Below are positions 1 to 64,000 of a stretch of 64,000 nt of DNA, piece by piece. The stretch is from Lysobacterales bacterium. Lineage in GTDB: Bacteria; Pseudomonadota; Gammaproteobacteria; Xanthomonadales; Marinicellaceae. The stretch is from positions 1 through 64,000 of the forward strand of contig JAGRJR010000003.1 in the NCBI GenBank assembly GCA_020442635.1. Direction: 5' to 3'. How positions within the stretch are numbered: the stretch's first letter is position 1; each line of letters starts with the position of its first letter. The notes beneath the pieces were generated by a model, which had not been told where the DNA came from, made no database searches, and saw only the letters and a program-made list of their open reading frames with translations. The translations under genes were made by a program, and so were the position numbers.

Positions 1-508
1 CCAAAATTAACCTTTCTTTTCTATCAATTTGTGATGCCATAACTTTATTAGCCATTTTCATGTCAATTTGATCTCTGACCATCACTCTTTGTCGCTGCAC
101 ATCTGAATCTACATCCACAACCAAAACACGATTAATCTCGTATATTTTAAGCATATGTATATTAAGCAAAGGAATCACCAATACAACAAAATCAGATTTA
201 ATGTGAGCCAGTTGAGTTTTTATCTCACTTTGGATACGTGGGTGAGTTATTTGGTTAAGCAAATTTAATTTTACTGGGTCATTAAAAACATTTTTTTTTA
301 AAGTGGCACGATCCAAAGAACCATCAGCAGTTAAAATTTGACGACCAAATTTCTTAACCAAAGTTAACAAAGTTTCACTTCCTTTGGCAACCACACTACG
401 AGCAACCACATCAGCATCAATAATTGCGATCCCCGCTTTTGCCATGCAACTTGAAGCCAATGTTTTTCCCGAAGCAATACCTCCTGTTAGCGCAACAATT
501 ACTGACAT
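1..508 (-). CDS. coaE: Dephospho-CoA kinase, C-terminus cut by window edge
   Basis: CoaE phosphorylates the 3'-hydroxyl of dephospho-CoA, the last step of CoA synthesis, in the cytoplasm. Translating the reverse strand gives MSVIVALTGGIASGKT at the N-terminus, a P-loop (GGIASGKT) of the CoaE type. It is followed by IDADVVAR, LDRATLKKNVF and ITHPRIQ, which match the usual order of CoaE motifs, and by VLVVDVDSDVQRQRVMVRD near the lid region. About 169 codons are visible; the family is usually near 200 residues, so the last part lies outside the window. The start codon directly abuts the pilD stop, which fits the common pilB-pilC-pilD-coaE operon. Confidence 0.93.
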   Translation of the reverse strand, partial: MSVIVALTGGIASGKTLASSCMAKAGIAIIDADVVARSVVAKGSETLLTLVKKFGRQILTADGSLDRATLKKNVFNDPVKLNLLNQITHPRIQSEIKTQLAHIKSDFVVLVIPLLNIHMLKIYEINRVLVVDVDSDVQRQRVMVRDQIDMKMANKVMASQIDRKERLIL

Positions 509-1363
509 TCAAGCAATGGTAAAAAAATGATCCATAATAATATCGCCAGCTAAATAAGCAACCAAAATACCTATAGACAAATACGGACCAAAAGGTATTT
601 TGTTTTCGGTTTTACCCATTAACTTTTCTATAACTGCAATAATCAATCCCGAGACAGATGACAACATCAAAACGATAATGAGTTGTTCATACCCAAGCCA
701 CGCTCCTCCAGCAGCCAACAGTTTAAAATCTCCATAGCCCATTCCCTCCTTACCTGTTATCAACTTAAATAGATGAAAAACACTCCAGAGTGACAAATAA
801 CCAACTAACGCACCAATGATTGCTACCGAAGGAGGTATGGAAAACTCAAATAAACTAAAAAACAGACCAAACCAAAGCAAAGATAAACTGATTTGGTCCG
901 GTATCAAAAACGTATCGATATCAATCCACGTTATCGTTATTAAAAAACAAACCAAAATTACCGCAGCAACAAACTGCAGTTCAACACCGTACAAATAAGC
1001 CATCAACGCAGACAACACACCAGTTAGCAATTCTATAAAAGGATAACGAATTGAAATAGGCTGGCCACAAAACGAACATTTACCTCGCAGTGAAATATAG
1101 CTGATCAGAGGAATATTGTGATACCAACGAAGTTTATTTTTACATTTTGGACAATGAGACCTGTCTAATCCTATACCAGGAGGAGCAGGTTCTTCGAATT
1201 TGGCTTCAGTAAATTCTGCGTAATCTTTTTTCCAGGTATACTCCATCAAAGGCGGCAACCTGAGAATCACCACATTTAAAAAGCTTCCAATGACCAGTCC
1301 TAAAACAAAAGCCGAAACAATAAACAACATTGAATATTGTTGTAATACTTGTAAAAAATCCAC
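509..1363 (-). CDS. pilD: Type IV prepilin peptidase / N-methyltransferase PilD
   Basis: PilD is an inner-membrane aspartyl protease that removes the leader peptide of type IV prepilins and pseudopilins and methylates the new N-terminus. The 284-residue protein has the N-terminal domain with a zinc-type tetracysteine (C71, C74, C96, C99). It also has the two catalytic aspartate regions of the family: WIDID...IPD around 146-156 and GMGYGD ending at D212. Several hydrophobic membrane segments are visible. Translation starts at GTG, directly after the TAG stop of pilC, so the two are probably translationally coupled. Confidence 0.95.
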   Translation of the reverse strand: MDFLQVLQQYSMLFIVSAFVLGLVIGSFLNVVILRLPPLMEYTWKKDYAEFTEAKFEEPAPPGIGLDRSHCPKCKNKLRWYHNIPLISYISLRGKCSFCGQPISIRYPFIELLTGVLSALMAYLYGVELQFVAAVILVCFLITITWIDIDTFLIPDQISLSLLWFGLFFSLFEFSIPPSVAIIGALVGYLSLWSVFHLFKLITGKEGMGYGDFKLLAAGGAWLGYEQLIIVLMLSSVSGLIIAVIEKLMGKTENKIPFGPYLSIGILVAYLAGDIIMDHFFTIA

Positions 1364-2587
1364 CTAGAAAACCGAGGCCATTTTGAAAATTGGCAAATAC
1401 ATAGCAACCACCATCACACCAACTAAGCCTCCAACTAAAACCATAATAATAGGTTCCAACAAACTACTCAAGGCATCTACTGCATTAGAAACTTCCTGTT
1501 CATAATAATCAGCTACTTTTGCCAACATGGCATCTAAATTACCAGACTCTTCACCAATGGCTGCCATTTGCACCACCATATGAGGGAACAAGCCTGTTTG
1601 CGACATAGCCAACTGTAACTGATGACCTGTACTTACGTCATCCTTAATCTTCAATACCGCATCTCTGAAAACAACATTACCAACAGCCCCTGACACAGTA
1701 TCCAATCCCTCCACCAAAGGAACACCTGCTGCAAAGGTGGTTGAAAGGGTTCTGGAAAATCTAGCAATGGCCGCATTAAACAAAATACCACCAACGATTG
1801 GAATTTTTAATGACAATCTATCCAAGGCATGAGCAAACTTTAAGGATCTTTTCTTGAGATAAATAAACCCCGAAACTACGCCCACTAAAACGGCTAACAC
1901 TATAAACCAATATTTTTGCATGGTATCTGATGCATGAACCACCATTAACGTTAAGCCCGGCAAATCAGCACCAAATCCCTTAAACATGTCTTGAAATTGC
2001 GGAACAACTTTCACCAACAACAATATTGTTACACCAATGGCAACAAATAAAACTGCAGCCGGATAAAACATGGCCTTTTTGATTTTTCCTTTAATCTCTT
2101 CAGTTCTTTCCTTATAAGTTGCAATGGTATCCAGCAGCTCATCAAGCACACCCGCTTTTTCACCTGCATTAACCAAATTACAGTACAATTCATCAAAATA
2201 AACAGGATGCTTTCCTAACGACTCTGCCAAGGCTGAGCCTGATTGTATTTCTGTCTTTACTTCATTAATTAACTTGGCCATCCTTGGATTAGCCTGCCCT
2301 CCTTCAATGATCTCAAATGCTTGCACCATGGGAACCCCTGATTCCATCATAGTAGCCAATTGTCTACTGAACAACGCTATATCTTGGGCTTTTATCGCCT
2401 TTCCCTTTGAAAATAATGATTTTCTTTTCTTGTATATCTTTTTGACTTGAATACCCTGGCGTCTGAGTTCATTTTTAGCCAATGTTGATGATTTGGCCTT
2501 TTGCTCTCCTTTTAACTTTTTACCAACTTTATCAACACCAACCCACTCAAAGGTTTGCACCTCTTCTATTCTTTTTGCGTTTGCCAT
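1364..2587 (-). CDS. pilC: Type IV pilus inner-membrane platform protein PilC
   Basis: PilC is the polytopic inner-membrane platform on which the PilB motor acts to assemble pilin. The 407-residue protein has the duplicated T2SF/GspF fold: a first cytoplasmic helical domain (FSRQLATMMESGVPMVQAFE), a membrane segment rich in V/I/L near 175-200, then a second copy (FSRTLSTTFAAGVPLVEGLD) and a C-terminal membrane pair (IIMVLVGGLVGVMVVAMY). A basic cytoplasmic N-terminal extension precedes the first domain, as in PilC rather than GspF. It starts 4 bp after the pilB stop and runs directly into pilD. Confidence 0.95.
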   Translation of the reverse strand: MANAKRIEEVQTFEWVGVDKVGKKLKGEQKAKSSTLAKNELRRQGIQVKKIYKKRKSLFSKGKAIKAQDIALFSRQLATMMESGVPMVQAFEIIEGGQANPRMAKLINEVKTEIQSGSALAESLGKHPVYFDELYCNLVNAGEKAGVLDELLDTIATYKERTEEIKGKIKKAMFYPAAVLFVAIGVTILLLVKVVPQFQDMFKGFGADLPGLTLMVVHASDTMQKYWFIVLAVLVGVVSGFIYLKKRSLKFAHALDRLSLKIPIVGGILFNAAIARFSRTLSTTFAAGVPLVEGLDTVSGAVGNVVFRDAVLKIKDDVSTGHQLQLAMSQTGLFPHMVVQMAAIGEESGNLDAMLAKVADYYEQEVSNAVDALSSLLEPIIMVLVGGLVGVMVVAMYLPIFKMASVF

Positions 2588-2591
2588 ATTT

Positions 2592-4301
2592 TTAATCCAC
2601 TGTTACTCGATTTGCTTCAACCAAACCGGTTATACCATTTTTAACTTTAAGCAAGGCTGATTTTCTTAAATTCGCAATACCATCTTTCTCTGCTTGCTCT
2701 GCAATCTGTATGGAATTACCGCCTTCTAAAATTATTCTTTTAATATTTGTTGTAATTGGCATAACTTCATATATGCCTACCCGCCCCTTATAGCCTTCAT
2801 TACATTTTGAACAACCTACCGGATCAAAAATAGTCGCATCTTCCAAATCTTCTTTTGTAAACCCAGCTTGTAACAACGCCTCCTCTGTTAACTCGGTAGG
2901 CTTCTTACATTCACACAATCTTCTGGCAAGCCTTTGGGCAATGATTAGGGACACTGCCGATACTATGTTGAAAGGTGCCACGCCCATATTAACCATTCGG
3001 GAAACAGTCTCTGGTGCATTGTTGGTATGCAAGGTTGATAACACCATGTGACCTGTTTGTGCTGCTTTGACCGCAATTTCAGCAGTTTCTAAGTCCCGGA
3101 TCTCACCCACCATAATAACATCTGGATCTTGTCGCAAAAATGAACGTAAAGCTGCTGAAAATGTCATACCTTGTTTTGCATTCTGTTGAACCTGGTTAAT
3201 GCCATTCACCCTGATTTCCACAGGATCTTCAACTGTTGAAATGTTTCTTCCCTCAGTATTCAAAATATTTAAAGCAGTATACAATGACACGGTTTTACCA
3301 GAACCAGTTGGACCTGTTACCAAAACCATGCCATAAGGTCTGACTATGGCATCCATAAACAATTGTTTTTGTTCATCTTCGTAGCCAAGTTTGTCAATAC
3401 CCATTTTTGCAGCCGATGCATCCAGCACCCTCATTACAATTTTTTCACCAAATAACGTAGGGCAAGTACTCAAACGAAAGTCAATGGCTTTATTTTTAGT
3501 CAGGTTTAGCTTTACCCTACCATCCTGGGGCACACGTTTTTCAGCAATATCAAGTCTTGACATTACTTTCAACCGTGAAGCAATTTTGTTGGTCATGTTT
3601 TTTGGAGGCTTAATCACTGTTTTCAACATGCCATCAATCCGGTAACGGACCCTGTATGTTTTTTCATAAGGCTCAAAATGAATATCTGATGCCCCTCTTT
3701 TGATAGCATCTAACAACACTTTATTCACTAACTTAACCGCAGGAGAATCTGCCGTATCATCCTTGGAGTCATCCATTGATGACTCTTCAGTTTCATCATC
3801 ATATTCGAGATTTTCCAACCCCTCATCATCTAAATCATCCAATACCGAAGATGACTCTTTCATAGCCTCTTCAATGGCATCATGCAAGTGATCCTGCTGC
3901 ACCAAAATAGGTTCAACAGTTAAATTGGTATGAAACCTAATCTCCTCCAGCGCTCTTACATTCGTTGGATCTGAAATCCCAATAAATACTTTTTTACCCC
4001 TCAGAAAAAGCGGTAACACTTGATGTTTTTCAATCAATTGTTCAGATATCAATTCCTTTGGCATCAAACCAAAATCCATTGCCCTAACATCAACTACAGG
4101 AACACCATATTCCTGGGACGCTGCATTACATAACAATCTGGCATCAACCAATTTATTATCAATTAAATAAGTGAACAATGGTATTTTTTGCTTCCTAGAC
4201 TTTTCATTAGCCTCTGCAGCATCTTCTATATTCAAGACACCATCCTGAACAAGACGCCTCAAAGCCCCACTGACCATTGTTTTTGTGCCGGCTACATTCA
4301 T
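2592..4301 (-). CDS. pilB: Type IV pilus assembly ATPase PilB
   Basis: PilB is the cytoplasmic hexameric ATPase that drives pilus extension. The 569-residue protein has an N-terminal MshEN-type domain (about 10-145), an acidic linker (about 150-185: LDDLDDEG...DDETEESSMDDSKDD) and the GspE ATPase core. The core has Walker A GPTGSGKT at 330-337, the Asp-box segment GEIRDLETAEIA and the STLHTNNA His-box. A metal-binding tetracysteine lies C-terminally (CECKK...GCSKCNEGYKGRVGIYEV). It is the first gene of the pilB-pilC-pilD-coaE unit. No pilin gene is adjacent; the upstream neighbour is divergent sucC. Confidence 0.95.
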   Translation of the reverse strand: MNVAGTKTMVSGALRRLVQDGVLNIEDAAEANEKSRKQKIPLFTYLIDNKLVDARLLCNAASQEYGVPVVDVRAMDFGLMPKELISEQLIEKHQVLPLFLRGKKVFIGISDPTNVRALEEIRFHTNLTVEPILVQQDHLHDAIEEAMKESSSVLDDLDDEGLENLEYDDETEESSMDDSKDDTADSPAVKLVNKVLLDAIKRGASDIHFEPYEKTYRVRYRIDGMLKTVIKPPKNMTNKIASRLKVMSRLDIAEKRVPQDGRVKLNLTKNKAIDFRLSTCPTLFGEKIVMRVLDASAAKMGIDKLGYEDEQKQLFMDAIVRPYGMVLVTGPTGSGKTVSLYTALNILNTEGRNISTVEDPVEIRVNGINQVQQNAKQGMTFSAALRSFLRQDPDVIMVGEIRDLETAEIAVKAAQTGHMVLSTLHTNNAPETVSRMVNMGVAPFNIVSAVSLIIAQRLARRLCECKKPTELTEEALLQAGFTKEDLEDATIFDPVGCSKCNEGYKGRVGIYEVMPITTNIKRIILEGGNSIQIAEQAEKDGIANLRKSALLKVKNGITGLVEANRVTVD

Positions 4302-4856
4302 GTTGTTATACTATTTCTCTGAATTTATAGGTTTTACCCACAATACTTTAACTGAAAATATCAATTGATTACAACTATTTAGCACGTTCATTTTAAGGAA
4401 AATGCAAAACCCTAATCAGATTATCCTTCTATAAAGATTTTCAAATTGTATTTTCTCCGTTTGATTGGTTATGCGACCACTTTCACAATTTATTCACGCA
4501 ACAACAAGTGAAAGAAGTAAAATCTCTACTTTTATCTATAATTTCATTAATTGCTTACTATTCTTTTATTCAAATACATGCAAATTTACCTTACCACTTA
4601 ACTCGATTAACCGGTTAACAGCAAACACACAAGAGTGAAAGTTGCCTAATCTGAGTCAAAAGCAATTTGAAAAGCCATATATACTTACTCAAGCCAGCCC
4701 CAAAAGAATCAAGTTAGTGAAAGTGCTTAATATAAAGAGCTAGATGAATTTTTCATGACTGGTCATTTATTCACACAATAACCCCACAAATACAAAGCTT
4801 TTTCAGCTAAAATGTGGCGCGTCTTTTTGAACATTAAAAAACCAGGAACAAATCAT
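4302..4856. promoter_or_regulatory. Divergent pilB/sucC intergenic region with repeated octamers and a palindrome
   Basis: This 555-bp gap separates divergent pilB and sucC, so it must hold both promoters. I see no ORF of interest. Three exact AGTGAAAG octamers lie at 4507-4514, 4634-4641 and 4716-4723, and an inverted GTGAAAG heptamer lies at 4480-4486. A perfect 12-bp palindrome, TTAACCGGTTAA, lies at 4607-4618. These could be operator sites, but no regulator is identified. I could not pick a convincing -35/-10 pair by eye. An AGGAAC just upstream of ATG 4857 is a plausible ribosome-binding site for sucC. Confidence 0.4.
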
Positions 4857-6020
4857 ATGAATTTTCATGAATATCAGGCCAAAGAATTATTTGCCAAATA
4901 CAATATTCCAGTCCCCAATGGTCAGGTTGCCCGCACGCCTGAAGAAGCGGTGGAAGCAGCTACAGCACTTGGCTGTGACATGTGGGTTGTCAAAGCTCAG
5001 GTTCATGCTGGTGGACGAGGGAAAGCAGGTGGTGTCAAACTCGCTAAAACATTAGAAGAAGTCAAGCAATATGCCACAGATATGCTCGGCATGAAAATTC
5101 AAACTTATCAAACTGGAGGTTTAGCACTGCCTGTCAATGAGGTTTTGATTACAGAAGCTGCGGATATTGAGCAAGAAATATATTTAAGCTTGTTGGTTGA
5201 TCGTGCGAATAAATGTCTTTCTTTTGTTGCATCGGCTGAAGGTGGCGTAGAAATTGAAGAAGTGGCTCGCACCAATCCTGAGAAAATCCACACCATCAAA
5301 GTGGATAATACAGAAGGTTTATTCCCCTATGCTTGTCGCAAAGCGGGATTTGCAATGGGTCTTAATGCAAAACAAGTGAGACAATTGACTCACATCATGA
5401 TGCAAATGTACAAGATGTTCAATGATTTGGACTTATCCTTGATTGAAGTCAATCCTTTGATCATCGATGACAAACAAGATGTTATTGCTTTGGATGCTAA
5501 AATCAATTCAGACGACAACGCTGACTTTAGACACAAAGAGCTGGCAGTGATGAGAGATGTCTCTCAAGAAGATCCAGCTGAAGCCAAAGCACACGAACAT
5601 GAACTGAACTACATTAAACTCGACGGCAACATTGCTTGTATGGTTAATGGCGCTGGCTTGGCTATGGCTACTATGGATGTCATTAAGCTTAAAGGTGGCG
5701 AGCCTGCCAACTTCTTGGATGTTGGTGGTGGAGCAACAGCAGAGCGTGTTGCCATTGCTTTTAAAATTATTTTGTCAGACCCAAATGTTAAGTCTATCTT
5801 GGTTAACATCTTTGGAGGTATTGTGCGCTGTGACCTGATTGCTAACGGCATCATCTCTGCCATCAAGGAAGTGGGCGTTGAAGTACCTATTGTGGTTCGC
5901 TTAGAAGGCACCAATGTAGAAGAAGGCAAGAGAATCTTGAACGAAAGCGGTTTGGCTGTGATTTCGGCCGATAATTTAGACGATGCTGCAAACAAAGCAG
6001 TGGCAGCAGTAGGAGCATAA
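4857..6020 (+). CDS. sucC: Succinyl-CoA synthetase beta subunit (ADP-forming)
   Basis: SucC with SucD converts succinyl-CoA to succinate with substrate-level phosphorylation in the TCA cycle. From ATG 4857 the protein is 387 residues, the usual SucC length. It begins [15 protein letters not shown], the canonical N-terminus of the ATP-grasp domain; an in-frame ATG at 4812 would add 15 residues without family match. Visible motifs include [18 protein letters not shown] (nucleotide binding), EVNPLI, and the C-terminal ligase-CoA domain with FLDVGGGA and [10 protein letters not shown]. sucD follows after 2 bp. The 2-oxoglutarate dehydrogenase genes sucAB, often just upstream, are absent here; pilB lies divergently instead. 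Confidence 0.97.
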
Positions 6021-6022
6021 CA

Positions 6023-6895
6023 ATGAGTGTATTAATTAACAAAGATACCCGTTTATTGGTTCAGGGATTCACCGGCTCACAAGGTACATTCCACAGTGAA
6101 CAAGCCATCGATTATGGCACCAACCTGGTTGGTGGTGTTACCCCGGGTAAAGGAGGCAGCAAACACCTTGATCGCCCTGTTTTTGATACGGTTGCAGACG
6201 GCGTTAATGAAACAGGTGCCAATGCTTCAGTTATTTTCGTACCACCCCCATTTGCTGCAGATGCCATATTGGAAGCCATTGACGCAGGAATCAAAATGAT
6301 TGTAACTATCACCGAAGGCATTCCTGTGTTAGATATGATGAAAGTCAGAACTGTATTGGATGCCAACCCTGATGTAGTGATGGTAGGACCTAACTGTCCC
6401 GGCGTAATCACCCCGGGAGAATGTAAGATCGGCATCATGCCTGCGGCCATTCACCAACCTGGCCGCATAGGCATTGTCTCTCGGTCAGGCACATTGACCT
6501 ACGAGGCGGTTCATCAAACCACTTCAGTCGGTTTGGGCCAATCAACCTGTATTGGCATAGGTGGCGACCCGATACAAGGCACCAACTTCATTGATTGCTT
6601 GAAACTGTTCCAAAATGATGATCAAACCGATGGTATCATCATGGTTGGTGAGATAGGTGGTTCTGCGGAAGAAGAAGCCGCCGATTACATCAAAGAGCAC
6701 GTGACCAAACCTGTAGTATCTTATATTGCTGGCGTGACAGCTCCTGCAGGCAAACGAATGGGGCATGCTGGCGCGATCGTGGCGGGTGGCAAAGGTACAG
6801 CACAAGCTAAATACGAAGCCCTTGAAGCTGCTGGAGTCAGTACAGTTAAGTCACCAACATTTTTAGGACAAACCATCAAAGACTTGCTTTCTTAG
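6023..6895 (+). CDS. sucD: Succinyl-CoA synthetase alpha subunit
   Basis: SucD carries the CoA-binding Rossmann domain and the phospho-histidine of succinyl-CoA synthetase. The 290-residue protein shows [17 protein letters not shown] at the N-terminus, [19 protein letters not shown] in the middle, and [14 protein letters not shown], which contains the phosphorylated histidine, near residue 246. It is translationally close to sucC (2 bp) and is followed by a strong hairpin terminator at 6951-6990, so sucCD appears to be a two-gene operon. Confidence 0.97.
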
Positions 6896-6950
6896 AGACA
6901 TTTGCTTGATTCTGGGCAATTGAGAAAAAGAATTAAAAAGCAACCATTCT

Positions 6951-6990
6951 TAATAAAGCCAGCACGATGAAATTTGTGCTGGCTTTATTA
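6951..6990 (+). terminator. Rho-independent terminator of sucCD
   Basis: A perfect 15-bp inverted repeat: TAATAAAGCCAGCAC at 6951-6965 pairs with GTGCTGGCTTTATTA at 6976-6990 around a 10-nt loop. The 3' arm provides a short T-rich tail. It lies 55 bp after the sucD stop and before the next plus-strand gene. Confidence 0.85.
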
Positions 6991-7074
6991 TGCACACAAT
7001 AGATTGTTTTTAACGTCAAATTGACATTGGGATATGTTATATTATTAAGTAATCAATTACTTGAGGTATATAAC

Positions 7075-7518
7075 ATGAAAAAAGTACTCATATTGATAAC
7101 CACTCTCCTGCTTTTAGCAGCACAGATAACATACGCTGAACAAAAGGTCACTGTGGGAAAATACGAACTCCATTATAACACTTTTCCATCTACTTTCTTA
7201 TCCAAAGAGGTGGCCAATGCCAACCAAATTCAACGCTCAAAAAGTCGAGGAATCGTCAGTGTATCTATACTTGATACTGAAACTGAACACAACACAGCAG
7301 TAGAAGCTGATGTTACCATTCTGGCAAAAAACTTACTTAACCAAAAAAAAGACATCACGTTGTTTAAAGTGGTTGAAGAAAACAAGGCCATATACTATTT
7401 AGGAACTTTTGCCTTAAACAATCAAGAAGACATCAATTTTACTATTGAAGCTGTGCCCAAAGGAGCTGCTGATACGAAGTTGCAAGTCAAATTCAACAGA
7501 GAATTTTTTACTGATTAA
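7075..7518 (+). CDS. Secreted DUF4426 family protein
   Basis: A 147-residue protein of unknown function matching the DUF4426 family pattern as I recall it. The start at ATG 7075 is chosen because it follows a TTGAGG ribosome-binding site and gives a clean signal peptide: MKK, a hydrophobic core, then a cut near ITYAEQ. The upstream TTG at 7021 would place 18 unlikely residues in front. The mature part begins EQKVTVGKYELHYNTFPSTF and is predicted to be a small beta-rich periplasmic domain, with TVGKYELHYNTF and FLSKEVANAN as family-like stretches. The next gene starts 4 bp after its stop, so the two are probably cotranscribed. Confidence 0.75.
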   Translation: MKKVLILITTLLLLAAQITYAEQKVTVGKYELHYNTFPSTFLSKEVANANQIQRSKSRGIVSVSILDTETEHNTAVEADVTILAKNLLNQKKDITLFKVVEENKAIYYLGTFALNNQEDINFTIEAVPKGAADTKLQVKFNREFFTD

Positions 7519-7522
7519 ATTG

Positions 7523-8995
7523 ATGATGAATAAATTAATCGTCCTCACCACATTGTTGGCAATAAATATGAGTCAAGCTAAGAACAGCATTACCGTTTAC
7601 TCAGGTAATCATCAAGGGCATTTGTCCCAGAACCAACTACAAAACATCCATAACATCAGTGGCTTTGCCGTAGTAAAACAAACCCGCGAAGCCCAATTTA
7701 AAAAAGGTGTTTTTGAACTCGCATTTGATGACGTGGCCGAACACATTGACCCGACCACGGTTTCTTTCAAACTCAGTAAAGAGGCAGATCGCGTCACTGT
7801 ACTGGATCAAAATTTTCAATTTGATTTGGTAAGCACAGATAAGTTACTACAGAAATACCTGGATCAGGACATCAAAGTAAGCCATGATTTGGGTGACAAC
7901 AACATCATCACAGAGGGGACATTGTTAAGCACAACAGGTGGGCTTACTTTAAAAACCCAGAATGGTCAGATAACCACCATCAAAGAATGGAACAAAATTG
8001 ATTTTCCAGACTTGCCTGGTGGCTTATTAACCAAACCTACTTTGGTTTGGCTGCTGAAGTCAACCACCAGCGGTGAAGAAAATATTGATTTGGCTTACCA
8101 AACAAAAGGTATGACCTGGTGGTCAGATTACATCATAAACCTCAATGAATCAGATAAAGACTGCATGCTTGACATCATGTCTTGGGTGACTATTGTCAAC
8201 AAATCAGGTGCAGGTTATCAGGAGACACAGTTAAAGCTTATTGCAGGCGATGTAAACAGAGCGACATCAAATCCACCCAGAACCATGACCATGGAACGCA
8301 TGGCCAAGGTCGCCGACAGTGAATTTACCGAACAATCTCTGCATGAGTATCACCTGTACAAACTACCCAGAAAAGTAGATATTCCGAACAACTCAACCAA
8401 ACAGATTCAATTGTTGCAAAACACCCATAACATTGCCTGTAAAAAAACTTTGCGTTTTAATGGCAGCGGCTATCTGGGCATGAACTACCATCGACCAATT
8501 ACTGACCGAAACTACCTTTCTCATGCCGGCGCAAAAATTGAATCGTTTTTAATTTTCAAAAATGACAAAGAAAACCAACTTGGACTACCCTTACCTGCCG
8601 GTCGAGTGAGGGTAAATACCATTGACCCAACCGACCACAGTCTTGAATTTATTGGTGAAGATAGCATCGATCACACACCAAAAAATAAAACCATCACATT
8701 AAAGTTAGGCAATTCCTTCGATGTAACTGGCGAACGAAAACAAAGTCAATTTCAACTACTTAAAAACAGCATCATTGAGCAGTTTGAAATCACCATAAGT
8801 AATCAAAAAACCGCTACACAGCAAGTTGAAGTGATAGAGCCACTTTACCGCTGGTCCAACTGGCAGATTACCCAACATAACGAGGAATATGAGCAATTGG
8901 ATGCTGCCACCATCAAATTTATGGTTGATGTTGCAGCAGAAAGTACCAAGACTTTGAAGTACACAGTTCAGTACCACTGGCCAGAAACTAAATAA
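7523..8995 (+). CDS. Secreted DUF4139 domain protein
   Basis: About 490 residues, starting at ATG 7523 or 7526, which gives a signal peptide (MMNKLIVLTTLLAINMSQA). The body resembles DUF4139 proteins: an N-terminal region with VTVLDQNFQFDLVSTDKLLQKY, then the hallmark block KGMTWWSDYIINL...WVTIVNKSGAGYQETQLKLIAG and a C-terminal beta-sandwich region (IIEQFEITISNQK). The function of this family is not established. It sits 4 bp behind the DUF4426 gene, suggesting a common periplasmic or surface role. No terminator is clear behind it: a GTGCC/GGCAC hairpin near 9006-9022 has its T run in the loop. Confidence 0.75.
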   Translation: MMNKLIVLTTLLAINMSQAKNSITVYSGNHQGHLSQNQLQNIHNISGFAVVKQTREAQFKKGVFELAFDDVAEHIDPTTVSFKLSKEADRVTVLDQNFQFDLVSTDKLLQKYLDQDIKVSHDLGDNNIITEGTLLSTTGGLTLKTQNGQITTIKEWNKIDFPDLPGGLLTKPTLVWLLKSTTSGEENIDLAYQTKGMTWWSDYIINLNESDKDCMLDIMSWVTIVNKSGAGYQETQLKLIAGDVNRATSNPPRTMTMERMAKVADSEFTEQSLHEYHLYKLPRKVDIPNNSTKQIQLLQNTHNIACKKTLRFNGSGYLGMNYHRPITDRNYLSHAGAKIESFLIFKNDKENQLGLPLPAGRVRVNTIDPTDHSLEFIGEDSIDHTPKNKTITLKLGNSFDVTGERKQSQFQLLKNSIIEQFEITISNQKTATQQVEVIEPLYRWSNWQITQHNEEYEQLDAATIKFMVDVAAESTKTLKYTVQYHWPETK

Positions 8996-9176
8996 GGTTA
9001 TAAGTGCCCTTTTTTGGCACAAACAATAATTCAAGGAACAGCAACGACAAAAACACAATTTATTGGTGTTACAAAGTCACCATAAAAGCCCTGTAAAAAC
9101 GTTAATGTGAACCTACTCACATAAATTTTTATTTATCTTGCTACATTGAGTCTAGGAACAGTGACTGCGAACGACC

Positions 9177-11441
9177 ATGAAAGAAAAAAAATCTCAAGAT
9201 AACATACTAAAAATAACACCAGAGTTGAAAGAAAGAATCAATCAGGGTCGTATACTACCTCATGTTCATAAGCTATTTCTGAAAGGTCTCAAGCCAGCCA
9301 TCCAAGACTATTATAACAACCTAGATGACTCCTTGTTCGATATTGCAGAAAAAGCCGACAGCAATGAGCTACAGACTGAATACTTTGCAGCCATGCGTGA
9401 GGTAAGAAAGAAAAAAGAACTTATGGTTCGAAAGTTTTCTGAGAACATCCAGAATGCTTTCAAACAGTTCAAAAAAGGCGACTATGACTATTTCATAAAA
9501 CCGCAACCTAAAGATTCAGATGATTCATTTAGCCACTTGGCTTTGGTGGACGAACATGAACTAAACCAAAAGTTGGCTGTAACTAATATGATTGAAAAAA
9601 GCAATACTTATTTGCATCAACAATTATTTGCTTTTCAAAAAAGATTTACCCTATTGGCTGGCGGCAGCGAATTAGAATATGCGCAAATCCCGGCATCGCC
9701 ATCCGTCATCATTCAGTCATTTGCAAACACTTTCTCTCACCTAGAAATCACACCGAATGTTGAGCTCATTATGCTTAAACTTTTTGAGCGCAATCTGCTT
9801 CCCAATTTAAACCTTACCTATGATGATATCAACAATTACCTCAGAGAAGAAGGGGTTTACCCAAGCCTGAAATATAAGGTTGCCAGCCGCAGAAGCGCAA
9901 ATAATTCAATGACATCCAGTTCTTTGCCTGAAAATGAGGCTAAGCAATCTGTACCCGAACAAGTACTTCCGCACTATGAAGATGAAAACTTCCAGGTGAT
10001 CGCCAATGCCCTGAATAAGCGTCATTCAGGCTCACCCAATCCTCATCATAATTGGCCAATTTTTGAAGCAGCTTTAATAAGCAATATGCTCAATGTATTG
10101 CAAAATCAGGAACTGCAAAACCTGAATACACGACAGGATTCAATGACACCTACAGAAATCAAGGATCAATTGTTAAGCCAATTAAGAAGCAAGGCCGAAC
10201 AGGAACAGAAACAAGTCAATAAGCAAGATGAAGACATCATAGACTTAGTTGGAATGTTGTTTCAATTTTTGGTTGATGACAGAAACTTGCCTCATCGAAT
10301 TCAAGCCGTCTTGGCTAAGTTGCAAATTCCATATTTGCATTTTGCTTTAAAAGATCGGAAGTTATTTACCAATAAAAACAACCAAGCAAGAAAACTATTG
10401 GATACCTTAGCCCAGGCATCCGTTGGCTGGACAAAAGAGGGCGACAATAAAGGAAACTTTATAAACAAAGTTGAGCAAGTTGTTCAACAAGTACTAGAAA
10501 CAAGCTATGAAAATCTAGACTTTGCAGCTTTGGTTGAAGATTTTGAACAATTCCATCAAAAGCATACCAAACGCGTCAATATCATTGAAAAAAGGACATC
10601 AGAAAAAGCCTTAGGTCAGGAACGTATCCAGAAAGCCAAAGAAAATACCGCAGAAATATTACAAGCAAAAATGAAAAACTACAGTTTGCCTAAAACTGTA
10701 ACCGATATTTTATTGACTCCCTGGGCCAATGTTTTGACTTTGGCATATTTGAGACATGCAGATGAACCAGAGAAAATTGATGAATACGTCAATTTCATCA
10801 ACAAACTGATTTATGTCTCTGTAAAAAATAAGAAAAATCAGGCAACCAAAGCACAAATAAGTCATGTAATACATCAATTAAGCAACGGCTTGCGGCTAGT
10901 TGCTTTTGACGAACACAGTATCAAACAACAAAGTAAAGAACTGTACCAACAACTGCTCAGTATCAATGGCATAGATCCAAACTCTTCGGCAGAAGATCAT
11001 GAATTTATATTACCTCAAGAAGCTTTCAAGGTAGACGAAAGCAGCGATGAAGACAAACCTGAAATAGTCCACTTTATTGCTGACAAGAAAATCAACCGAC
11101 TGGAGCCTGAAGTTGAGCATATAGAAGATGTTTTCTATCAAGAAGCTACAAAAATGACTCCTGGTGACTGGATAGAATATGTGGCTGACAAAGAAGAAGA
11201 TGTTATCAGAGCTAAACTTTCATGGATCAGCCCAATCAGTCAAAAATTATTATTTGTTAACGCACGTGGTGTCAAAGTTACAGACAAAAGCCTGGATGAA
11301 CTGGCTTACGATTTACGCCATAAAATTGCAGTTATATTACAGCAAATACCTATTTTTGACCGAGCAATGACTGCGATTGCAAAACAAGTGACAGAAGAAA
11401 CCCAAAAAAATGAAACAACCAAAGTCACTTCAAGCAGCTAA
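9177..11441 (+). CDS. DUF1631 family protein with a C-terminal PilZ-like region
   Basis: A 754-residue cytoplasmic protein, mostly helical and charged. Its opening (RINQGRILPHVHKLFLKGLKPAIQDYY) and the later VEQVVQQVLETSY and VDDRNLPHRIQAVLAKLQIPYL segments fit the DUF1631 family, found in Pseudomonas and other gammaproteobacteria and of unclear function. The last 130 residues (MTPGDWIEYVADKEEDVIRAKLSWISPISQKLLFVNARG) look like a small beta-barrel of the kind often linked to PilZ domains, but I do not see a clear RxxxR c-di-GMP motif. It stands alone on the plus strand, converging on folD, with no clear terminator between them. Confidence 0.8.
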   Translation: MKEKKSQDNILKITPELKERINQGRILPHVHKLFLKGLKPAIQDYYNNLDDSLFDIAEKADSNELQTEYFAAMREVRKKKELMVRKFSENIQNAFKQFKKGDYDYFIKPQPKDSDDSFSHLALVDEHELNQKLAVTNMIEKSNTYLHQQLFAFQKRFTLLAGGSELEYAQIPASPSVIIQSFANTFSHLEITPNVELIMLKLFERNLLPNLNLTYDDINNYLREEGVYPSLKYKVASRRSANNSMTSSSLPENEAKQSVPEQVLPHYEDENFQVIANALNKRHSGSPNPHHNWPIFEAALISNMLNVLQNQELQNLNTRQDSMTPTEIKDQLLSQLRSKAEQEQKQVNKQDEDIIDLVGMLFQFLVDDRNLPHRIQAVLAKLQIPYLHFALKDRKLFTNKNNQARKLLDTLAQASVGWTKEGDNKGNFINKVEQVVQQVLETSYENLDFAALVEDFEQFHQKHTKRVNIIEKRTSEKALGQERIQKAKENTAEILQAKMKNYSLPKTVTDILLTPWANVLTLAYLRHADEPEKIDEYVNFINKLIYVSVKNKKNQATKAQISHVIHQLSNGLRLVAFDEHSIKQQSKELYQQLLSINGIDPNSSAEDHEFILPQEAFKVDESSDEDKPEIVHFIADKKINRLEPEVEHIEDVFYQEATKMTPGDWIEYVADKEEDVIRAKLSWISPISQKLLFVNARGVKVTDKSLDELAYDLRHKIAVILQQIPIFDRAMTAIAKQVTEETQKNETTKVTSSS

Positions 11442-11516
11442 AGAACAATCCTGACTGACTATTGATCAAAAGAACCTTGTGCTCAAATCGTAGATTAAAC
11501 AATGAACACTAAATAC

Positions 11517-12362
11517 CTATAAACTGGCTTCGTAAGTATTTTGCATCAAAGTAGCTACAGTCATTGGACCGATACCACCAGGAACGGGCGTTATCCAGCT
11601 GGCTTTCTGTGAGGCCACTGCAAAATCCACATCCCCACAAAGCGAACCATCATCTAAACGGTTAATACCTACATCAATAACAATAGCTCCTTCCTTAACC
11701 CAATTAGCATCAACAATATTTGGATTTCCTACTGCAACACAAAGCAAATCTGCCTGTTTCACATGTTCAACCAGTTTTTTTGTGAAGCGATGACAAATAG
11801 TCACTGTGGCACCTGCAAACAAAAATTCCAACATCATTGGCCGACCAACAATGTTAGATGCACCAACCACCACACAATGCATGCCTTTAGGATCAATGCC
11901 ATAATGATGCAATAACGTCATAACACCACGGGGCGTACAAGGACGTAATCCAGGTTGTCTCAAGGCTAAATGACCAACATTTCTGGCATGAAAACCATCA
12001 ACATCCTTATCCGGATTAATGCGATTGGTCACTTCGGTTTCATCAATATGCTCAGGCAGAGGTAATTGCACCAAAATACCATGGATATCTTCATCGCGAT
12101 TCAACTCATCTATCAGTTCATACAATGCCACAGCCGAGGTTTGTCTTGGTAAAAAATGTGCTTTAGAGTTGATACCAGTTCTTTCACAAGCCTTAATTTT
12201 ATTGTTCACATAAACTTTAGATGCCACATCGTTACCAACTAACACCACAGCCAGACCAGGTGGCTTATGACCGGCTTCTACCCTGCTTTTGATTTTGGCC
12301 GCAATGCTGTCCTGTAATTCACGAGAAACCAGTTTGCCGTTGAGAATTTGATGTGTTGTCAT
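11517..12362 (-). CDS. folD: Bifunctional methylene-THF dehydrogenase / methenyl-THF cyclohydrolase
   Basis: FolD interconverts 5,10-methylene-THF and 10-formyl-THF, using NADP, in one-carbon metabolism. The 281-residue length is typical. Visible motifs are YVNNKIKACERTGI with the catalytic Y51/K55 pair, VQLPLPEHID, DVDGFHARNVG, PCTPRGVMTLL, and the nucleotide-binding GASNIVGRPM and TPVPGGIGPMTVA. It starts 4 bp after the upstream rhodanese-ThiF gene and appears to be the last gene of the yfgM-bamB-der-moeA unit. Confidence 0.96.
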   Translation of the reverse strand: MTTHQILNGKLVSRELQDSIAAKIKSRVEAGHKPPGLAVVLVGNDVASKVYVNNKIKACERTGINSKAHFLPRQTSAVALYELIDELNRDEDIHGILVQLPLPEHIDETEVTNRINPDKDVDGFHARNVGHLALRQPGLRPCTPRGVMTLLHHYGIDPKGMHCVVVGASNIVGRPMMLEFLFAGATVTICHRFTKKLVEHVKQADLLCVAVGNPNIVDANWVKEGAIVIDVGINRLDDGSLCGDVDFAVASQKASWITPVPGGIGPMTVATLMQNTYEASL

Positions 12363-12366
12363 ATGA

Positions 12367-13413
12367 TCACCGATGCGGACATTGTAAATCAGCTGGGTAT
12401 TTTAACATTTTAAAACGATGAGTCAGCACATTATAACTAAGCAACTGTCGCTGTAAACAGTCACCCAAACCCACCAGATACTTAATTGCCTCTGTTACCT
12501 GTAACAAGGCAGCCAAACCTGTTACCACACCCAAAACACCTTCTGTTTCACAATTTGCTGTCAGAACACTATTGGAATTAGGATAAAGACAACGCAAACA
12601 AATGTCCTCTGGATAAGCCCCCAATATAGCTATTTGCAATTCAAAACCACTGACCGCCGCAAAGACCCAAGGTTTGCTATTAGCCAGACAGTAATCATTA
12701 ATCAGAAAACGTGTTTCAAAATTATCAGTGCCATCAATGATGAAATCCACATTAGTTAAAAGTGCATTAACATTATCTGCCACCAACCTGGCTGTATGTG
12801 CCTTGAGCTGACATGTCGAATTGTGTGAAACCAACTTACTCCTCGCTCGTGTCGCCTTATTAAGCCCCACATCTGCTTCAGAATACAGTATTTGTCGATG
12901 CAAATTTTCCAAAACCACCTGATCATCATCAATCAAGGTGATTTTCCCGACTCCTGCAGCCACCAAATACAACAAGGCCGGCGAGCCCAAACCACCAGCA
13001 CCAACAACCGCAATATGAGCAGCGGCCAACTTTTGCTGTGCTGATTTTCCAAAACCTGGAAGTTTTATTTGCTGTGAATAACGACTGTACCAATCAATTT
13101 TTTCATTGGCTACCGTGGGCAGCCCAGCCACCTGCCAGTCATCAAAACCACCAGTTATTGACAAGAATGGTGCCCCCAGAAGCTCTGCCAATTGTTGTGA
13201 CTTATGCCCATTTTTACAAAGTAAAAACACCTGATGATATTGCTCTTTTAGAGCATCGGCATGTTGAAGAAGCTGTTGATTTGAAAATTTTTTTGCACCA
13301 GGCACCATACTTTCTGTACCTGATCTGATATCAATGATAACGTGATTTTTAGTGGTCTTATTTGACTCAATAAGTTTATAAACTTGAAGCGGGGTCATCA
13401 CAACAGCCGCCAT
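12367..13413 (-). CDS. Rhodanese-ThiF/MoeB fusion (E1-like adenylyltransferase)
   Basis: About 348 residues with two domains in an unusual order. Residues 10-105 look like a rhodanese domain (HVIIDIRSGTESMVPGA; active-site loop CKNGHKS with C66; GGFDDW). Residues 110-345 are a ThiF/MoeB domain (GAGGLGSPALLYLVAAGVG at 138-156, IDDDQV, NLHRQILY, DGTDNFETRFLIND). Such enzymes adenylate the C-terminal glycine of MoaD or ThiS and can hand over sulfur. Known MoeZ/MOCS3 proteins carry rhodanese at the C-terminus. The first zinc pair is present (CLRC), but the C-terminal pair is reduced to CPHR at the very end. ATG 13413 overlaps the moeA stop (TGATG); a TTG one codon earlier is less likely. Confidence 0.85.
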   Translation of the reverse strand: MAAVVMTPLQVYKLIESNKTTKNHVIIDIRSGTESMVPGAKKFSNQQLLQHADALKEQYHQVFLLCKNGHKSQQLAELLGAPFLSITGGFDDWQVAGLPTVANEKIDWYSRYSQQIKLPGFGKSAQQKLAAAHIAVVGAGGLGSPALLYLVAAGVGKITLIDDDQVVLENLHRQILYSEADVGLNKATRARSKLVSHNSTCQLKAHTARLVADNVNALLTNVDFIIDGTDNFETRFLINDYCLANSKPWVFAAVSGFELQIAILGAYPEDICLRCLYPNSNSVLTANCETEGVLGVVTGLAALLQVTEAIKYLVGLGDCLQRQLLSYNVLTHRFKMLKYPADLQCPHR

Positions 13414-14684
13414 CAAAACAGCTGATTAAAAGGTTGAATCACCACAATTTGTCCACGTTTAAATTCCAACTGAGACTCATTCATCACAATCAGACAATTG
13501 GCCTCTGAAAGCGATTTGACACGACTGGACTGTTGATCGCCACAGACCATCACCTCAAGACCTCCTTTGGCGTTGACTGTATAAAAGCCGCGGACAAATT
13601 CCCTCTTCATGTGTGGTTTGACTAAATCTTGTAATATTTCAGCACGCCAACAAAGCAACGACTGATTCTCAGCTTTGAACAAACCTAGCAAGACAGGATA
13701 AATGAATTCAAAGCAAGTGACAAAAGCTGAAACAGGATTACCTGGCAATCCAAAATACAAAGCCTCCCCCAACTTACCAAATAACAAAGGGAAGCCAGGT
13801 TTAATCAAACATTTATGGAATAAAACCGTCCCAGTTGAAGCAAAAACTTTCGGTAACAAGTCACGATCCCCCATCGAAACCCCGCCAGCAGTAACCACCA
13901 AATCATAAGACTGCTGGGAAAGTGTATTAAACCGCTGGGTTACTTCAGTTATGTCATCCTGTAAAACCGGCAACAAACTTACTTCGCATCCCATTTGTTG
14001 TAACAACCCCATGAGCATGAAAGAAATTGAGTCATAGACCTGGCCTGCTGACAGCATTTCGGGGGTTATTTGGCCTGCTTTGACCAATTCATTACCCGTC
14101 ATAATTAATGCCACCTTGGGTTTTTTATAAACTGCCAACTGATGTAAACCCACCGAGCTCAACAGCCCTAAATCAGCTGCTGTGATTTTATGACTGGTTT
14201 TAAGTAAAATTTGTCCCTGCTTAATATCTGAACCTGTTTTCCTTACATGTTGTGCTTTTTTTACTGGTTGACTGAATTGAATGGTTTCACCATCACAAAT
14301 GACATGCTCTTTCATTACTACAGTATCAGTGACTTCGGGCAACAGCGCCCCAGTCATAACAGGTACTGCAAACAACCCTGATTTTAAATCGTTGATTTTT
14401 GCCAGTCCTTCACCAGCAAATTGTGGTTCAGTTATCTTGAACTTGCCATCTTGATGATCACTGTAAACGTCAAATTTAATGGCATAACCATCCATTCGAG
14501 AGCAATCAAAAGTCGGCACCTGAATAGGTGATTGTAAATTACTGGCAAGGATGCGATGCAAAGCCTGGTCAATTTCAATCGTTTCAGTTTTTAAAACCTG
14601 ATTGCAAACCTGTTGTTGGATAATCTTACTGGCATGGCTGAAACTGATGGCGTAAGGGTAGTTTTTTTCAGTCATGTGATTCAT
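13413..14684 (-). CDS. moeA: Molybdopterin molybdotransferase MoeA
   Basis: MoeA inserts molybdate into adenylated molybdopterin to give Moco. The 423-residue protein shows the expected order: FDCSRMDGYAIK in domain 1, GSDIKQGQILL, a MoCF-type core with VALIMTGNELV and VTAGGVSMGDRD, then the family hallmark FGLPGNPVSAFVTCFEF and a C-terminal beta domain. It overlaps the end of der by 8 or 17 bp, depending on whether ATG 14675 (MTEK) or 14684 (MNHMTEK) is used. It overlaps the following rhodanese-ThiF gene by one base. Pairing MoeA with a MoeB-like activator supports a Moco role for both. Confidence 0.94.
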   Translation of the reverse strand: MNHMTEKNYPYAISFSHASKIIQQQVCNQVLKTETIEIDQALHRILASNLQSPIQVPTFDCSRMDGYAIKFDVYSDHQDGKFKITEPQFAGEGLAKINDLKSGLFAVPVMTGALLPEVTDTVVMKEHVICDGETIQFSQPVKKAQHVRKTGSDIKQGQILLKTSHKITAADLGLLSSVGLHQLAVYKKPKVALIMTGNELVKAGQITPEMLSAGQVYDSISFMLMGLLQQMGCEVSLLPVLQDDITEVTQRFNTLSQQSYDLVVTAGGVSMGDRDLLPKVFASTGTVLFHKCLIKPGFPLLFGKLGEALYFGLPGNPVSAFVTCFEFIYPVLLGLFKAENQSLLCWRAEILQDLVKPHMKREFVRGFYTVNAKGGLEVMVCGDQQSSRVKSLSEANCLIVMNESQLEFKRGQIVVIQPFNQLF

Positions 14685-16074
14685 GTTTATGCTTCACATT
14701 ATGTGGCTGTTTCCTTCGTGATGGAAACTCTTTGCCTGGATGCTTTTTGTCTTTATATGGATTTTTACCATCACGAAATGACATCACAATCGGCACCCCT
14801 TTTAAATTGAAAGCTTTTCTAAAACAATTTTCCAGATAACGTTTATAACTGTCTGGTAGTTTAGTGGTGCGTTTGCCATGCACGATAATACGCATGGGAT
14901 GATTACCTCCCGAATGGGCAAACTTCAATTGGGAACTTAAACCTTGAACCAGAGGTGGTTGATGAGCCTTATAAGCTTCGTTCAACACATTCGTTAATTG
15001 ATTGGCAGTTAGCTCAGCATCGGCCTTTTCCATCAACAAATCAATCCGTTCCATCAAGACCCGCAAGCCGGAACCATGCAATGCTGAAGTGAATAACAAC
15101 GGTACCCATTCAAAAGCCTGCATTTTTAAATGCAACTTTTCTTTGACATAACTGCGGTGTTCTTCGCTCAAATGATCCCATTTATTAACCACCAAAATTA
15201 CTGGTTTAGCGTGATGAACAGCCAAACCCAATAAATGCAGGTCCTGGTCAGTAATACCTTCTTGTGCGTCAATCATCACCACACAAATTTGGGCCAATTT
15301 GATGGATTCTATGGTTTTTAGAATGCTGAACTTCTCTATGCCTTCATCAATTTTTGAACGCTTTCTTACCCCGGCAGTATCAATCAAGGTATAAGGCATG
15401 TCATCCCAAATCAAGGGTAGACTGATACTGTCACGAGTGGTTCCAGGCATATCAAAAGCCAAAACTCGATCTTCCCGCAATAACCGGTTGACCAAAGTAG
15501 ATTTACCGACATTAGGTCTGCCAACAATAGCAATTTTGGGGCCGTGATCTTCAATGAGTTTTTTTGAAAATTCAACTTCAGCTTTTCTAAAAAAATCATT
15601 CAGTTGATTCTTCAGTTCAAGCAAACCTTTGCGGTGTGCTGCGCTGACCGAAAACATCTGTTCAATACCTAATTGATAAAATTCAGCCAAAGCCATTTCA
15701 TCAACCTGCCCTTCTGCTTTGTTTGCCAATAAGATGATAGGTTTTGCAGTGTGCCTAATTCTCTTTAGAATTTTTTCATCATCACCGACCAAACCATCTC
15801 TGGCACTAACCACGAACAATACCAAATCAGCTTCATCAATTGCTGTCAGGATTTGTTGATCCATCAACTGGGTTAATTGCCCTTCATCACCCAACATACC
15901 ACCGGTGTCAATCAGTGAGGCCTGAAAATCAGCTAACTCTATTTCACCGTATTGTCGGTCACGGGTCAAACCTGGCAAATCCGCAACCAAAGCATTACGC
16001 GTATTGGTTAAGGCGTTAAATAAAGTGGATTTGCCTACATTGGGTCGTCCAACAACTGCGATAACTGGCAACAT
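14668..16074 (-). CDS. der: Ribosome-associated GTPase Der (EngA)
   Basis: Der is an essential tandem GTPase acting in 50S ribosome assembly. The 468-residue protein has two G domains and a C-terminal KH-like domain. G domain 1 has GRPNVGKSTLFNALT, DLPGLTRDRQYGE and DTGG. G domain 2 has GRPNVGKSTLVNRLL, DMPGTTRDSI, DTAG and NKWD. The G4 motif of domain 1 reads NKAEG rather than NKxD, a variant I recall from alphaproteobacterial Der proteins. The basic tail (KKHPGKEFPSRRKQPHNVKHKHESHD) is typical. The gene follows bamB, as in E. coli. Confidence 0.96.
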   Translation of the reverse strand: MLPVIAVVGRPNVGKSTLFNALTNTRNALVADLPGLTRDRQYGEIELADFQASLIDTGGMLGDEGQLTQLMDQQILTAIDEADLVLFVVSARDGLVGDDEKILKRIRHTAKPIILLANKAEGQVDEMALAEFYQLGIEQMFSVSAAHRKGLLELKNQLNDFFRKAEVEFSKKLIEDHGPKIAIVGRPNVGKSTLVNRLLREDRVLAFDMPGTTRDSISLPLIWDDMPYTLIDTAGVRKRSKIDEGIEKFSILKTIESIKLAQICVVMIDAQEGITDQDLHLLGLAVHHAKPVILVVNKWDHLSEEHRSYVKEKLHLKMQAFEWVPLLFTSALHGSGLRVLMERIDLLMEKADAELTANQLTNVLNEAYKAHQPPLVQGLSSQLKFAHSGGNHPMRIIVHGKRTTKLPDSYKRYLENCFRKAFNLKGVPIVMSFRDGKNPYKDKKHPGKEFPSRRKQPHNVKHKHESHD

Positions 16075-16091
16075 GACCTGACATTAATGAT

Positions 16092-17225
16092 TTACTTTGT
16101 GTACCTGATGGCCATGATTTGTCCATCATAATTGTAGGTATAGAAGGTATCTCCTATCACCACAGGCGCACCGTATAAACGGTCACCACCAGTCCTGATG
16201 CGGTTAATCAATTCACCTTTAACACCATCAATCACATGTAGATAACCCTCAAAATCACCTACCAATAAATCACCTAGGTAGTAACTTGGTCGGGTTAAAT
16301 TGCGGTTTAACAACTGATCCTGACTCCACCCCCTGGAACCATCCATGCGATTAAGTTCATGAACAATAGATTGATTATCTGACAAATACAATGAACGTCT
16401 TGAAACAGTCACACCTGTGACTGATCCTATATTCTGACTCCAGAGCACTCTACCTGACTCTGTAGCAACGGACATGGTTTTGTCTGCGGCACTAGATAAA
16501 TACAAATCTGTAGCGACCACAGCAATATCACCATCAATATCAGCAATTCGATCAATTTCAGTTTTTCCCTGTCTATTGATAACATTTTGCTGCCACAATA
16601 CTGTACCATCGATGATATTGAGGGCTGCCACTTTGCCGTTGTCAAATCCAATATAGATACGACCACCTTTGGCGATGGGTTTACTGTTGCCTCGAATGGT
16701 TAAATTGGGAATATTAGTATCAAATACCCATTCACGTTCTCCAGTTTGAATTGAAAACCCATAAACACGCCCATCCTGGGTACGTACCACCACCTTATTA
16801 CGGTCAATCACAGGAGGACTGAGTACTTCGGAAGTTACATTGGTCTCCCACAACTGGGTTCCGGTATCAATATCCAAAGCAATCACTTTGCCCTCAGGAC
16901 CTCCAAGAACCAATAAAGTGTCACCAATACCAGGACCTGCGCTGATTTCAACTTCCAGATTGACTTTCCAATTCACTTTGCCAGTTTTGGCATCAAAACT
17001 GACCACTTCACCAGGCTGCGAAGCCACATAAAGATTACCATTATTTTCAGCCGGAATCAGTTGATAACCATAGGCATCATCAGCCTCCTTCAATTGATGT
17101 TTCCACAATACAGTGAAACGGCCTATTTCACTGATGTCATTCAATTCACTGGGCTTGGTTTCTTCATTTTTATTACCACAAGCAGCTAATAAAAAAACCA
17201 TCAGTAATAAGGTATATCTTTTCAT
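16092..17225 (-). CDS. bamB: Outer-membrane assembly lipoprotein BamB
   Basis: BamB is the beta-propeller lipoprotein of the BAM complex that inserts outer-membrane proteins. The 377-residue protein has a lipoprotein signal (MKRYTLLLMVFLLAACGNK, lipobox LAAC, Cys16). Repeated PQQ-type blades follow, for example GNLYVASQPGEVVSFDAKTG, EGKVIALDIDTGTQLWE, DGRVYGFSIQTGEREWVFD, NGKVAALNIIDGTVLWQ and EGYLHVIDGVKGELI. It lies 12 bp downstream of yfgM and 17 bp upstream of der, which is the conserved gammaproteobacterial order. Confidence 0.95.
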   Translation of the reverse strand: MKRYTLLLMVFLLAACGNKNEETKPSELNDISEIGRFTVLWKHQLKEADDAYGYQLIPAENNGNLYVASQPGEVVSFDAKTGKVNWKVNLEVEISAGPGIGDTLLVLGGPEGKVIALDIDTGTQLWETNVTSEVLSPPVIDRNKVVVRTQDGRVYGFSIQTGEREWVFDTNIPNLTIRGNSKPIAKGGRIYIGFDNGKVAALNIIDGTVLWQQNVINRQGKTEIDRIADIDGDIAVVATDLYLSSAADKTMSVATESGRVLWSQNIGSVTGVTVSRRSLYLSDNQSIVHELNRMDGSRGWSQDQLLNRNLTRPSYYLGDLLVGDFEGYLHVIDGVKGELINRIRTGGDRLYGAPVVIGDTFYTYNYDGQIMAIRYTK

Positions 17226-17237
17226 GGTGACCTCTGT

Positions 17238-17873
17238 TTATTCAGCTGCTTTTACGTCAGCAAGTTTCATTTCAACGATTTGACGTCCTGAGTATCCCTC
17301 ACCTTCATTCAAGGCCAACTGATAAGCATCCTTGGCTTTAGCTAATTCACCCTGAGCCAAATGCACATCACCGGTAATTTCTTCAACAATGGTTTGGTAG
17401 GCTTTGGATTGAACCAGGTTTAATTGTGCCAAAGCATTGACAAAGTCACCATCAGCCACCAACAATCTGGCCAGCCTCAAGCGTGCCATTTCAGCAATTG
17501 CCTTATCCGGTTTGGCATCAATGACTGCTTTATACTGAGCTTTGGCAGCTGCCATGTCATCTTTTTTCACCAACTCGCCAGCAGCCATCATTCTGGCTTT
17601 TATCGCGTAAATGTTGTTACCAAATTTCTCAGTATATTCTGCAATCATTTTATCAGCTTCAGCCACTTCACCCAAGGACAAAACCTGTTCCATTTGAACA
17701 AAGTCATTAGCTGCAGTATACGACTTTTCTTGTTGGGCCAATTGCCATTTGCCATAACCCCAAAGTCCACCAATACCCAAAGCAATACCAGCGGCAATGG
17801 TTAGCCAATTATTGCTTAACCATTCCTTGACCGCTCGTTCTTGTTCAAAATCATCTAATTCTTCAAATGCCAT
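17238..17873 (-). CDS. yfgM: YfgM family TPR protein, SecYEG-associated
   Basis: YfgM is a single-pass inner-membrane protein with a periplasmic TPR domain, linked in E. coli to the SecYEG translocon and periplasmic chaperones. The start is set at ATG 17873 (MAFEELDDFEQERAVKEWL), which matches family N-termini; the longer open frame upstream adds 39 residues of non-coding character. One membrane segment follows (WLTIAAGIALGIGGLWGYG). Helical repeats come next (ARMMAAGELVKKDDMAAAKAQY, MARLRLARLLVADGDFVNAL, GDVHLAQGELAKAKDAYQLAL). The total is 211 residues, near the usual length. It heads the bamB-der unit. Confidence 0.92.
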   Translation of the reverse strand: MAFEELDDFEQERAVKEWLSNNWLTIAAGIALGIGGLWGYGKWQLAQQEKSYTAANDFVQMEQVLSLGEVAEADKMIAEYTEKFGNNIYAIKARMMAAGELVKKDDMAAAKAQYKAVIDAKPDKAIAEMARLRLARLLVADGDFVNALAQLNLVQSKAYQTIVEEITGDVHLAQGELAKAKDAYQLALNEGEGYSGRQIVEMKLADVKAAE

Positions 17874-17976
17874 ATTAATTGTTCCAATGGTAATCTGTTT
17901 ACGAAAGCAGGCTATTTTACATGATGAGTTGTAAAATTTCATCAAGCCTTTTTTGCTATCGCAATGAAAATTGCGC

Positions 17977-18010
17977 AAAAAAAAAGCCACTTATAAAAAG
18001 CAGCTTTTTT
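17977..18010 (-). terminator. Terminator of the tRNA-Asn transcript
   Basis: On the minus strand, AAAAAGC at the 5' side pairs with GCTTTTT at the 3' side across a small internal mismatch. An inner CTT/AAG pair closes a short loop, and a long T run follows. It begins right behind the CCA end of the tRNA and lies before the yfgM start, so it would end the tRNA transcript. Confidence 0.7.
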
Positions 18011-18017
18011 ATGTGTT

Positions 18018-18093
18018 TGGCTCCCCGGGACGGGCTTGAACCGCCGACCTAGTGATTAACAGTCACCCGCTCTACCGACTGAGCTACCGGGGA
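18018..18093 (-). tRNA. tRNA-Asn (GTT anticodon)
   Basis: The reverse strand folds as a full cloverleaf. The acceptor stem is TCCCCGG with CCGGGGA, the discriminator base is G and CCA is encoded (18018-18020). The D arm is GCTC...GAGC. The anticodon stem GGTGA/TCACT closes the loop CTGTTAA with anticodon GTT. The T arm is GGCGG-TTCAAGC-CCGTC with one G-T pair. It is a single-copy tRNA in this window, between trmJ and yfgM. No integrated element is seen next to it. Confidence 0.97.
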
Positions 18094-18165
18094 AAATTGT
18101 AACGACTTGCGTTAACAAGAATTGCGCATTTTACAGTTAACCAAACAACTGTCAAGCAATTAAAT

Positions 18166-18915
18166 TTATTTTTTCAGATTCTTGTTCACTGCACTCAAAA
18201 AACCACGCAGAATGTCCATTTCATGTTTTTCGATACGTAAACGATTAAACATCATGCGAATTTTTTCTTCTAACGACTTTTTATTATCGGTTTGCATAAA
18301 TTCAGTTTTTTCCATAATGCCAAATAGATGCATGTAAAAACTTTGCATTTTTTCAGCGGTAGCAAATGGAACCTCTCCAACCGCAATGTCTTGTTTTTTT
18401 GCTGCTAATTGTAAACATTCCATCCGCAATTCATAAGCCGCAACTTGTATCGCCGCCCCAAGATTCAATGATGAATACTCAGGATTTGCCGGATATTTAA
18501 CCAAATAGTGACACCTTTGCATTTCCTCATTGGTCATCCCATAGCGTTCCTTACCAAATATCAAAGCCACTTGTTGATTAGCAGCTGCATCGACCAACAT
18601 GCCTGCCGCCTGATGTAAATCAATCACTTCAATGTCCATACCCCGATTTCTGGCACTGGTACCCATCACCAAGGTACATGGTGCAATGGCATTATCCAAC
18701 GAATCATGCACTTTAGCCGCATACAGTACATCATCAGCACCAGAGGCTCTTGCAGTGGCCTCAGCACTTGGGTAATCGGTTGGATTGATTAAATGCAAAT
18801 TATCCAAGCCCATCACCTTCATGGCTCGAGCAGCTGCACCAACATTACCGGCATGCGAGGTATTGGAAAGCACAAATCTGATGTTTTTTAATCTATCCAC
18901 AGCAGTGTCAATCAT
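18166..18915 (-). CDS. trmJ: tRNA (Cm32/Um32) methyltransferase TrmJ
   Basis: TrmJ is a SPOUT-class enzyme that 2'-O-methylates position 32 of several tRNAs. The 249-residue protein opens with LKNIRFVLSNTSHAGNVGAAARAMKVMGL, the SpoU motif 1 region (N...G..AR). It continues with LVMGTSARN, VALIFGKERYGMTNEEMQRC (motif 2) and YSSLNLGAAIQVAAYELR (motif 3), the knot that binds SAM. The C-terminal helical extension (IRMMFNRLRIEKHEMDILRGFL) is typical of TrmJ and not of shorter SpoU proteins. It is divergent from the SuhB-like gene, an arrangement also common in gammaproteobacteria. Confidence 0.93.
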   Translation of the reverse strand: MIDTAVDRLKNIRFVLSNTSHAGNVGAAARAMKVMGLDNLHLINPTDYPSAEATARASGADDVLYAAKVHDSLDNAIAPCTLVMGTSARNRGMDIEVIDLHQAAGMLVDAAANQQVALIFGKERYGMTNEEMQRCHYLVKYPANPEYSSLNLGAAIQVAAYELRMECLQLAAKKQDIAVGEVPFATAEKMQSFYMHLFGIMEKTEFMQTDNKKSLEEKIRMMFNRLRIEKHEMDILRGFLSAVNKNLKK

Positions 18916-18987
18916 CGAAAAGATTTGGTATCATACGCGCTTCCCTGTATAACATCAATGCAGCAACATCAAACACAACAAGCAAAT

Positions 18988-19776
18988 ATGTCACCAGAAC
19001 TGAATATCGCCAAAAAGGCAGCCCTGAAAGCTGCCAACTCTATTGAGCAATTGATTCACAAAAATCAATTGCTATCAGTCAACAAGAAACTTAACAATGG
19101 CTATGTTGACCAAGCCATTAAAGTTAGTTTAAATGATTTGTTTTTCACGCTCAAACGAGCCTATCCTGATGATGAAATTCAAAGCGATGAAAGCACTTTG
19201 ACCGAATACCGAAACCCTGAACGAGTATGGTTGATTAACCCACTCAGTGGCATTACCAATTTCCTGTATGGCATTCCACATTGCGCAATCAGTATCATCT
19301 TACAAGAAAATGGCGTTACCAAAGAAGCACTGGTCTATAACCCCATCACCGATGATGAATACAGCGCCACAAAAGGCAAAGGCGCCTTTCTAAATCAACA
19401 TCGATTGCGGATCAGCAATCACAACGAACCGAATGAATCCCTGCTGGCCACCAATCTCACAGAGGATAAAAACAAATTGGCAATCCAGTCCAAAGCCCTG
19501 CGCACCATTGGTAAACATGTGGCAGACGTTCGTGTTCTGGGCTGTCCAGCGCTTGATTTAGCTATGGTATCATCAGGTAAACTCAACGGTTATTGGCAAC
19601 AAGGCATCAGCTCATCAGAGATGCTCGGGGGCATTTTACTCACAGAAGAAGCCGGTGGCCAATGCATGGACTTTGCCGCCAAACGTAATTTCAGTGATAA
19701 AAACCAGGTCATCGCTGGCAATTTAAAAGTCTCTGCTTGGCTCAGCACCCAATTAAAAGACTTATACCAAGCTTAA
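18988..19776 (+). CDS. SuhB-like inositol monophosphatase homologue lacking metal ligands
   Basis: A 262-residue SuhB/IMPase-family protein, starting at ATG 18988 (MSPELNIAKKAALKAANSI), which aligns with E. coli SuhB; ATG 18958 would add ten residues. The fold is recognisable throughout (RVWLINPLSGITNF, CPALDLAMVSSGKLNGYW, EEAGG). The metal-binding positions are all changed. The EES glutamate is D67, the DPLDG motif reads NPLSG (N84, S87), and the WD aspartate is E210. Phosphatase activity is therefore unlikely. E. coli SuhB also works as a Nus-type antitermination factor for rRNA, a role that does not need catalysis, so this copy may be purely structural. That is inference. Divergent from trmJ. 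Confidence 0.88.
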   Translation: MSPELNIAKKAALKAANSIEQLIHKNQLLSVNKKLNNGYVDQAIKVSLNDLFFTLKRAYPDDEIQSDESTLTEYRNPERVWLINPLSGITNFLYGIPHCAISIILQENGVTKEALVYNPITDDEYSATKGKGAFLNQHRLRISNHNEPNESLLATNLTEDKNKLAIQSKALRTIGKHVADVRVLGCPALDLAMVSSGKLNGYWQQGISSSEMLGGILLTEEAGGQCMDFAAKRNFSDKNQVIAGNLKVSAWLSTQLKDLYQA

Positions 19777-19842
19777 AACCATTCAATTTCACTCTGTCTC
19801 ATACAGTAATGAATGAGGATTTTTTTAATAGTCGATCAATAA

Positions 19843-19872
19843 AAAGGCGCTGTTCTTTAAAGAACAACGCCT
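19843..19872. terminator. Bidirectional hairpin between convergent genes
   Basis: AAGGCG-c-TGTTCTT is followed by the matching AAGAACA-a-CGCCTT, giving a long stem with one mismatch. It lies between the end of the SuhB-like gene (plus) and the end of the DUF4252 gene (minus). An A run precedes it on the plus strand, giving a T run for the minus strand. A terminator usable mainly by the minus-strand gene is the simplest reading. Confidence 0.6.
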
Positions 19873-19920
19873 TCGATTTGTGAATAAAACTTCGTTAAAC
19901 AGCTATGCGCTTAGTTCTGT

Positions 19921-20430
19921 TCACAAATTCATGCTCAAACCATCAATGTCAATATCGAAATTCCCAGTGACTTGCTTTAGGTTAGCGACATCAATAAAGC
20001 CATCCATTTTGATGTAAACAAACTCATCACCTGGCTCATATACGATGATTGACAAATCAACCAACGATTGACCTTCAACTCTGGCTAATATGTGTACACG
20101 CTCTTTGCCGTCTACCACTTTCACAATCTCTTCTACACCGTTTTTGGCCAGTTTTTTGACTTTATTGCTGACCCAATCACTGACATCGTCATTGGCCGTC
20201 TCATCTTTTAATTCAAACACATTGATGGTCAGGTCTTTTAATCCAGACAAAACAGCCTGTGCCTCTGGATCATCTTTGGTAAATAAATTGGCCAGCCCCA
20301 GCATGCCTGATCCCAAAGTGATTTTTACATCAGCTTCAGTACCCAGCAATCGTTCCAACTCATCAACATCATCCGCCCAAGCCGAAACCGATACCATACC
20401 CAACAATAAAATCATTAGAAACTTCTTCAT
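19921..20430 (-). CDS. Secreted DUF4252 family protein
   Basis: A 169-residue exported protein of unknown function. It has a signal peptide (MKKFLMILLLGMVSVSAWA, cut before DDVDE). The mature part resembles DUF4252 proteins: EADVKITLGSGMLGLANLF, LSGLKDLTINVFEL, ERVHILARVEGQSLVDLSII and a C-terminal FVYIKMDGFIDVANL segment. It appears monocistronic, with a hairpin at each end of its neighbourhood. An alternative is a small periplasmic stress protein; nothing in the context decides this. Confidence 0.75.
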   Translation of the reverse strand: MKKFLMILLLGMVSVSAWADDVDELERLLGTEADVKITLGSGMLGLANLFTKDDPEAQAVLSGLKDLTINVFELKDETANDDVSDWVSNKVKKLAKNGVEEIVKVVDGKERVHILARVEGQSLVDLSIIVYEPGDEFVYIKMDGFIDVANLKQVTGNFDIDIDGLSMNL

Positions 20431-20738
20431 CTTAAATTACCTCGTTAAACAATAAATGACATCCGCCATGGATTTATGTGTCTAGAACGGAGGAGAACTC
20501 ACTTTGTTACATACTAAGAAAAATTATTTGGAAAGCCGCCCATAGCTCACCACATCAGTTTGAGTTTTTTTATCATTTGACAATGAACCTGTGGCTATTC
20601 ATGTATCAATCACACTCATAACCACTTATAAAGACCTTCGGGGTAATTGACTTCAGTCAACCTGTTTGGCTAAGGTAAGCTGCTTGGTCGGCTAAAGCCA
20701 ACTACCCTTTTGCTAACAAACCACTGGTCATATGCACT
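20431..20738. other. Intergenic region upstream of the DUF4252 gene
   Basis: About 310 bp between the secF terminator and the DUF4252 start. It should contain the DUF4252 promoter. I see no credible ORF. Short imperfect inverted stretches occur (TTGACTTCAGTCAA near 20648; GGCTAA...TTGGTCGGCTAA near 20669-20695), but none is strong enough to name. Confidence 0.35.
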
Positions 20739-20764
20739 AAAAAAGCCCGTCTGGCGGGCTTTTT
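20739..20764 (-). terminator. Rho-independent terminator of yajC-secD-secF
   Basis: AAAAAGCCCG pairs with CGGGCTTTTT around a short TCTGG loop. On the minus strand the 3' arm ends in a T run. It begins 30 bp beyond the secF stop codon. Confidence 0.9.
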
Positions 20765-20793
20765 CTGAATAATGTGCAAGAAAAAGGATACTT

Positions 20794-21762
20794 TTAAGGA
20801 ATATGATCCAAATTAGCACCTTCTTTCTCTACTGGAATCAAATCTTCACGACTGATGCCCAATGCTAAAGTGGTTGTGCTGGCCACAAAAATCGACGAGT
20901 AAGTACCTACAATAATACCCACCAACAAGGCAAAAGCAAAGCCATGTATCAATGCACCACCAAAATAAAACAATGCCAATAACACCAACAAGGTGGTGAA
21001 TGAGGTAATCACTGTTCTAGATAAAGTCTGGCTGATAGAATTATTAATCACGTCTTCAGTGCTGGCTTTACGCCCTTTACGGAAATTTTCCCTGATGCGG
21101 TCAAACACCACGATCGTGTCATTCAGCGAATAACCTATCACCGCGAGTAAAGCTGCAAGTACCGTCAAATCAAATTCCACCTGAAAGAGAGAAAATACCC
21201 CAGCAGTAATCACCACATCATGCACCAAGGCGGCAATTGCGCCGAGCGAAAAACGCCACTCAAAACGAATGGTCACATAAATCAAAATGCCGATGATGGC
21301 ATACAACAAGGCCAAAGAACCTTGTTCCACCAATTCATCACCCACTTGAGAGCCAACAAAGTCAGCCTTGCTGATGTGAGCAGATGAATCTAACTGGCGC
21401 AATTGTTCCAAAATTTCATTACTGAGTTTGGCTTCGTCACTTTCGGTGGCCGTAACTATCTCATCTGCCGTACCTTTTGGCTGTTGAGGCGGTAAAGTGA
21501 TTTCAATGTCTTTACTACCACCAAAGTTTTTAACCACGATGTTCTCAAATCCAGAGCCTTCCAGTTTCTCACGAACATCTGTGGCATTCATGGGTTGGTC
21601 AAAATGAACCACAACCACTGTACCACCAGTAAAATCCAAACCAAAGTTCAAGCCTCTGGTAAACAATGAACCAAAGGAAATCAAAATCAGGATCGACGAC
21701 AAAATCAAAGCCAGATTTCTTTTACCCATGAAGTCGTATTTAATGTTTTGTAATATATTCAT
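20794..21762 (-). CDS. secF: Protein translocase subunit SecF
   Basis: SecF with SecD uses the ion gradient to help pull proteins through SecYEG into the periplasm. The 322-residue protein has the SecF order: a first membrane segment followed by GLNFGLDFTGGTVVVV, a periplasmic domain, then the five-helix RND-like block with VIGYSLNDTIVVFDRIREN and NSISQTLSRTVITSFTTLLVLLAL. The signature D-R-I-R-E-N is intact. secD ends 10 bp upstream. Confidence 0.97.
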   Translation of the reverse strand: MNILQNIKYDFMGKRNLALILSSILILISFGSLFTRGLNFGLDFTGGTVVVVHFDQPMNATDVREKLEGSGFENIVVKNFGGSKDIEITLPPQQPKGTADEIVTATESDEAKLSNEILEQLRQLDSSAHISKADFVGSQVGDELVEQGSLALLYAIIGILIYVTIRFEWRFSLGAIAALVHDVVITAGVFSLFQVEFDLTVLAALLAVIGYSLNDTIVVFDRIRENFRKGRKASTEDVINNSISQTLSRTVITSFTTLLVLLALFYFGGALIHGFAFALLVGIIVGTYSSIFVASTTTLALGISREDLIPVEKEGANLDHIP

Positions 21763-21772
21763 CTTCCACTCC

Positions 21773-23623
21773 TTAAATCGAAATCGACTTCAATTTTTTC
21801 TTGCGACCATAAATCAGGTTCACAATTGCTCTGGAAACCACAATGGCTGTAAACATCGAGGTCATGATGCCGACACTCAAAGTAACAGCAAATCCCTTGA
21901 TAGGCCCAGTACCAAATGCAAACAACACCACAGCAGCAATCAATGTAGTTACATTGGCATCAGCAATGGTCGAAAAGGCTTTGTCATAACCTTCCTTGAT
22001 ACTGCCCTGAATGGTGTTACCATCACGCAATTCTTCCTTAATCCGTTCAAAAATCAGCACATTGGCATCTACCGCCATACCTACGGTCAAAACAATACCT
22101 GCGATACCAGGTAAGGTCAGGGTCGCTCCGAATAATGACAAACATGCCACCATCAACACCACATTGATGGTCAAGGCAATGTTGGCAATCAATCCAAACA
22201 TGCGATAGTAAATCAGCATAAACACCAGCACCATAGCCAAACCGATTTGCACCGACAACACACCTTTATCAATATTATCTTGCCCCAAAGATGGGCCAAT
22301 GGTGCGTTCTTCAACGATTTGTACTGGCGCGGCCAAGGCACCGGCTCGCAGTAACAGAGCCAATTCGCTGGCTTCTCTCGGCGAGTCCAAACCAGTGGTT
22401 TGAAATCGGTTAGAAAAGACACCATTGATGCGTGCGTTGCTGATCACTTCTTCCTTGCTGCGATACTGCATCACACCGTCTTCATTTTCACCGATTGGAA
22501 TGCGCTCTTTAAGTATGACGCCCATAAAATTACCCACATTATTTTTGGTGAATTCCAACATTCTATTAGCACCAATACTGTTTAACTTAACAGATACCGC
22601 TGGCGTACCTGATTGTTGGTCAAATGTCGATTGTGCATCAATTAACTGATCACCCGTCGCAATGACACGGTTTTTAAGTAACACAGGCAAACCCTGACGA
22701 TCATAGTATAGAGTTGAGCCAACGGGAGTTCGACCAGTTCTGGCTGCCAGTTCTGCATTATTTTCCATGTCAGTAGGACGGTATTCCAAAGTGGCTGTGG
22801 CGTCTAACATGATTTTAGCTTGAGTGGTGTCTTGCAAGCCAGGCAATTGCACCACAATCCTTTCTAAACCTTGTCTTTGTATGATGGGTTCTGCAACCCC
22901 AATTTCATTAACACGGTCTCTTAATGTGGTCAGGTTCTGATTTAAGGCATTTTCCTTCACAGCATTAATTGACTGTTCTGTTAATAATCCAATGATTTCA
23001 AAGGTATCAACACCGACATTATCTCGCAAAGTCAATTCATCAAAATCTTTTTTAATCAGGGTCATGGCCTGTTGCATGTCGGCTTCATTGCGGAATTGAA
23101 TGGTCAGTTCATTGTCTGACCAACTGATGCGCTTTTTCGGCACTTTGGATTTTATTAACAATGAAGTGATGTCAGAGCGAATTTGCTTGCGCTTGTTTTC
23201 TGCCGCTTCCTGCATATCCACTTCCAACAAAAAGTGTACACCACCACGTAAATCAAGGCCCAGATTCATGGCTTTTCCACCCAGCTCTTTTAACCAATCT
23301 GGCACATTAGGGCGTAAATTCATAGCGGTATCAAAGCCTTTGAGTTCTTCTTTTAGAACATCCTGACCTCTTCGTTGTGTATCCAAATCTACAAATTTGA
23401 CAATCGCCGTTTCACCATCAATGCTAACCGCTTCATAAGACACCTGATTCTCATTAAGGATATTGGCCACTTGATCCAAAGTGGCTTGATCTACAGCTTT
23501 ATCTTGTTCGGACTTAATTTGAACCACTTGGCTTTGTCCATAAATGTTCGGCAAAGCATACAAAGCACCCAGTGAGACAATCACCAGAATCAGTATGTAT
23601 TTCCACATAGGGTATCGATTCAT
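21773..23623 (-). CDS. secD: Protein translocase subunit SecD
   Basis: A 616-residue inner-membrane partner of SecF. It has an N-terminal membrane helix (WKYILILVIVSLGALYAL) and a large periplasmic P1 region that includes MNLGLDLRGGVHFLLEVD. C-terminally is the RND-type membrane block with GIVLTVGMAVDANVLIFERIKEELR, where the DANVLIFERI motif is diagnostic. The length matches gammaproteobacterial SecD. It is preceded by yajC and followed by secF, and the set is closed by the terminator at 20739. Confidence 0.97.
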   Translation of the reverse strand: MNRYPMWKYILILVIVSLGALYALPNIYGQSQVVQIKSEQDKAVDQATLDQVANILNENQVSYEAVSIDGETAIVKFVDLDTQRRGQDVLKEELKGFDTAMNLRPNVPDWLKELGGKAMNLGLDLRGGVHFLLEVDMQEAAENKRKQIRSDITSLLIKSKVPKKRISWSDNELTIQFRNEADMQQAMTLIKKDFDELTLRDNVGVDTFEIIGLLTEQSINAVKENALNQNLTTLRDRVNEIGVAEPIIQRQGLERIVVQLPGLQDTTQAKIMLDATATLEYRPTDMENNAELAARTGRTPVGSTLYYDRQGLPVLLKNRVIATGDQLIDAQSTFDQQSGTPAVSVKLNSIGANRMLEFTKNNVGNFMGVILKERIPIGENEDGVMQYRSKEEVISNARINGVFSNRFQTTGLDSPREASELALLLRAGALAAPVQIVEERTIGPSLGQDNIDKGVLSVQIGLAMVLVFMLIYYRMFGLIANIALTINVVLMVACLSLFGATLTLPGIAGIVLTVGMAVDANVLIFERIKEELRDGNTIQGSIKEGYDKAFSTIADANVTTLIAAVVLFAFGTGPIKGFAVTLSVGIMTSMFTAIVVSRAIVNLIYGRKKKLKSISI

Positions 23624-23666
23624 TGTTTTTTCCTTCTTTATTATTGTTTGGCTTTACAGCCTCGAC

Positions 23667-23996
23667 TTATTTCAGTGATTTGATGGTGCCTTTCGGTAAG
23701 ACTTTGGCCACAGCAGTTCTTTGCACGTGAATTTCTGTGTCTTTGGCAATTTCAACTTTGATAAATGATTCATCGACAGCAACTACAGTGCCCAAGGTGC
23801 CACCATTAGTAATAACCTCATCACCCACTGCCAATGCACCGACCATCTCATTGTGGGCTTTCATGCGTTTTTGCTGTGGTCTGATCAACATGAAATACAT
23901 AATGACAAAGAACACACCAATAAAAATAAACGAACCCATTGGGTTAGCAGCTTGTCCGCCTGACTGGGCCATGGCATCAGAAATAAAAAAATTCAT
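23667..23996 (-). CDS. yajC: Sec translocon accessory protein YajC
   Basis: A 109-residue single-pass inner-membrane protein that associates with SecDF. A short N-terminal segment precedes the membrane helix (SFIFIGVFFVIMYFMLI). The family signature RPQQKRMKAHNEMVGALAVGDEVITNGG follows, then a small beta domain (GTVVAVDESFIKVEI). The usual upstream neighbour tgt is not here; a plus-strand GFA gene lies divergently instead. Confidence 0.95.
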   Translation of the reverse strand: MNFFISDAMAQSGGQAANPMGSFIFIGVFFVIMYFMLIRPQQKRMKAHNEMVGALAVGDEVITNGGTLGTVVAVDESFIKVEIAKDTEIHVQRTAVAKVLPKGTIKSLK

Positions 23997-24106
23997 CAGT
24001 AATCTCGTTTCTATTTAAATAAAAGCGCGCTATTATAGCACCAAAGGTCAGCTGTTTAGTCATCATAAAATAAACCGCAAAACCGAAACTGACATATAGG
24101 ATTGCA

Positions 24107-24514
24107 ATGACTGAAAATCAAGAGCAAACAACAAAACAAGACCATCGAATCAGCGGCGGATGCCATTGTGGTGCCGTGCGATTTATGGCTTTGATGCCTA
24201 CCAATCAAACCATCCTGGTTTGCAATTGTTCCATTTGTTCAATGACAGGATTTAAACATTTGATCGTTCCGCACCAACAATTTACCCTGCTATCTGGTCA
24301 TGACAAACTGACCAGCTACCAATTCAATACAAAAAAAGCCAATCACTTATTCTGTTCTGTATGTGGCGTTAAATCCTTTTACCAACCCAGATCTCATCCT
24401 GAAAGCTGGAGCATTAATTGCCATTGCCTTGACGATTTTAATGAGCAAGATTGGGTGTTTGTACCATTTGATGGAAAAAACTGGGAACAAGCACATCAAG
24501 AGCTAGACAAATGA
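24107..24514 (+). CDS. GFA (CENP-V/Gfa) family zinc protein
   Basis: A 135-residue protein of the GFA fold, named after glutathione-dependent formaldehyde-activating enzyme. Most members have unknown substrates, often suggested to be small thiol adducts. The zinc ligands are visible: GGCHCGAVRF, CNCSICSMTG and LFCSVCGVKS, giving the CxC, CxCxxC and CxxC pattern of the family. No glutathione-specific evidence exists here. Its stop overlaps the start of the next gene (ATGA), so the two are probably cotranscribed. Confidence 0.85.
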   Translation: MTENQEQTTKQDHRISGGCHCGAVRFMALMPTNQTILVCNCSICSMTGFKHLIVPHQQFTLLSGHDKLTSYQFNTKKANHLFCSVCGVKSFYQPRSHPESWSINCHCLDDFNEQDWVFVPFDGKNWEQAHQELDK

Positions 24515-25326
24515 CCAACATCACCACACCAAGACTCACGATCAAGCCAACCCATCCTAACTGTTGGGCAATTTATGACCAACTGGATAATCAATTGGTC
24601 GGTAAACTTTTTTTTCGCAACCAATGGTTTAACATCATTCTAAAACCCCAGTCTTTACATCTCGGGGTTGCTACCGAAGCCAGTTATCACTTGCTCAAAG
24701 CCCTTAATAGTCCAAAGTATAAAGCCAAAACTGACGTACCACATGCACAACAGTTTTTGCTTGATTTGGGGTTTGTTGATCAAGGCGAATTTTATGCCGC
24801 AACTGCGCAATCATTGAAATATCCTGATCTTGGTGAACTGCTTATTCAACAATTTGGTATTGACAACTATCAGTTAACTCAACCACAGCACAACACCGCC
24901 GTACAATTGGAAGATGTGGGTAAGGATTGTTTTGACCGTCCGGCCAAACTACACCCTAAAGCCAAACAAGCCTGGCAATCAATGAAAAATGCCGCGACTG
25001 GAGCTGGCATTGATTTGCAATTAGTATCAGCCTATCGCAGCCTTAAATACCAGGCTAATTTGCTACAAAACAAGATCAATGATGGGCAAATGCTTGAAGA
25101 TATTTTACGTATTAATGCAGCCCCCGGACACAGTGAACACCACACGGGGTGCGCCATTGATATCACCACTGAGGACTTTATGCCATTGGAAACTGAATTT
25201 GAAGAAAGCCCCGCTTTTATCTGGCTAGTGAATCACGCCCAACAATTTGGTTTTCACCTGAGCTACCCCAAAGATAACCCTCAAGGTTTTATCTATGAAC
25301 CCTGGCATTGGTGTTATCAACAATAG
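24511..25326 (+). CDS. VanY-type M15 peptidase with an N-terminal GNAT-like domain
   Basis: A 271-residue two-part protein. Residues from about 125 on are an M15/VanY D-Ala-D-Ala carboxypeptidase-like domain: VSAYRSLKYQANLL, then GHSEHHTGCAIDI carrying the metal-binding His and Asp of SxHxxGxAxD, and EPWHW with the catalytic Glu and last His ligand. The first 105 residues (TTPRLTIKPTHPNCWAIYD, LGVATEASYHLLKAL, FLLDLGFVDQGEFY) resemble a short acetyltransferase (GNAT) domain, possibly degenerate. No signal peptide is seen, which is odd for a peptidoglycan enzyme and may mean a cytoplasmic target such as recycled muropeptides. It overlaps the GFA gene by 4 bp. Confidence 0.8.
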   Translation: MTNITTPRLTIKPTHPNCWAIYDQLDNQLVGKLFFRNQWFNIILKPQSLHLGVATEASYHLLKALNSPKYKAKTDVPHAQQFLLDLGFVDQGEFYAATAQSLKYPDLGELLIQQFGIDNYQLTQPQHNTAVQLEDVGKDCFDRPAKLHPKAKQAWQSMKNAATGAGIDLQLVSAYRSLKYQANLLQNKINDGQMLEDILRINAAPGHSEHHTGCAIDITTEDFMPLETEFEESPAFIWLVNHAQQFGFHLSYPKDNPQGFIYEPWHWCYQQ

Positions 25327-25504
25327 CGTCTTTCTCCCCCTGACCATCATTAGCGCAAAGCGATGCGCCGACCAAGACAAGACACCTTAATATGGACTAC
25401 CTGAAGCCGACTATTCTTTGAAAATTCACTGCGGACGATCTTAGTTAATCAAACACATCTAGACCCCTTCTGTATTTTTAGCACAACTTTTGATCTTAGA
25501 GTAG
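25327..25504. other. Non-coding stretch before the intergenic repeat
   Basis: About 180 bp between the peptidase stop and the dispersed repeat. I see no ORF, terminator or RNA fold that stands out. Confidence 0.3.
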
Positions 25505-25792
25505 TTAGCCGAACCTGAAAAAGTCATAACTTATTGTTAAACATAAGAAATCACATACAAATTCCATTTTTTTCTACCAGAAAACAGAGGATTGCTGCAT
25601 TTTCTGGACTGCGATTTGACAGATGGACGCGCCATCTTGAGCAGTAAGGCTCAAGATAAGGTCAAAAGCATCAACAAAATCGCAATTTTGCGGTAAAGTG
25701 TTTTTTGGCTGATACTGAGAAAGGTCAGGATGGACTTTTTCTGGGACGACTAATTGATTTCAGACAAGCTGTTTGACCCAGGAATGCCGTAT
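25505..25792 (+). repeat. Dispersed intergenic repeat, copy A
   Basis: About 290 bp, clearly homologous by eye to 51236-51523 in the same orientation. Shared blocks include CTTATTGTTAAACATAAGAA, ACAAATTCCATTTTTTT, GGCTCAAGA, AAAGGTCAGGAT and AGACAAGCTG. Copy A contains internal inverted repeats: AGATGG/CCATCT around ACGCG near 25622-25638, and ATCTTGAGC/GCTCAAGAT around 25634-25657. No intact ORF is shared by the two copies, because a one-base indel breaks the common frame. It lies between the ends of convergent genes (the VanY-type gene and ispG), as copy B does. Confidence 0.8.
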
Positions 25793-25833
25793 GGTTAGAC
25801 TGCACCACACTACCTTTTGGTTTTAAACCATTA

Positions 25834-27051
25834 TCAGTAATTATTGATCACAAAATCCTCAAGAATTGCAATGAATTGAGCAGCGATGTTGTCACCTTTC
25901 AGAGTATGGGTTTTCTTGCCGCGTATAAAAATCGGTGCAGACGGTGCTTCACCGGTTCCGGGCAGTGAAATGCCAATATCTGCGTGTTTCGATTCGCCAG
26001 GGCCATTGACGATACAACCCATAACAGCCACATTCATGTCTTTAACACCGGGATGAGAAATACGCCATTCCGGCATTTTTACATCCATAAAATCGGTGAC
26101 CTGCTTGGCAAGGACCTGAAAAAATTCACTGGTGGTACGACCACAGCCGGGACAGGCAGTCACTTCTGGCTTGAATGATTGTAGTTCCAGCGACTGCAAG
26201 ATTTGTTGGGCTATTTTAACTTCTTCAGTCCTGGCCTGATTCGGTTCTGGGGTCAGTGACACTCGTATGGTGTCGCCAATACCTTGTTGTAACAACACCG
26301 ACAATGCAGCGGTTGATGCAACCACGCCCTTGTTACCCATACCTGCCTCAGTCAGTCCTAAATGCAAAGCATATTCACAGGAATGATGCAGTTCCTGATA
26401 AATTCTGATGAGTGATTGAACTCCGCTGACCTTACAACTGACGATGATTTTATCAGCTGGCATCCCAAATGATTCTGCTTGTTCAGCACTGGTCAACACC
26501 GACTGTATCAAAGCTTTTTCAATCAATTCGCCACTGGATAATGGCTGGGTATTTTTTGCGTTTTCATCCATCATTTTAGCCATCAGTTTTTGGTCTAAAC
26601 TGCCCCAATTTCCACCAATGCGGATGGCTTTATCCAAATCCTTGGCCACTTGAATGATCTGTTCGAACTGTTCATCCCTTTTTTTTCCAAAGCCAACATT
26701 ACCTGGATTGATTCGATATTTGGCCAGTTTTTCAGCGCAAAGCGGATAATCCTGTAACAAACGGTGACCGTTGTAGTGAAAATCTCCAATCACTGGCACC
26801 TGACAATTGGCAGCACGCAAACGATCAATAATTTCAGGCACAGCTGCTGCTGATTCTTCATTGTTGACGGTAATACGCACCAATTCAGAACCTGCTTGAT
26901 GTAACTCGTAGATTTGTTGAGCAGTTTTTTTTGCATCTGCAGTATCGGTGTTGGTCATCGATTGAACCACAACTCGCCCTCCACCCACATGGACACCACC
27001 AATATCAACCACATGCGTTGCTCTATTTGTGCTTTTTATTTCATTCATCAT
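25834..27051 (-). CDS. ispG: 4-hydroxy-3-methylbut-2-enyl diphosphate synthase IspG
   Basis: IspG is the [4Fe-4S] enzyme that reduces MEcPP to HMBPP in the non-mevalonate isoprenoid pathway. The 405-residue protein begins with the family pattern [16 protein letters not shown] and ends with the cluster ligands [13 protein letters not shown] and [22 protein letters not shown]. It overlaps the end of ygfX by 11 bp, so it seems to be the last gene of the sdh operon read-through. No clear terminator follows; a TGGTTT/AAACCA palindrome lies 11 to 23 bp beyond the stop. Confidence 0.96.
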
Positions 27052-27445
27052 TTAAACCAACCAATACCCGGGCAAATTTTCCGCCACCCAAACGGGACCT
27101 CAACATCATATACCAAAAGTTTCCTAACGATGAAGACAAGCTTACTGCAATGAATGCGGGGACATGCCAACTGGCTTGTAGTTCAGCTTGTTCTACTTGA
27201 TGGGAGTCCTGGTGTACCAAATGCCACTGATTTTGCGCATTCAAAACCAGGTGATATTCGGCATGATTTTTAATCTTTTGTATATTATGCCAATAAGCAG
27301 CCAGTAACAGTGGTAACAACAAACAAAGCCAATAAGAAAATGCCATCATCGAAACCAGCACCAGTAATACCAGGCCGATCAATACATATTGCAACCAGCT
27401 TAGAGTCACAACTAATTCTTTATTTCTGATGGTAACCGGCTGCAC
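27041..27445 (-). CDS. ygfX: YgfX (CptA)-like inner-membrane protein
   Basis: A 134-residue membrane protein with two adjacent hydrophobic helices ([22 protein letters not shown] and [13 protein letters not shown]) and a cytoplasmic tail. YgfX is encoded next to SdhE in many gammaproteobacteria. It has been described in E. coli as a toxin-like protein affecting cell division and in Serratia as a partner of SdhE in regulating prodigiosin. Here it overlaps sdhE by 26 bp. The assignment rests on this context, size and topology; sequence conservation in the family is low. Confidence 0.75.
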
Positions 27446-27695
27446 AAATTTCTTTCACTAACGAGGCAAATTGTTGATATTCCCCCTCAGGTTGTTGTTT
27501 GCCACTAAGCCAATACCACAACAACATATCCTGCTCCTCCAAAAGCTGGTTGAACAAGGTTTGGGTAGTAGTCGACATGGTACCAAATCGAGCATCCAGA
27601 TAACGATTAAGGATAAAGTCCAACTCCTTCATACCACGGCGACAACGCCACCTGAAATAGCCTTCGCCTAATTCCTCGCAATTTGAGTTCATCAC
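27420..27695 (-). CDS. sdhE: FAD assembly factor SdhE
   Basis: SdhE (human SDHAF2, yeast Sdh5) promotes covalent attachment of FAD to the SdhA flavoprotein. The 91-residue protein carries the family motif RGMKELD at residues 20-26 and the following helix pattern (FNQLLEEQDMLLWYWLSG). It begins 9 bp after sdhB, so enzyme and assembly factor are cotranscribed. ygfX overlaps its 3' end. Confidence 0.94.
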   Translation of the reverse strand: MMNSNCEELGEGYFRWRCRRGMKELDFILNRYLDARFGTMSTTTQTLFNQLLEEQDMLLWYWLSGKQQPEGEYQQFASLVKEICAAGYHQK

Positions 27696-27704
27696 GCTGT
27701 TGAA

Positions 27705-28490
27705 TTACAGGGCGTGCCTTTGCGTAATCATTTTCTTTATTTCACCAATGGCTTTACCGGGGTTTAAGCCTTTGGGGCAAGTATTGGCACAGTTCATAAT
27801 GGTGTGACAACGGTATAATTTAAACGGATCTTCCAGCTCTTCCAACCTTTCACCGGTGTATTCATCACGAGAATCAGCCAGCCAGCGATACGATTGCAAC
27901 AACACTGCAGGACCCAAATAACGATCACCATTCCACCAATAGCTAGGGCATGAAGTCTGACAGCACGCACACAAAATGCACTCATAAAGACCATCCAGTT
28001 TTTCACGATCTTCAATCGACTGTAAGCGCTCTTTGTCAGGCAATGGTACTGAATCTGTTTGCATCCAGGGTTTGATAGAGGCATATTGCGCATAAAAGTG
28101 AGTCAAATCGGGAACCAAATCCTTAATCACTTCCATATGGGGCAAAGGATAAATGGCGATTTCCTTGCCTTTGAATTGTTTGATAGATGAAGTACATGCC
28201 AAAGTATTGGTGCCATTGATATTCATCGCACAAGAACCACAAATTCCTTCACGACAAGAGCGCCTGAAAGTCAGTGTGCTGTCCATTTCATCCTTAATTT
28301 TAATCAAAGCATCAAGCACCATTGGGCCACAACTATCCAAATCGACTTCATAAGTGTCGGTTCTGGGATTTTCACCATCATCTGGTGACCAGCGATAGAC
28401 TTTGAAAGTGGTCAAGTTACTACCACCGTTGGCTTTATGATGTTTGCCTTTGTTTATTCGGGAATTTTTTGGTAATTTAAATTCTGCCAT
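27705..28490 (-). CDS. sdhB: Succinate dehydrogenase iron-sulfur subunit SdhB
   Basis: SdhB carries electrons from FAD in SdhA to the quinone site through three Fe-S clusters. ATG 28490 ([10 protein letters not shown]) is chosen because it follows an AGAGA-type ribosome site and lies 23 bp after the sdhA stop; the longer frame overlaps sdhA. The protein is 261 residues. Cluster ligands are visible as [14 protein letters not shown]...LAC for [2Fe-2S], and [12 protein letters not shown] and [14 protein letters not shown] for the [4Fe-4S] and [3Fe-4S] centres. Confidence 0.97.
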
Positions 28491-28513
28491 GTCAATCTCT
28501 GTCTCTTGGGTCT

Positions 28514-30301
28514 TTAATAAACACGTGGCTTGGGTGGAATCACTTCGCACTCATCCGTCAATGTATTCATATGTACTGGTCGATAGTCAAACGCCACTTT
28601 GCCATCATCACCAAGGTACGCCAGGGTGTGTTTCATCCACTGGTCGTCATTACGATCAGGGAAGTCCTCTCGGGCATGCGCGCCACGTGATTCTTTACGA
28701 TTTTCTGCAGAAAACATGGTCACTTTGGCCTGACTCATCAGATTACGTAATTCCAGAGTTTCCACCAAATCGGTGTTCCAGACCATTGAACGGTCGGCCA
28801 CTTTAACATCCGGTAATTTAGCGGCAGTCGCCGTGATTTTCTCACACCCCTCCTGCAAAACCTCACCTGTTCTGAAAACAGCGGCATTGTTTTGCATCAC
28901 CTTTTGCATTTCAAGGCGTAATTCTGCAGTTTTAATTTCGCCATCGGCATACCTTGCCGAATCCAAATCTGCCAAAGATTTATCCAGTGCATCTTTGGCC
29001 AATTCGCTGTGTTTGGCTCCAGGTTTGATAATTTCAGCACAACGATTAGCGACAGCTCGTCCAAATACAATCAAGTCCAGTAAGGAATTTGATCCCAATC
29101 TGTTGGCGCCATGCACCGACACACAAGCCGCTTCACCAATGGCAAACAATCCAGGAACCACCTGATCCGGATTATCACCGACTTTATTAACCACTTCACC
29201 GTGATAATTAGTCGGAATACCACCCATGTTGTAATGCACAGTAGGCAATACAGGAATGGGCTCTTTTGCCACATCAACACCGGCAAAAATTTCAGCAGAT
29301 TCAGCAATACCCGGTAAACGTTTGTTGATCACATCAGCACCCAAATGTTCCAAATGTAAGTGAATATGATCGGCTTCGGCACCCACACCACGACCTTCCC
29401 TGATCTCTATAGTCATCGAGCGTGAAACCACATCTCGAGACGCTAAATCTTTGGCATTAGGCGCATAACGTTCCATAAAGCGCTCGCCCTTGGAATTAGT
29501 TAAAAAGCCACCTTCTCCACGAACGCCTTCAGTAATTAAGCAACCCGCACCATAAATACCAGTCGGATGAAATTGCACAAACTCCATATCCTGTAAAGGC
29601 AATCCAGCACGTAATACCATAGCATTACCGTCACCAGTACAAGTATGGGCAGATGTGCAAGAAAAATAAGCACGACCATAACCACCGGTTGCAAGAATCA
29701 CAGAATGTCCACGAAACAAATGTAACGAACCATCAGCCAAATTCCAGGCCAAAACTCCTTTACATTCACCATTTTCCATCACCAAATCAATGGCAAAATA
29801 TTCAATGAAAAATGATGCATCATGTTTTAAGGATTGTTGATACAAGGTATGTAAAATAGCATGACCAGTTCGGTCAGCCGCTGCACAAGTTCTTTGTGCT
29901 GTGCCTTCGCCAAAATTGGTGGTCATACCACCAAAAGGTCTTTGATAAATTTTGCCTTCTTCAGTTCGCGAAAACGGCACACCATAGTGTTCCAATTCAA
30001 TCACCGAAGGTACCGCTTCACGACACATGTACTCAATGGCATCCTGATCACCCAACCAGTCAGAACCCTTTACTGTATCGTACATATGCCAACGCCAGTT
30101 ATCCTCACCCATATTGCCCAATGAGGCAGACATGCCACCTTGAGCTGCCACGGTATGGGACCGGGTTGGAAATACCTTGGTAATACAGGCGGTTGAAATT
30201 CCTTTGGTCGCCAAACCCATGGTAGCCCGCAGCCCAGCACCGCCAGCACCAACCACAATGGCATCGAATTTATGTTCTGTAATTTTATATGCTTTAGTCA
30301 T
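28514..30301 (-). CDS. sdhA: Succinate dehydrogenase flavoprotein subunit SdhA
   Basis: SdhA oxidises succinate to fumarate with covalently bound FAD, on the cytoplasmic face of the inner membrane. The 595-residue protein has the dinucleotide-binding [14 protein letters not shown], the flavinylation region [17 protein letters not shown], the substrate loop [21 protein letters not shown], and [19 protein letters not shown] near the C-terminal FAD contact. It starts 3 bp after sdhD. Confidence 0.98.
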
Positions 30302-30304
30302 TAT

Positions 30305-30682
30305 TTATCCAAAAAGAACTGAAGAAACAGAATAGGTATTAACCATCATAAGTAATATCATGATAATTTTTATGAGATACTGAAGCACCAACTGAAATGC
30401 ATGGCTACCGACATAATCTTCCACAACCACTTGTAAACCAAGCGCCCCATGGTAAGTTGCTGTCAGCAGAAACAACAGTAATAAAATTGAATTGATGGGG
30501 CTTTGCATCCATGAGACCACTGTCGCTGCCGTTAACCCATCCAGCTTCATAAACGATATCAATACAAACAACCCCGTAGGCACCAACAACACTGCCGTCA
30601 GTCTTTGCATCCACCAGTGACCAAACCCATGTTTTACAGAACCTAGGCCTTTTACTTTGGCTATATCAGATTGATAACTCAT
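30305..30682 (-). CDS. sdhD: Succinate dehydrogenase membrane anchor SdhD
   Basis: A small membrane anchor that binds heme b and quinone with SdhC. The 125-residue protein has three hydrophobic helices and the conserved features HGFGHWWMQRLTAVLL and TATYHGALGLQVVVEDYV, with the His...D spacing of the heme/quinone region. Its ATG overlaps the sdhC stop by 4 bp. Confidence 0.93.
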   Translation of the reverse strand: MSYQSDIAKVKGLGSVKHGFGHWWMQRLTAVLLVPTGLFVLISFMKLDGLTAATVVSWMQSPINSILLLLFLLTATYHGALGLQVVVEDYVGSHAFQLVLQYLIKIIMILLMMVNTYSVSSVLFG

Positions 30683-31062
30683 GCTAACCTCCCCATAAAA
30701 AAGATGATGGCTGTTAACAGCACTGCCATTACAATGACAACAACCCCTGATTTATATACAGTGGGGATTTCAAATCCTTTGCCAGCATCCCAAAACAAAT
30801 GTCTAATACCATTACAAAGGTGATAATTAAAGGTGAATATCCAGGCAAATAACAACACCGTGCCGAGTCCAGAGGCGAAAAAAGTCGTTATTTGATTGGC
30901 AATATTGGCATCAGTAACGATTCGATACAGCCAGTAAGTGAAAACCACTAAGCCTAAAGCCAGCAACATACCAGTGAATCTGTGTAGAATCGACATCATT
31001 GAGGTTAATTGCGGTTTGTAAACCTGTAAATGTGGAGATAAGGGACGATTTGTACTGCTCAT
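30679..31062 (-). CDS. sdhC: Succinate dehydrogenase cytochrome b556 subunit SdhC
   Basis: A 127-residue, three-helix anchor. It opens with RPLSPHLQVYKPQLTSMMSILHRFTGMLLALG, the standard SdhC N-terminal pattern with the quinone-site S and R residues. The heme ligand region FNYHLCNGIRHLFWD follows. It begins the structural genes, 17 bp after the small SdhAF4 gene. Confidence 0.95.
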   Translation of the reverse strand: MSSTNRPLSPHLQVYKPQLTSMMSILHRFTGMLLALGLVVFTYWLYRIVTDANIANQITTFFASGLGTVLLFAWIFTFNYHLCNGIRHLFWDAGKGFEIPTVYKSGVVVIVMAVLLTAIIFFMGRLA

Positions 31063-31079
31063 GAAAGCTCCAAATATTT

Positions 31080-31250
31080 TTAAAAATCAATACAACGGCC
31101 ATTTTTCTCCCAATCACCATAGCGAGTGGGATCTAATCCGTCTTTACGACCACCTATTTCTTTTGGCACAGCAACCGGTGCCGTGGTATCGGTGGTTTTT
31201 TTAATAACTTTAACTTTGTCAGCGTTTTTGTCAGTTTTTTTATTATTCAT
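31080..31250 (-). CDS. SdhAF4 (DUF1674) succinate dehydrogenase assembly factor
   Basis: A 56-residue protein ending in PKEIGGRKDGLDPTRYGDWEKNGRCIDF, the hallmark of DUF1674/SDHAF4 (yeast Sdh8). In eukaryotes this factor binds the flavinylated SdhA subunit and favours its joining to SdhB. ATG 31250 (MNNKKTDK) is chosen because the upstream part of the open frame has no family similarity; no strong ribosome site is visible there. It is the first gene of the sdh operon here, which is less common than in alphaproteobacteria. The operon thus encodes an SDH assembly factor at each end. Confidence 0.88.
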   Translation of the reverse strand: MNNKKTDKNADKVKVIKKTTDTTAPVAVPKEIGGRKDGLDPTRYGDWEKNGRCIDF

Positions 31251-31452
31251 GTTTACTGGACATTTAGCATTTATTTCTGAATCCCACCATAAGTTGATGA
31301 TGAATAAGGACATTTTCTGTAGGTAAAAACATCCTGCAATAAAACCCATTCTAAAGTCGCATACAAATCCTGAAAAAGGCTGACCAAGCAGCTGGAATTT
31401 GATGCTGGCTGATTATATCATTGAACCAATTTTATTAAAAGAAACTAAGCGG

Positions 31453-32163
31453 ATGAACACACCATTGCTTTTAGACCAATTGACCGTTTTTGAACTATCA
31501 GGAAAGGATGCGACTACTTTTCTTGAAAATCAAATCATCTCAAACTTGCCAGAAAATAAGGATGGTATTTATACAGCTATTTGCAACCCCAAAGGCCGAA
31601 TACAGTATAGTTTGTTCATTTTTAAGAAAGATGAGGGCTTTTTTGTGGCAGTAAATGACGATTTAAGTGACAATTTTTTTCACTACGTCAGTTTGCGAAA
31701 GTTCAGGATGAATTTCTCTATAAATAAAAGCAATCAAAGACTCGTTACCCAATCAGAACAAACGCCTAATAATGCCATACTGCCATTGCAGGTTATGAAG
31801 CCTGATGATTCACTTCAAAGTGCCTCCAACGACCAATTCTGGCAATTTATTTTTAAAATTGAGCTACCCTGGATAACTAAAAAAACTGCAGAATTGTTTA
31901 TTCCACAGCATGTCAACCTGGATCAAAAAAATATCATCGCTTTTGATAAAGGCTGTTACCCTGGCCAGGAAATCATTGCCAGACTTCATTATTTAGGCAC
32001 GGTTAAAAAACGAATGCAGTTAGTCACAGTCGATAAATTCAATTCCCATATCTCAGGTGAAAGTGTTTATATACCTGAATTTAACGAAAAAGTTGACATT
32101 TGCTCACCTGCAATTAAAAACAAACTTAGTTGGCAATTTCAAGCCATCTGCCCGGTTAAATGA
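31453..32163 (+). CDS. ygfZ: YgfZ/GcvT-like folate-binding Fe-S repair protein
   Basis: YgfZ (CAF17/IBA57 family) helps make or repair certain [4Fe-4S] enzymes, using folate. The protein is about 236 residues from ATG 31453 (MNTPLLLDQL); the upstream 18 codons have no family likeness. The diagnostic motif KGCYPGQEIIARLHYLGTVKKR, with its conserved Cys, is near the middle to C-terminal part. It is shorter than the E. coli protein (about 326), with a reduced C-terminal domain. It sits divergent from the sdh operon, mirroring the ygfZ-sdhE-ygfX neighbourhood of E. coli. Confidence 0.9.
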   Translation: MNTPLLLDQLTVFELSGKDATTFLENQIISNLPENKDGIYTAICNPKGRIQYSLFIFKKDEGFFVAVNDDLSDNFFHYVSLRKFRMNFSINKSNQRLVTQSEQTPNNAILPLQVMKPDDSLQSASNDQFWQFIFKIELPWITKKTAELFIPQHVNLDQKNIIAFDKGCYPGQEIIARLHYLGTVKKRMQLVTVDKFNSHISGESVYIPEFNEKVDICSPAIKNKLSWQFQAICPVK

Positions 32164-32321
32164 ACAAAGTATCCCGCATCAGAACTATTTACAGCATTAA
32201 AACACTAAAGAATAAACCAAAGCAGTATTTGATTGGGTTTAAATATCTTTAAAATCATGATATTATCATTAGAAATTATAGCTATATCTAATGGTGTGTA
32301 ATAAACATGGCGGGACAAAAT

Positions 32322-33116
32322 ATGAAAACAAAAAAAATAATTCTGATAATTTTTATGCTGATTCTCATACAATCAGTTTCAGCTCAAACAGTGACACTGG
32401 CTGTAGAGGCAACTTATCCCAAAGATCAAGCGGAATTCGTGTTTGAGCCTTTAAAGAATTGGCTGGAGAAGAAAACAGGGGTGACGGTTCAAATTGAAAT
32501 TGCAGATAACTATTATTTTTACTGGCGTTCGGCACGCAGCAACGAACCCGAGTTTACCTTGGATGCCTCTCATATAGCAGCTTATCGCATGGCTGAAAAG
32601 GGTTATCAGCCACTGGCCAGGGTACAAGAAAACACAACCTTTCATTTAATTTCAAATTTTGAACCTGATGAAGGGCAAAGTATTGGTGAATTTTTGGTCG
32701 GTAACCGAGTGGTAACTTTACCTAGCCCAAACCTTGGTTCAGTTTTGTTCGACCAATGGTTTACTGATTTATTTTTACAGCCAGAAAAGGTGGTTACTGC
32801 ACTTTCGTGGGAAGATGTTATTGAACAAGTGTTTGCGGGATCGGCCGATGCTGCCATTATACCCAGTTCATTATTTGAACTTTACCCTAATTTTGCGAGT
32901 TTAAAAGAAAGCGATCCATTCCCAGGATTAACCCTTTTAGCTTCACCAAACGTCAGTGTTCAATTGCAAGAGTCTTTCAAAAATGCTGTAATGAGCATCG
33001 GCGAAGACGATGAGTCTTTTGACATTTTGGCAGAACTGAATTCGGACGGCTTTGTTGAAGTGGACACTAACGACTATAAAGGGCTGGCTGAAATTTTAAC
33101 TAAACGTATGTACTGA
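32322..33116 (+). CDS. Orphan PhnD-like periplasmic substrate-binding protein
   Basis: A 264-residue exported protein with the type-2 periplasmic-binding fold of the PhnD/phosphonate family (VTLAVEATYPKDQAEFVFEPLKNWLEKKTG, then SHIAAYRMAEKGYQPLARV, VTLPSPNLGSVLFDQWF, GSADAAIIPSSLFELYP). The signal peptide is MKTKKIILIIFMLILIQSVSA. ATG 32322 is preferred over ATG 32307 for the cleaner signal sequence. No ABC permease or ATPase gene lies nearby, so it may be a sensor or chemoreceptor-type binding protein rather than a transporter part. It precedes a PilZ gene by about 80 bp. Confidence 0.75.
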   Translation: MKTKKIILIIFMLILIQSVSAQTVTLAVEATYPKDQAEFVFEPLKNWLEKKTGVTVQIEIADNYYFYWRSARSNEPEFTLDASHIAAYRMAEKGYQPLARVQENTTFHLISNFEPDEGQSIGEFLVGNRVVTLPSPNLGSVLFDQWFTDLFLQPEKVVTALSWEDVIEQVFAGSADAAIIPSSLFELYPNFASLKESDPFPGLTLLASPNVSVQLQESFKNAVMSIGEDDESFDILAELNSDGFVEVDTNDYKGLAEILTKRMY

Positions 33117-33194
33117 GTTTATGCTTGAATAATATGAAAGACCTTTCCTCGATTCGTGAACAAAGGTCGCTATGAATGTAGATTCAGTTGACCC

Positions 33195-33590
33195 ATGGAA
33201 AAAAACAACAACATACACTACATGACTACAGAAAACCAACACGAACGGCGACGATTTACTCGAATTCCCTTGACCAAGGATGTTACTTTATATACAGGGA
33301 TGCAAAGTTGGTCGTCGCAAATTCATGACATTTCCCTCAAGGGCGTGTTGTTATCCTGTCCTGAAGGCTTACAACCGAAACCTGGTGATTTGCTCAGACT
33401 CAGTATTCCAATAAAAAATTCACCAGCCATCACCATGAATATACAAGTGGTTCACATCATGGGCAATAACTTTGGTGCGGAATGGACACAAATAGATATG
33501 GATAGTTTTGTGATTTTAAAAAGAACCATCGAATTGAACATTAAGGAAAAAGAAAAATTACGTGATGACATCAGAAGACTTTCTGACTAA
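33195..33590 (+). CDS. PilZ domain protein, likely c-di-GMP receptor
   Basis: A 131-residue single-domain PilZ protein. The two c-di-GMP binding motifs are visible: RRRFTRIP (RxxxR) near the N-terminus and DISLKGVLL (D/NxSxxG) about 25 residues later. The barrel core follows (GDLLRLSIPIK, TMNIQVVHIMGNNFGAEW). The start could be ATG 33195 or the inner ATG 33222 (MTTENQHERRRF); neither has a strong ribosome site. It probably responds to c-di-GMP; the partner is unknown. A relation to the orphan binding protein upstream is possible but unproven. Confidence 0.85.
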   Translation: MEKNNNIHYMTTENQHERRRFTRIPLTKDVTLYTGMQSWSSQIHDISLKGVLLSCPEGLQPKPGDLLRLSIPIKNSPAITMNIQVVHIMGNNFGAEWTQIDMDSFVILKRTIELNIKEKEKLRDDIRRLSD

Positions 33591-33621
33591 AGCATCAAAT
33601 CAGTAGCAACAGTTTTATTTG

Positions 33622-33661
33622 GTCGAACCTGAAAAGGCCAAGATGAGCTTATCTGAACTGA
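33622..33661 (+). repeat. Possible remnant (C) of the dispersed intergenic repeat
   Basis: The short stretch beginning GTCGAACCTGAAAA and reaching AGCTTAT resembles the left end of copies A and B (G-C/T-GAACCTGAAAA...A/GCTTATT). Like them it lies between convergent gene ends, here PilZ and the methyltransferase. The match is only about 30-40 bp, so it may be chance. Confidence 0.25.
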
Positions 33662-33675
33662 CTTAAACTAACAAG

Positions 33676-34452
33676 TTATTTTTCAGCAACAATATAACAA
33701 ACCCAACTGGCATCAGCTGTACCAATTTTTGATTGGGTAAAGACCCCATCTCCCTCACCGGTTTCATTATCAGTACCCTCCCAGTATATCTCAGCAGTGG
33801 CAAAACCCGCTATCAATAACATTTCAGTAATTTCCGGTAAAGTCCACAATCGCCAGTAGTAAGAAAAAGCCCGATTCATTTTCACACCCTCATCGGTTTT
33901 AAAGTGAATGTAACATTGCATTTGTGAATTGATGGGATTGAACGAGGCCTGTTCCCAGATATAAGTGAAACCATCACACGCCCGCTCTTCTTTGACCTCT
34001 TTTGCAGCTTCATAACCTCCAAAGGCATCCAGAAAGAATACGCCATCGGCCGTTAATGAATCCTTAACTGACTTGAAGTATTGAATCATCAAATCTCTTT
34101 CCATAAAGATAAAATAACTGAAATTCATGGCCAGCACGACATCCATATTAACAATTCCGCAGTCCAAAACATTGCGGTTGATTAATTCAATTCGGTTGTA
34201 TTGTTGTTGAGTTAATTCAACCAGGTTGTTATTTTCACCCCAAAGCAAGACTTCTGCATCAAGGTCGACACCCCAAGCAATGTTTTCAGCATGCCGGCGA
34301 ATCCACTCACAGGCAGATTGTGCGGTGCCACAAAAATCCTCACGTAAACGTCGAGCAGGTCTGCTTTTCAGGCTTTGAAAAGTTACTTCAACAAAATCAA
34401 TTTCAGCCTCAACACACTGGACGGCGTTTTGATACAAAAAATGCTTGTCCAA
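33676..34452 (-). CDS. Class I SAM-dependent methyltransferase
   Basis: A 258-residue Rossmann-fold methyltransferase. The glycine-rich motif I region reads LREDFCGTAQSACEW, the acidic residue after strand 2 is in GVDLDAEVLLWG, and a post-motif stretch VDVVLAMNFSYFIFMERDLMIQYF follows. The substrate is unknown. It starts 3 bp after the korB stop, so it is likely cotranscribed with the ferredoxin oxidoreductase genes. That could mean a role linked to that enzyme or its cofactors, but the sequence does not show which. Confidence 0.8.
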   Translation of the reverse strand: MDKHFLYQNAVQCVEAEIDFVEVTFQSLKSRPARRLREDFCGTAQSACEWIRRHAENIAWGVDLDAEVLLWGENNNLVELTQQQYNRIELINRNVLDCGIVNMDVVLAMNFSYFIFMERDLMIQYFKSVKDSLTADGVFFLDAFGGYEAAKEVKEERACDGFTYIWEQASFNPINSQMQCYIHFKTDEGVKMNRAFSYYWRLWTLPEITEMLLIAGFATAEIYWEGTDNETGEGDGVFTQSKIGTADASWVCYIVAEK

Positions 34453-34455
34453 AAC

Positions 34456-35508
34456 CTATCTCATCGATTGATTCAAAACATCTAACACCGTTGAACCTGG
34501 ACAAAGTTCCTGCTGACTGAGTTCATTCAATGGTTTGTCAACGGTGTTGATTCGACCATGGGTATCAAGCTCCTGTTGATTGTGGTAAATCAAACCAGTT
34601 AGAATTTTTTGTTGTTCCTTAACTGACTCAATGCGATTCATGGCTTCCTTGCGGCTGCTTAAATCATAATCTGCAGAGTTTTTATGCAACAATAATTCAC
34701 TGCCATCATGCAGTTGAACCCGCCTGGATGCACCCTCGGGATAGTCAATAGTAATTTCAGTTTTGGCAGGAATAAAGTCAATGGTGTCGGTGGCCTCCAG
34801 ATGATCTCTGACCCATTCATAACCCTTGGTTGAAGTCGGGGTGTTATTGAATGTCACACATGGAGATACCACATCAATAAACGCAAAACCTGGGTGTTTA
34901 ATGGCTGCCTTAATTAAAGGTATCAATTGTTTTTTGTCACCGGAAAAACTTCTCGCAACCATACCAGCACCCAATTGCAAAGCCAACTGGCATAAATCAA
35001 TGGAATCAAACACACTAGGAATACCTTTTTTACCGGCAGAACCTTTGTCTGTTGTGGCAGAATCCTGACCTTTGGTTAATCCATAACAACCATTATTCAT
35101 CACAATATAAACCATGTTCAGATTACGCCTGACCACATGCGCAAATTGTCCCATACCAATTGACGCGGTGTCTCCATCGCCAGAAACACCTATGTACAAC
35201 AAGTCCTTATTAGCCATGTTGGCACCAGTAGTTACCGATGGCATGCGACCATGTACCGAGTTAAAGCCGTGGGCTTTACCCAAAAAATAAGTTGGGGTTT
35301 TGGATGAACAGCCAATACCCGAAATTTTTGCAATTTTGTGTGGTTCCAGGTTTAAATCAAAACATGACTTGATGATGGCTGCACTGATAGAGTCATGGCC
35401 ACAGCCAGCACACAATGTGGAAAGCGCACCTTCATAGTTTTTGATCGAATAACCAATCTCATTGGTATGGTGCTCTGGATGTCTAAAATTAGGTCTGATA
35501 AAAGTCAC
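34456..35508 (-). CDS. korB: 2-oxoacid:ferredoxin oxidoreductase beta subunit (TPP-binding)
   Basis: The beta subunit binds thiamine diphosphate and a [4Fe-4S] cluster and decarboxylates a 2-oxoacid, most likely 2-oxoglutarate, to the acyl-CoA. The 350-residue protein has LCAGCGHDSISAAI and GIGCSSKTPTYF with cluster cysteines, the TPP motif GVSGDGDTASIGMGQ...NNGCYGLTKGQ, and ASTDKG-like variants (ATTDKGSAG). C-terminal tail residues CVTFNN are usual for Kor/Por. It is 1 bp behind korA. The substrate assignment as 2-oxoglutarate is inference. Confidence 0.9.
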   Translation of the reverse strand: MTFIRPNFRHPEHHTNEIGYSIKNYEGALSTLCAGCGHDSISAAIIKSCFDLNLEPHKIAKISGIGCSSKTPTYFLGKAHGFNSVHGRMPSVTTGANMANKDLLYIGVSGDGDTASIGMGQFAHVVRRNLNMVYIVMNNGCYGLTKGQDSATTDKGSAGKKGIPSVFDSIDLCQLALQLGAGMVARSFSGDKKQLIPLIKAAIKHPGFAFIDVVSPCVTFNNTPTSTKGYEWVRDHLEATDTIDFIPAKTEITIDYPEGASRRVQLHDGSELLLHKNSADYDLSSRKEAMNRIESVKEQQKILTGLIYHNQQELDTHGRINTVDKPLNELSQQELCPGSTVLDVLNQSMR

Positions 35509-35509
35509 C

Positions 35510-37342
35510 TCAAGCCTCCTGTTGGTTCATTGGGTTGTTTTGATGCAAATTTCCCTGTATTTCATTGACCAAAAATTCTGCAGTGATTGGCATACCATCG
35601 ATATTCAGAATTTCGATGAATTTGGCCGGATTTGCGCCCAATTCATTAACTAGCAAAGTCTTCATCTGTGCGTCTCTGTTTTGTTCAATCACAAAAATTT
35701 GCTGATGTGATGCGACAAATGCGGCCACCTCTTGACCAAATGGAAATGCCTTGATTCGCATGGCATCAATCGCTTGAGTGATTCTTAGTTTATCCAAGGC
35801 TTCCTGGCTGGAGTAATCACTGGTGCCATAATATATCACTCCTACCGAACTTTCATTGCCAGAGATTTCAGCAGGTGGTACGATTTTTTTCGCCGTATCC
35901 CATTTAACTAACAAACGTTGCATGCCTCTGGCATACACTTGTCCATCTTCGGTATAAGCCGCATATTCATCATGTGAGGATCCACGAGTAAAATAAGCCC
36001 CTTTTTCCGGATGGGTTCCCGGAATGGTTCGATAAGGTATGCCATCTCCATCGACATCCAGATAACGTCCCCAGCGCTCAGTTAAGTCGTTCAATTGTTG
36101 TTTATTCAGCACTTTACCACGATCATAAACTTTCGCATCATCCCATTGTATGGGGTCACACTGATGAACATTCATACCTAAATCGAGGTCACTCATCAAA
36201 ATTACAGGTGTTTGTAAACGTTCTGCCAAATCGAAACCTACAACCGTCATTTGAAAACATTCAGTTGGATTTGCCGGGAATAGCAGCACGTTTTTGGTAT
36301 CTCCATGAGAAGCATAAGCGGCTGAAATCAAGTCAGATTGTTGCGTTCTAGTCGGCATACCTGTACTCGGGCCGGTTCTTTGAATATCCATTAACATCAC
36401 TGGAATTTCAGAAAAATAGGCCAACCCCAAAAATTCGCTCATCAAGGACACGCCAGGTCCTGAAGTCGCCGTAAAGGCTCTGGCACCATTCCAACTGGCC
36501 CCAATCACAATACCAATGGCTGCCAGCTCGTCTTCTGCTTGAACAATGGCAAACTTGTTTTTACCAGTCTCTTTATCAATCCGATAGGCTTTACAAAATT
36601 TTTCAAAGGCTTCAACCACAGAGGTTGAAGGCGTAATAGGATACCAGCCAGCAACGGTAGCACCGGCAAAAACTGCACCCAATCCGGCTGCGGCATTGCC
36701 TTCCATCAAAATTTGATCACCACACAAGTCACGACGATGAATGTTCAAGCCGCAAACATCCTCATGGTTTTCTCTGGCATAATTAAATCCCAACATCAAT
36801 GCCTGAATATTGGGCTCAATGAGTTTGGCTTTTTTGGCAAACTGAGATTTAATGGAATCTTCAAAGACAGAAAAATCCATATCAAATAAATAAGCCAATG
36901 CCCCCACATAAATGATGTTTTTAAAAATCTGCCTTTGCCTGGGATCAGTGTATTGCGCGTTACAAATTTCGGTCAACGGAATGCCTATTTCAATGATGTC
37001 ATCCCGTTTGAAAGTTTCCGGCAACCGTTTTGAGCTGTCATAAAAAAAGTAGCCACCAGGTAACAACTCATTATAATCGCGAGCCATGGTTTGACCATTG
37101 ACTGCTACAATGAAATCATAACCACCACGACGCCCCAAGTAGCCTTGTTCGTTGATTCTTACCTCAAACCAGGTTGGCAACCCCTGAATATTAGAAGGAA
37201 AAATATTTTTGGCGGAAACCGGGACACCCAGTCGGAACACGGCTTTGCTGAACAAATTATTGGCTGAGGCTGAACCTGAGCCGTTGACATTGGCAAAGCG
37301 AATAACAAAATCATTGGTTGCTTTTATGGTATTCATCATCAC
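35510..37342 (-). CDS. korA: 2-oxoacid:ferredoxin oxidoreductase fused gamma-alpha subunit
   Basis: A 610-residue fused subunit. Residues to about 190 form the gamma domain (VIRFANVNGSGSASANNLFSKAV at the N-terminus). The alpha (pyrimidine-binding) domain starts near 215 with LMEGNAAAGLGAVFAGATVAGWYPITPSTSVVEAF, followed by AFTATSGPGVSLMSEFLGLAYFSEIP and PTRTQQSDL. This architecture is typical of aerobic and facultative bacterial KorA proteins. It overlaps the upstream flavoprotein gene by 4 bp and is followed by korB. Confidence 0.92.
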   Translation of the reverse strand: MMMNTIKATNDFVIRFANVNGSGSASANNLFSKAVFRLGVPVSAKNIFPSNIQGLPTWFEVRINEQGYLGRRGGYDFIVAVNGQTMARDYNELLPGGYFFYDSSKRLPETFKRDDIIEIGIPLTEICNAQYTDPRQRQIFKNIIYVGALAYLFDMDFSVFEDSIKSQFAKKAKLIEPNIQALMLGFNYARENHEDVCGLNIHRRDLCGDQILMEGNAAAGLGAVFAGATVAGWYPITPSTSVVEAFEKFCKAYRIDKETGKNKFAIVQAEDELAAIGIVIGASWNGARAFTATSGPGVSLMSEFLGLAYFSEIPVMLMDIQRTGPSTGMPTRTQQSDLISAAYASHGDTKNVLLFPANPTECFQMTVVGFDLAERLQTPVILMSDLDLGMNVHQCDPIQWDDAKVYDRGKVLNKQQLNDLTERWGRYLDVDGDGIPYRTIPGTHPEKGAYFTRGSSHDEYAAYTEDGQVYARGMQRLLVKWDTAKKIVPPAEISGNESSVGVIYYGTSDYSSQEALDKLRITQAIDAMRIKAFPFGQEVAAFVASHQQIFVIEQNRDAQMKTLLVNELGANPAKFIEILNIDGMPITAEFLVNEIQGNLHQNNPMNQQEA

Positions 37343-39114
37343 CGCCCCGCTTTGGCTTCATTAAGTAAAAATTTCTGCATATCCCAGGCTCCAGTTGGAC
37401 AACGCTCGGCACACAAACCACAATGCAAACAGACATTTTCGTCTTTGACCATCACCCTTTTGGTTTTGAGCTCTGCCGAAACATACAGGTCTTGTTCCTG
37501 GTTGGTGGCTTTAACCTTGAGTTTATTGCGCAATCTATCTTCATCTGCTTCGTTGTCAGTGAAATTAATGCAATCAACTGGACAAATGTCCTCACAGGCA
37601 TCACATTCGATGCAACGATCTTTATCAAACACGGTTTGCACATCACAGTTTAAACAGCGCATGGCTTCATCGTAACCTTGCCCCAAATTGAAACCTTTTT
37701 CCACTTCAAGTTTACGATCAGCCAAAGCTTTCTGTTTATCTTCCAAAGCCACTATATGGCGATCATCATCCGATACATGGGCATCATAAAGCCAGTCATG
37801 AAAACCCATTTTCTGACTAATTAAGGTCACATCTGGTGTAGGTCTTTCTGTTGTTGGCTCACCTTGACAATATTTGTGAATGGAGATGGCCGCTTGATGA
37901 CCATGAGCCACCGCAGTAATCACATTTTCAGGTCCCCAGGCCGCATCACCACCAACGAACACATTGGGCAAAGAGGTCTGAAAGGTCAACTTATCGACTT
38001 CAGGCATGTCCCAATCATTGAATTCAATCCCTAAATCACGTTCAATCCAAGGAAAAGCATTCAACTGACCTAACGCCATCAAGACATCATCACAGGCCAT
38101 AAAAACTTCTTCACCAGTCGGCACCAAAGTACGGCGTCCATTGTCATCATAAACCGGTTCAACCAATTCAAACAACATACCTGTTAAACGACCATTTTCA
38201 GTAACAAAGGCTTTGGGATTATGGTTTTCATACATAGGAATGTCTTCATGCTCAGCATCTTCTATTTCCCAAGGCGAGGCTTTCATCTCGGCCTTGGGGC
38301 TGCGCACCACCACTCTGACATCTTCACCACCCAGTCGTTTGGCTGTTCGGCAACAATCCATTGCCGTGTTTCCACCACCGAGTACTAAAACTTTTTTACC
38401 AATTCTATTAATATGCTCAAAAGCAACGCTGGCCAGCCAGTCAATACCGATGTGGATATTGGCATCACCTTCCTGGCGACCAGTTAATTGGGGCAAATCG
38501 CGTCCTCGCGGCGCTCCGGTTCCCACAAACACCGCATCATAATCCTTAGCCAACATGTCTTTCATGCTGGTCACTTCCTGATTAAAATGTGTCATCACAC
38601 CCATATCGAGGATGTAATTAACTTCTTCATCCAGTACCGCTTCAGGCAGACGAAACGAAGGAATTTGACTGCGCATAAAACCACCGCCTTTGCGTTGGTC
38701 ATCGTATAAATCCACTACATAACCCAAAGGCATCAAGTCTCTGGCCACAGTCAAGGAAGCAGGGCCCGCACCTATCAATGCAATTTTTTTACCGTTTTTT
38801 TGCTCAGGTATGGCGGGTAAACGGTGTCTGATATCGTTTTTGTTATCAGCTGCCACCCGTTTCAACCGACAAATGGCCACAGGTTCTTCCTCCACCCTAC
38901 CACGACGACAGGCCGGTTCACATGGACGATCACAAGTTCTTCCCAAAACACCCGGAAACACATTAGACTGCCAGTTAATCATGTAAGCATCATCATACTT
39001 ACCAGCGGCTATCAAACGTATGTATTCAGGAACAGGAGTATGTGCCGGACAGGCATATTGACAATCCACCACTTTATGAAAGTATTGTGGATCAGAGATG
39101 TCGGTTGGTTTCAT
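37339..39114 (-). CDS. GltD-like NAD(P)H-dependent flavoprotein with 4Fe-4S domains
   Basis: A 591-residue oxidoreductase related to the glutamate synthase small subunit. The N-terminal domain has Fe-S cysteines (VDCQYACPAHTPVPEYIRL, GRTCDRPCEPACRRG). Two dinucleotide-binding motifs follow (IALIGAGPASLTVARDL for FAD; VLVLGGGNTAMDCCRTA for NAD(P)H) and the FAD-closing GGDAAWGPENVITAVAHGH. The C-terminal part has two [4Fe-4S] motifs, CIECDACEDICPVDC and CLHCGLCAERCPTGA. With korAB directly downstream (4-bp overlap), it most likely passes electrons between ferredoxin-level carriers and NAD(P). It could act as a Kor-associated electron-transfer subunit. Confidence 0.88.
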   Translation of the reverse strand: MKPTDISDPQYFHKVVDCQYACPAHTPVPEYIRLIAAGKYDDAYMINWQSNVFPGVLGRTCDRPCEPACRRGRVEEEPVAICRLKRVAADNKNDIRHRLPAIPEQKNGKKIALIGAGPASLTVARDLMPLGYVVDLYDDQRKGGGFMRSQIPSFRLPEAVLDEEVNYILDMGVMTHFNQEVTSMKDMLAKDYDAVFVGTGAPRGRDLPQLTGRQEGDANIHIGIDWLASVAFEHINRIGKKVLVLGGGNTAMDCCRTAKRLGGEDVRVVVRSPKAEMKASPWEIEDAEHEDIPMYENHNPKAFVTENGRLTGMLFELVEPVYDDNGRRTLVPTGEEVFMACDDVLMALGQLNAFPWIERDLGIEFNDWDMPEVDKLTFQTSLPNVFVGGDAAWGPENVITAVAHGHQAAISIHKYCQGEPTTERPTPDVTLISQKMGFHDWLYDAHVSDDDRHIVALEDKQKALADRKLEVEKGFNLGQGYDEAMRCLNCDVQTVFDKDRCIECDACEDICPVDCINFTDNEADEDRLRNKLKVKATNQEQDLYVSAELKTKRVMVKDENVCLHCGLCAERCPTGAWDMQKFLLNEAKAGR

Positions 39115-39137
39115 TTATAATCTTACCTCTTTGGGCA

Positions 39138-39614
39138 TTATTTGCCGTTTTTTTCTGCCTTATTGTTGACTGTTTTCCACAATTGCTGACGATAGCCTTT
39201 TTCAATCAAAAAAATCAACCATTTATTTAAAAAACAGTTCTGACTGTATCGCAAGTTTGCCTGGTTACTGATGTCAACCCGACCACCCATCTGTCGATAC
39301 TGTTTTTCAAATTCATTGGAATAAACCAGTTCAGCCAATTGTGCATCGTGATAGATACGAATGACCAGTGCATCTGAGACCACCTCATCAAACACCATAC
39401 ACATAGAAATTTCAGTGGTGAATTTAAATCGTTCTCTGACCTTGACTTGCAAAAAGGTTTTATCATCAATGGTGGCATGATAAAAATTACCAGACCTGAA
39501 GGCCGGCAGCAAATAGGACAGCAATTTGAAATTATATTCATGTAATTGCGTCAGGCTAATGTTATGCCGATGAATGAACTGTCTGTGGGTTAAGTACTGT
39601 TCCGTTAAAATCAT
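39138..39614 (-). CDS. DUF1249 (YqiB-like) protein
   Basis: A 158-residue cytoplasmic protein. LHEYNFKLLSYLLPAF, a central TEISMCMVFDEV...VIRIYHDAQLAELV stretch and a C-terminal NKWLIFLIEKGY fit the DUF1249 family (E. coli YqiB). The function is not established. Its ATG shares one base with the ppsR stop (TAATG), so it is translated with ppsR. The tail is basic and low in complexity (NNKAEKNGK). Confidence 0.75.
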   Translation of the reverse strand: MILTEQYLTHRQFIHRHNISLTQLHEYNFKLLSYLLPAFRSGNFYHATIDDKTFLQVKVRERFKFTTEISMCMVFDEVVSDALVIRIYHDAQLAELVYSNEFEKQYRQMGGRVDISNQANLRYSQNCFLNKWLIFLIEKGYRQQLWKTVNNKAEKNGK

Positions 39615-40435
39615 TAATACAATCTTTTGTTTAAATCCAAAGCAATTAATATCTTACCTGAAATTTCTTCAATTGAGGTCAATGTCGTGTTCAAAAAAGA
39701 GATTTGGTTGCGATGAAACATCACTTCAGCATCGCTAACCTCCATCTGACATTTACGCAACTCGGCATAACGCGAATTAGGCCGACGTTCACTACGAATT
39801 TGTGAAAGTCGAAAAGGATCAATAGTCAAACCAAACAACTTGTCTTTATATTGCATCACTTCTGCTGGTAACTGCATGCGGTCCAAATCTTCATCTGTGA
39901 TGGGATAATTAGCGGCCTTCAAACCATAATGAAGCGCTAAATACAAACACGTCGGTGTTTTACCTGATCTTGACACTCCAAGCAATATCAAATCCGCTTT
40001 TTCCAGATTTAGATTCATACCATCATCGTGTGATAAGGCAAAATTTGTCGCCTCAATTCTTTTGTTATAGGCATAACTGTCGGACATACCATGCGCCCGA
40101 CCCACTACAGGTTTCGCTTTGATTTGCAAATTCCTTTCAATTCTTCTGAGTAAGCGATTAAAAGGATCCAGTTTTAAACCGCCTGCTGAGTGAATGATTT
40201 TTCGCAATTCAATATCAACGACCGTGTTAATGACCAGAGGTTGATAATCCGAAGGTGTGTCTTTGATGATTTTTGCTGCCATCTGTGCAGTTTCAACATC
40301 ATTAATAAACGCCAATCGCTTCTCAATAAATTCAATGTCATCAAATTGCGTAATTAAACTACGTCCCACCGTCTCAGCAGTAATCGCTGTCCCGTCTGAC
40401 ACATAAAAAATCGCACATTTTTTCTTTTTTATCAT
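39614..40435 (-). CDS. ppsR: PEP synthetase regulatory kinase/pyrophosphorylase PpsR
   Basis: PpsR inactivates PEP synthase by ADP-dependent threonine phosphorylation and reactivates it by phosphate-dependent removal. ATG 40435 (MIKKKKCAIFYVSDGTAITAE) is chosen because AGAGGA sits just upstream; the longer frame starts at 40453. The 273-residue protein has the family N-terminus YVSDGTAITAETVGRSLI and the P-loop GVSRSGKTPTCLYLA. ppsR is usually immediately divergent from ppsA; here ppsA is 8.4 kb away at 48825, on the far side of an accessory block. Confidence 0.93.
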   Translation of the reverse strand: MIKKKKCAIFYVSDGTAITAETVGRSLITQFDDIEFIEKRLAFINDVETAQMAAKIIKDTPSDYQPLVINTVVDIELRKIIHSAGGLKLDPFNRLLRRIERNLQIKAKPVVGRAHGMSDSYAYNKRIEATNFALSHDDGMNLNLEKADLILLGVSRSGKTPTCLYLALHYGLKAANYPITDEDLDRMQLPAEVMQYKDKLFGLTIDPFRLSQIRSERRPNSRYAELRKCQMEVSDAEVMFHRNQISFLNTTLTSIEEISGKILIALDLNKRLY

Positions 40436-40584
40436 CCAGTCCTCTAGCCACATTGAAAATGTGTCTTATATGATAACTCAATGAAGAGTAATCCCAAAAA
40501 AATACCACAACATCATGAAAAAGTATATTTTGTGTATAGTTACTCAGAAATAAAACAACCAATAAGATAAAATTCATCATTTGC

Positions 40585-41148
40585 ATGTCAGCATTGGGTG
40601 TGATGGAAAATCTTTCAGCAACAGCAGTCTTGTTGGATCAAGCAAAAAAAGGTGATCAAGAAGCTGCTGCAACTTTGATGAAAATATTTGACCCCATATT
40701 ACGACAATGGGCTCATGGTCGGCTGCCACAATATATGCGTAGCTTGTACGAAACTGCTGATGTGGTGCAAGAAACTTTGTTGGTTGGATTCAATAAAATT
40801 GACCAGTTTGAATCACAATATGCAGGTTCTTTTCTGGTGTATTTAAGGGTGATTCTGGCCAACCGCATCAAAAAACTCATCAGCACTCGCCCTCCGGAAA
40901 GTGAATTGAATGTAACCAAAGCACTTGAACACAGCACTTTGCATCACAGTGCTCACTTGGATTCCATGTTGGCTTACGAGGAAGCTTTGAGCAAAATCAG
41001 TCAAGATGAAAAAGAAGCGGTGGTGATGCGGGTTGAATTTGGCTTCAGTTTCAAAGAAATTGCTGCTTTACTGGGCAAGCCATCGGCCAATGCCGCCAGA
41101 ATGTATGTCAGCCGATGTTTACTTAAACTGGCCGAGGTTATGTCATGA
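40585..41148 (+). CDS. ECF-type sigma factor paired with a Ser/Thr kinase
   Basis: A 187-residue sigma-70-family protein with only sigma-2 and sigma-4 domains. Region 2.2 reads ETADVVQETLLVGFNKIDQF, where many ECF proteins have DAEDLVQETF. Region 4 is a clear helix-turn-helix (SQDEKEAVVMRVEFGFSFKEIAALLGKPSANAARM). The start may be ATG 40585 or ATG 40603 (MENLSATAV). It overlaps the kinase gene by 4 bp. No anti-sigma gene is adjacent. Such ECF/kinase pairs (ECF43 type) include EcfP/PknT in Vibrio, where phosphorylation of a threonine in region 2.2 activates the sigma factor; T57 is a candidate here. Confidence 0.88.
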   Translation: MSALGVMENLSATAVLLDQAKKGDQEAAATLMKIFDPILRQWAHGRLPQYMRSLYETADVVQETLLVGFNKIDQFESQYAGSFLVYLRVILANRIKKLISTRPPESELNVTKALEHSTLHHSAHLDSMLAYEEALSKISQDEKEAVVMRVEFGFSFKEIAALLGKPSANAARMYVSRCLLKLAEVMS

Positions 41149-43553
41149 ATGACATGGAAAAACTGTTGTCTGAAGCCGAACAACTGGCATTAGGAGAAAC
41201 CGTTCAGCCCCATCATTTCATAGCCCAATCATCCCAGAAAATCAGTGACTCTTTCAGAAAAATTCAACGGGTAAAACTTGCCTTCCAGCACAACAGAAGT
41301 TTTACCGACATAGATTTGTCTGGTTCGGTTTGGGATCGACTTGAAGTAATCCAGTGTATTGGCAGTGGTGGCGTTGGTGCTGTTTACCAGGCCTTTGATC
41401 CAGTATTGGATCGACATGTGGCGCTGAAAATCCTGCACCCGTTCAGTAGCCATTACATCAGTCCGGAAAAATTTGTCGGAGAAGCCAAACGCATGGCTCA
41501 GGTCAGACACCCACACATCATGGCGGTGTATGGTGCTGGCTTCGATCAGGGCTTTGCCGGTTATTGGGGCGAGTTGCTTAAGGGCAAAAATCTGAGTGAA
41601 TATCTGACTAACCATCCAGAGATGACCATTGAAGACAAGCTGAATTTGGCGATTCAACTCGCTGAGGCGGTTGCTGCCGTTCACAACAAACAATTGGCTC
41701 ACGGTGACATCAAAAACCTCAATATCATGGTCGAAGATGAGCGCGGCGTGGTGCTGATGGACTTTGGCACCAGTGTGAAGCAGGACGGATCAGCAACCAC
41801 AAATTTGCAACCATTAACTCCATTGGCCATGGCGCCCGAACAGTTTCAAGGCGCCCAGCCTTCGCAAATGGCTGATGTGTTCTCGCTGGGAGTGGTCCTG
41901 TATTATTTATTCAACGAAAAATACCCCTTCCAAGCTGCAGATTTCGCCACCTTGAAAAGTTCGGTTTTATCAGAACAAGTAGAACCGTTTACCCTACCGT
42001 CTGTCTACGGTAAAAAAATCAGGTCTTTGATCATGGCCATGCTCACTCCTGATCCGCAACAAAGACCCGACATCCATCAAATTCATTCGTCGCTACAGGA
42101 AATCGAGCGCATCCCGGCCAACCGCAACAAAAAGCAAAAAATAGGTCTGGCCTTTTTGTTGCTGTTTTCCATCACAGCACTGAGTTGGTACAACACCTAC
42201 CAAACCGGATTGGCCAACCAAAAGCTGATCCAGAGCCAAAAGGAAACAGAAGCTGTGAATGAAATACTGAATGACATCATTCGTTCACCATCTTCCATTG
42301 AAATGGGTGAAAACATCTTGATGAAAGATGTGGTGTTGCAAAAAATCACAGAAGTCCAAAACAATGCGGTGTTATCAGATGCAGTGAGAAATCGAATTTA
42401 TTATTCATTCGCCCATAGCTTAGATAGCCTCGGTGAATACAGCAAGCAAGCTGAATTGTTGCAGGCCATCATCGACAATCCGAATTCAAAAAGTAGTTAT
42501 ACCATCAGTGCCTTGATCCGCATGGCGGACATTAAAATGGTACAAAACTCACTGGATGAAGCGGCACAATTACTGGCCCAAGCTGAGAAACATGCCACAA
42601 CAGTCCTGGATCAGCAAAAGCGCATAAAAATTCGGCTATATGATGCCTTCACCAGCCTCCATTTGAAACAGCAAGCTTTTGATTTGGCCAAACAGTACAA
42701 CCAAAGATCTATACAAATGTGGGAAAACGAAGTCATCAACTTCGATGCCTCAGTCACATTTCAACAACAGGGGCAAATTCTGATTGAACTGTCAGAATTC
42801 GAAGCAGCGATACCACCACTACAACGCTGTGTTGAAATTGCTGAATCATTCCGCGGAACCTCGAACTGGAATGCCATTGGTTGTCATTTGATGTTGTCCA
42901 GGGTGTATGCGACATTGGGTAAGTTCGACCAAGCCATTACCACATATGAAAGGATCTTACCCATTGCCAACCAATACCTGGGCAATGACAGTGTCCAGCT
43001 GTTTCAGGTCAGAATCAATTACGCCAGCGTTTTGAGTCACTCTGGGAAATTAGAACAATCCCTACAGGTTAATGAAGAAAACCTGGCAGATGCCATCAAA
43101 TACGACATGCCAATGGCCATTAGGTTATTCATCCAGAACAATTTGGCCAGTGGTTACATCAATTTTGGCCGTTATGAACAGGCGGAACAGGCCACCAAAG
43201 AGCTGATCCCGGCCTTGATTGAGCACTATTCTGCCACCCATGAAAGCACTTTTCAGGCACAAAGCAGTCTGGCTGAGATTTATCACAAGACTGGACGGCC
43301 TGAAGTGGCCATCGAGTTATTGCAGACGCAAATTCCCCTGGCTCTGGCCTCCATTGGTGACAATCATTTAGCCACTTTAGAAATGCAAGGTTCGTTGGCT
43401 TGGAGCTATCATTTAATCGGGCGAAATGACCTGGCCCAGCCTTTGATAGAGTCGGTGTTGGAACGCAAAACTCGAGTTTATGGAGCGGATCATCCGATCA
43501 CTCAGCAAGCCCAACAAAGACTGGCGAAGATTGCTCCGCTGAACACCCAATAG
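41145..43553 (+). CDS. Transmembrane Ser/Thr protein kinase with TPR sensor region
   Basis: An 802-residue Hanks-type kinase. The kinase domain covers about 63-320: glycine loop IGSGGVGAVY (72-81), lysine in VALKIL (K94), catalytic loop HGDIKNLN (D188, N193), DFG at 206-208 and APE at 230-232. HRD is replaced by HGD, so it is a non-RD kinase. One membrane helix follows at about 333-349 (IGLAFLLLFSITALSWY). The C-terminal 450 residues are TPR-like repeats (AEQLLQAII..., GQILIELSEFEAAIPPL, LSRVYATLGKFDQAITTYE). It overlaps the sigma factor gene (ATGA) and probably controls it. It ends 3 bp from the convergent propeller gene. Confidence 0.9.
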   Translation: MNDMEKLLSEAEQLALGETVQPHHFIAQSSQKISDSFRKIQRVKLAFQHNRSFTDIDLSGSVWDRLEVIQCIGSGGVGAVYQAFDPVLDRHVALKILHPFSSHYISPEKFVGEAKRMAQVRHPHIMAVYGAGFDQGFAGYWGELLKGKNLSEYLTNHPEMTIEDKLNLAIQLAEAVAAVHNKQLAHGDIKNLNIMVEDERGVVLMDFGTSVKQDGSATTNLQPLTPLAMAPEQFQGAQPSQMADVFSLGVVLYYLFNEKYPFQAADFATLKSSVLSEQVEPFTLPSVYGKKIRSLIMAMLTPDPQQRPDIHQIHSSLQEIERIPANRNKKQKIGLAFLLLFSITALSWYNTYQTGLANQKLIQSQKETEAVNEILNDIIRSPSSIEMGENILMKDVVLQKITEVQNNAVLSDAVRNRIYYSFAHSLDSLGEYSKQAELLQAIIDNPNSKSSYTISALIRMADIKMVQNSLDEAAQLLAQAEKHATTVLDQQKRIKIRLYDAFTSLHLKQQAFDLAKQYNQRSIQMWENEVINFDASVTFQQQGQILIELSEFEAAIPPLQRCVEIAESFRGTSNWNAIGCHLMLSRVYATLGKFDQAITTYERILPIANQYLGNDSVQLFQVRINYASVLSHSGKLEQSLQVNEENLADAIKYDMPMAIRLFIQNNLASGYINFGRYEQAEQATKELIPALIEHYSATHESTFQAQSSLAEIYHKTGRPEVAIELLQTQIPLALASIGDNHLATLEMQGSLAWSYHLIGRNDLAQPLIESVLERKTRVYGADHPITQQAQQRLAKIAPLNTQ

Positions 43554-43556
43554 CCA

Positions 43557-44867
43557 TCAAGGCCCATCAAAACCATCGTAAAAAATCAGATCAATTGCAT
43601 AAACATAAGCCGATCCAGACTGCGACCCGTTGTCATCATCACCGGGTACCCCGATCAGTACGTGGTCGGCGAAGACACTGACGGCTTGGCCAAAATTGTC
43701 AAAGGCGGTGACATCATGGGCCGCCAGTTTTTGTGATTCACCCCAAGTAATACCATGAAAATCATACACATAAACTGAACCAGCGTTGGTACCAATTTCA
43801 TCATCCAGGTGTGCCCCGATGATGGCGCGATCACCGGACAAACTCACCGAGCTGCCAAACTCTTTGAATGCCGCAGCATCCGAGGCCGTCAGTTTCTGCG
43901 TCTGTTGCCAGTTGTTCCCATTGAATTCAAACACATAAGCGGATCCTGAGCTTTCGCCGTTGTCATCATCCAGAGATGCCCCAATCAAGGCACGATCACC
44001 AAACAGACAAAGTGCTACGCCAAAAAGGTCAAAGGCTGCACCATCGACAGCCGTTAATTTTTGTTGTTCTGTCCAACTCGTACCATTCCAGTCAAATACG
44101 TATGCTGCACCAGAGTTACTGCCGTTGTCATTATCCTTGAAAGCACCAATCAAAGCGCGGTCGCCAAAGACACTGATTGAATAGCCAAAGTTATCACCAC
44201 CCAACCCATTGGTTGCCGTCAGCTTTTGAGTCTGGTTCCAGTTCATACCATCAAATTCAAATACATAAGACGATCCAGAATTGCTGCCATTGTCATCATC
44301 GAAAGGAGCCCCAATAATCAACCGATCAACGTCCAGGCTTAAGGAATGGCCAAACTCATCAAAAGCAGCCGCATCATTGGCGGTCAGTTTCTGTGTCTGA
44401 TGCCAACTCACACCGTCAAAATCAAATACATAGACTGAACCTGAGTCATCACCATTGTCATCATTCAAATGAGCCCCAATAACCACCCGATCACCAGACA
44501 GACTGACCGCCGATCCAAACTGATCAGAACTGGCACCATCCAAAGCCATTAATTTTTGTGTTTGACTCCAGTTCTGGCCATCAAAATCAAACACATAAGC
44601 CGAACCTGAGTTGGTGGCATTGTGATCATCCAAATAAGACCCAATGACAGCCCTGTTAGCACCAAGGCTGACGGACCAACCAAAGCCGTCATTGGTTAAG
44701 CCATCCAAGGGAGTTAACTTCAAGTTCTCAACCAGGGACCGTACAGCAGTCGATTGAGGGGCATCGTTTTCGAACTTCGTGGAGTGAGCTGAAGTTGTCC
44801 GGTCATCAACTGCCACTGTCAATAAATTAAAAAGCATTAACCATTCTAATAAGCCTGAGTGATTCAT
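43557..44867 (-). CDS. Seven-repeat FG-GAP-like beta-propeller protein
   Basis: A 436-residue protein. From about residue 50 it consists of seven repeats of 55 residues each, sharing the pattern KLTA-DGAAFD-FG-SVSLSGDRA-IGA--DDDNG--SGSAYVF-FDG--W-QTQ. This looks like an FG-GAP/integrin-type seven-bladed propeller; the DDDNG loops could bind calcium. ATG 44867 is chosen because GGAGG lies 8 nt upstream. The N-terminus (MNHSGLLEWLMLFNLLTVAV) is hydrophobic but lacks the usual basic residues, so the export route is unclear. The C-terminus ends DLIFYDGFDGP, a tail shared with the two neighbouring beta-helix proteins. It is last in a minus-strand trio. Confidence 0.85.
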   Translation of the reverse strand: MNHSGLLEWLMLFNLLTVAVDDRTTSAHSTKFENDAPQSTAVRSLVENLKLTPLDGLTNDGFGWSVSLGANRAVIGSYLDDHNATNSGSAYVFDFDGQNWSQTQKLMALDGASSDQFGSAVSLSGDRVVIGAHLNDDNGDDSGSVYVFDFDGVSWHQTQKLTANDAAAFDEFGHSLSLDVDRLIIGAPFDDDNGSNSGSSYVFEFDGMNWNQTQKLTATNGLGGDNFGYSISVFGDRALIGAFKDNDNGSNSGAAYVFDWNGTSWTEQQKLTAVDGAAFDLFGVALCLFGDRALIGASLDDDNGESSGSAYVFEFNGNNWQQTQKLTASDAAAFKEFGSSVSLSGDRAIIGAHLDDEIGTNAGSVYVYDFHGITWGESQKLAAHDVTAFDNFGQAVSVFADHVLIGVPGDDDNGSQSGSAYVYAIDLIFYDGFDGP

Positions 44868-44917
44868 GCTGTCATCCTCCAATCAATAAAATACATCAAC
44901 CCAATTAGCCCATACAG

Positions 44918-46681
44918 CTACAACAACGGCGCAAAACCATTTTTGAAAATCAAATCACTGAAATGGAATTCATCGGCACCGGCATCAAATCGTTGTGGTG
45001 CACAAAGATTCGGGCAGGGACCGCGCTCTTCGCCATCGATGTCATCCTCGGGAAACAAATCACCAAAGCCATGGGTGCACAGATTGACGCCCAAAGAACC
45101 GCTGCCCAAATGGTAAGGTAAAGTGGGTTGAAAAGTGGGGGAGCCCACCGTGATTCCGGTGCCGGTGAAAGAGTTATTTTCATGGGTGAGTAAACATTTG
45201 AACAGTTTGGCACTGGGGTTGTTGATGCTGTCGTTTAACACCGATTCGATGGGGTCCTCAGCAATGATTGAACGAGTCAGATTGAGTTGCGGACTGCCAA
45301 TAGACTCAATCACCCAGCCGCCCCATAAGCGGTTGTCTGCAATGGTCAGAAAATCACCGTGGAAAGTGCCCGCTGGACTGACCCGAAAAAGACGTGTAGG
45401 AACTTGCACCTGTGGGGGATTCGGTGTGGTGCCGTTGTCATAAATCAAAGCCCCCTGCATAATTAAATCACCGTTCAGTACCGAGGCCAACTGATTGGTA
45501 TTGGTTGAGGTTTCGTTACCGAAAATGCTGATGTTACGGATATCAGCCTGTGCCCCACCGGTGATTTTGATCACCGCTGCATCCCCGCTTTTAGTGATGT
45601 TGTGCTTGATTTGGTTACAGGTATGGTTGCTGGAAAAGCTCACACCGCAATGGTTGTCATCTCCTGGCGTGTGCTTGATTTGTAAAATCGCCTGATTGTC
45701 GATCGCCATCGCAGCGCCGCCCACAAACATCAGATTGTCATCAATGCTGTTTCGATCAAAGACAATTTTGTAAGCTGTCATTTGCGTGCCAGAACCGTTT
45801 AAATAAACCCCGGCTCCTGCCCCATTTTGATTGGTGATCGTGTTGCTGATTTTATTTTGTGCAATGAATACCGGATTTTTGTAGCTGGTGTTGATGGTGT
45901 TGGGGTCGTTAATGACGACATTTGAGCCCAATTCTGCGTACAGTCCACCGCCAAAGCGACCGGCTGTGTTGGCCATGAGTTCCGTGGTTGTGTTGTTGAT
46001 TGATGAAGCACCATTCAAACTCAGTTCACAATGGTTCGTTGCGTAGATCCCTCCACCAGTTTCATTCGCTTGATTGTGCATGATTTGACTTCTGTTCACG
46101 ATCACCTCTGAATCATCACAATGTAGACCGCCGCCGTGGCTGGCGACATTGTTACTGATTTCAGACAAATAAATGAAGATAAATGAATCATTGGAAATCT
46201 TAATGCCACCGCCTGAGTTGTTGCTGTTGTTTATCACCGATGACTGAATCAGTGAGACACTGGATTCTGTTCCAATTGTCATACCGCCAAAAGTACTGCC
46301 AGTGATAATGAAACGGGTGAAATGGATACCTTGTGACGCATTAACGAAAATCGTGGTTGTCAAAAGACCGCTGCCGTCTAGCGTGGTTAAGGAACCTGCG
46401 TGTGTATTGCTTGCAGCTGTTTGACAGTTTACAAACTGCCCTTTAAAACCCAAATTCAGTTTATTGCCAATGCTCAAGTTTTCTTGCCATACTTGTTGAT
46501 TGGTGATGTGGATAGCAAATGATTGCGGATCGTCATCTGGTACAAAATTGATCGCAGACTGGATGGTGTTGAAGTCGCAGTTCTGGTCCGTTCCCACTGT
46601 CAAAATGGTGGTGCCTGCATAAGATTGACTTGTATGTGCGAGCATCAGACAAAATGAATAAGTCAGTATTAAAATTCTCAT
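44918..46681 (-). CDS. Secreted right-handed beta-helix protein 1
   Basis: A 587-residue exported protein. Signal peptide MRILILTYSFCLMLAHTSQSYA; GAGGTG ribosome site just upstream of the ATG. It begins TILTVGTDQNCDFNTIQSAINF, a common opening of parallel beta-helix proteins. It continues with short coils rich in N, G and S (SSVINNSNNSGGGIKISNDS, SEISNNVASHGGGLHCDDSE, IMHNQANETGGGIYATNH). The end reads DIDGEERGPCPNLCAPQRFDAGADEF and then FSDLIFKNGFAPLL. The family includes adhesins and polysaccharide-active proteins; no catalytic motif is seen. The next gene upstream is a paralogue 27 bp away, suggesting tandem duplication. Confidence 0.85.
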   Translation of the reverse strand: MRILILTYSFCLMLAHTSQSYAGTTILTVGTDQNCDFNTIQSAINFVPDDDPQSFAIHITNQQVWQENLSIGNKLNLGFKGQFVNCQTAASNTHAGSLTTLDGSGLLTTTIFVNASQGIHFTRFIITGSTFGGMTIGTESSVSLIQSSVINNSNNSGGGIKISNDSFIFIYLSEISNNVASHGGGLHCDDSEVIVNRSQIMHNQANETGGGIYATNHCELSLNGASSINNTTTELMANTAGRFGGGLYAELGSNVVINDPNTINTSYKNPVFIAQNKISNTITNQNGAGAGVYLNGSGTQMTAYKIVFDRNSIDDNLMFVGGAAMAIDNQAILQIKHTPGDDNHCGVSFSSNHTCNQIKHNITKSGDAAVIKITGGAQADIRNISIFGNETSTNTNQLASVLNGDLIMQGALIYDNGTTPNPPQVQVPTRLFRVSPAGTFHGDFLTIADNRLWGGWVIESIGSPQLNLTRSIIAEDPIESVLNDSINNPSAKLFKCLLTHENNSFTGTGITVGSPTFQPTLPYHLGSGSLGVNLCTHGFGDLFPEDDIDGEERGPCPNLCAPQRFDAGADEFHFSDLIFKNGFAPLL

Positions 46682-46708
46682 GTGTCACCTCTTTTAAATT
46701 GTTGGCTG

Positions 46709-48523
46709 TTACTCAAAACGGTCTTTGAAAATGACATCAAACCAGAAAGTGGCATCAGCACCTGCATCAAAACTGGCCGGAGGACATATTTGTCCGGTAC
46801 AACCTGTTCTGAACTCGCCGTCAATGTCATTTTCCGGAAACAAGTCGGCACTGTTGTGGTTGCACATTGTCAGACCCAATGACCCTTGTTCCAGGCGATA
46901 AGTTGAACCCGGGACATAATCGGCGCTGCCCAACACAATGGTGGTGCCAAAAAAAGAACTGTTTTCATGGGTGAGTAAACACCGGAATAAGGTCAAATTG
47001 CTTGGGTTTTGTTGGTTGTCAGCAAACACTGGTGTATTGCTGTTTTCATCGATGATTGATCGAGTTAAGGCAATGCGGTCTGCGGCAAAACCACTGATCA
47101 CCGGACCTGAAAACAAATGATTATCGGCAATGGTGCTGAAATCAATATTCACCACACTGCCGGTTGAGGCTGCAATCAATTGGGTGGTATTGGGGTTAAA
47201 TAACAGCCCATTGTTGTGTATCACATTACCCTGCATGTTGACTTCCGCACCAAATACCGAGCCCAAGTGAGCATCCTGAGCGACATTGCCACTGATGTCA
47301 GTCTGGTAAATATCAACCACCGCATTACTGTTGGTAACGAAACCAGCAGCCACGCCATTAAGTACTGTGTTGCCCTGGATTTGATTGCAAGCGTTTGAGG
47401 GTATGTTTTCCTGAATGCAGTGGTTGAGTGATTTATTGATCCGCATGCTGAAGGTGGCACCATTGCCAGCAAACAAACCACCACCGCTGCCAAACAGCAT
47501 GCTGGCATCAATGTCATTACCGTAAAGCGCCAATTGGTAGGCATCGACAGTTGTGCCAGATCCGGAGATGGCCATGCCTGCTCCGTTAACCGCAAACTGC
47601 ACATCATGCAGAATCTGGTTGTCTTCGAACACCACTTGCTGTCCGTCCTGGGTGGTCGAAGTGATTGCTTTGTTGATTTCAACGGTGCTGCCACCATTGG
47701 CAAACAATCCACCACCTTGTATGGTAGCGGTGTTGTGGATGATTTTTTTGCCGAATCCAGTCCCTTGGTTACTGACGGTGATGTAATTATCAATTTTAAG
47801 GACACAAAAGTCAGTCGCATAGATGCCACCACCCTTGCCTCGGTTAGCGAAATCATTGCCAGTCTCAACCGTCTTATTGTTGCTGATGGTGGTATTGATC
47901 ACTTCAACTGTGCTGTGAGCACAGGCCACACCACCCCCGTTGAACGATTCATTGCCATCGATCAGTGAATTACTGACCCGGACAAATGAGTTGCTCAACA
48001 CAGAAAGCCCCCCACCCACACTATCAAAAAGAGTCCGCCGATTGTTACTGATGGTGGTTTGGCTGATGATGCCGGACGAATCATCGCTGAAGACAACTCC
48101 GCCCAAGGTGGTGAAATTTTGGATGGTTAATTTGAACAGATGGATGGCACTTGACTGACTGTGCACCGTGATACCCGGGAAACTTTCTCCCTGACCATCA
48201 ATCACCGCATTGGGACCATTGGCTAAACCAGCTGCTGCATCTACACAATTACCATAGCCACCCTGTAATGTGAGGTTATTTTTGTTACCAATGAACAAGC
48301 CTCCTGGCCATAATTGCTGATTAGTGATTCGTATGCTGTAAGTTTGGGTGTTTCCTGCAGGAATCGAATCAAGGGCGGTTTCGATAGAATTAAAATCACA
48401 GGTACTGTCGGCACCAACGGTAATAACCGTTAAGTCTCCTTGTAAGTTTTCTAATTCATTGGTCGCGCTCACTTGTAACGAAACCAATATTAAAAAAATA
48501 ATTTTTAGGGACGTACTGCTCAT
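46709..48523 (-). CDS. Secreted right-handed beta-helix protein 2
   Basis: A 604-residue paralogue of the neighbouring gene. ATG 48523 (MSSTSLKIIFLILVSLQVSA) follows AGGAG at 7 nt; a TTG two codons upstream is less likely. The N-terminal block ITVGADSTCDFNSIETALDSI...ITNQQLWPGGLFIGNKNNL closely parallels the other protein. Coils with the same N/G/S pattern follow (TTISNNRRTLFDSVGGGLSV, NSLIDGNESFNGGGVACAHS). It ends DIDGEFRTGCTGQICPPASFDAGADATFWFDVIFKDRFE. It is the first gene of the minus-strand trio, whose products all share the IFx(D/N)xF tail. Confidence 0.85.
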   Translation of the reverse strand: MSSTSLKIIFLILVSLQVSATNELENLQGDLTVITVGADSTCDFNSIETALDSIPAGNTQTYSIRITNQQLWPGGLFIGNKNNLTLQGGYGNCVDAAAGLANGPNAVIDGQGESFPGITVHSQSSAIHLFKLTIQNFTTLGGVVFSDDSSGIISQTTISNNRRTLFDSVGGGLSVLSNSFVRVSNSLIDGNESFNGGGVACAHSTVEVINTTISNNKTVETGNDFANRGKGGGIYATDFCVLKIDNYITVSNQGTGFGKKIIHNTATIQGGGLFANGGSTVEINKAITSTTQDGQQVVFEDNQILHDVQFAVNGAGMAISGSGTTVDAYQLALYGNDIDASMLFGSGGGLFAGNGATFSMRINKSLNHCIQENIPSNACNQIQGNTVLNGVAAGFVTNSNAVVDIYQTDISGNVAQDAHLGSVFGAEVNMQGNVIHNNGLLFNPNTTQLIAASTGSVVNIDFSTIADNHLFSGPVISGFAADRIALTRSIIDENSNTPVFADNQQNPSNLTLFRCLLTHENSSFFGTTIVLGSADYVPGSTYRLEQGSLGLTMCNHNSADLFPENDIDGEFRTGCTGQICPPASFDAGADATFWFDVIFKDRFE

Positions 48524-48824
48524 GACCAACTCCTATTCAATAATCAATTACAGTACTCAAGGCAAATTAATTCAGTTATCGCACATTTTTTTGATTAATT
48601 TTCTGTCACTAAAACTAAAAATATCTGTATTCAGATGAAAACCTGTAAGAATGAAAGCCATTTAAAAGATTTGGAAGGATATAAAATCTCAAATAATGCC
48701 AGTAATAATCAAAAAAGAGAACCGATGATTTTTTGGTTCCATGAAAAAAATTATCCCAAGGTCTTGTGCAAACTTGAGGTGGGTTGCGATAAAATACTGG
48801 GCTTTTGAACCAACAGAGAAATTC
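48524..48824. other. Divergent promoter region, beta-helix operon / ppsA
   Basis: About 300 bp between divergent starts, AT-rich, with no credible ORF. A short GAACC/GGTTC inverted repeat flanks a T run near 48720-48741. I could not assign promoters with confidence. The original ppsR-ppsA shared promoter cannot be intact here, because ppsR lies 8 kb away. Confidence 0.35.
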
Positions 48825-51179
48825 ATGTCCCAATACATCATCAAACTTGATCAACTTAACATGAACGATTTAGACCAGGTAGGTGGCAAAAATGCCTCCT
48901 TGGGTGAGATGATTACCCATTTACATGGGTTGGGCGTGAAAGTACCGGGTGGTTTTGCTACTACAGCTGACGCTTTTAAGGAGTTTTTACAAACTTCTGG
49001 TTTGAATAAACGTATCAGCACCGAATTAAAAAAACTCGATACTGACAACATTGATGACTTGAGAGAAGCTGGCGAAAAAATTCGTGGCTGGGTATTGGAT
49101 ACACCCTTTCAAGCTCCACTGGAACAAGCCATTCGTAATGCTTATGCTGAAATGAAAAATGATTTGGGCACTGACTTCTCTGTGGCCGTGCGTTCTTCTG
49201 CAACCGCTGAAGATTTGCCAGATGCATCGTTTGCAGGACAACAGGAAACATTTTTGAACGTTAATGGTGCTGATGAGATTCTGAAAAAAGCCCATGAAGT
49301 GTTTGCCTCATTGTATAACGACCGAGCCATCTCTTACCGCGTGCATCATGGATTTGATCATGACGATGTGTATTTATCAGCGGGCGTTCAACAAATGGTA
49401 CGCTCTGACATCGCAGCCAGCGGTGTGATGTTCACCATGGATACCGAGTCAGGATTTGATGATGTCGTGTTCATAACTTCTTCTTACGGCTTGGGTGAAA
49501 TGGTGGTACAAGGTGCAGTAAACCCTGATGAGTTTTACGTGTACAAACCGGCTTTGAAGGCTAATAATCCAGCAGTATTACGTCGCAACCTGGGTTCCAA
49601 ATCCATTGAAATGGTTTACGGTGATACGGGTGTACAAACACAAAACATTGATGCACAGCGCAGTCAAAAATTCTCCATCACCGATGATGAAGTACAACAA
49701 CTGGCACAGATGGCTTTAACCATTGAACAGCATTATGGTCGCCCAATGGACATTGAATGGGCCAAAGATGGTATCACCGGTGGTTTATACATCGTGCAAG
49801 CCAGACCTGAAACGGTTAAGTCGAGAGAAGCTAAAGGCCAACAAATTGAACGTTATGCCCTGCAAAAATCCGGTAGCGTGGTTTGTGAAGGCCGTAGTAT
49901 TGGGCAAAAGGTCGGGCAAGGAACCGCCAAAGTCATCAAAAGTATCAGCCAAATGGATCAAATCAACGAGGGCGATGTGTTGATCACCGATATGACCGAT
50001 CCGGATTGGGAACCCATCATGAAAAAAGCCGCTGCGATTGTGACCAACCGTGGCGGGCGCACCTGCCATGCGGCAATCATTGCACGTGAGTTGGGCATTC
50101 CGGCGATTGTAGGTTGTGGTGATGCCACGCAGAAAATTCAACATGAAGCTGAGGTGACGGTTTCTTGTTGTGAAGGCGATACTGGTTATGTCTATGATGG
50201 CTTGTTGGGTTTTGATATCCACACCACTGATTTGAAAAACATGCCTGAAGCGCCTTTGAAAATTATGATGAATGTTGGTAACCCCGATCGTGCCTTTGAT
50301 TTTCAAAATTTGCCTAACTTTGGCATTGGTTTGGCTCGACTTGAATTCATCATAAACCGCATGATTGGCATCCACCCCAAAGTTCTACTGAATTACGATT
50401 CTCAACCTGAATCAGTACGACAAATCACTGATCCTATGGTGGCCGCTTATGTTTCACCCAGAGACTATTTCGTTAAGCGCTTGGCGGAAGGTATTTCGAC
50501 CCTGGCGGCGGCGTTCAATCCACAACCAGTGATTGTGCGTTTATCAGACTTTAAGTCCAATGAATACGCTAACCTGATTGGTGGTGCTCAATATGAACCC
50601 CATGAAGAAAATCCCATGTTGGGCTTTCGTGGCGCATCGCGTTATCTAGATGATTCATTTGTGGATTGTTTTGAAATGGAATGTGAAGCACTGAAATTCA
50701 TCCGTGATGACATGGGTTTGACAAATGTTTGGGCCATGGTACCCTTCGTCAGAACATTGGCTGAAGGTCAAGGCGTGATCGACCTGATGGCCAAGAACGG
50801 CCTGAAACAAGGCGATAATGGCCTGAAAATCATCATGATGTGTGAACTACCATCCAATGCCCTAATGGCCGATGAGTTTCTCGACATTTTTGATGGCTTT
50901 TCCATTGGCTCCAATGACATGACCCAATTGACTTTGGGCCTGGATAGAGACTCAGGCATCATAGCCGACTTATTCGATGAGCGCGACCCTGCTGTGAAAA
51001 AAATGCTGTCTATGGCCATCAGTGCCTGTAAAAAACGCGGTAAATACATCGGCATCTGCGGCCAAGGCCCATCCGACCATCCAGATCTGGCTCAGTGGTT
51101 GCTTGATCAAGGCATTGAAAGTGTGTCACTAAACCCGGACACAGTGGTTGAAACTTGGCTGAAATTGGCGAGCAATTAA
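48825..51179 (+). CDS. ppsA: Phosphoenolpyruvate synthase
   Basis: PpsA converts pyruvate, ATP and water to PEP, AMP and phosphate for gluconeogenesis. ATG 48825 ([29 protein letters not shown]) is the family N-terminus; an in-frame ATG at 48741 would add 28 unrelated residues. The 784-residue protein has the N-terminal ATP-grasp domain ([22 protein letters not shown]), the phospho-histidine loop [21 protein letters not shown] and the C-terminal PEP/pyruvate barrel with FCEMECEAL-like and [17 protein letters not shown] segments. The threonine in GGRTCH is the site PpsR modifies in other bacteria. Confidence 0.97.
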
Positions 51180-51235
51180 TCAAAAAAATTGTCGAACAGT
51201 TTTTCAGTTGTCCTCTGGCTGCCAGACGGACTAAA

Positions 51236-51523
51236 TAGTTGAACCTGAAAATCCATAGCTTATTGTTAAACATAAGAAACCACTTACAAATTCCATTTTT
51301 TTGACCAGGAAATAGAGGATACCATGCATTTTTCTTGTCGATGATATGGCACATGGACGTGCCACCTTGAGCTGTGAGGCTCAAGAAAGGTCAAAAAACA
51401 TCTGCAAAATCGCACTTTGTAGTAAAGTTTTTTGTGGCCAATACTGAAAAAGGTCAGGATAGATTTTTTCAGGGACGAGTAAATAAACCAGGTTGTTTCT
51501 TAGACAAGCTGGGAACGCATATA
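51236..51523 (+). repeat. Dispersed intergenic repeat, copy B
   Basis: The second copy of the repeat at 25505-25792, same orientation, about 290 bp, with scattered substitutions and small indels. The inverted repeat CTTGAGC/GCTCAAG is preserved (about 51367-51385), and a GGCAC/GTGCC stem occurs next to it where copy A has AGATGG/CCATCT. Copy B also lies between convergent gene ends (ppsA and the repeat-peptide gene). The 63-codon plus-strand frame inside it is not kept in copy A. It may be a MITE-like element or a structured RNA element; no terminal inverted repeats or target duplications are obvious by eye. Confidence 0.8.
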
Positions 51524-51588
51524 AACATCCCTAGCTATGACATAGGCCTAATAAGCGCCACATAGAACCAGGTGTTACACTCAAAATA

Positions 51589-51640
51589 ACCATAGGGCAA
51601 GAAGTGTGTGTGTTATGTGTGTGAATTCTTACCCTATGGT
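51589..51640 (-). terminator. Long hairpin downstream of the repeat-peptide gene
   Basis: Arms at 51589-51603 and 51626-51640 (15 bp) flank a 22-nt GT-rich loop. On the minus-strand RNA the single irregular pair is a G-U wobble, so all 15 positions pair; on the plus-strand RNA it is a C-A mismatch. It starts 66 bp beyond the peptide gene stop and is followed on that strand by TATTTTG, only a weak T run. It may be a terminator or a stabilising 3' structure of the regulator-peptide transcript. Confidence 0.5.
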
Positions 51641-51706
51641 CATACACCATCCCTGGAATACCCTGTTGAGAGCTAAAAAGACTTCCCTGTCTTTCTGAGT
51701 GTGCTT

Positions 51707-51964
51707 TTACTTATAAATACGGTTGCATAATTCTAGAGCCGGATGTATTGATTTACCCTGCCCTGTACCGTCTTCTGCTTTGTTCTGACCAGTACCATCT
51801 TCGGCCTTATTTTGACCGGTACCATCTTCCGCCTTAATCACAAATTGGCAGTATTCATAGTACTGGTTATTTATGGCATTTTTGTCTTGTCCTGTACCAT
51901 CCTCAGCACCGAAAGACAATGAACTTAAAGCTAAAAGAGTAAAAAGTGTTAATGATTTTTTCAT
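51707..51964 (-). CDS. Small secreted peptide with four AEDGTGQ(D/N/G)K repeats
   Basis: An 85-residue protein with a clear signal peptide (MKKSLTLFTLLALSSLSFG), so a mature peptide of about 66 residues. Four copies of a nine-residue unit are visible at 20-28 (AEDGTGQDK), 45-53 and 54-62 (AEDGTGQNK), and 63-71 (AEDGTGQGK); the last three are in tandem. C39 and C80 could form a disulfide closing the repeat block. AGGAG lies 8 nt upstream of the ATG. The nucleotide copies differ mostly at silent sites (Ala is GCT, GCG, GCC and GCA in turn), which argues for selection on the peptide. It lies 27 bp after the HTH-like gene, probably cotranscribed. I do not recognise the family. Confidence 0.8.
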   Translation of the reverse strand: MKKSLTLFTLLALSSLSFGAEDGTGQDKNAINNQYYEYCQFVIKAEDGTGQNKAEDGTGQNKAEDGTGQGKSIHPALELCNRIYK

Positions 51965-51991
51965 GATATGGCTCCTGATTATTATTTAAAT

Positions 51992-52744
51992 TTATTTATG
52001 TTTGGATAAATAGGTCTGCAGTAATGACACACCCACCTCTGAAAAAGCCCCAACAGGCAATTCTGGTTTTTCAAGTTCTTCAATTTTTTTTCTCAATCGA
52101 ACCCGCAACGCCCAAAATTCATCTCTGGTGTATTGCTTGAACTCTCTTTGTTGATTCAAAGGCATCTGAGTTGAATAGAAGTTGGCTTGAAACAGCTGAT
52201 CTGATTCTTTAGCATCCCTGTTGTGCAACAGTGTTGTAATAACTTTGTTGAGTGTTGATGAAAAAACATTAACATATGACTCAGACATGCCGGATGTATA
52301 TAAACCTTCATTACGTATGATGATGTGTGTAGATGAATTTTCTTTGAATGTAATGACTTTACGACTTATTAACTCCTCAAGCGTATTCTGTGGTGACATG
52401 GTGCTTCTCATCACTTTTTCAGATATTTCATAAAACTCTTTGATTGACAACTCCCCATCATCACTTTGAGCGTACGCAGTTGTGATCAGTGCTGATAAAT
52501 TTGACGGTTTTGTTTCGGGGGGCGGTTCTTTGATAAATTTGGCATAACTATTGCGGTCCAAACCCGCCCTAGCAGCTATATTTTTTTGGGATTCATCTTC
52601 ATCACTATTTGCTTTAGCAATATGTGCAAGATGCCACCTCACCAGCTTCCAAACTTCCGCTTGAGGGACATCGAATTGATAAATCATTTCTGCAAAAGCT
52701 TTCAAAGCCAAGTTCAAACGGTCGATTACTTCTTTTTGATTCAA
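51992..52744 (-). CDS. Putative HTH regulator, DUF6502-like
   Basis: A 250-residue cytoplasmic protein. An N-terminal helical region (IDRLNLALKAFAEMIYQFDVPQAEVWKLVRWHLAHIA) is followed by a helix-turn-helix-like stretch (SQKNIAARAGLDRNSYAKFI), a middle region, and a helical C-terminal domain (YVNVFSSTLNKVITTLLHN, EFWALRVRLRKKIEELEKP). This arrangement recalls DUF6502 proteins, but that match is from memory and uncertain. The start is TTG at 52744: the frame has no ATG before residue 20, and AGGG lies 9 nt upstream. A 13-bp hairpin covers that AGGG. It is the first gene of a two-gene unit with the repeat peptide. Confidence 0.7.
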   Translation of the reverse strand: MNQKEVIDRLNLALKAFAEMIYQFDVPQAEVWKLVRWHLAHIAKANSDEDESQKNIAARAGLDRNSYAKFIKEPPPETKPSNLSALITTAYAQSDDGELSIKEFYEISEKVMRSTMSPQNTLEELISRKVITFKENSSTHIIIRNEGLYTSGMSESYVNVFSSTLNKVITTLLHNRDAKESDQLFQANFYSTQMPLNQQREFKQYTRDEFWALRVRLRKKIEELEKPELPVGAFSEVGVSLLQTYLSKHK

Positions 52745-52749
52745 TTGTC

Positions 52750-52779
52750 AATACCCTGCATATTTTTATGCAAGGTATT
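52750..52779 (-). promoter_or_regulatory. Leader hairpin or operator over the ribosome site of the HTH-like gene
   Basis: Thirteen-base arms (52750-52762 and 52767-52779) separated by a TTTT loop on the plus strand. On the minus-strand transcript the one irregular position is a G-U pair, so the stem is complete; the AGGG ribosome site (52754-52757) lies in its 3' arm, 9 nt before the TTG start. It could repress translation by hiding the site, or as DNA be a dimeric operator for autoregulation. Confidence 0.5.
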
Positions 52780-52826
52780 TTATGGCATTTCATGTACATT
52801 TACAATAGGCATGTGTGATAATTAAA

Positions 52827-52847
52827 ACTTTGAAATTATTTCAAAGT
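52827..52847. promoter_or_regulatory. 21-bp palindrome, possible operator
   Basis: ACTTTGAAA and TTTCAAAGT are perfect nine-base arms around TTA. It lies about 85 bp upstream of the HTH-like gene, a plausible distance for an operator at its promoter. No protein is assigned. Confidence 0.35.
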
Positions 52848-52902
52848 AAATAATTAAAGTGTGTGTGGTAATATTGTCTTTGAAGGCAATGATGATGATA
52901 AG

Positions 52903-52943
52903 CGCATCCAGTTTTTTTTAATCTGGATGCGTCTTTTCTCTTT
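52903..52943 (+). terminator. Orphan hairpin with T-rich tail on the plus strand
   Basis: CGCATCCAG (52903-52911) pairs perfectly with CTGGATGCG (52923-52931) and is followed by TCTTTTCTCTTT. On the plus strand this looks like a terminator, yet no plus-strand gene lies upstream of it after ppsA. It might end a small RNA starting within 52780-52900, or a long ppsA read-through. Confidence 0.45.
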
Positions 52944-53349
52944 GATCCAACATCTATCAAATTTCTATAAATCCAAATTCAATACACTTGTCAACCTTCT
53001 CAAGACTTATTAAGTAATTGAGCTTGAACTTTAATATTCCTTTTCCCCTGTTCCAACAGCACAATACAGCTGACCCAGAATTCTCGGTTAAACTTAAACA
53101 TGAACCTTTCTGATCAAAACATTCAAAGTTGTGATTAATTTGATGCAGTGCTAAATCCATTCCATTGGTCTTCACTTTAAGAAACATTGTATTGCTTTAT
53201 TGATGAAAAAAAATAGAGAGCGCACCCGTTGGTTTAGAGGCAGACCCATTCTGTTTATTCACCAGTCAGACATTTTTGCTTGTGAAATTTCAGATGTTTT
53301 TCATAAAATTGAATGGAAAAAATTTATCACGGGCTAAATGAATTGATAG
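52944..53349. other. Gene-poor stretch downstream of folC
   Basis: About 400 bp with no gene I can support. A 76-codon minus-strand frame (52957-53187; begins MFLKVKTNGM, five cysteines) is open, but it has no ribosome site and no recognisable family. It could be a relic or a short hypothetical protein. I see no terminator for folC. Confidence 0.3.
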
Positions 53350-54615
53350 TTAATGATGAGGTCGCTCCCTAAGTACCTCATCCAATACATGAAATGAGCC
53401 GAAGATAATAATGCGATCTTCGGATTCAGATAGCTTAAGCGCCATTTGATGGGCTTGTTGTCCCGACTCAAATACCGAAATCAAACTTACATGATCGGCC
53501 AGGGTTATTTTTAGCTCGTTAATAGGCATGGCTCTTTGCCCTGCCAGTTCAAATACAAACCAGTGGTCAATAAGCTCATCCAATTGCTCAATCCAACCAC
53601 TCAAATTTTTATCACCCAACACTGAAAATACCGCTCGAGTGCAGCCTTCAATTGGGTTGGCTTTGAGCCATTGAGCTAACTTTTGAACCGATTGTCGGTT
53701 GTGTGCAACATCAGCGATGACCAAGGGATTTTGTTGGATGGTTTGCATACGTCCGGGCACATACCAAGTGTTGAGGACCTGGGAAAGCTGCTCATGGCTG
53801 AAGCTAAAACCCAATTTCAACATGGCTGTTAACGCTGCTGCAAAGTTTTTCAATTGCCAATCACCTTTTAGATTGGGAAAAGGTAAATCTCTGTACTGCA
53901 ACGACGCGTACTGGTAATCAAAACCACTGCCATGGTTAGTTATTTGATACGCCACTCCAAACTTTAACAGTTCCGATGGTAAAACTTCAGCCTGTTTTAG
54001 GATGGCTTTGGGTGTATTCGTATCGCCATAAATAACCGGCTGGTTGGGCCGCATAATCCCTGCCTTTTCTTTGGCTATTGTTTCAATGTCATCGCCCAAC
54101 CAGGCCATATGGTCTAAATCGACAGTAGTGATGATGGTCACATCAGCATCAACCACATTAGTGGCATCCAAACGACCACCCAAGCCAACTTCCAAAACCG
54201 CATAATCTATTCGATACTTCCTGAAAATCAGCATGGCCGCCAGAAAGGCATATTCAAAATAAGACAACTCAATCTCAGCACGAACCGCATCAATCAGCGC
54301 AAAAGCTTCCAAAATTTCATCATCAGCAGCAGTTACACCATTGATGTTGATGCGTTCATTGAACTGAAAAATATGGGGTGAAGTAAAGGCACCATAAGTC
54401 TGGCCTTGGACCGCTAACATGACACATAAGGCTGCTACAGTTGATCCTTTGCCATTGGTGCCACCAACCGTAATGATTTTAGGCTGATATTGATCCAGTT
54501 TGAGTCGTTCATAGACCTGAGCCAAACGCTCTAGACCCAAGTCAATTTTGTACTGATTCAGCTCATTAAGCCGGTTAAGCAGTTGCTGCTTTGGATCACT
54601 GTTGTGGGTGGTCAT
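53350..54615 (-). CDS. folC: Bifunctional folylpolyglutamate / dihydrofolate synthase
   Basis: FolC adds L-glutamate to dihydropteroate and then to folates, using ATP, in the cytoplasm. About 421 residues from ATG 54615 ([13 protein letters not shown]); an ATG at 54642 is also in frame but lies deeper inside accD. Motifs are [16 protein letters not shown] (P-loop), [36 protein letters not shown] and DVAHNRQSV. It overlaps the end of accD by 20 bp and follows it as in Pseudomonas-type operons. Confidence 0.95.
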
Positions 54616-55507
54616 CAGCAACAATGACTTCATCGGGTTCAATTGCAGGTGCGTCTTCGGGCTTTAACAGTGATAATAATTGATGAATTTTTTCGCTCAA
54701 GTCATGACGGGAGACAATCATATCTATCGCACCTTTTTCCAACAAGAACTCACTGCGCTGAAAACCTTCTGGCAAAGTTTCTCGAACAGTTTGCTCAATC
54801 ACTCGAGGACCTGCAAAACAAATCAAAGCGCCTGGTTCAGCGATATTAATATCACCCAACATCGCCAAAGAAGCAGAAACTCCGCCAGTTGTTGGGTCTG
54901 TTAATACCGAAATATACGGCAAACCTGCCATCTTCATGCGATTAAGTGCCGCTGAAGTTTTAGACATTTGCATCAACGAAAACAAGGATTCCTGCATTCT
55001 GGCACCACCTGAGGCAGCAAAATTAATCAATGGCAACTGGTGTTCCAAAGCATAATGCACCGCACGGACAAATTTTTCACCAACAACAGACCCCATGGAA
55101 CCTGCCATGTATTTAAAATCAAATGCAGTTACCACCACATCGCGACCTTTAAGTTGTCCTTTAACCGCAATCAGCGCATCATTTTCACCTGTGGCTTTTT
55201 GTGTTGCAATGATGCGGTCCTTGTATTTTTTGGTGTCTTTGAATTTCAGTGGGTCTTCGGGTTTAACATGAGCCGCAATTTCTTGCATAGGTGCTCCGTC
55301 CAAAAAATATTCAATACGTTCACGACCAGACAAGGATTCATGATGACCACATTTAGGACATACTTTGCCATGTTTCAAAGCTTCGGGTTGATACAAAACT
55401 GCTTCACAAGCTTTGCATTTACCCCACAATCCTTCAGGAATGTTTTTCTTTTTATCACCGCCTTCAGTACGAATCCTTGAAGACATAATTTTTTGAAACC
55501 AACTCAT
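54596..55507 (-). CDS. accD: Acetyl-CoA carboxylase carboxyltransferase beta subunit
   Basis: AccD with AccA transfers the carboxyl group from biotin to acetyl-CoA, the committed step of fatty-acid synthesis. The 303-residue protein has the N-terminal zinc finger ([23 protein letters not shown]) and the crotonase-like core ([82 protein letters not shown]). The C-terminal tail is acidic. It follows trpA after 34 bp. Confidence 0.97.
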
Positions 55508-55541
55508 GTGAGCTCCAATAATTTTAAAGACAGACCTTGCA

Positions 55542-56339
55542 TTATAGCGAATCGAGCGCTGTTCTGATAGGTTTTATAAATGCATCAATGGCTTTTTCAG
55601 CTTCTATGATAGACTGACACTGATCCAATAAATTCACTAATGCACTGCCAATCACCACCGCATCGGCTTGTTCAGCCACCGCTATGGCAGATTGAGTGTC
55701 TTTGACTCCAAAGCCTACAGCAATTGGTAAATCAGTATGTTTTCGAACACTTTGTAAATCTTTATTTACCGCATGGCTATCTAAATTGGCTGATCCAGTA
55801 ACACCTTTGAGGGCCACATAGTAAACAAAACCATTGGCATGTTGGCAAATCATTTGTTTTCGCTCTTCGGTTGTGGTTGGCGCAATCAGAAATATTTGCT
55901 CCATATCGGCTTGTTTAAGTAGTTCTAACAATTCAGTCGATTCTTCTGGCGGACTGTCAACCAAAAGAACTGCATCTGCGCCAGCATCCTGTGCTGCTGC
56001 AACAAACTCAGTGTATCCCATACACTCCACTGGATTGAGGTAACCCATTAGCACCACGGGTGTACTCTGATTCTGAATTCTGAACTGTTTAACCATAGCA
56101 ATGGTTTCTCTGATACCAGTACCAGTTGCAATGGCTCTTTCTGACGCATGTTGAATAACCGGCCCATCTGCCATCGGGTCAGAAAAAGGCACACCCAACT
56201 CAATCACATCAGCACCACTTTTTACCAATTGATGCATGATGCCAACGGTCATGTCAGCATTAGGGTGTCCCGCTGTAACAAAAGGAATTAAGGCTTTCTT
56301 ACCTGACAATTTTGTAAAAGTTGTTTTCAATAAACTCAT
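55542..56339 (-). CDS. trpA: Tryptophan synthase alpha subunit
   Basis: TrpA cleaves indole-3-glycerol phosphate to indole and glyceraldehyde 3-phosphate, and the indole is channelled to TrpB. The 265-residue TIM barrel shows [34 protein letters not shown] (catalytic Glu and Asp), [13 protein letters not shown] and [11 protein letters not shown]. Its ATG overlaps the trpB stop by 4 bp, which is typical. Confidence 0.96.
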
Positions 56340-57541
56340 ACGGTCACTCCTTCCAATGCCGCAATGGTGTGCACATCTTTATCTCCTCTGCCAGAAAGGT
56401 TAACAATGATGTTTTGGTCTTTACTCATGGTTTTTGCCAGTTTCAAACCATAGGCTACCGCATGTGAACTTTCTAAAGCAGGTAAAATACCCTCAATTCG
56501 GGTCAAAGTATGGAATGCCTGCAAAGCTTCATCATCGTTGATGGTGACGTATTGAGCGCGACCAGTTTCATTTAAAAAAGCATGTTCCGGCCCTACTCCA
56601 GGATAATCCAGACCCGCCGAAATAGAATGGGTCTCAATGATTTGTCCTTGATCGTCTGACATCACATAGGTGCGGTTGCCATGTAGCACACCCACTTTGC
56701 CGGCAGTTATTGAAGCTGCATGTGCTCCTGTTGCTACACCGTGTCCACCTGCTTCAACACCATAAATTTTCACCGATAAATCATCAAGAAAAGGATGAAA
56801 CAAACCCATGGCATTAGAACCACCACCGACACAAGCCACCAAAGCATCAGGTAAGCCACCGACTTTTTCTGCAAATTGTTTTTTTGCCTCTTTACCAATC
56901 ACTGAATTAAAATCACGAACCATTTGCGGATAGGGATCTGGGCCTGCTACGGTTCCAATAATATAAAAGGTATCATCCACATGAGTCACCCAATCACGCA
57001 TGGCTTCATTCAATGCATCTTTCAAAGTTTTCGAGCCCGAGTCCACACTGCGCACTTCTGCACCCATTAATTTCATACGGTAAACGTTAATTGCCTGACG
57101 AGCAATGTCCACTTCACCCATATAAACTACACATTTGAGCCCCAATCGGGCAGCCACTGTGGCTGTGGCCACACCATGTTGTCCAGCACCGGTTTCGGCA
57201 ATGATGCGTTTTTTACCCATTGCTTTGGCCAATAAAATTTGTCCAATGGTATTGTTGATTTTATGTGCACCGGTATGATTCAAATCTTCTCTTTTAAGCC
57301 AAATTTTTGCGCCATCACATTGCTGACTGAGCCTTGCTGCCAAATACAAAGGTGATGGCCTGCCAACATAATCAGCCAAATCCTGATGAAATTGCGCCTG
57401 AAATGCTGGATCAGTTTTTAACCGAGAATAAGCTTGATTGAGCTCGGTTAAACAATGCATCAAGGTTTCTGAGGCAAATACACCTCCGAATTGTCCAAAG
57501 TGACCTCTCTGATCGGGGTAATCTGAGTATTTAATCGTCAT
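56336..57541 (-). CDS. trpB: Tryptophan synthase beta subunit
   Basis: TrpB is the PLP enzyme that condenses indole with serine. The 401-residue protein has [16 protein letters not shown] at the N-terminus, the PLP lysine in [28 protein letters not shown], and the phosphate-binding [12 protein letters not shown]. It overlaps trpF by 11 bp and trpA by 4 bp. Confidence 0.97.
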
Positions 57542-58193
57542 GGGTATTTTCTTGGATATTTACTATTTTATTGTTCGATAGTGATTTGATTTTTGCTGCC
57601 AGTTTTATCATTTTTTGTTTGGATTTTACGCCAGGGATCTCTTCAATACCACTACTGGTATCGATAAATTCTGCACCAGTGACTTTGATGGCTTGCTCAA
57701 CATTTTGTTCATTGATGCCACCTGCCAGAATTAATTTTGACTTCAGCGCTTCTGGAAATTCAAACCACTGAAAAGATTCTCCCGAACCACCGCACTGTTG
57801 TTCACCAAAAGCATCCAGTAAAAACATTTCTGCGCGTGGATGTATCGCAATATAAGCCAGAAAATCAATGTCAGACTTCATCGGTACGGCTTTCCAATAT
57901 GGCCAGTCAAATTGTTCACAAAATTCGGCTGTTTCGCTACCATGAAATTGCAAAACTTGAGGCTCAATTAAATCAATGATTTTGTTCACCAAGCTGGCCT
58001 CCTGATTGGCAAATAAAGCCACGGTTAACAAACCCTTGTGTTTGGCTTGTTGAATCAAAGTTTTTGCTTGCTCAGGAGCAATATAGCGTTTACTTTTTTC
58101 AACAAACACAAACCCGACAGCGTCTATTCCAGCCTCTGCTGCATGTTTCACATCATCACTTGTAGTTAATCCACAATATTTAATTCTGATCAT
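57531..58193 (-). CDS. trpF: Phosphoribosylanthranilate isomerase
   Basis: TrpF performs the Amadori rearrangement of phosphoribosylanthranilate in tryptophan synthesis. ATG 58193 ([22 protein letters not shown]) is chosen because the family starts with this KxCG motif; the longer frame runs into truA. The 220-residue barrel has [56 protein letters not shown] and [15 protein letters not shown]. In most enzymes of this group the first active-site Cys sits in KICG; it is present here (C7). Confidence 0.95.
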
Positions 58194-58953
58194 TGTTGAT
58201 ACTTGGTATTTGGTATATCTCAGGGTAAGTGACATTCATGAATGCCAGACCATTGGGCGGCGCTGTGATCCCTGCTTGTTTACGATCAAGACTTTCCAAA
58301 ACTTCTTGCATCCAGTTGACAGGCTTTAGCCCTTTGCCAATCGGCAACAAAGTCCCCACAATATTCCTGATCATGTGGTGCAAAAAACCATTGGCTGTTA
58401 CCCGAAGTTTAACCAACTCACCTACTCTGACCACTTCAGCATGATGAATGGTCTTAACAGAGACATGTGACTGGCAATTAGTCGATCGCAATGCATTATA
58501 GTCATGAGTACCTATCAATAGTTTTACAGCTTGATGCATGGCATCATGATCCAAAGGCTGTGAAATCCATGTCAAATAATGACGGTTAATAGCAGGACGA
58601 ACTGGTCTGTTGATGATGGTGTACTCATAGCTTCGAGAAGTGGCTGAAAATCGTGCATGAAAGTCATCTGGCACCTGCTTGGCCCAAAGGATTGATATGG
58701 CCCGATGAAGTTCACTGTTGATACCCATGACCCATTGATAAGCTTCACGGTTAGATTCGGTGTCAAAATGAATGACTTGATGTCTGGCACTGACACCCGT
58801 ATCTGTTCTGCCCGAACAAACCACACTAACTGGATGATTGGCAATTTTGGCAATGGCTTGTTCAAGAGAGGATTGAACGGTGGGTTCTTGTACCTGAATT
58901 TGAAACCCGAAAAAGGGTTCACCGTCATATTCCACACCACAAGCAATACGCAT
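58180..58953 (-). CDS. truA: tRNA pseudouridine(38-40) synthase
   Basis: TruA makes pseudouridine at positions 38-40 of the tRNA anticodon arm. The 257-residue protein has the catalytic aspartate in CSGRTDTGVSARHQVIHF, HARFSATSRSYEY and HHMIRNIVGTLLPIG. ATG 58953 gives the family N-terminus (MRIACGVEYDGEPFFGFQ). The start codon directly follows the T run of a hairpin, so no ribosome-binding site is visible. It heads the truA-trpF-trpB-trpA-accD-folC series. Confidence 0.94.
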   Translation of the reverse strand: MRIACGVEYDGEPFFGFQIQVQEPTVQSSLEQAIAKIANHPVSVVCSGRTDTGVSARHQVIHFDTESNREAYQWVMGINSELHRAISILWAKQVPDDFHARFSATSRSYEYTIINRPVRPAINRHYLTWISQPLDHDAMHQAVKLLIGTHDYNALRSTNCQSHVSVKTIHHAEVVRVGELVKLRVTANGFLHHMIRNIVGTLLPIGKGLKPVNWMQEVLESLDRKQAGITAPPNGLAFMNVTYPEIYQIPSINNDQN

Positions 58954-58981
58954 AAAAAAAGCCGAATTAAAAATCCGGCTT
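58954..58981 (-). terminator. Hairpin terminator of fimV, abutting truA
   Basis: On the minus strand AAGCCG pairs with CGGCTT around an 11-nt loop, and a run of seven Ts follows, ending at the base before the truA ATG. It starts 25 bp beyond the fimV stop. It should stop fimV transcription and may also act as an attenuator for truA and the trp genes. Confidence 0.75.
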
Positions 58982-59006
58982 ATTATAGTTTATATCGAGG
59001 CCTTTA

Positions 59007-61700
59007 TTACATATCACCCAATATTTTCTTGGCCTCTTCAATCTGAGTTTCATTGCCTTCGGAAACCACCTCTTCGAGCAAGTTTCTGGCACCATCGACA
59101 TCACCCATATCCAGATAAGCCTTGGCTAAATCAAGTTTGGTGTCAATGGCATCGCCATCATCAAGCAAGCCTTCTAATCCTAAATCAATTTCTTCATCCA
59201 TACTGTCATCTCCATCGGTATCAAAAGTTTCTTCATCATCTGACAAATCTAGAATATCATCAAAATCGTCATCGCTTGAATCATCTAAACTAAAATCATC
59301 CTCTTTTACAGAATCTTCACTGTCACCATCTTCGGTATCGATTTCATCCAACTCATCAGATAAATCAAAGTCCAAATCATCATCTAAATCAAATGTATCA
59401 TCTGCATCTTCTTCAGAGTCATCACCATCCTCTGACTCGTCAATATCATCGGCTGATACAGGTTCATCATCCAAATCAAAACCATCTAAATCAAAGTCAT
59501 CCAAATCATCATCCATTTCCAATGATTCTTCCAACACCTCTGTATCTTCTTTAAGGGACTCTGACAAATCTTCCTCTGAATCTTCATCCATTGAATCCAA
59601 ATCTAGGTCTTGCTCTGAATCCGTATCCAATAAGCTTTCATCCAAATCAGCACCGAGATCATCAAATGATACATCTTCAAAATTCGGCTCTGATTCATCA
59701 TCAAAATCCATGCCTGCCAATGTTTCGGTATGATCTGCTGTAACTGAATTATCAGAATTGGAAGGTTCCTCATCATTAAGGAAACCATCAAGATCAAAGC
59801 CATCATCATCGGAATCTGTTAAAGCTTCATCTGTGCTGGCAAATGGGTCATCTTCTTCCGCTCCGGACTCGTCCAAATCATCAAAAGAAATGGACTTATC
59901 TAGCTCTGCCAAAACATCGTCAGGATCATTGTCACCATCAGTTGTAAACTCGTCTTCATCATCGACTAGTGGCTGATTCATTTTGGTATCAGATGTATCA
60001 GAAAACTCATCTTCGTCATCATTTTCAGTTTGCTCGGTTTTTCTTTGTTTAATATCATCAAGAAAACTGGTTTCATCATCTCCAGAATCTCTGCGCAAGA
60101 ACTTGGGAACCAATAACAACAACACCAATCCACCAAGACCCATTAACACCCATTTCAGATTATCCATCACCCAATTAACCGATTTATCGACAAACGACTC
60201 TTCTTGCTGAGTATTTCCACTGAATTTAGGGATGGTTTTTTCTTCTTTGGCCGGCTCAACCACTTCTTCAACTTTGGTTTCGTCTGTATCGACGGCGTCC
60301 ACAACATCATCCGTCATTGATTCATTGGTGTCATCAACTGAATCAACCATATCATCAGTAATGCCATCACCTGTATCTACTGCAGTCACATCCAGGTCTA
60401 ATGAATCATCCGTATTGGCAACAGTGTCGTCGACAACCGTATCCCAGACATCATCAACCATTGCAGCAGTATCCTCTACCATTTGCTCTGTTGCATCGCC
60501 GACATCATCTCCGGCTACTTCAAGTTGTTCTTCCAAATTGGCTAAACTGGTGTCCTCTACTTCCAGAACTGCCTGTTGTTGCTCAACAATATCTTCCAAT
60601 TCAGAAATACGCTCTTGCAACTCTTGGTTTTCAGCTTCTTGGTTGTATTGTTCTTCCGCTGACAATTGTGAGGAATCATTATCATCGACCTCACCATTGC
60701 TTTGTCCATTATCTGAACCATCACTGTCTCCACCTGTCAGTTCCACACCATAGTCAAGCGATGAGGAAGTGTCTGAATAATCATCATAGTCATCATCAGA
60801 TGTTTGGTAAGAGCTGTAATCTGATTCAGCAGGCGACCACGAATTATTATGTGACTGGACTTGTTGTAAAGCTTCGTTATAACTGATGGCCTCTGCCTGT
60901 GCCAGAGTTGGCATTTGTAACTGACTGCCTTTGATCAACTTGTTGATGTTATTGTCAATAAATGCTGAAGGATTGTTATTGTATATGGCAATCATCATTT
61001 GATTGGCTGATAATCCACCCAACTTGTTTTCATTGGCAATTCGCCACAAGGTATCTCCCGCATTTACCGTAACCAAACTGTTTTGTGGCGCTAAATTATC
61101 ATTTGACCCAACTTCTGTTTCCTCATCACCAGATGTGTTTGTTTCAGGTTCTTCATATTGAGCAACATCTTCATTGGTGTAAACTTTTTGCTGCACAGGC
61201 TCAGACACTTCTCGTTCCTGTAAGACAGGTTGGGACTCTTCAATCACCTGCTCTTGAATCGGTTCAACGACCACATTATTCACTTGAACATTTGACGATG
61301 GCACATCATAGACAGGAGGGTCTAACAATACAGTAAATTCACGCAAAATTCTGCCATTATTCCAATCCACATCCAGTAATAGACTGATGATGGGTTCGCT
61401 AACGGCGCCATTTGATGTGACTTTAATTAAATAGGGGTTATCTTCATCCAATTTAACCACGATGTTAGTTGGCACAAAAGATTTATCTAACCCTACTTTC
61501 TTGTAGTCATCGCTGCTAGCCAGTTTTACCGTTAAATTTTGTAAATCTTCCTCTGGGCTGGTCATCAACTCTATGGTCGCACGTAATGGCTCATCCAGAG
61601 ATGAATAAACCTGAATGTTTCCCATTCCTAATGATAAAGTGGACTGTGAAACGATGGTTAAGCCAATGACCAAGGCCAATAAAATCAGTTTTTGCTTCAT
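59007..61700 (-). CDS. fimV: FimV/HubP-like polar membrane protein with LysM domain
   Basis: FimV/HubP organises cell poles and is needed for type IV pilus function in Pseudomonas and Vibrio. The 897-residue protein has a signal peptide, the FimV N-terminal domain (GNIQVYSSLDEPLRATIEL, PVYDVPSSNVQ), and a LysM domain (VTVNAGDTLWRIANENK...NNINKLIKGSQLQMP). A coiled coil follows (ELQERISELEDIVEQQQAVLE), then one membrane helix (LKWVLMGLGGLVLLLLV), a very acidic cytoplasmic region and the conserved C-terminal motif (LDLAKAYLDMGDVDGARNLLEEVV...EAKKILGDM). It sits between asd and truA, as in Pseudomonas. The pilBCD genes lie 55 kb away in this window. Confidence 0.94.
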   Translation of the reverse strand: MKQKLILLALVIGLTIVSQSTLSLGMGNIQVYSSLDEPLRATIELMTSPEEDLQNLTVKLASSDDYKKVGLDKSFVPTNIVVKLDEDNPYLIKVTSNGAVSEPIISLLLDVDWNNGRILREFTVLLDPPVYDVPSSNVQVNNVVVEPIQEQVIEESQPVLQEREVSEPVQQKVYTNEDVAQYEEPETNTSGDEETEVGSNDNLAPQNSLVTVNAGDTLWRIANENKLGGLSANQMMIAIYNNNPSAFIDNNINKLIKGSQLQMPTLAQAEAISYNEALQQVQSHNNSWSPAESDYSSYQTSDDDYDDYSDTSSSLDYGVELTGGDSDGSDNGQSNGEVDDNDSSQLSAEEQYNQEAENQELQERISELEDIVEQQQAVLEVEDTSLANLEEQLEVAGDDVGDATEQMVEDTAAMVDDVWDTVVDDTVANTDDSLDLDVTAVDTGDGITDDMVDSVDDTNESMTDDVVDAVDTDETKVEEVVEPAKEEKTIPKFSGNTQQEESFVDKSVNWVMDNLKWVLMGLGGLVLLLLVPKFLRRDSGDDETSFLDDIKQRKTEQTENDDEDEFSDTSDTKMNQPLVDDEDEFTTDGDNDPDDVLAELDKSISFDDLDESGAEEDDPFASTDEALTDSDDDGFDLDGFLNDEEPSNSDNSVTADHTETLAGMDFDDESEPNFEDVSFDDLGADLDESLLDTDSEQDLDLDSMDEDSEEDLSESLKEDTEVLEESLEMDDDLDDFDLDGFDLDDEPVSADDIDESEDGDDSEEDADDTFDLDDDLDFDLSDELDEIDTEDGDSEDSVKEDDFSLDDSSDDDFDDILDLSDDEETFDTDGDDSMDEEIDLGLEGLLDDGDAIDTKLDLAKAYLDMGDVDGARNLLEEVVSEGNETQIEEAKKILGDM

Positions 61701-61812
61701 AATTTACCCAATGCTTTTATGTTCGTTAGTACGAGATTTTCCAATATCAATCATGATGGTAACTAATTCTACAATAAAAATCCAAGAATTTATGTAAAAA
61801 AAGTCAGCTAAC

Positions 61813-62841
61813 TTACTCTTTATCCAGTATTTTTATTAGTTTTTCAGCTATTTGAACACTGTTTAATGCCGCCCCTTTACGGATATTATCAGACACAATC
61901 CATAAGTTAATTCCTCTGTGATAAGAAATATCTTCTCTGATACGACCAACAAAAACCGGGTCATTGCCAGCAGAATTAACCGCTGGTGACGGGTATATCA
62001 AAGTACCCGGATCATCCATCAGCTCAACACCTTCTGCCTCTGTCATTAACTGTTTAACCTCTTGGGCTGTTATTTTTTCTTTGGTTTCAATATGAACAGC
62101 TTCTGCATGTCCGTAAAAAACCGGCACACGAACACAAGTAGGATTAACTAATATGCTGCGATCATCCAGAATTTTTTGGGTTTCCCAAACCATTTTCATT
62201 TCTTCACGGGTATAGCCATTATCCTGAAATTGATCAATGTGAGGAATCACGTTAAATGCAATTTGTTGTGAAAATGCGCTTTTTTGTAGTGGTTTAAAAT
62301 TTAATAAGGCTTGCGTTTGATCGGACAGTTCATGAATGCCTTTATTACCTGCACCTGAGACGGATTGATAAGTCGCTACATTGATGCGTTCGATGCCTAC
62401 TTTTCGATGAATTGGCGCCAATGCCACCAACATTTGAATCGTCGAACAATTGGGATTGGCTATGATGTAAGTTTCTTTATACTGAGCAATGGCATGCGAA
62501 TTCACTTCTGGCACCACCAATGGCACGTCTTCCTCATTTCGAAAATATGAAGTGTTATCAATCACCACGCATTTTTTAGCAGCTGCTTTGGGTGCATATT
62601 CAGCTGAGACACTGCCACCAGCCGAAAATAAAGCAATGTCAGCTTTTGCAAAATCAAATTCTGCTAAATTACCCACTTTAACCTGCTTCTTGTTGAAATC
62701 TATGGTGTCACCAGCACTGCGTTCACTGGCCAAAGGGAAAATCTGGTCAATTGGAAACTGACGTTCTTCCAGTATTTCCAGCATGGTTTTGCCGACTGCA
62801 CCTGTGGCGCCGACAACGGCTACATTGTATTTCTTAGTCAT
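61813..62841 (-). CDS. asd: Aspartate-semialdehyde dehydrogenase
   Basis: Asd reduces aspartyl phosphate to the semialdehyde on the path to lysine, methionine and threonine. The 342-residue protein has the NADP-binding VAVVGATGAVGKTMLEIL, VVPEVNSHAI, the active-site cysteine in NPNCSTIQMLVAL, and TYQSVSGAGNKG. C-terminal HAEAVHIETK carries the catalytic His region. It begins 12 bp after aroC and precedes fimV. Confidence 0.96.
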   Translation of the reverse strand: MTKKYNVAVVGATGAVGKTMLEILEERQFPIDQIFPLASERSAGDTIDFNKKQVKVGNLAEFDFAKADIALFSAGGSVSAEYAPKAAAKKCVVIDNTSYFRNEEDVPLVVPEVNSHAIAQYKETYIIANPNCSTIQMLVALAPIHRKVGIERINVATYQSVSGAGNKGIHELSDQTQALLNFKPLQKSAFSQQIAFNVIPHIDQFQDNGYTREEMKMVWETQKILDDRSILVNPTCVRVPVFYGHAEAVHIETKEKITAQEVKQLMTEAEGVELMDDPGTLIYPSPAVNSAGNDPVFVGRIREDISYHRGINLWIVSDNIRKGAALNSVQIAEKLIKILDKE

Positions 62842-62853
62842 TGTATATGTTTT

Positions 62854-63924
62854 TTAAAGTTGGTTTGATTGTGTTTGTGCTTTGTGTCGCATGATATGGT
62901 CCATAATCACCAAAGCCATCATGGCTTCGACGATAGGTGTCGCCCTGATTCCCACACAGGGGTCATGCCTGCCTTTGGTAACTACTTCAATGGCATTACC
63001 ATCAATATCGACACTTTTGCCAGGAATCCTGAGTGAAGAAGTTGGTTTGAATGCCACGCTCAATGTAATATCCTGGCCTGTAGAAACCCCAGCTAAAATC
63101 CCACCTGCATGGTTACTGGCAAATTGGCCGTCTATGATTTCATCGCGATGTAATGAACCGTTTTGAGAAACCGCCTCAAAACCGGCACCAATTTCAACAC
63201 CTTTGGTGGCGTTGATGCTCATCATTGCCAAAGCCAACTCAGCATCCAGCTTGCCATAAACAGGTTCCCCCAACCCCGCCGGCACATTGACGGCTTTGGC
63301 ATCAATTCGTGCACCAACTGAATCACCAGATTTACGTAACTGGTCCATGTATGCGTCAAGCTCTGGGACACGTTCCAGTTCTCCCGTGAAAAATGGACTG
63401 TCATCAACCCGGTTCAAATCACCTGATTGCAACTTAATATCTCCCAGTTGAGCCAACCAGGCAACGATGTTGATGTCATAATGTTGTTTCAGCCATTTTC
63501 TTGCCAAAGCGCCAGCAGCCACACGCATGGTAGTTTCACGTGCAGATGAACGGCCACCCCCGCGATAATCACGGATGCCATATTTTTTCCAATAGGAATA
63601 ATCGGCATGACCAGGTCGAATTTGTTTGGCAATATTGGCATAATCCTTACTTCGTGCATCGGTATTTTCAATCAGCAAAGTAATGGGGTGACCTGTGGTT
63701 ACGCCTTCAAAAACCCCAGAGACAATTTGTACATCATCCTTTTCCTTACGCTGTGAAGTGTGTCGCGATTGTCCTGTTGCCCTTCTGATTAACTGAGCTT
63801 TTATTTCATCGGTGGTAATTTTCATTCCAGGAGGGAAACCATCAAGCACGCATCCAATGGTGCTACCATGAGACTCTCCAAAAGAAGTAAACCTTAAATT
63901 TTTCCCAAATGTATTATGCGACAT
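62854..63924 (-). CDS. aroC: Chorismate synthase
   Basis: AroC is the FMN-dependent enzyme that makes chorismate from EPSP, the branch point to aromatic amino acids. The 356-residue protein shows all three family signatures: [18 protein letters not shown] near the N-terminus, the middle block [29 protein letters not shown], and [17 protein letters not shown] near the end. Its start overlaps the prmB end by 11 bp. Together with trpF, trpB and trpA, it places chorismate and tryptophan steps in the same stretch. Confidence 0.97.
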
Positions 63925-64000
63925 GTTCTTCCAAAAACTGTTTAAAATTTTCCCGATACTTTAACAAATCACTGCGACTAAAAACACAAATACCTTGGCC
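63914..64000 (-). CDS. prmB: C-terminal end of ribosomal protein L3 glutamine methyltransferase
   Basis: Only the last 28 codons are in the window ([18 protein letters not shown] followed by [10 protein letters not shown], then TAA). The pattern G-x-G-[IV]-x-x-[FL]-[ST]-x-x-[DQ]-L matches the end of PrmB as I recall it, and prmB immediately before aroC is a conserved gammaproteobacterial arrangement. Its stop lies inside the aroC start. Confidence 0.7.

Follow-up and report, generated by a model that had tools for sequence, protein, structure and literature searches.

The peptide gene and its neighbourhood

The DNA analysed here is one stretch of 64,000 nucleotides, called the window below. 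On its minus strand lies a small open reading frame for an exported repeat peptide, which is confirmed as real; the plus strand across 51707-51964 is riddled with stops. The features of the locus are collected in Table 1. The peptide is laid out as MKKSLTLFTLLALSSLSFG^AEDGTGQDK...C39...(AEDGTGQNK)2 AEDGTGQGK...C80, with 66 residues in the mature part, and the repeated unit is called the GTG box in this paper. A preliminary description, made from the letters of the DNA alone, had reported a signal-peptide protein of 85 residues with a nonamer present four times, three of them in tandem, and the reading frame, the ribosome-binding site and the four copies are all there. It had also placed the repeats between two cysteines; this holds for copies 2-4, which lie between Cys39 and Cys80, but not for copy 1, which is sited at the predicted mature N-terminus.

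Among the 270 ORFs of at least 60 aa in the window, the peptide gene is the only one with a repeated box, and AEDGTGQ has no occurrence outside this gene in the 3.5-Mb genome; the repeat is thus no chance occurrence. Searches of Pfam and NCBIfam with the peptide gave no family above its cut-off, and tblastn against phages and plasmids gave chance matches only. The AlphaFold2 model of the peptide (two-row alignment) was poor, with pLDDT of 50, and no ordered array was seen at this low confidence. By eye, from their sequences, the neighbouring ORFs were named as PEP-synthase-like (48741-51179) and FolC-like, with the HTH gene as the third. A RiPP precursor was considered and rejected, since there are no modification enzymes among these neighbours.

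Table 1. Features of the GTG-box locus in the window, and sister loci with a poly-T run
Feature	Position	Strand	Remarks
85-aa exported GTG-box peptide gene	51707..51964	-	ATG start, stop 51707-51709; homologues found
Predicted signal peptide, residues 1-19, MKKSLTLFTLLALSSLSFG	51908..51964	-	read by eye; aligned with orthologue
Box 1, AEDGTGQDK, residues 20-28	51881..51907	-	predicted mature N-terminus
Box 2, AEDGTGQNK, residues 45-53	51806..51832	-	
Box 3, AEDGTGQNK, residues 54-62	51779..51805	-	
Box 4, AEDGTGQGK, residues 63-71	51752..51778	-	
Cys39, conserved, precedes boxes 2-4	51848..51850	-	orthologue alignment
Cys80, conserved, after box 4	51725..51727	-	orthologue alignment
Ribosome-binding site AGGAG, 7 nt 5' of ATG	51972..51976 (plus-strand numbering)	-	sequence
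Partner gene, 250-aa divergent DUF6502-superfamily protein, HTH-like N-terminal region	51992..52744	-	TTG start uncertain
Poly-T loci (outside the window): L125, L127, L128, L148, L158, L160, L161, L164, L166, L167, L169, L134, L230			

The partner gene upstream ends 27 nt 5' of the ATG of the peptide gene. Its product gave no family above cut-off in Pfam and NCBIfam. With the DUF6502 profile (PF20112) it scored 10.9 bits (E 0.2), below the cut-off of 27, and the Pfam match with HTH_19 was also sub-threshold; the protein is called HTH-like on the basis of these sub-threshold profile matches. A profile built from the window partner and its relatives (A2) recovers many of the genes that PF20112 recovers, for example G004 C21:357580, G005 C2:140565 and G000 C215:10212. 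Through such intermediates the window partner belongs to the DUF6502 superfamily, though it is under the Pfam cut-off, and an exported box protein lies directly downstream of it. Its AlphaFold2 model (two-row alignment) was poor, with pLDDT of 46. Viral contigs scanned with regulator proteins contained no relatives.

Selection on the boxes

The four copies of AEDGTGQxK use four different alanine codons (GCT, GCG, GCC and GCA) and vary at the third positions of Glu, Asp, Thr, Gly, Gln and Lys, while residue 8 is the sole residue that changes. This codon comparison agrees with the preliminary description. Comparison of the four 9-mers with each other gave pS of 0.94 and pN of 0.055. The closest relative (L026) is found in a metagenome-assembled Gammaproteobacterium, apparently of the same species as genome G013, and it retains both the upstream gene, at 84% identity, and all four boxes unchanged. 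When the window is compared with this orthologue, the boxes are 28/28 identical, with pN of 0 and pS of 0.70, whereas the rest of the peptide is 18/55 identical with pN of 0.40. The upstream partner protein is constrained (pN 0.09). Because the boxes are unchanged and the rest is not, the box is the element held by selection, and the remainder of the peptide is nearly free.

A short ORF with tandem repeats might be taken for a recent DNA slippage or a spurious ORF. Silent sites are saturated within the peptide gene and between species, and the ribosome-binding site, the signal peptide and the synteny are conserved in relatives, so this explanation can practically be dismissed. The earlier claim of selection on the peptide instead of a recent slip is thus borne out. 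The reading frame is intact in the homologues found, except in sister clades where a poly-T run with a frame change is conserved, described below, and in one broken copy (L142); since the homologues are intact outside these cases, broken frames do not count against selection. Locus L142 (G013 C94) has ADSDGGQ copies in two reading frames of one gene, which points to a broken copy or to a further frame change.

Box partners of DUF6502-type genes in the family

We surveyed 33 genomes of the family, belonging to four genera, and read the DNA downstream of about 150 DUF6502-type (HTH) genes. Of 152 loci, 60 had an exported protein with repeated xxxG(T/S)G boxes directly after the HTH gene; among other ORFs the figure was 6 of 2346 (Fisher p about 2e-71, indicative only, with the loci taken as independent). 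At least three of the six background ORFs are box partners themselves, lying at the edge of a contig or next to an incomplete HTH gene. Many superfamily members in the survey are without a recognisable box partner. It is nearly certain, in our judgement, that the pairing of an HTH-type gene with an exported protein, and the GTG box itself, are real. The preliminary description was right about selection on the peptide; it missed the regulator-type gene upstream, and also that the box is common to many otherwise unrelated exported proteins encoded next to DUF6502-type genes.

The partners could be divided into several classes, three of which are given here; the unit length of the box ranges from 7 to 12. 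Class I partners are DUF5666-type proteins of about 500 aa in which the box occurs two or three times, the copies being separated (GQGGTG, AQGGTG, EIIGxG). Class II partners have about 180-230 aa and carry arrays in the mature part such as (ASDEGTGGx)7, (ATENGTGRK)6 and (AVSDGSGFTD)7; in a subset of the window's family they also have a leader with copies of [AS]E[TS]EG-T-[GD]-I located 5' of the signal peptide. Class III partners are peptides of 75-100 aa like that of the window, mostly with flanking cysteines, whose boxes include AEDGTGQNK, ANDGTGQGK (five copies), AQDGTGN, VGNDGSDSK (four copies), VVGDGSN (six or seven copies), VGGDGTGNK and others. Class III peptides, including the one in the window, have no leader array before the signal peptide.

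Two further arrangements were observed in the survey. Convergent HTH gene pairs flank one box-peptide gene at L016 (742-2887), L005 (687-2412) and L066/L122. At L238 (about 923-1226, plus strand) a small exported protein with KVQQEGTDN repeats lies beyond the HTH-distance rule, and it is possibly another partner.

Leader arrays in the order

We also made the converse test, for which 398 genomes of the order were searched for DNA that matches the leader-array pattern E[KR]xGTGIE[KR]xGTG. The array, (IE[KR]xGTG)n, was found in 29 of them, once in each, and in every one of the 29 the stop of a DUF6502-superfamily gene lies 15-185 nt 5' of the array on the same strand. Leader arrays have 2-7 copies and abut the signal peptide on its N-terminal side, for example MTRWMIEKDGTGIEKSGTGIEKSGTGIEKSGTGIRKSLLALSMVSIAFA. 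In most of these proteins the mature part bears an array too (VTGGGTG, VAGGGTG, VEGDGTG and others). Serine codons of the TCN and AGY types are mixed within arrays, and therefore it is the peptide that is constrained. We rejected a DNA-level element recognised by the HTH protein, such as iterons or an operator in the coding region, because the silent sites are scrambled and both types of serine codon occur within one array.

DUF6502 and DUF5666 in the class and in Rhizobium

DUF6502 was found in 90 of 321 genomes of the class, representing 74 genera. We read 30 of these loci, a few of which were unreadable as the ORF caller had taken another frame. In most of them the next gene encodes a DUF5666-type lipoprotein with a single N-terminal box of GGIGGTG type after the lipidation cysteine (CGGGGGTLAGGGIGGTGIS and similar). 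In Rhizobium the pair is carried on plasmids; the genes annotated as DUF6502 and DUF5666 overlap there, and two boxes, DHGIGGSGLS and DHGIGGTGIV, are found in the exported partner. Canonical DUF6502 proteins usually have a box of their own near the C-terminus, DRDVNPxxxGTGRxxAGIGIYYFE, and 23 of the 30 class-level copies show a strict G[TS]G; this G(T/S)GR box precedes the last strand (GIGIYYFE; L324-L353). No G(T/S)GR box was seen in regulators paired with array-bearing partners.

The locus in the window resembles the DUF6502 (PF20112) and DUF5666 (PF18914) pair in having the DUF6502-type gene upstream, the exported partner downstream and a GTG box near the mature N-terminus. It differs in that the exported peptide of the window, of 85 aa, is mostly boxes and has no DUF5666 domain, and in that the HTH protein is under the Pfam cut-off and has no box of its own. 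The window peptide is the most stripped-down form of a two-gene system common in Gammaproteobacteria and also present in Rhizobium. We take it as the end point of a reduction that pared the exported protein down to little but boxes.

Concerted change and specificity of the boxes

Copies that are separated by about 420 aa in one protein change in step with each other: EIIGLG with EIIGLG, EIIGSG three times, and likewise EIIGTG, EIIGIG and EIIGHG, with scrambled silent sites and one mismatch (L047). Leader and mature arrays were compared in the same manner. The residue before GTG is equal in 16 of 37 proteins, where 6.6 are expected by shuffling, these counts being only partly corrected for phylogeny. 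The agreement is 12/17 outside two big blocks, 0/11 in the block of family f8, and family f1 has no excess. At position 1 of class II (A or S) the leader equals the mature array in 10/10; the regulator tree implies two or more joint switches, a number of independent changes too small for significance.

Box sequences differ from lineage to lineage, and paralogous pairs within one genome have different boxes. In those genomes, boxes of the forms [AG]QGGTG and A(E/N)DGTGQ had no clear use elsewhere.

Proposed mechanism and alternatives

Three things argue for a dedicated cytoplasmic reader: leader and mature boxes covary in part, each box sequence is used by a single protein in a genome, and the neighbour is obligate. 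For this role the HTH-type protein encoded next door is the obvious choice, and for this reason we favour secretion-coupled regulation. The window holds a cognate pair, which consists of a DUF6502-superfamily HTH-type protein and an exported partner with signal peptide, four GTG boxes and two cysteines. The GTG box is a short linear motif with core xxx-G-T/S-G, and it is the part that functions and is under selection. In the cytoplasm, up to and including the time of export, the regulator may bind the boxes that its own partner carries; export would then take the ligand away and so switch the regulator. Boxes in the leader stay cytoplasmic, and those in the mature part are cytoplasmic too until export. 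Several copies could provide avidity, and lineage-specific box sequences could keep paralogous pairs apart. The gene, the selection on the boxes, their distribution (also on the cytoplasmic side of signal peptides), their concerted change and the obligate neighbourhood are shown by the data above; the binding of boxes by the regulator, its DNA targets and the direction of the switch are what we infer here. The probability that the adjacent regulator reads the boxes of its cognate partner before export, in the manner of FlgM, is by our estimate roughly 0.4.

Export of FlgM frees its sigma factor, FliA. The proposed logic is alike in that an exported protein would act on a cytoplasmic regulator until it leaves. 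It is an analogy only: the GTG-box partners carry Sec, Tat or lipoprotein signals where FlgM uses the flagellar exporter, and there is neither a sigma factor nor a sequence relation. If true, cytoplasmic reading would be a counterpart of FlgM-type secretion sensing based on Sec or lipoprotein export.

The same gene pairs could be explained by boxes that stack or bind ions in the envelope, with the HTH gene merely controlling the operon. Tandem nonapeptides with Gly and Asp, two flanking cysteines and identical copies within one protein would suit such a structural array, and copies could be kept alike through packing against each other. This we consider somewhat unlikely, as the unit length varies from 7 to 12, copies can be far apart in sequence, and boxes occur on either side of the membrane and covary in part across it. 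The lack of an ordered array in the AlphaFold2 model points the same way, weakly in view of its low confidence, and there is no match with RTX or another repeat family. RTX repeats are Gly/Asp-rich units of nine residues with the pattern GGxGxDxUx. The GTG box is alike in being a nine-residue Gly/Asp-rich unit in the window, but it lacks the GGxGxDxUx pattern, has a variable unit length and gave no RTX profile match; an RTX-like metal-binding nonapeptide was rejected on these grounds, and the metal-binding role suggested in the preliminary description does not fit in this form.

An unlikely explanation, to our view, is a peptide pheromone of the RRNPP kind: the exported peptide would be cut to box peptides, which would be re-imported to bind the HTH protein encoded beside it. 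RRNPP systems are defined by a small secreted propeptide gene adjoining the gene of its regulator or receptor (PMC10075063). The locus does have a small Sec-type propeptide beside a cytoplasmic regulator-like gene of 250-300 aa, as in Rap-Phr and PlcR-PapR; several signal copies per propeptide, box sequences differing by lineage and the position of box 1 at the mature N-terminus would also agree with it. Against it, leader boxes before the signal peptide are absent from the exported mature protein, class I partners are folded proteins of about 500 aa or lipoproteins with one to three boxes, and no cleavage residue is conserved. The regulators gave no TPR match when scanned against Pfam, and because there is no TPR-containing receptor (250-500 aa) the system falls outside the RRNPP definition. 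It is also unlike RRNPP in being Gram-negative, in its pre-signal boxes and in its often large or lipoprotein partners. Processing at lysine, which the preliminary description had named as one option, is unsupported as a general rule, since the lysine is missing from the boxes of many relatives (GQGGTG, EIIGSG, VVGDGSN, GGIGGTG); Kex-like processing at lysine was rejected.

The box could also tag the partner, and ancestrally DUF6502 too, for the action of an enzyme encoded elsewhere (a protease, a glycosylase or another kind of modification enzyme). The box in DUF6502 C-termini and the Thr/Ser kept in most boxes speak for this. A shared enzyme fits badly because each box sequence serves one protein per genome; moreover Leu, Ile or His replaces Thr/Ser in EIIG(L/I/H)G, and no candidate enzyme gene lies beside the pair. 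We take this tag to be quite improbable.

Returning to secretion-coupled regulation by the adjacent regulator, we extend it only tentatively to a Pseudomonadota-wide mode of regulation, with DUF6502-type readers, multi-copy GTG boxes on a single dedicated partner that would be read before export, diversifying boxes that keep paralogous pairs from cross-talk, and a subset of partners that would be made solely by programmed poly-T slippage in the signal peptide. In the literature searched, with most subscription journals outside it, there was no description of a DUF6502-type/GTG-box system; in the parts of this literature that were accessible, no paper described DUF6502, and DUF5666 had passing mentions only. 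We rate the GTG-box/DUF6502 system as categorically new as a system, with a mechanism that we infer. DUF6502 and DUF5666 are common families without function, and the GTG box links both of them concretely and makes their function testable. It is kept across species, repeated on the exported protein, sometimes present on the cytoplasmic side of the signal peptide, and often present in the regulator.

Probable frame change at poly-T runs and other observations

Runs of T8-T10 inside the signal-peptide codons of box-protein genes were found at 13 sister loci in 10 genomes (Table 1), among which L230 was assigned from near identity to L134 and not from its own scan. The ATG frame closes at or soon after the T run in 13/13. 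Adding one T (11 loci) or removing one T (L134, L230) joins MKxxxLxxxFF to the remaining signal peptide and the boxes; for example, MKNFKLTGLFF is joined to CLTTATFSYA, which is followed by the mature GNGDGSGG. Not one of the 13 loci is in frame, for which random phase would give (2/3)^13, about 0.005, with the loci treated as independent. Runs of nine A or nine T are prone to slippage in many bacteria (PMC1088944), so programmed transcriptional slippage or a -1 ribosomal shift is likely in these genes, as judged from their sequence. This poly-T subset is similar to slippage genes of the MxiE/dnaX type in having a homopolymer of A9/T9 length in an ORF with a frame change (PMC1088944). It is different in that the run lies inside the signal peptide and is common to a set of box-protein genes, and the slippage is putative here.

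Apart from the boxes, exported proteins with a C-terminal (I/L/M)(F/Y)xxxFE tail were noticed in the window (46709-48529, minus strand, with FKDRFE) and at L036, L038, L040, L050, L053 and L009. This tail could be a sorting tag of the window's bacterial family.
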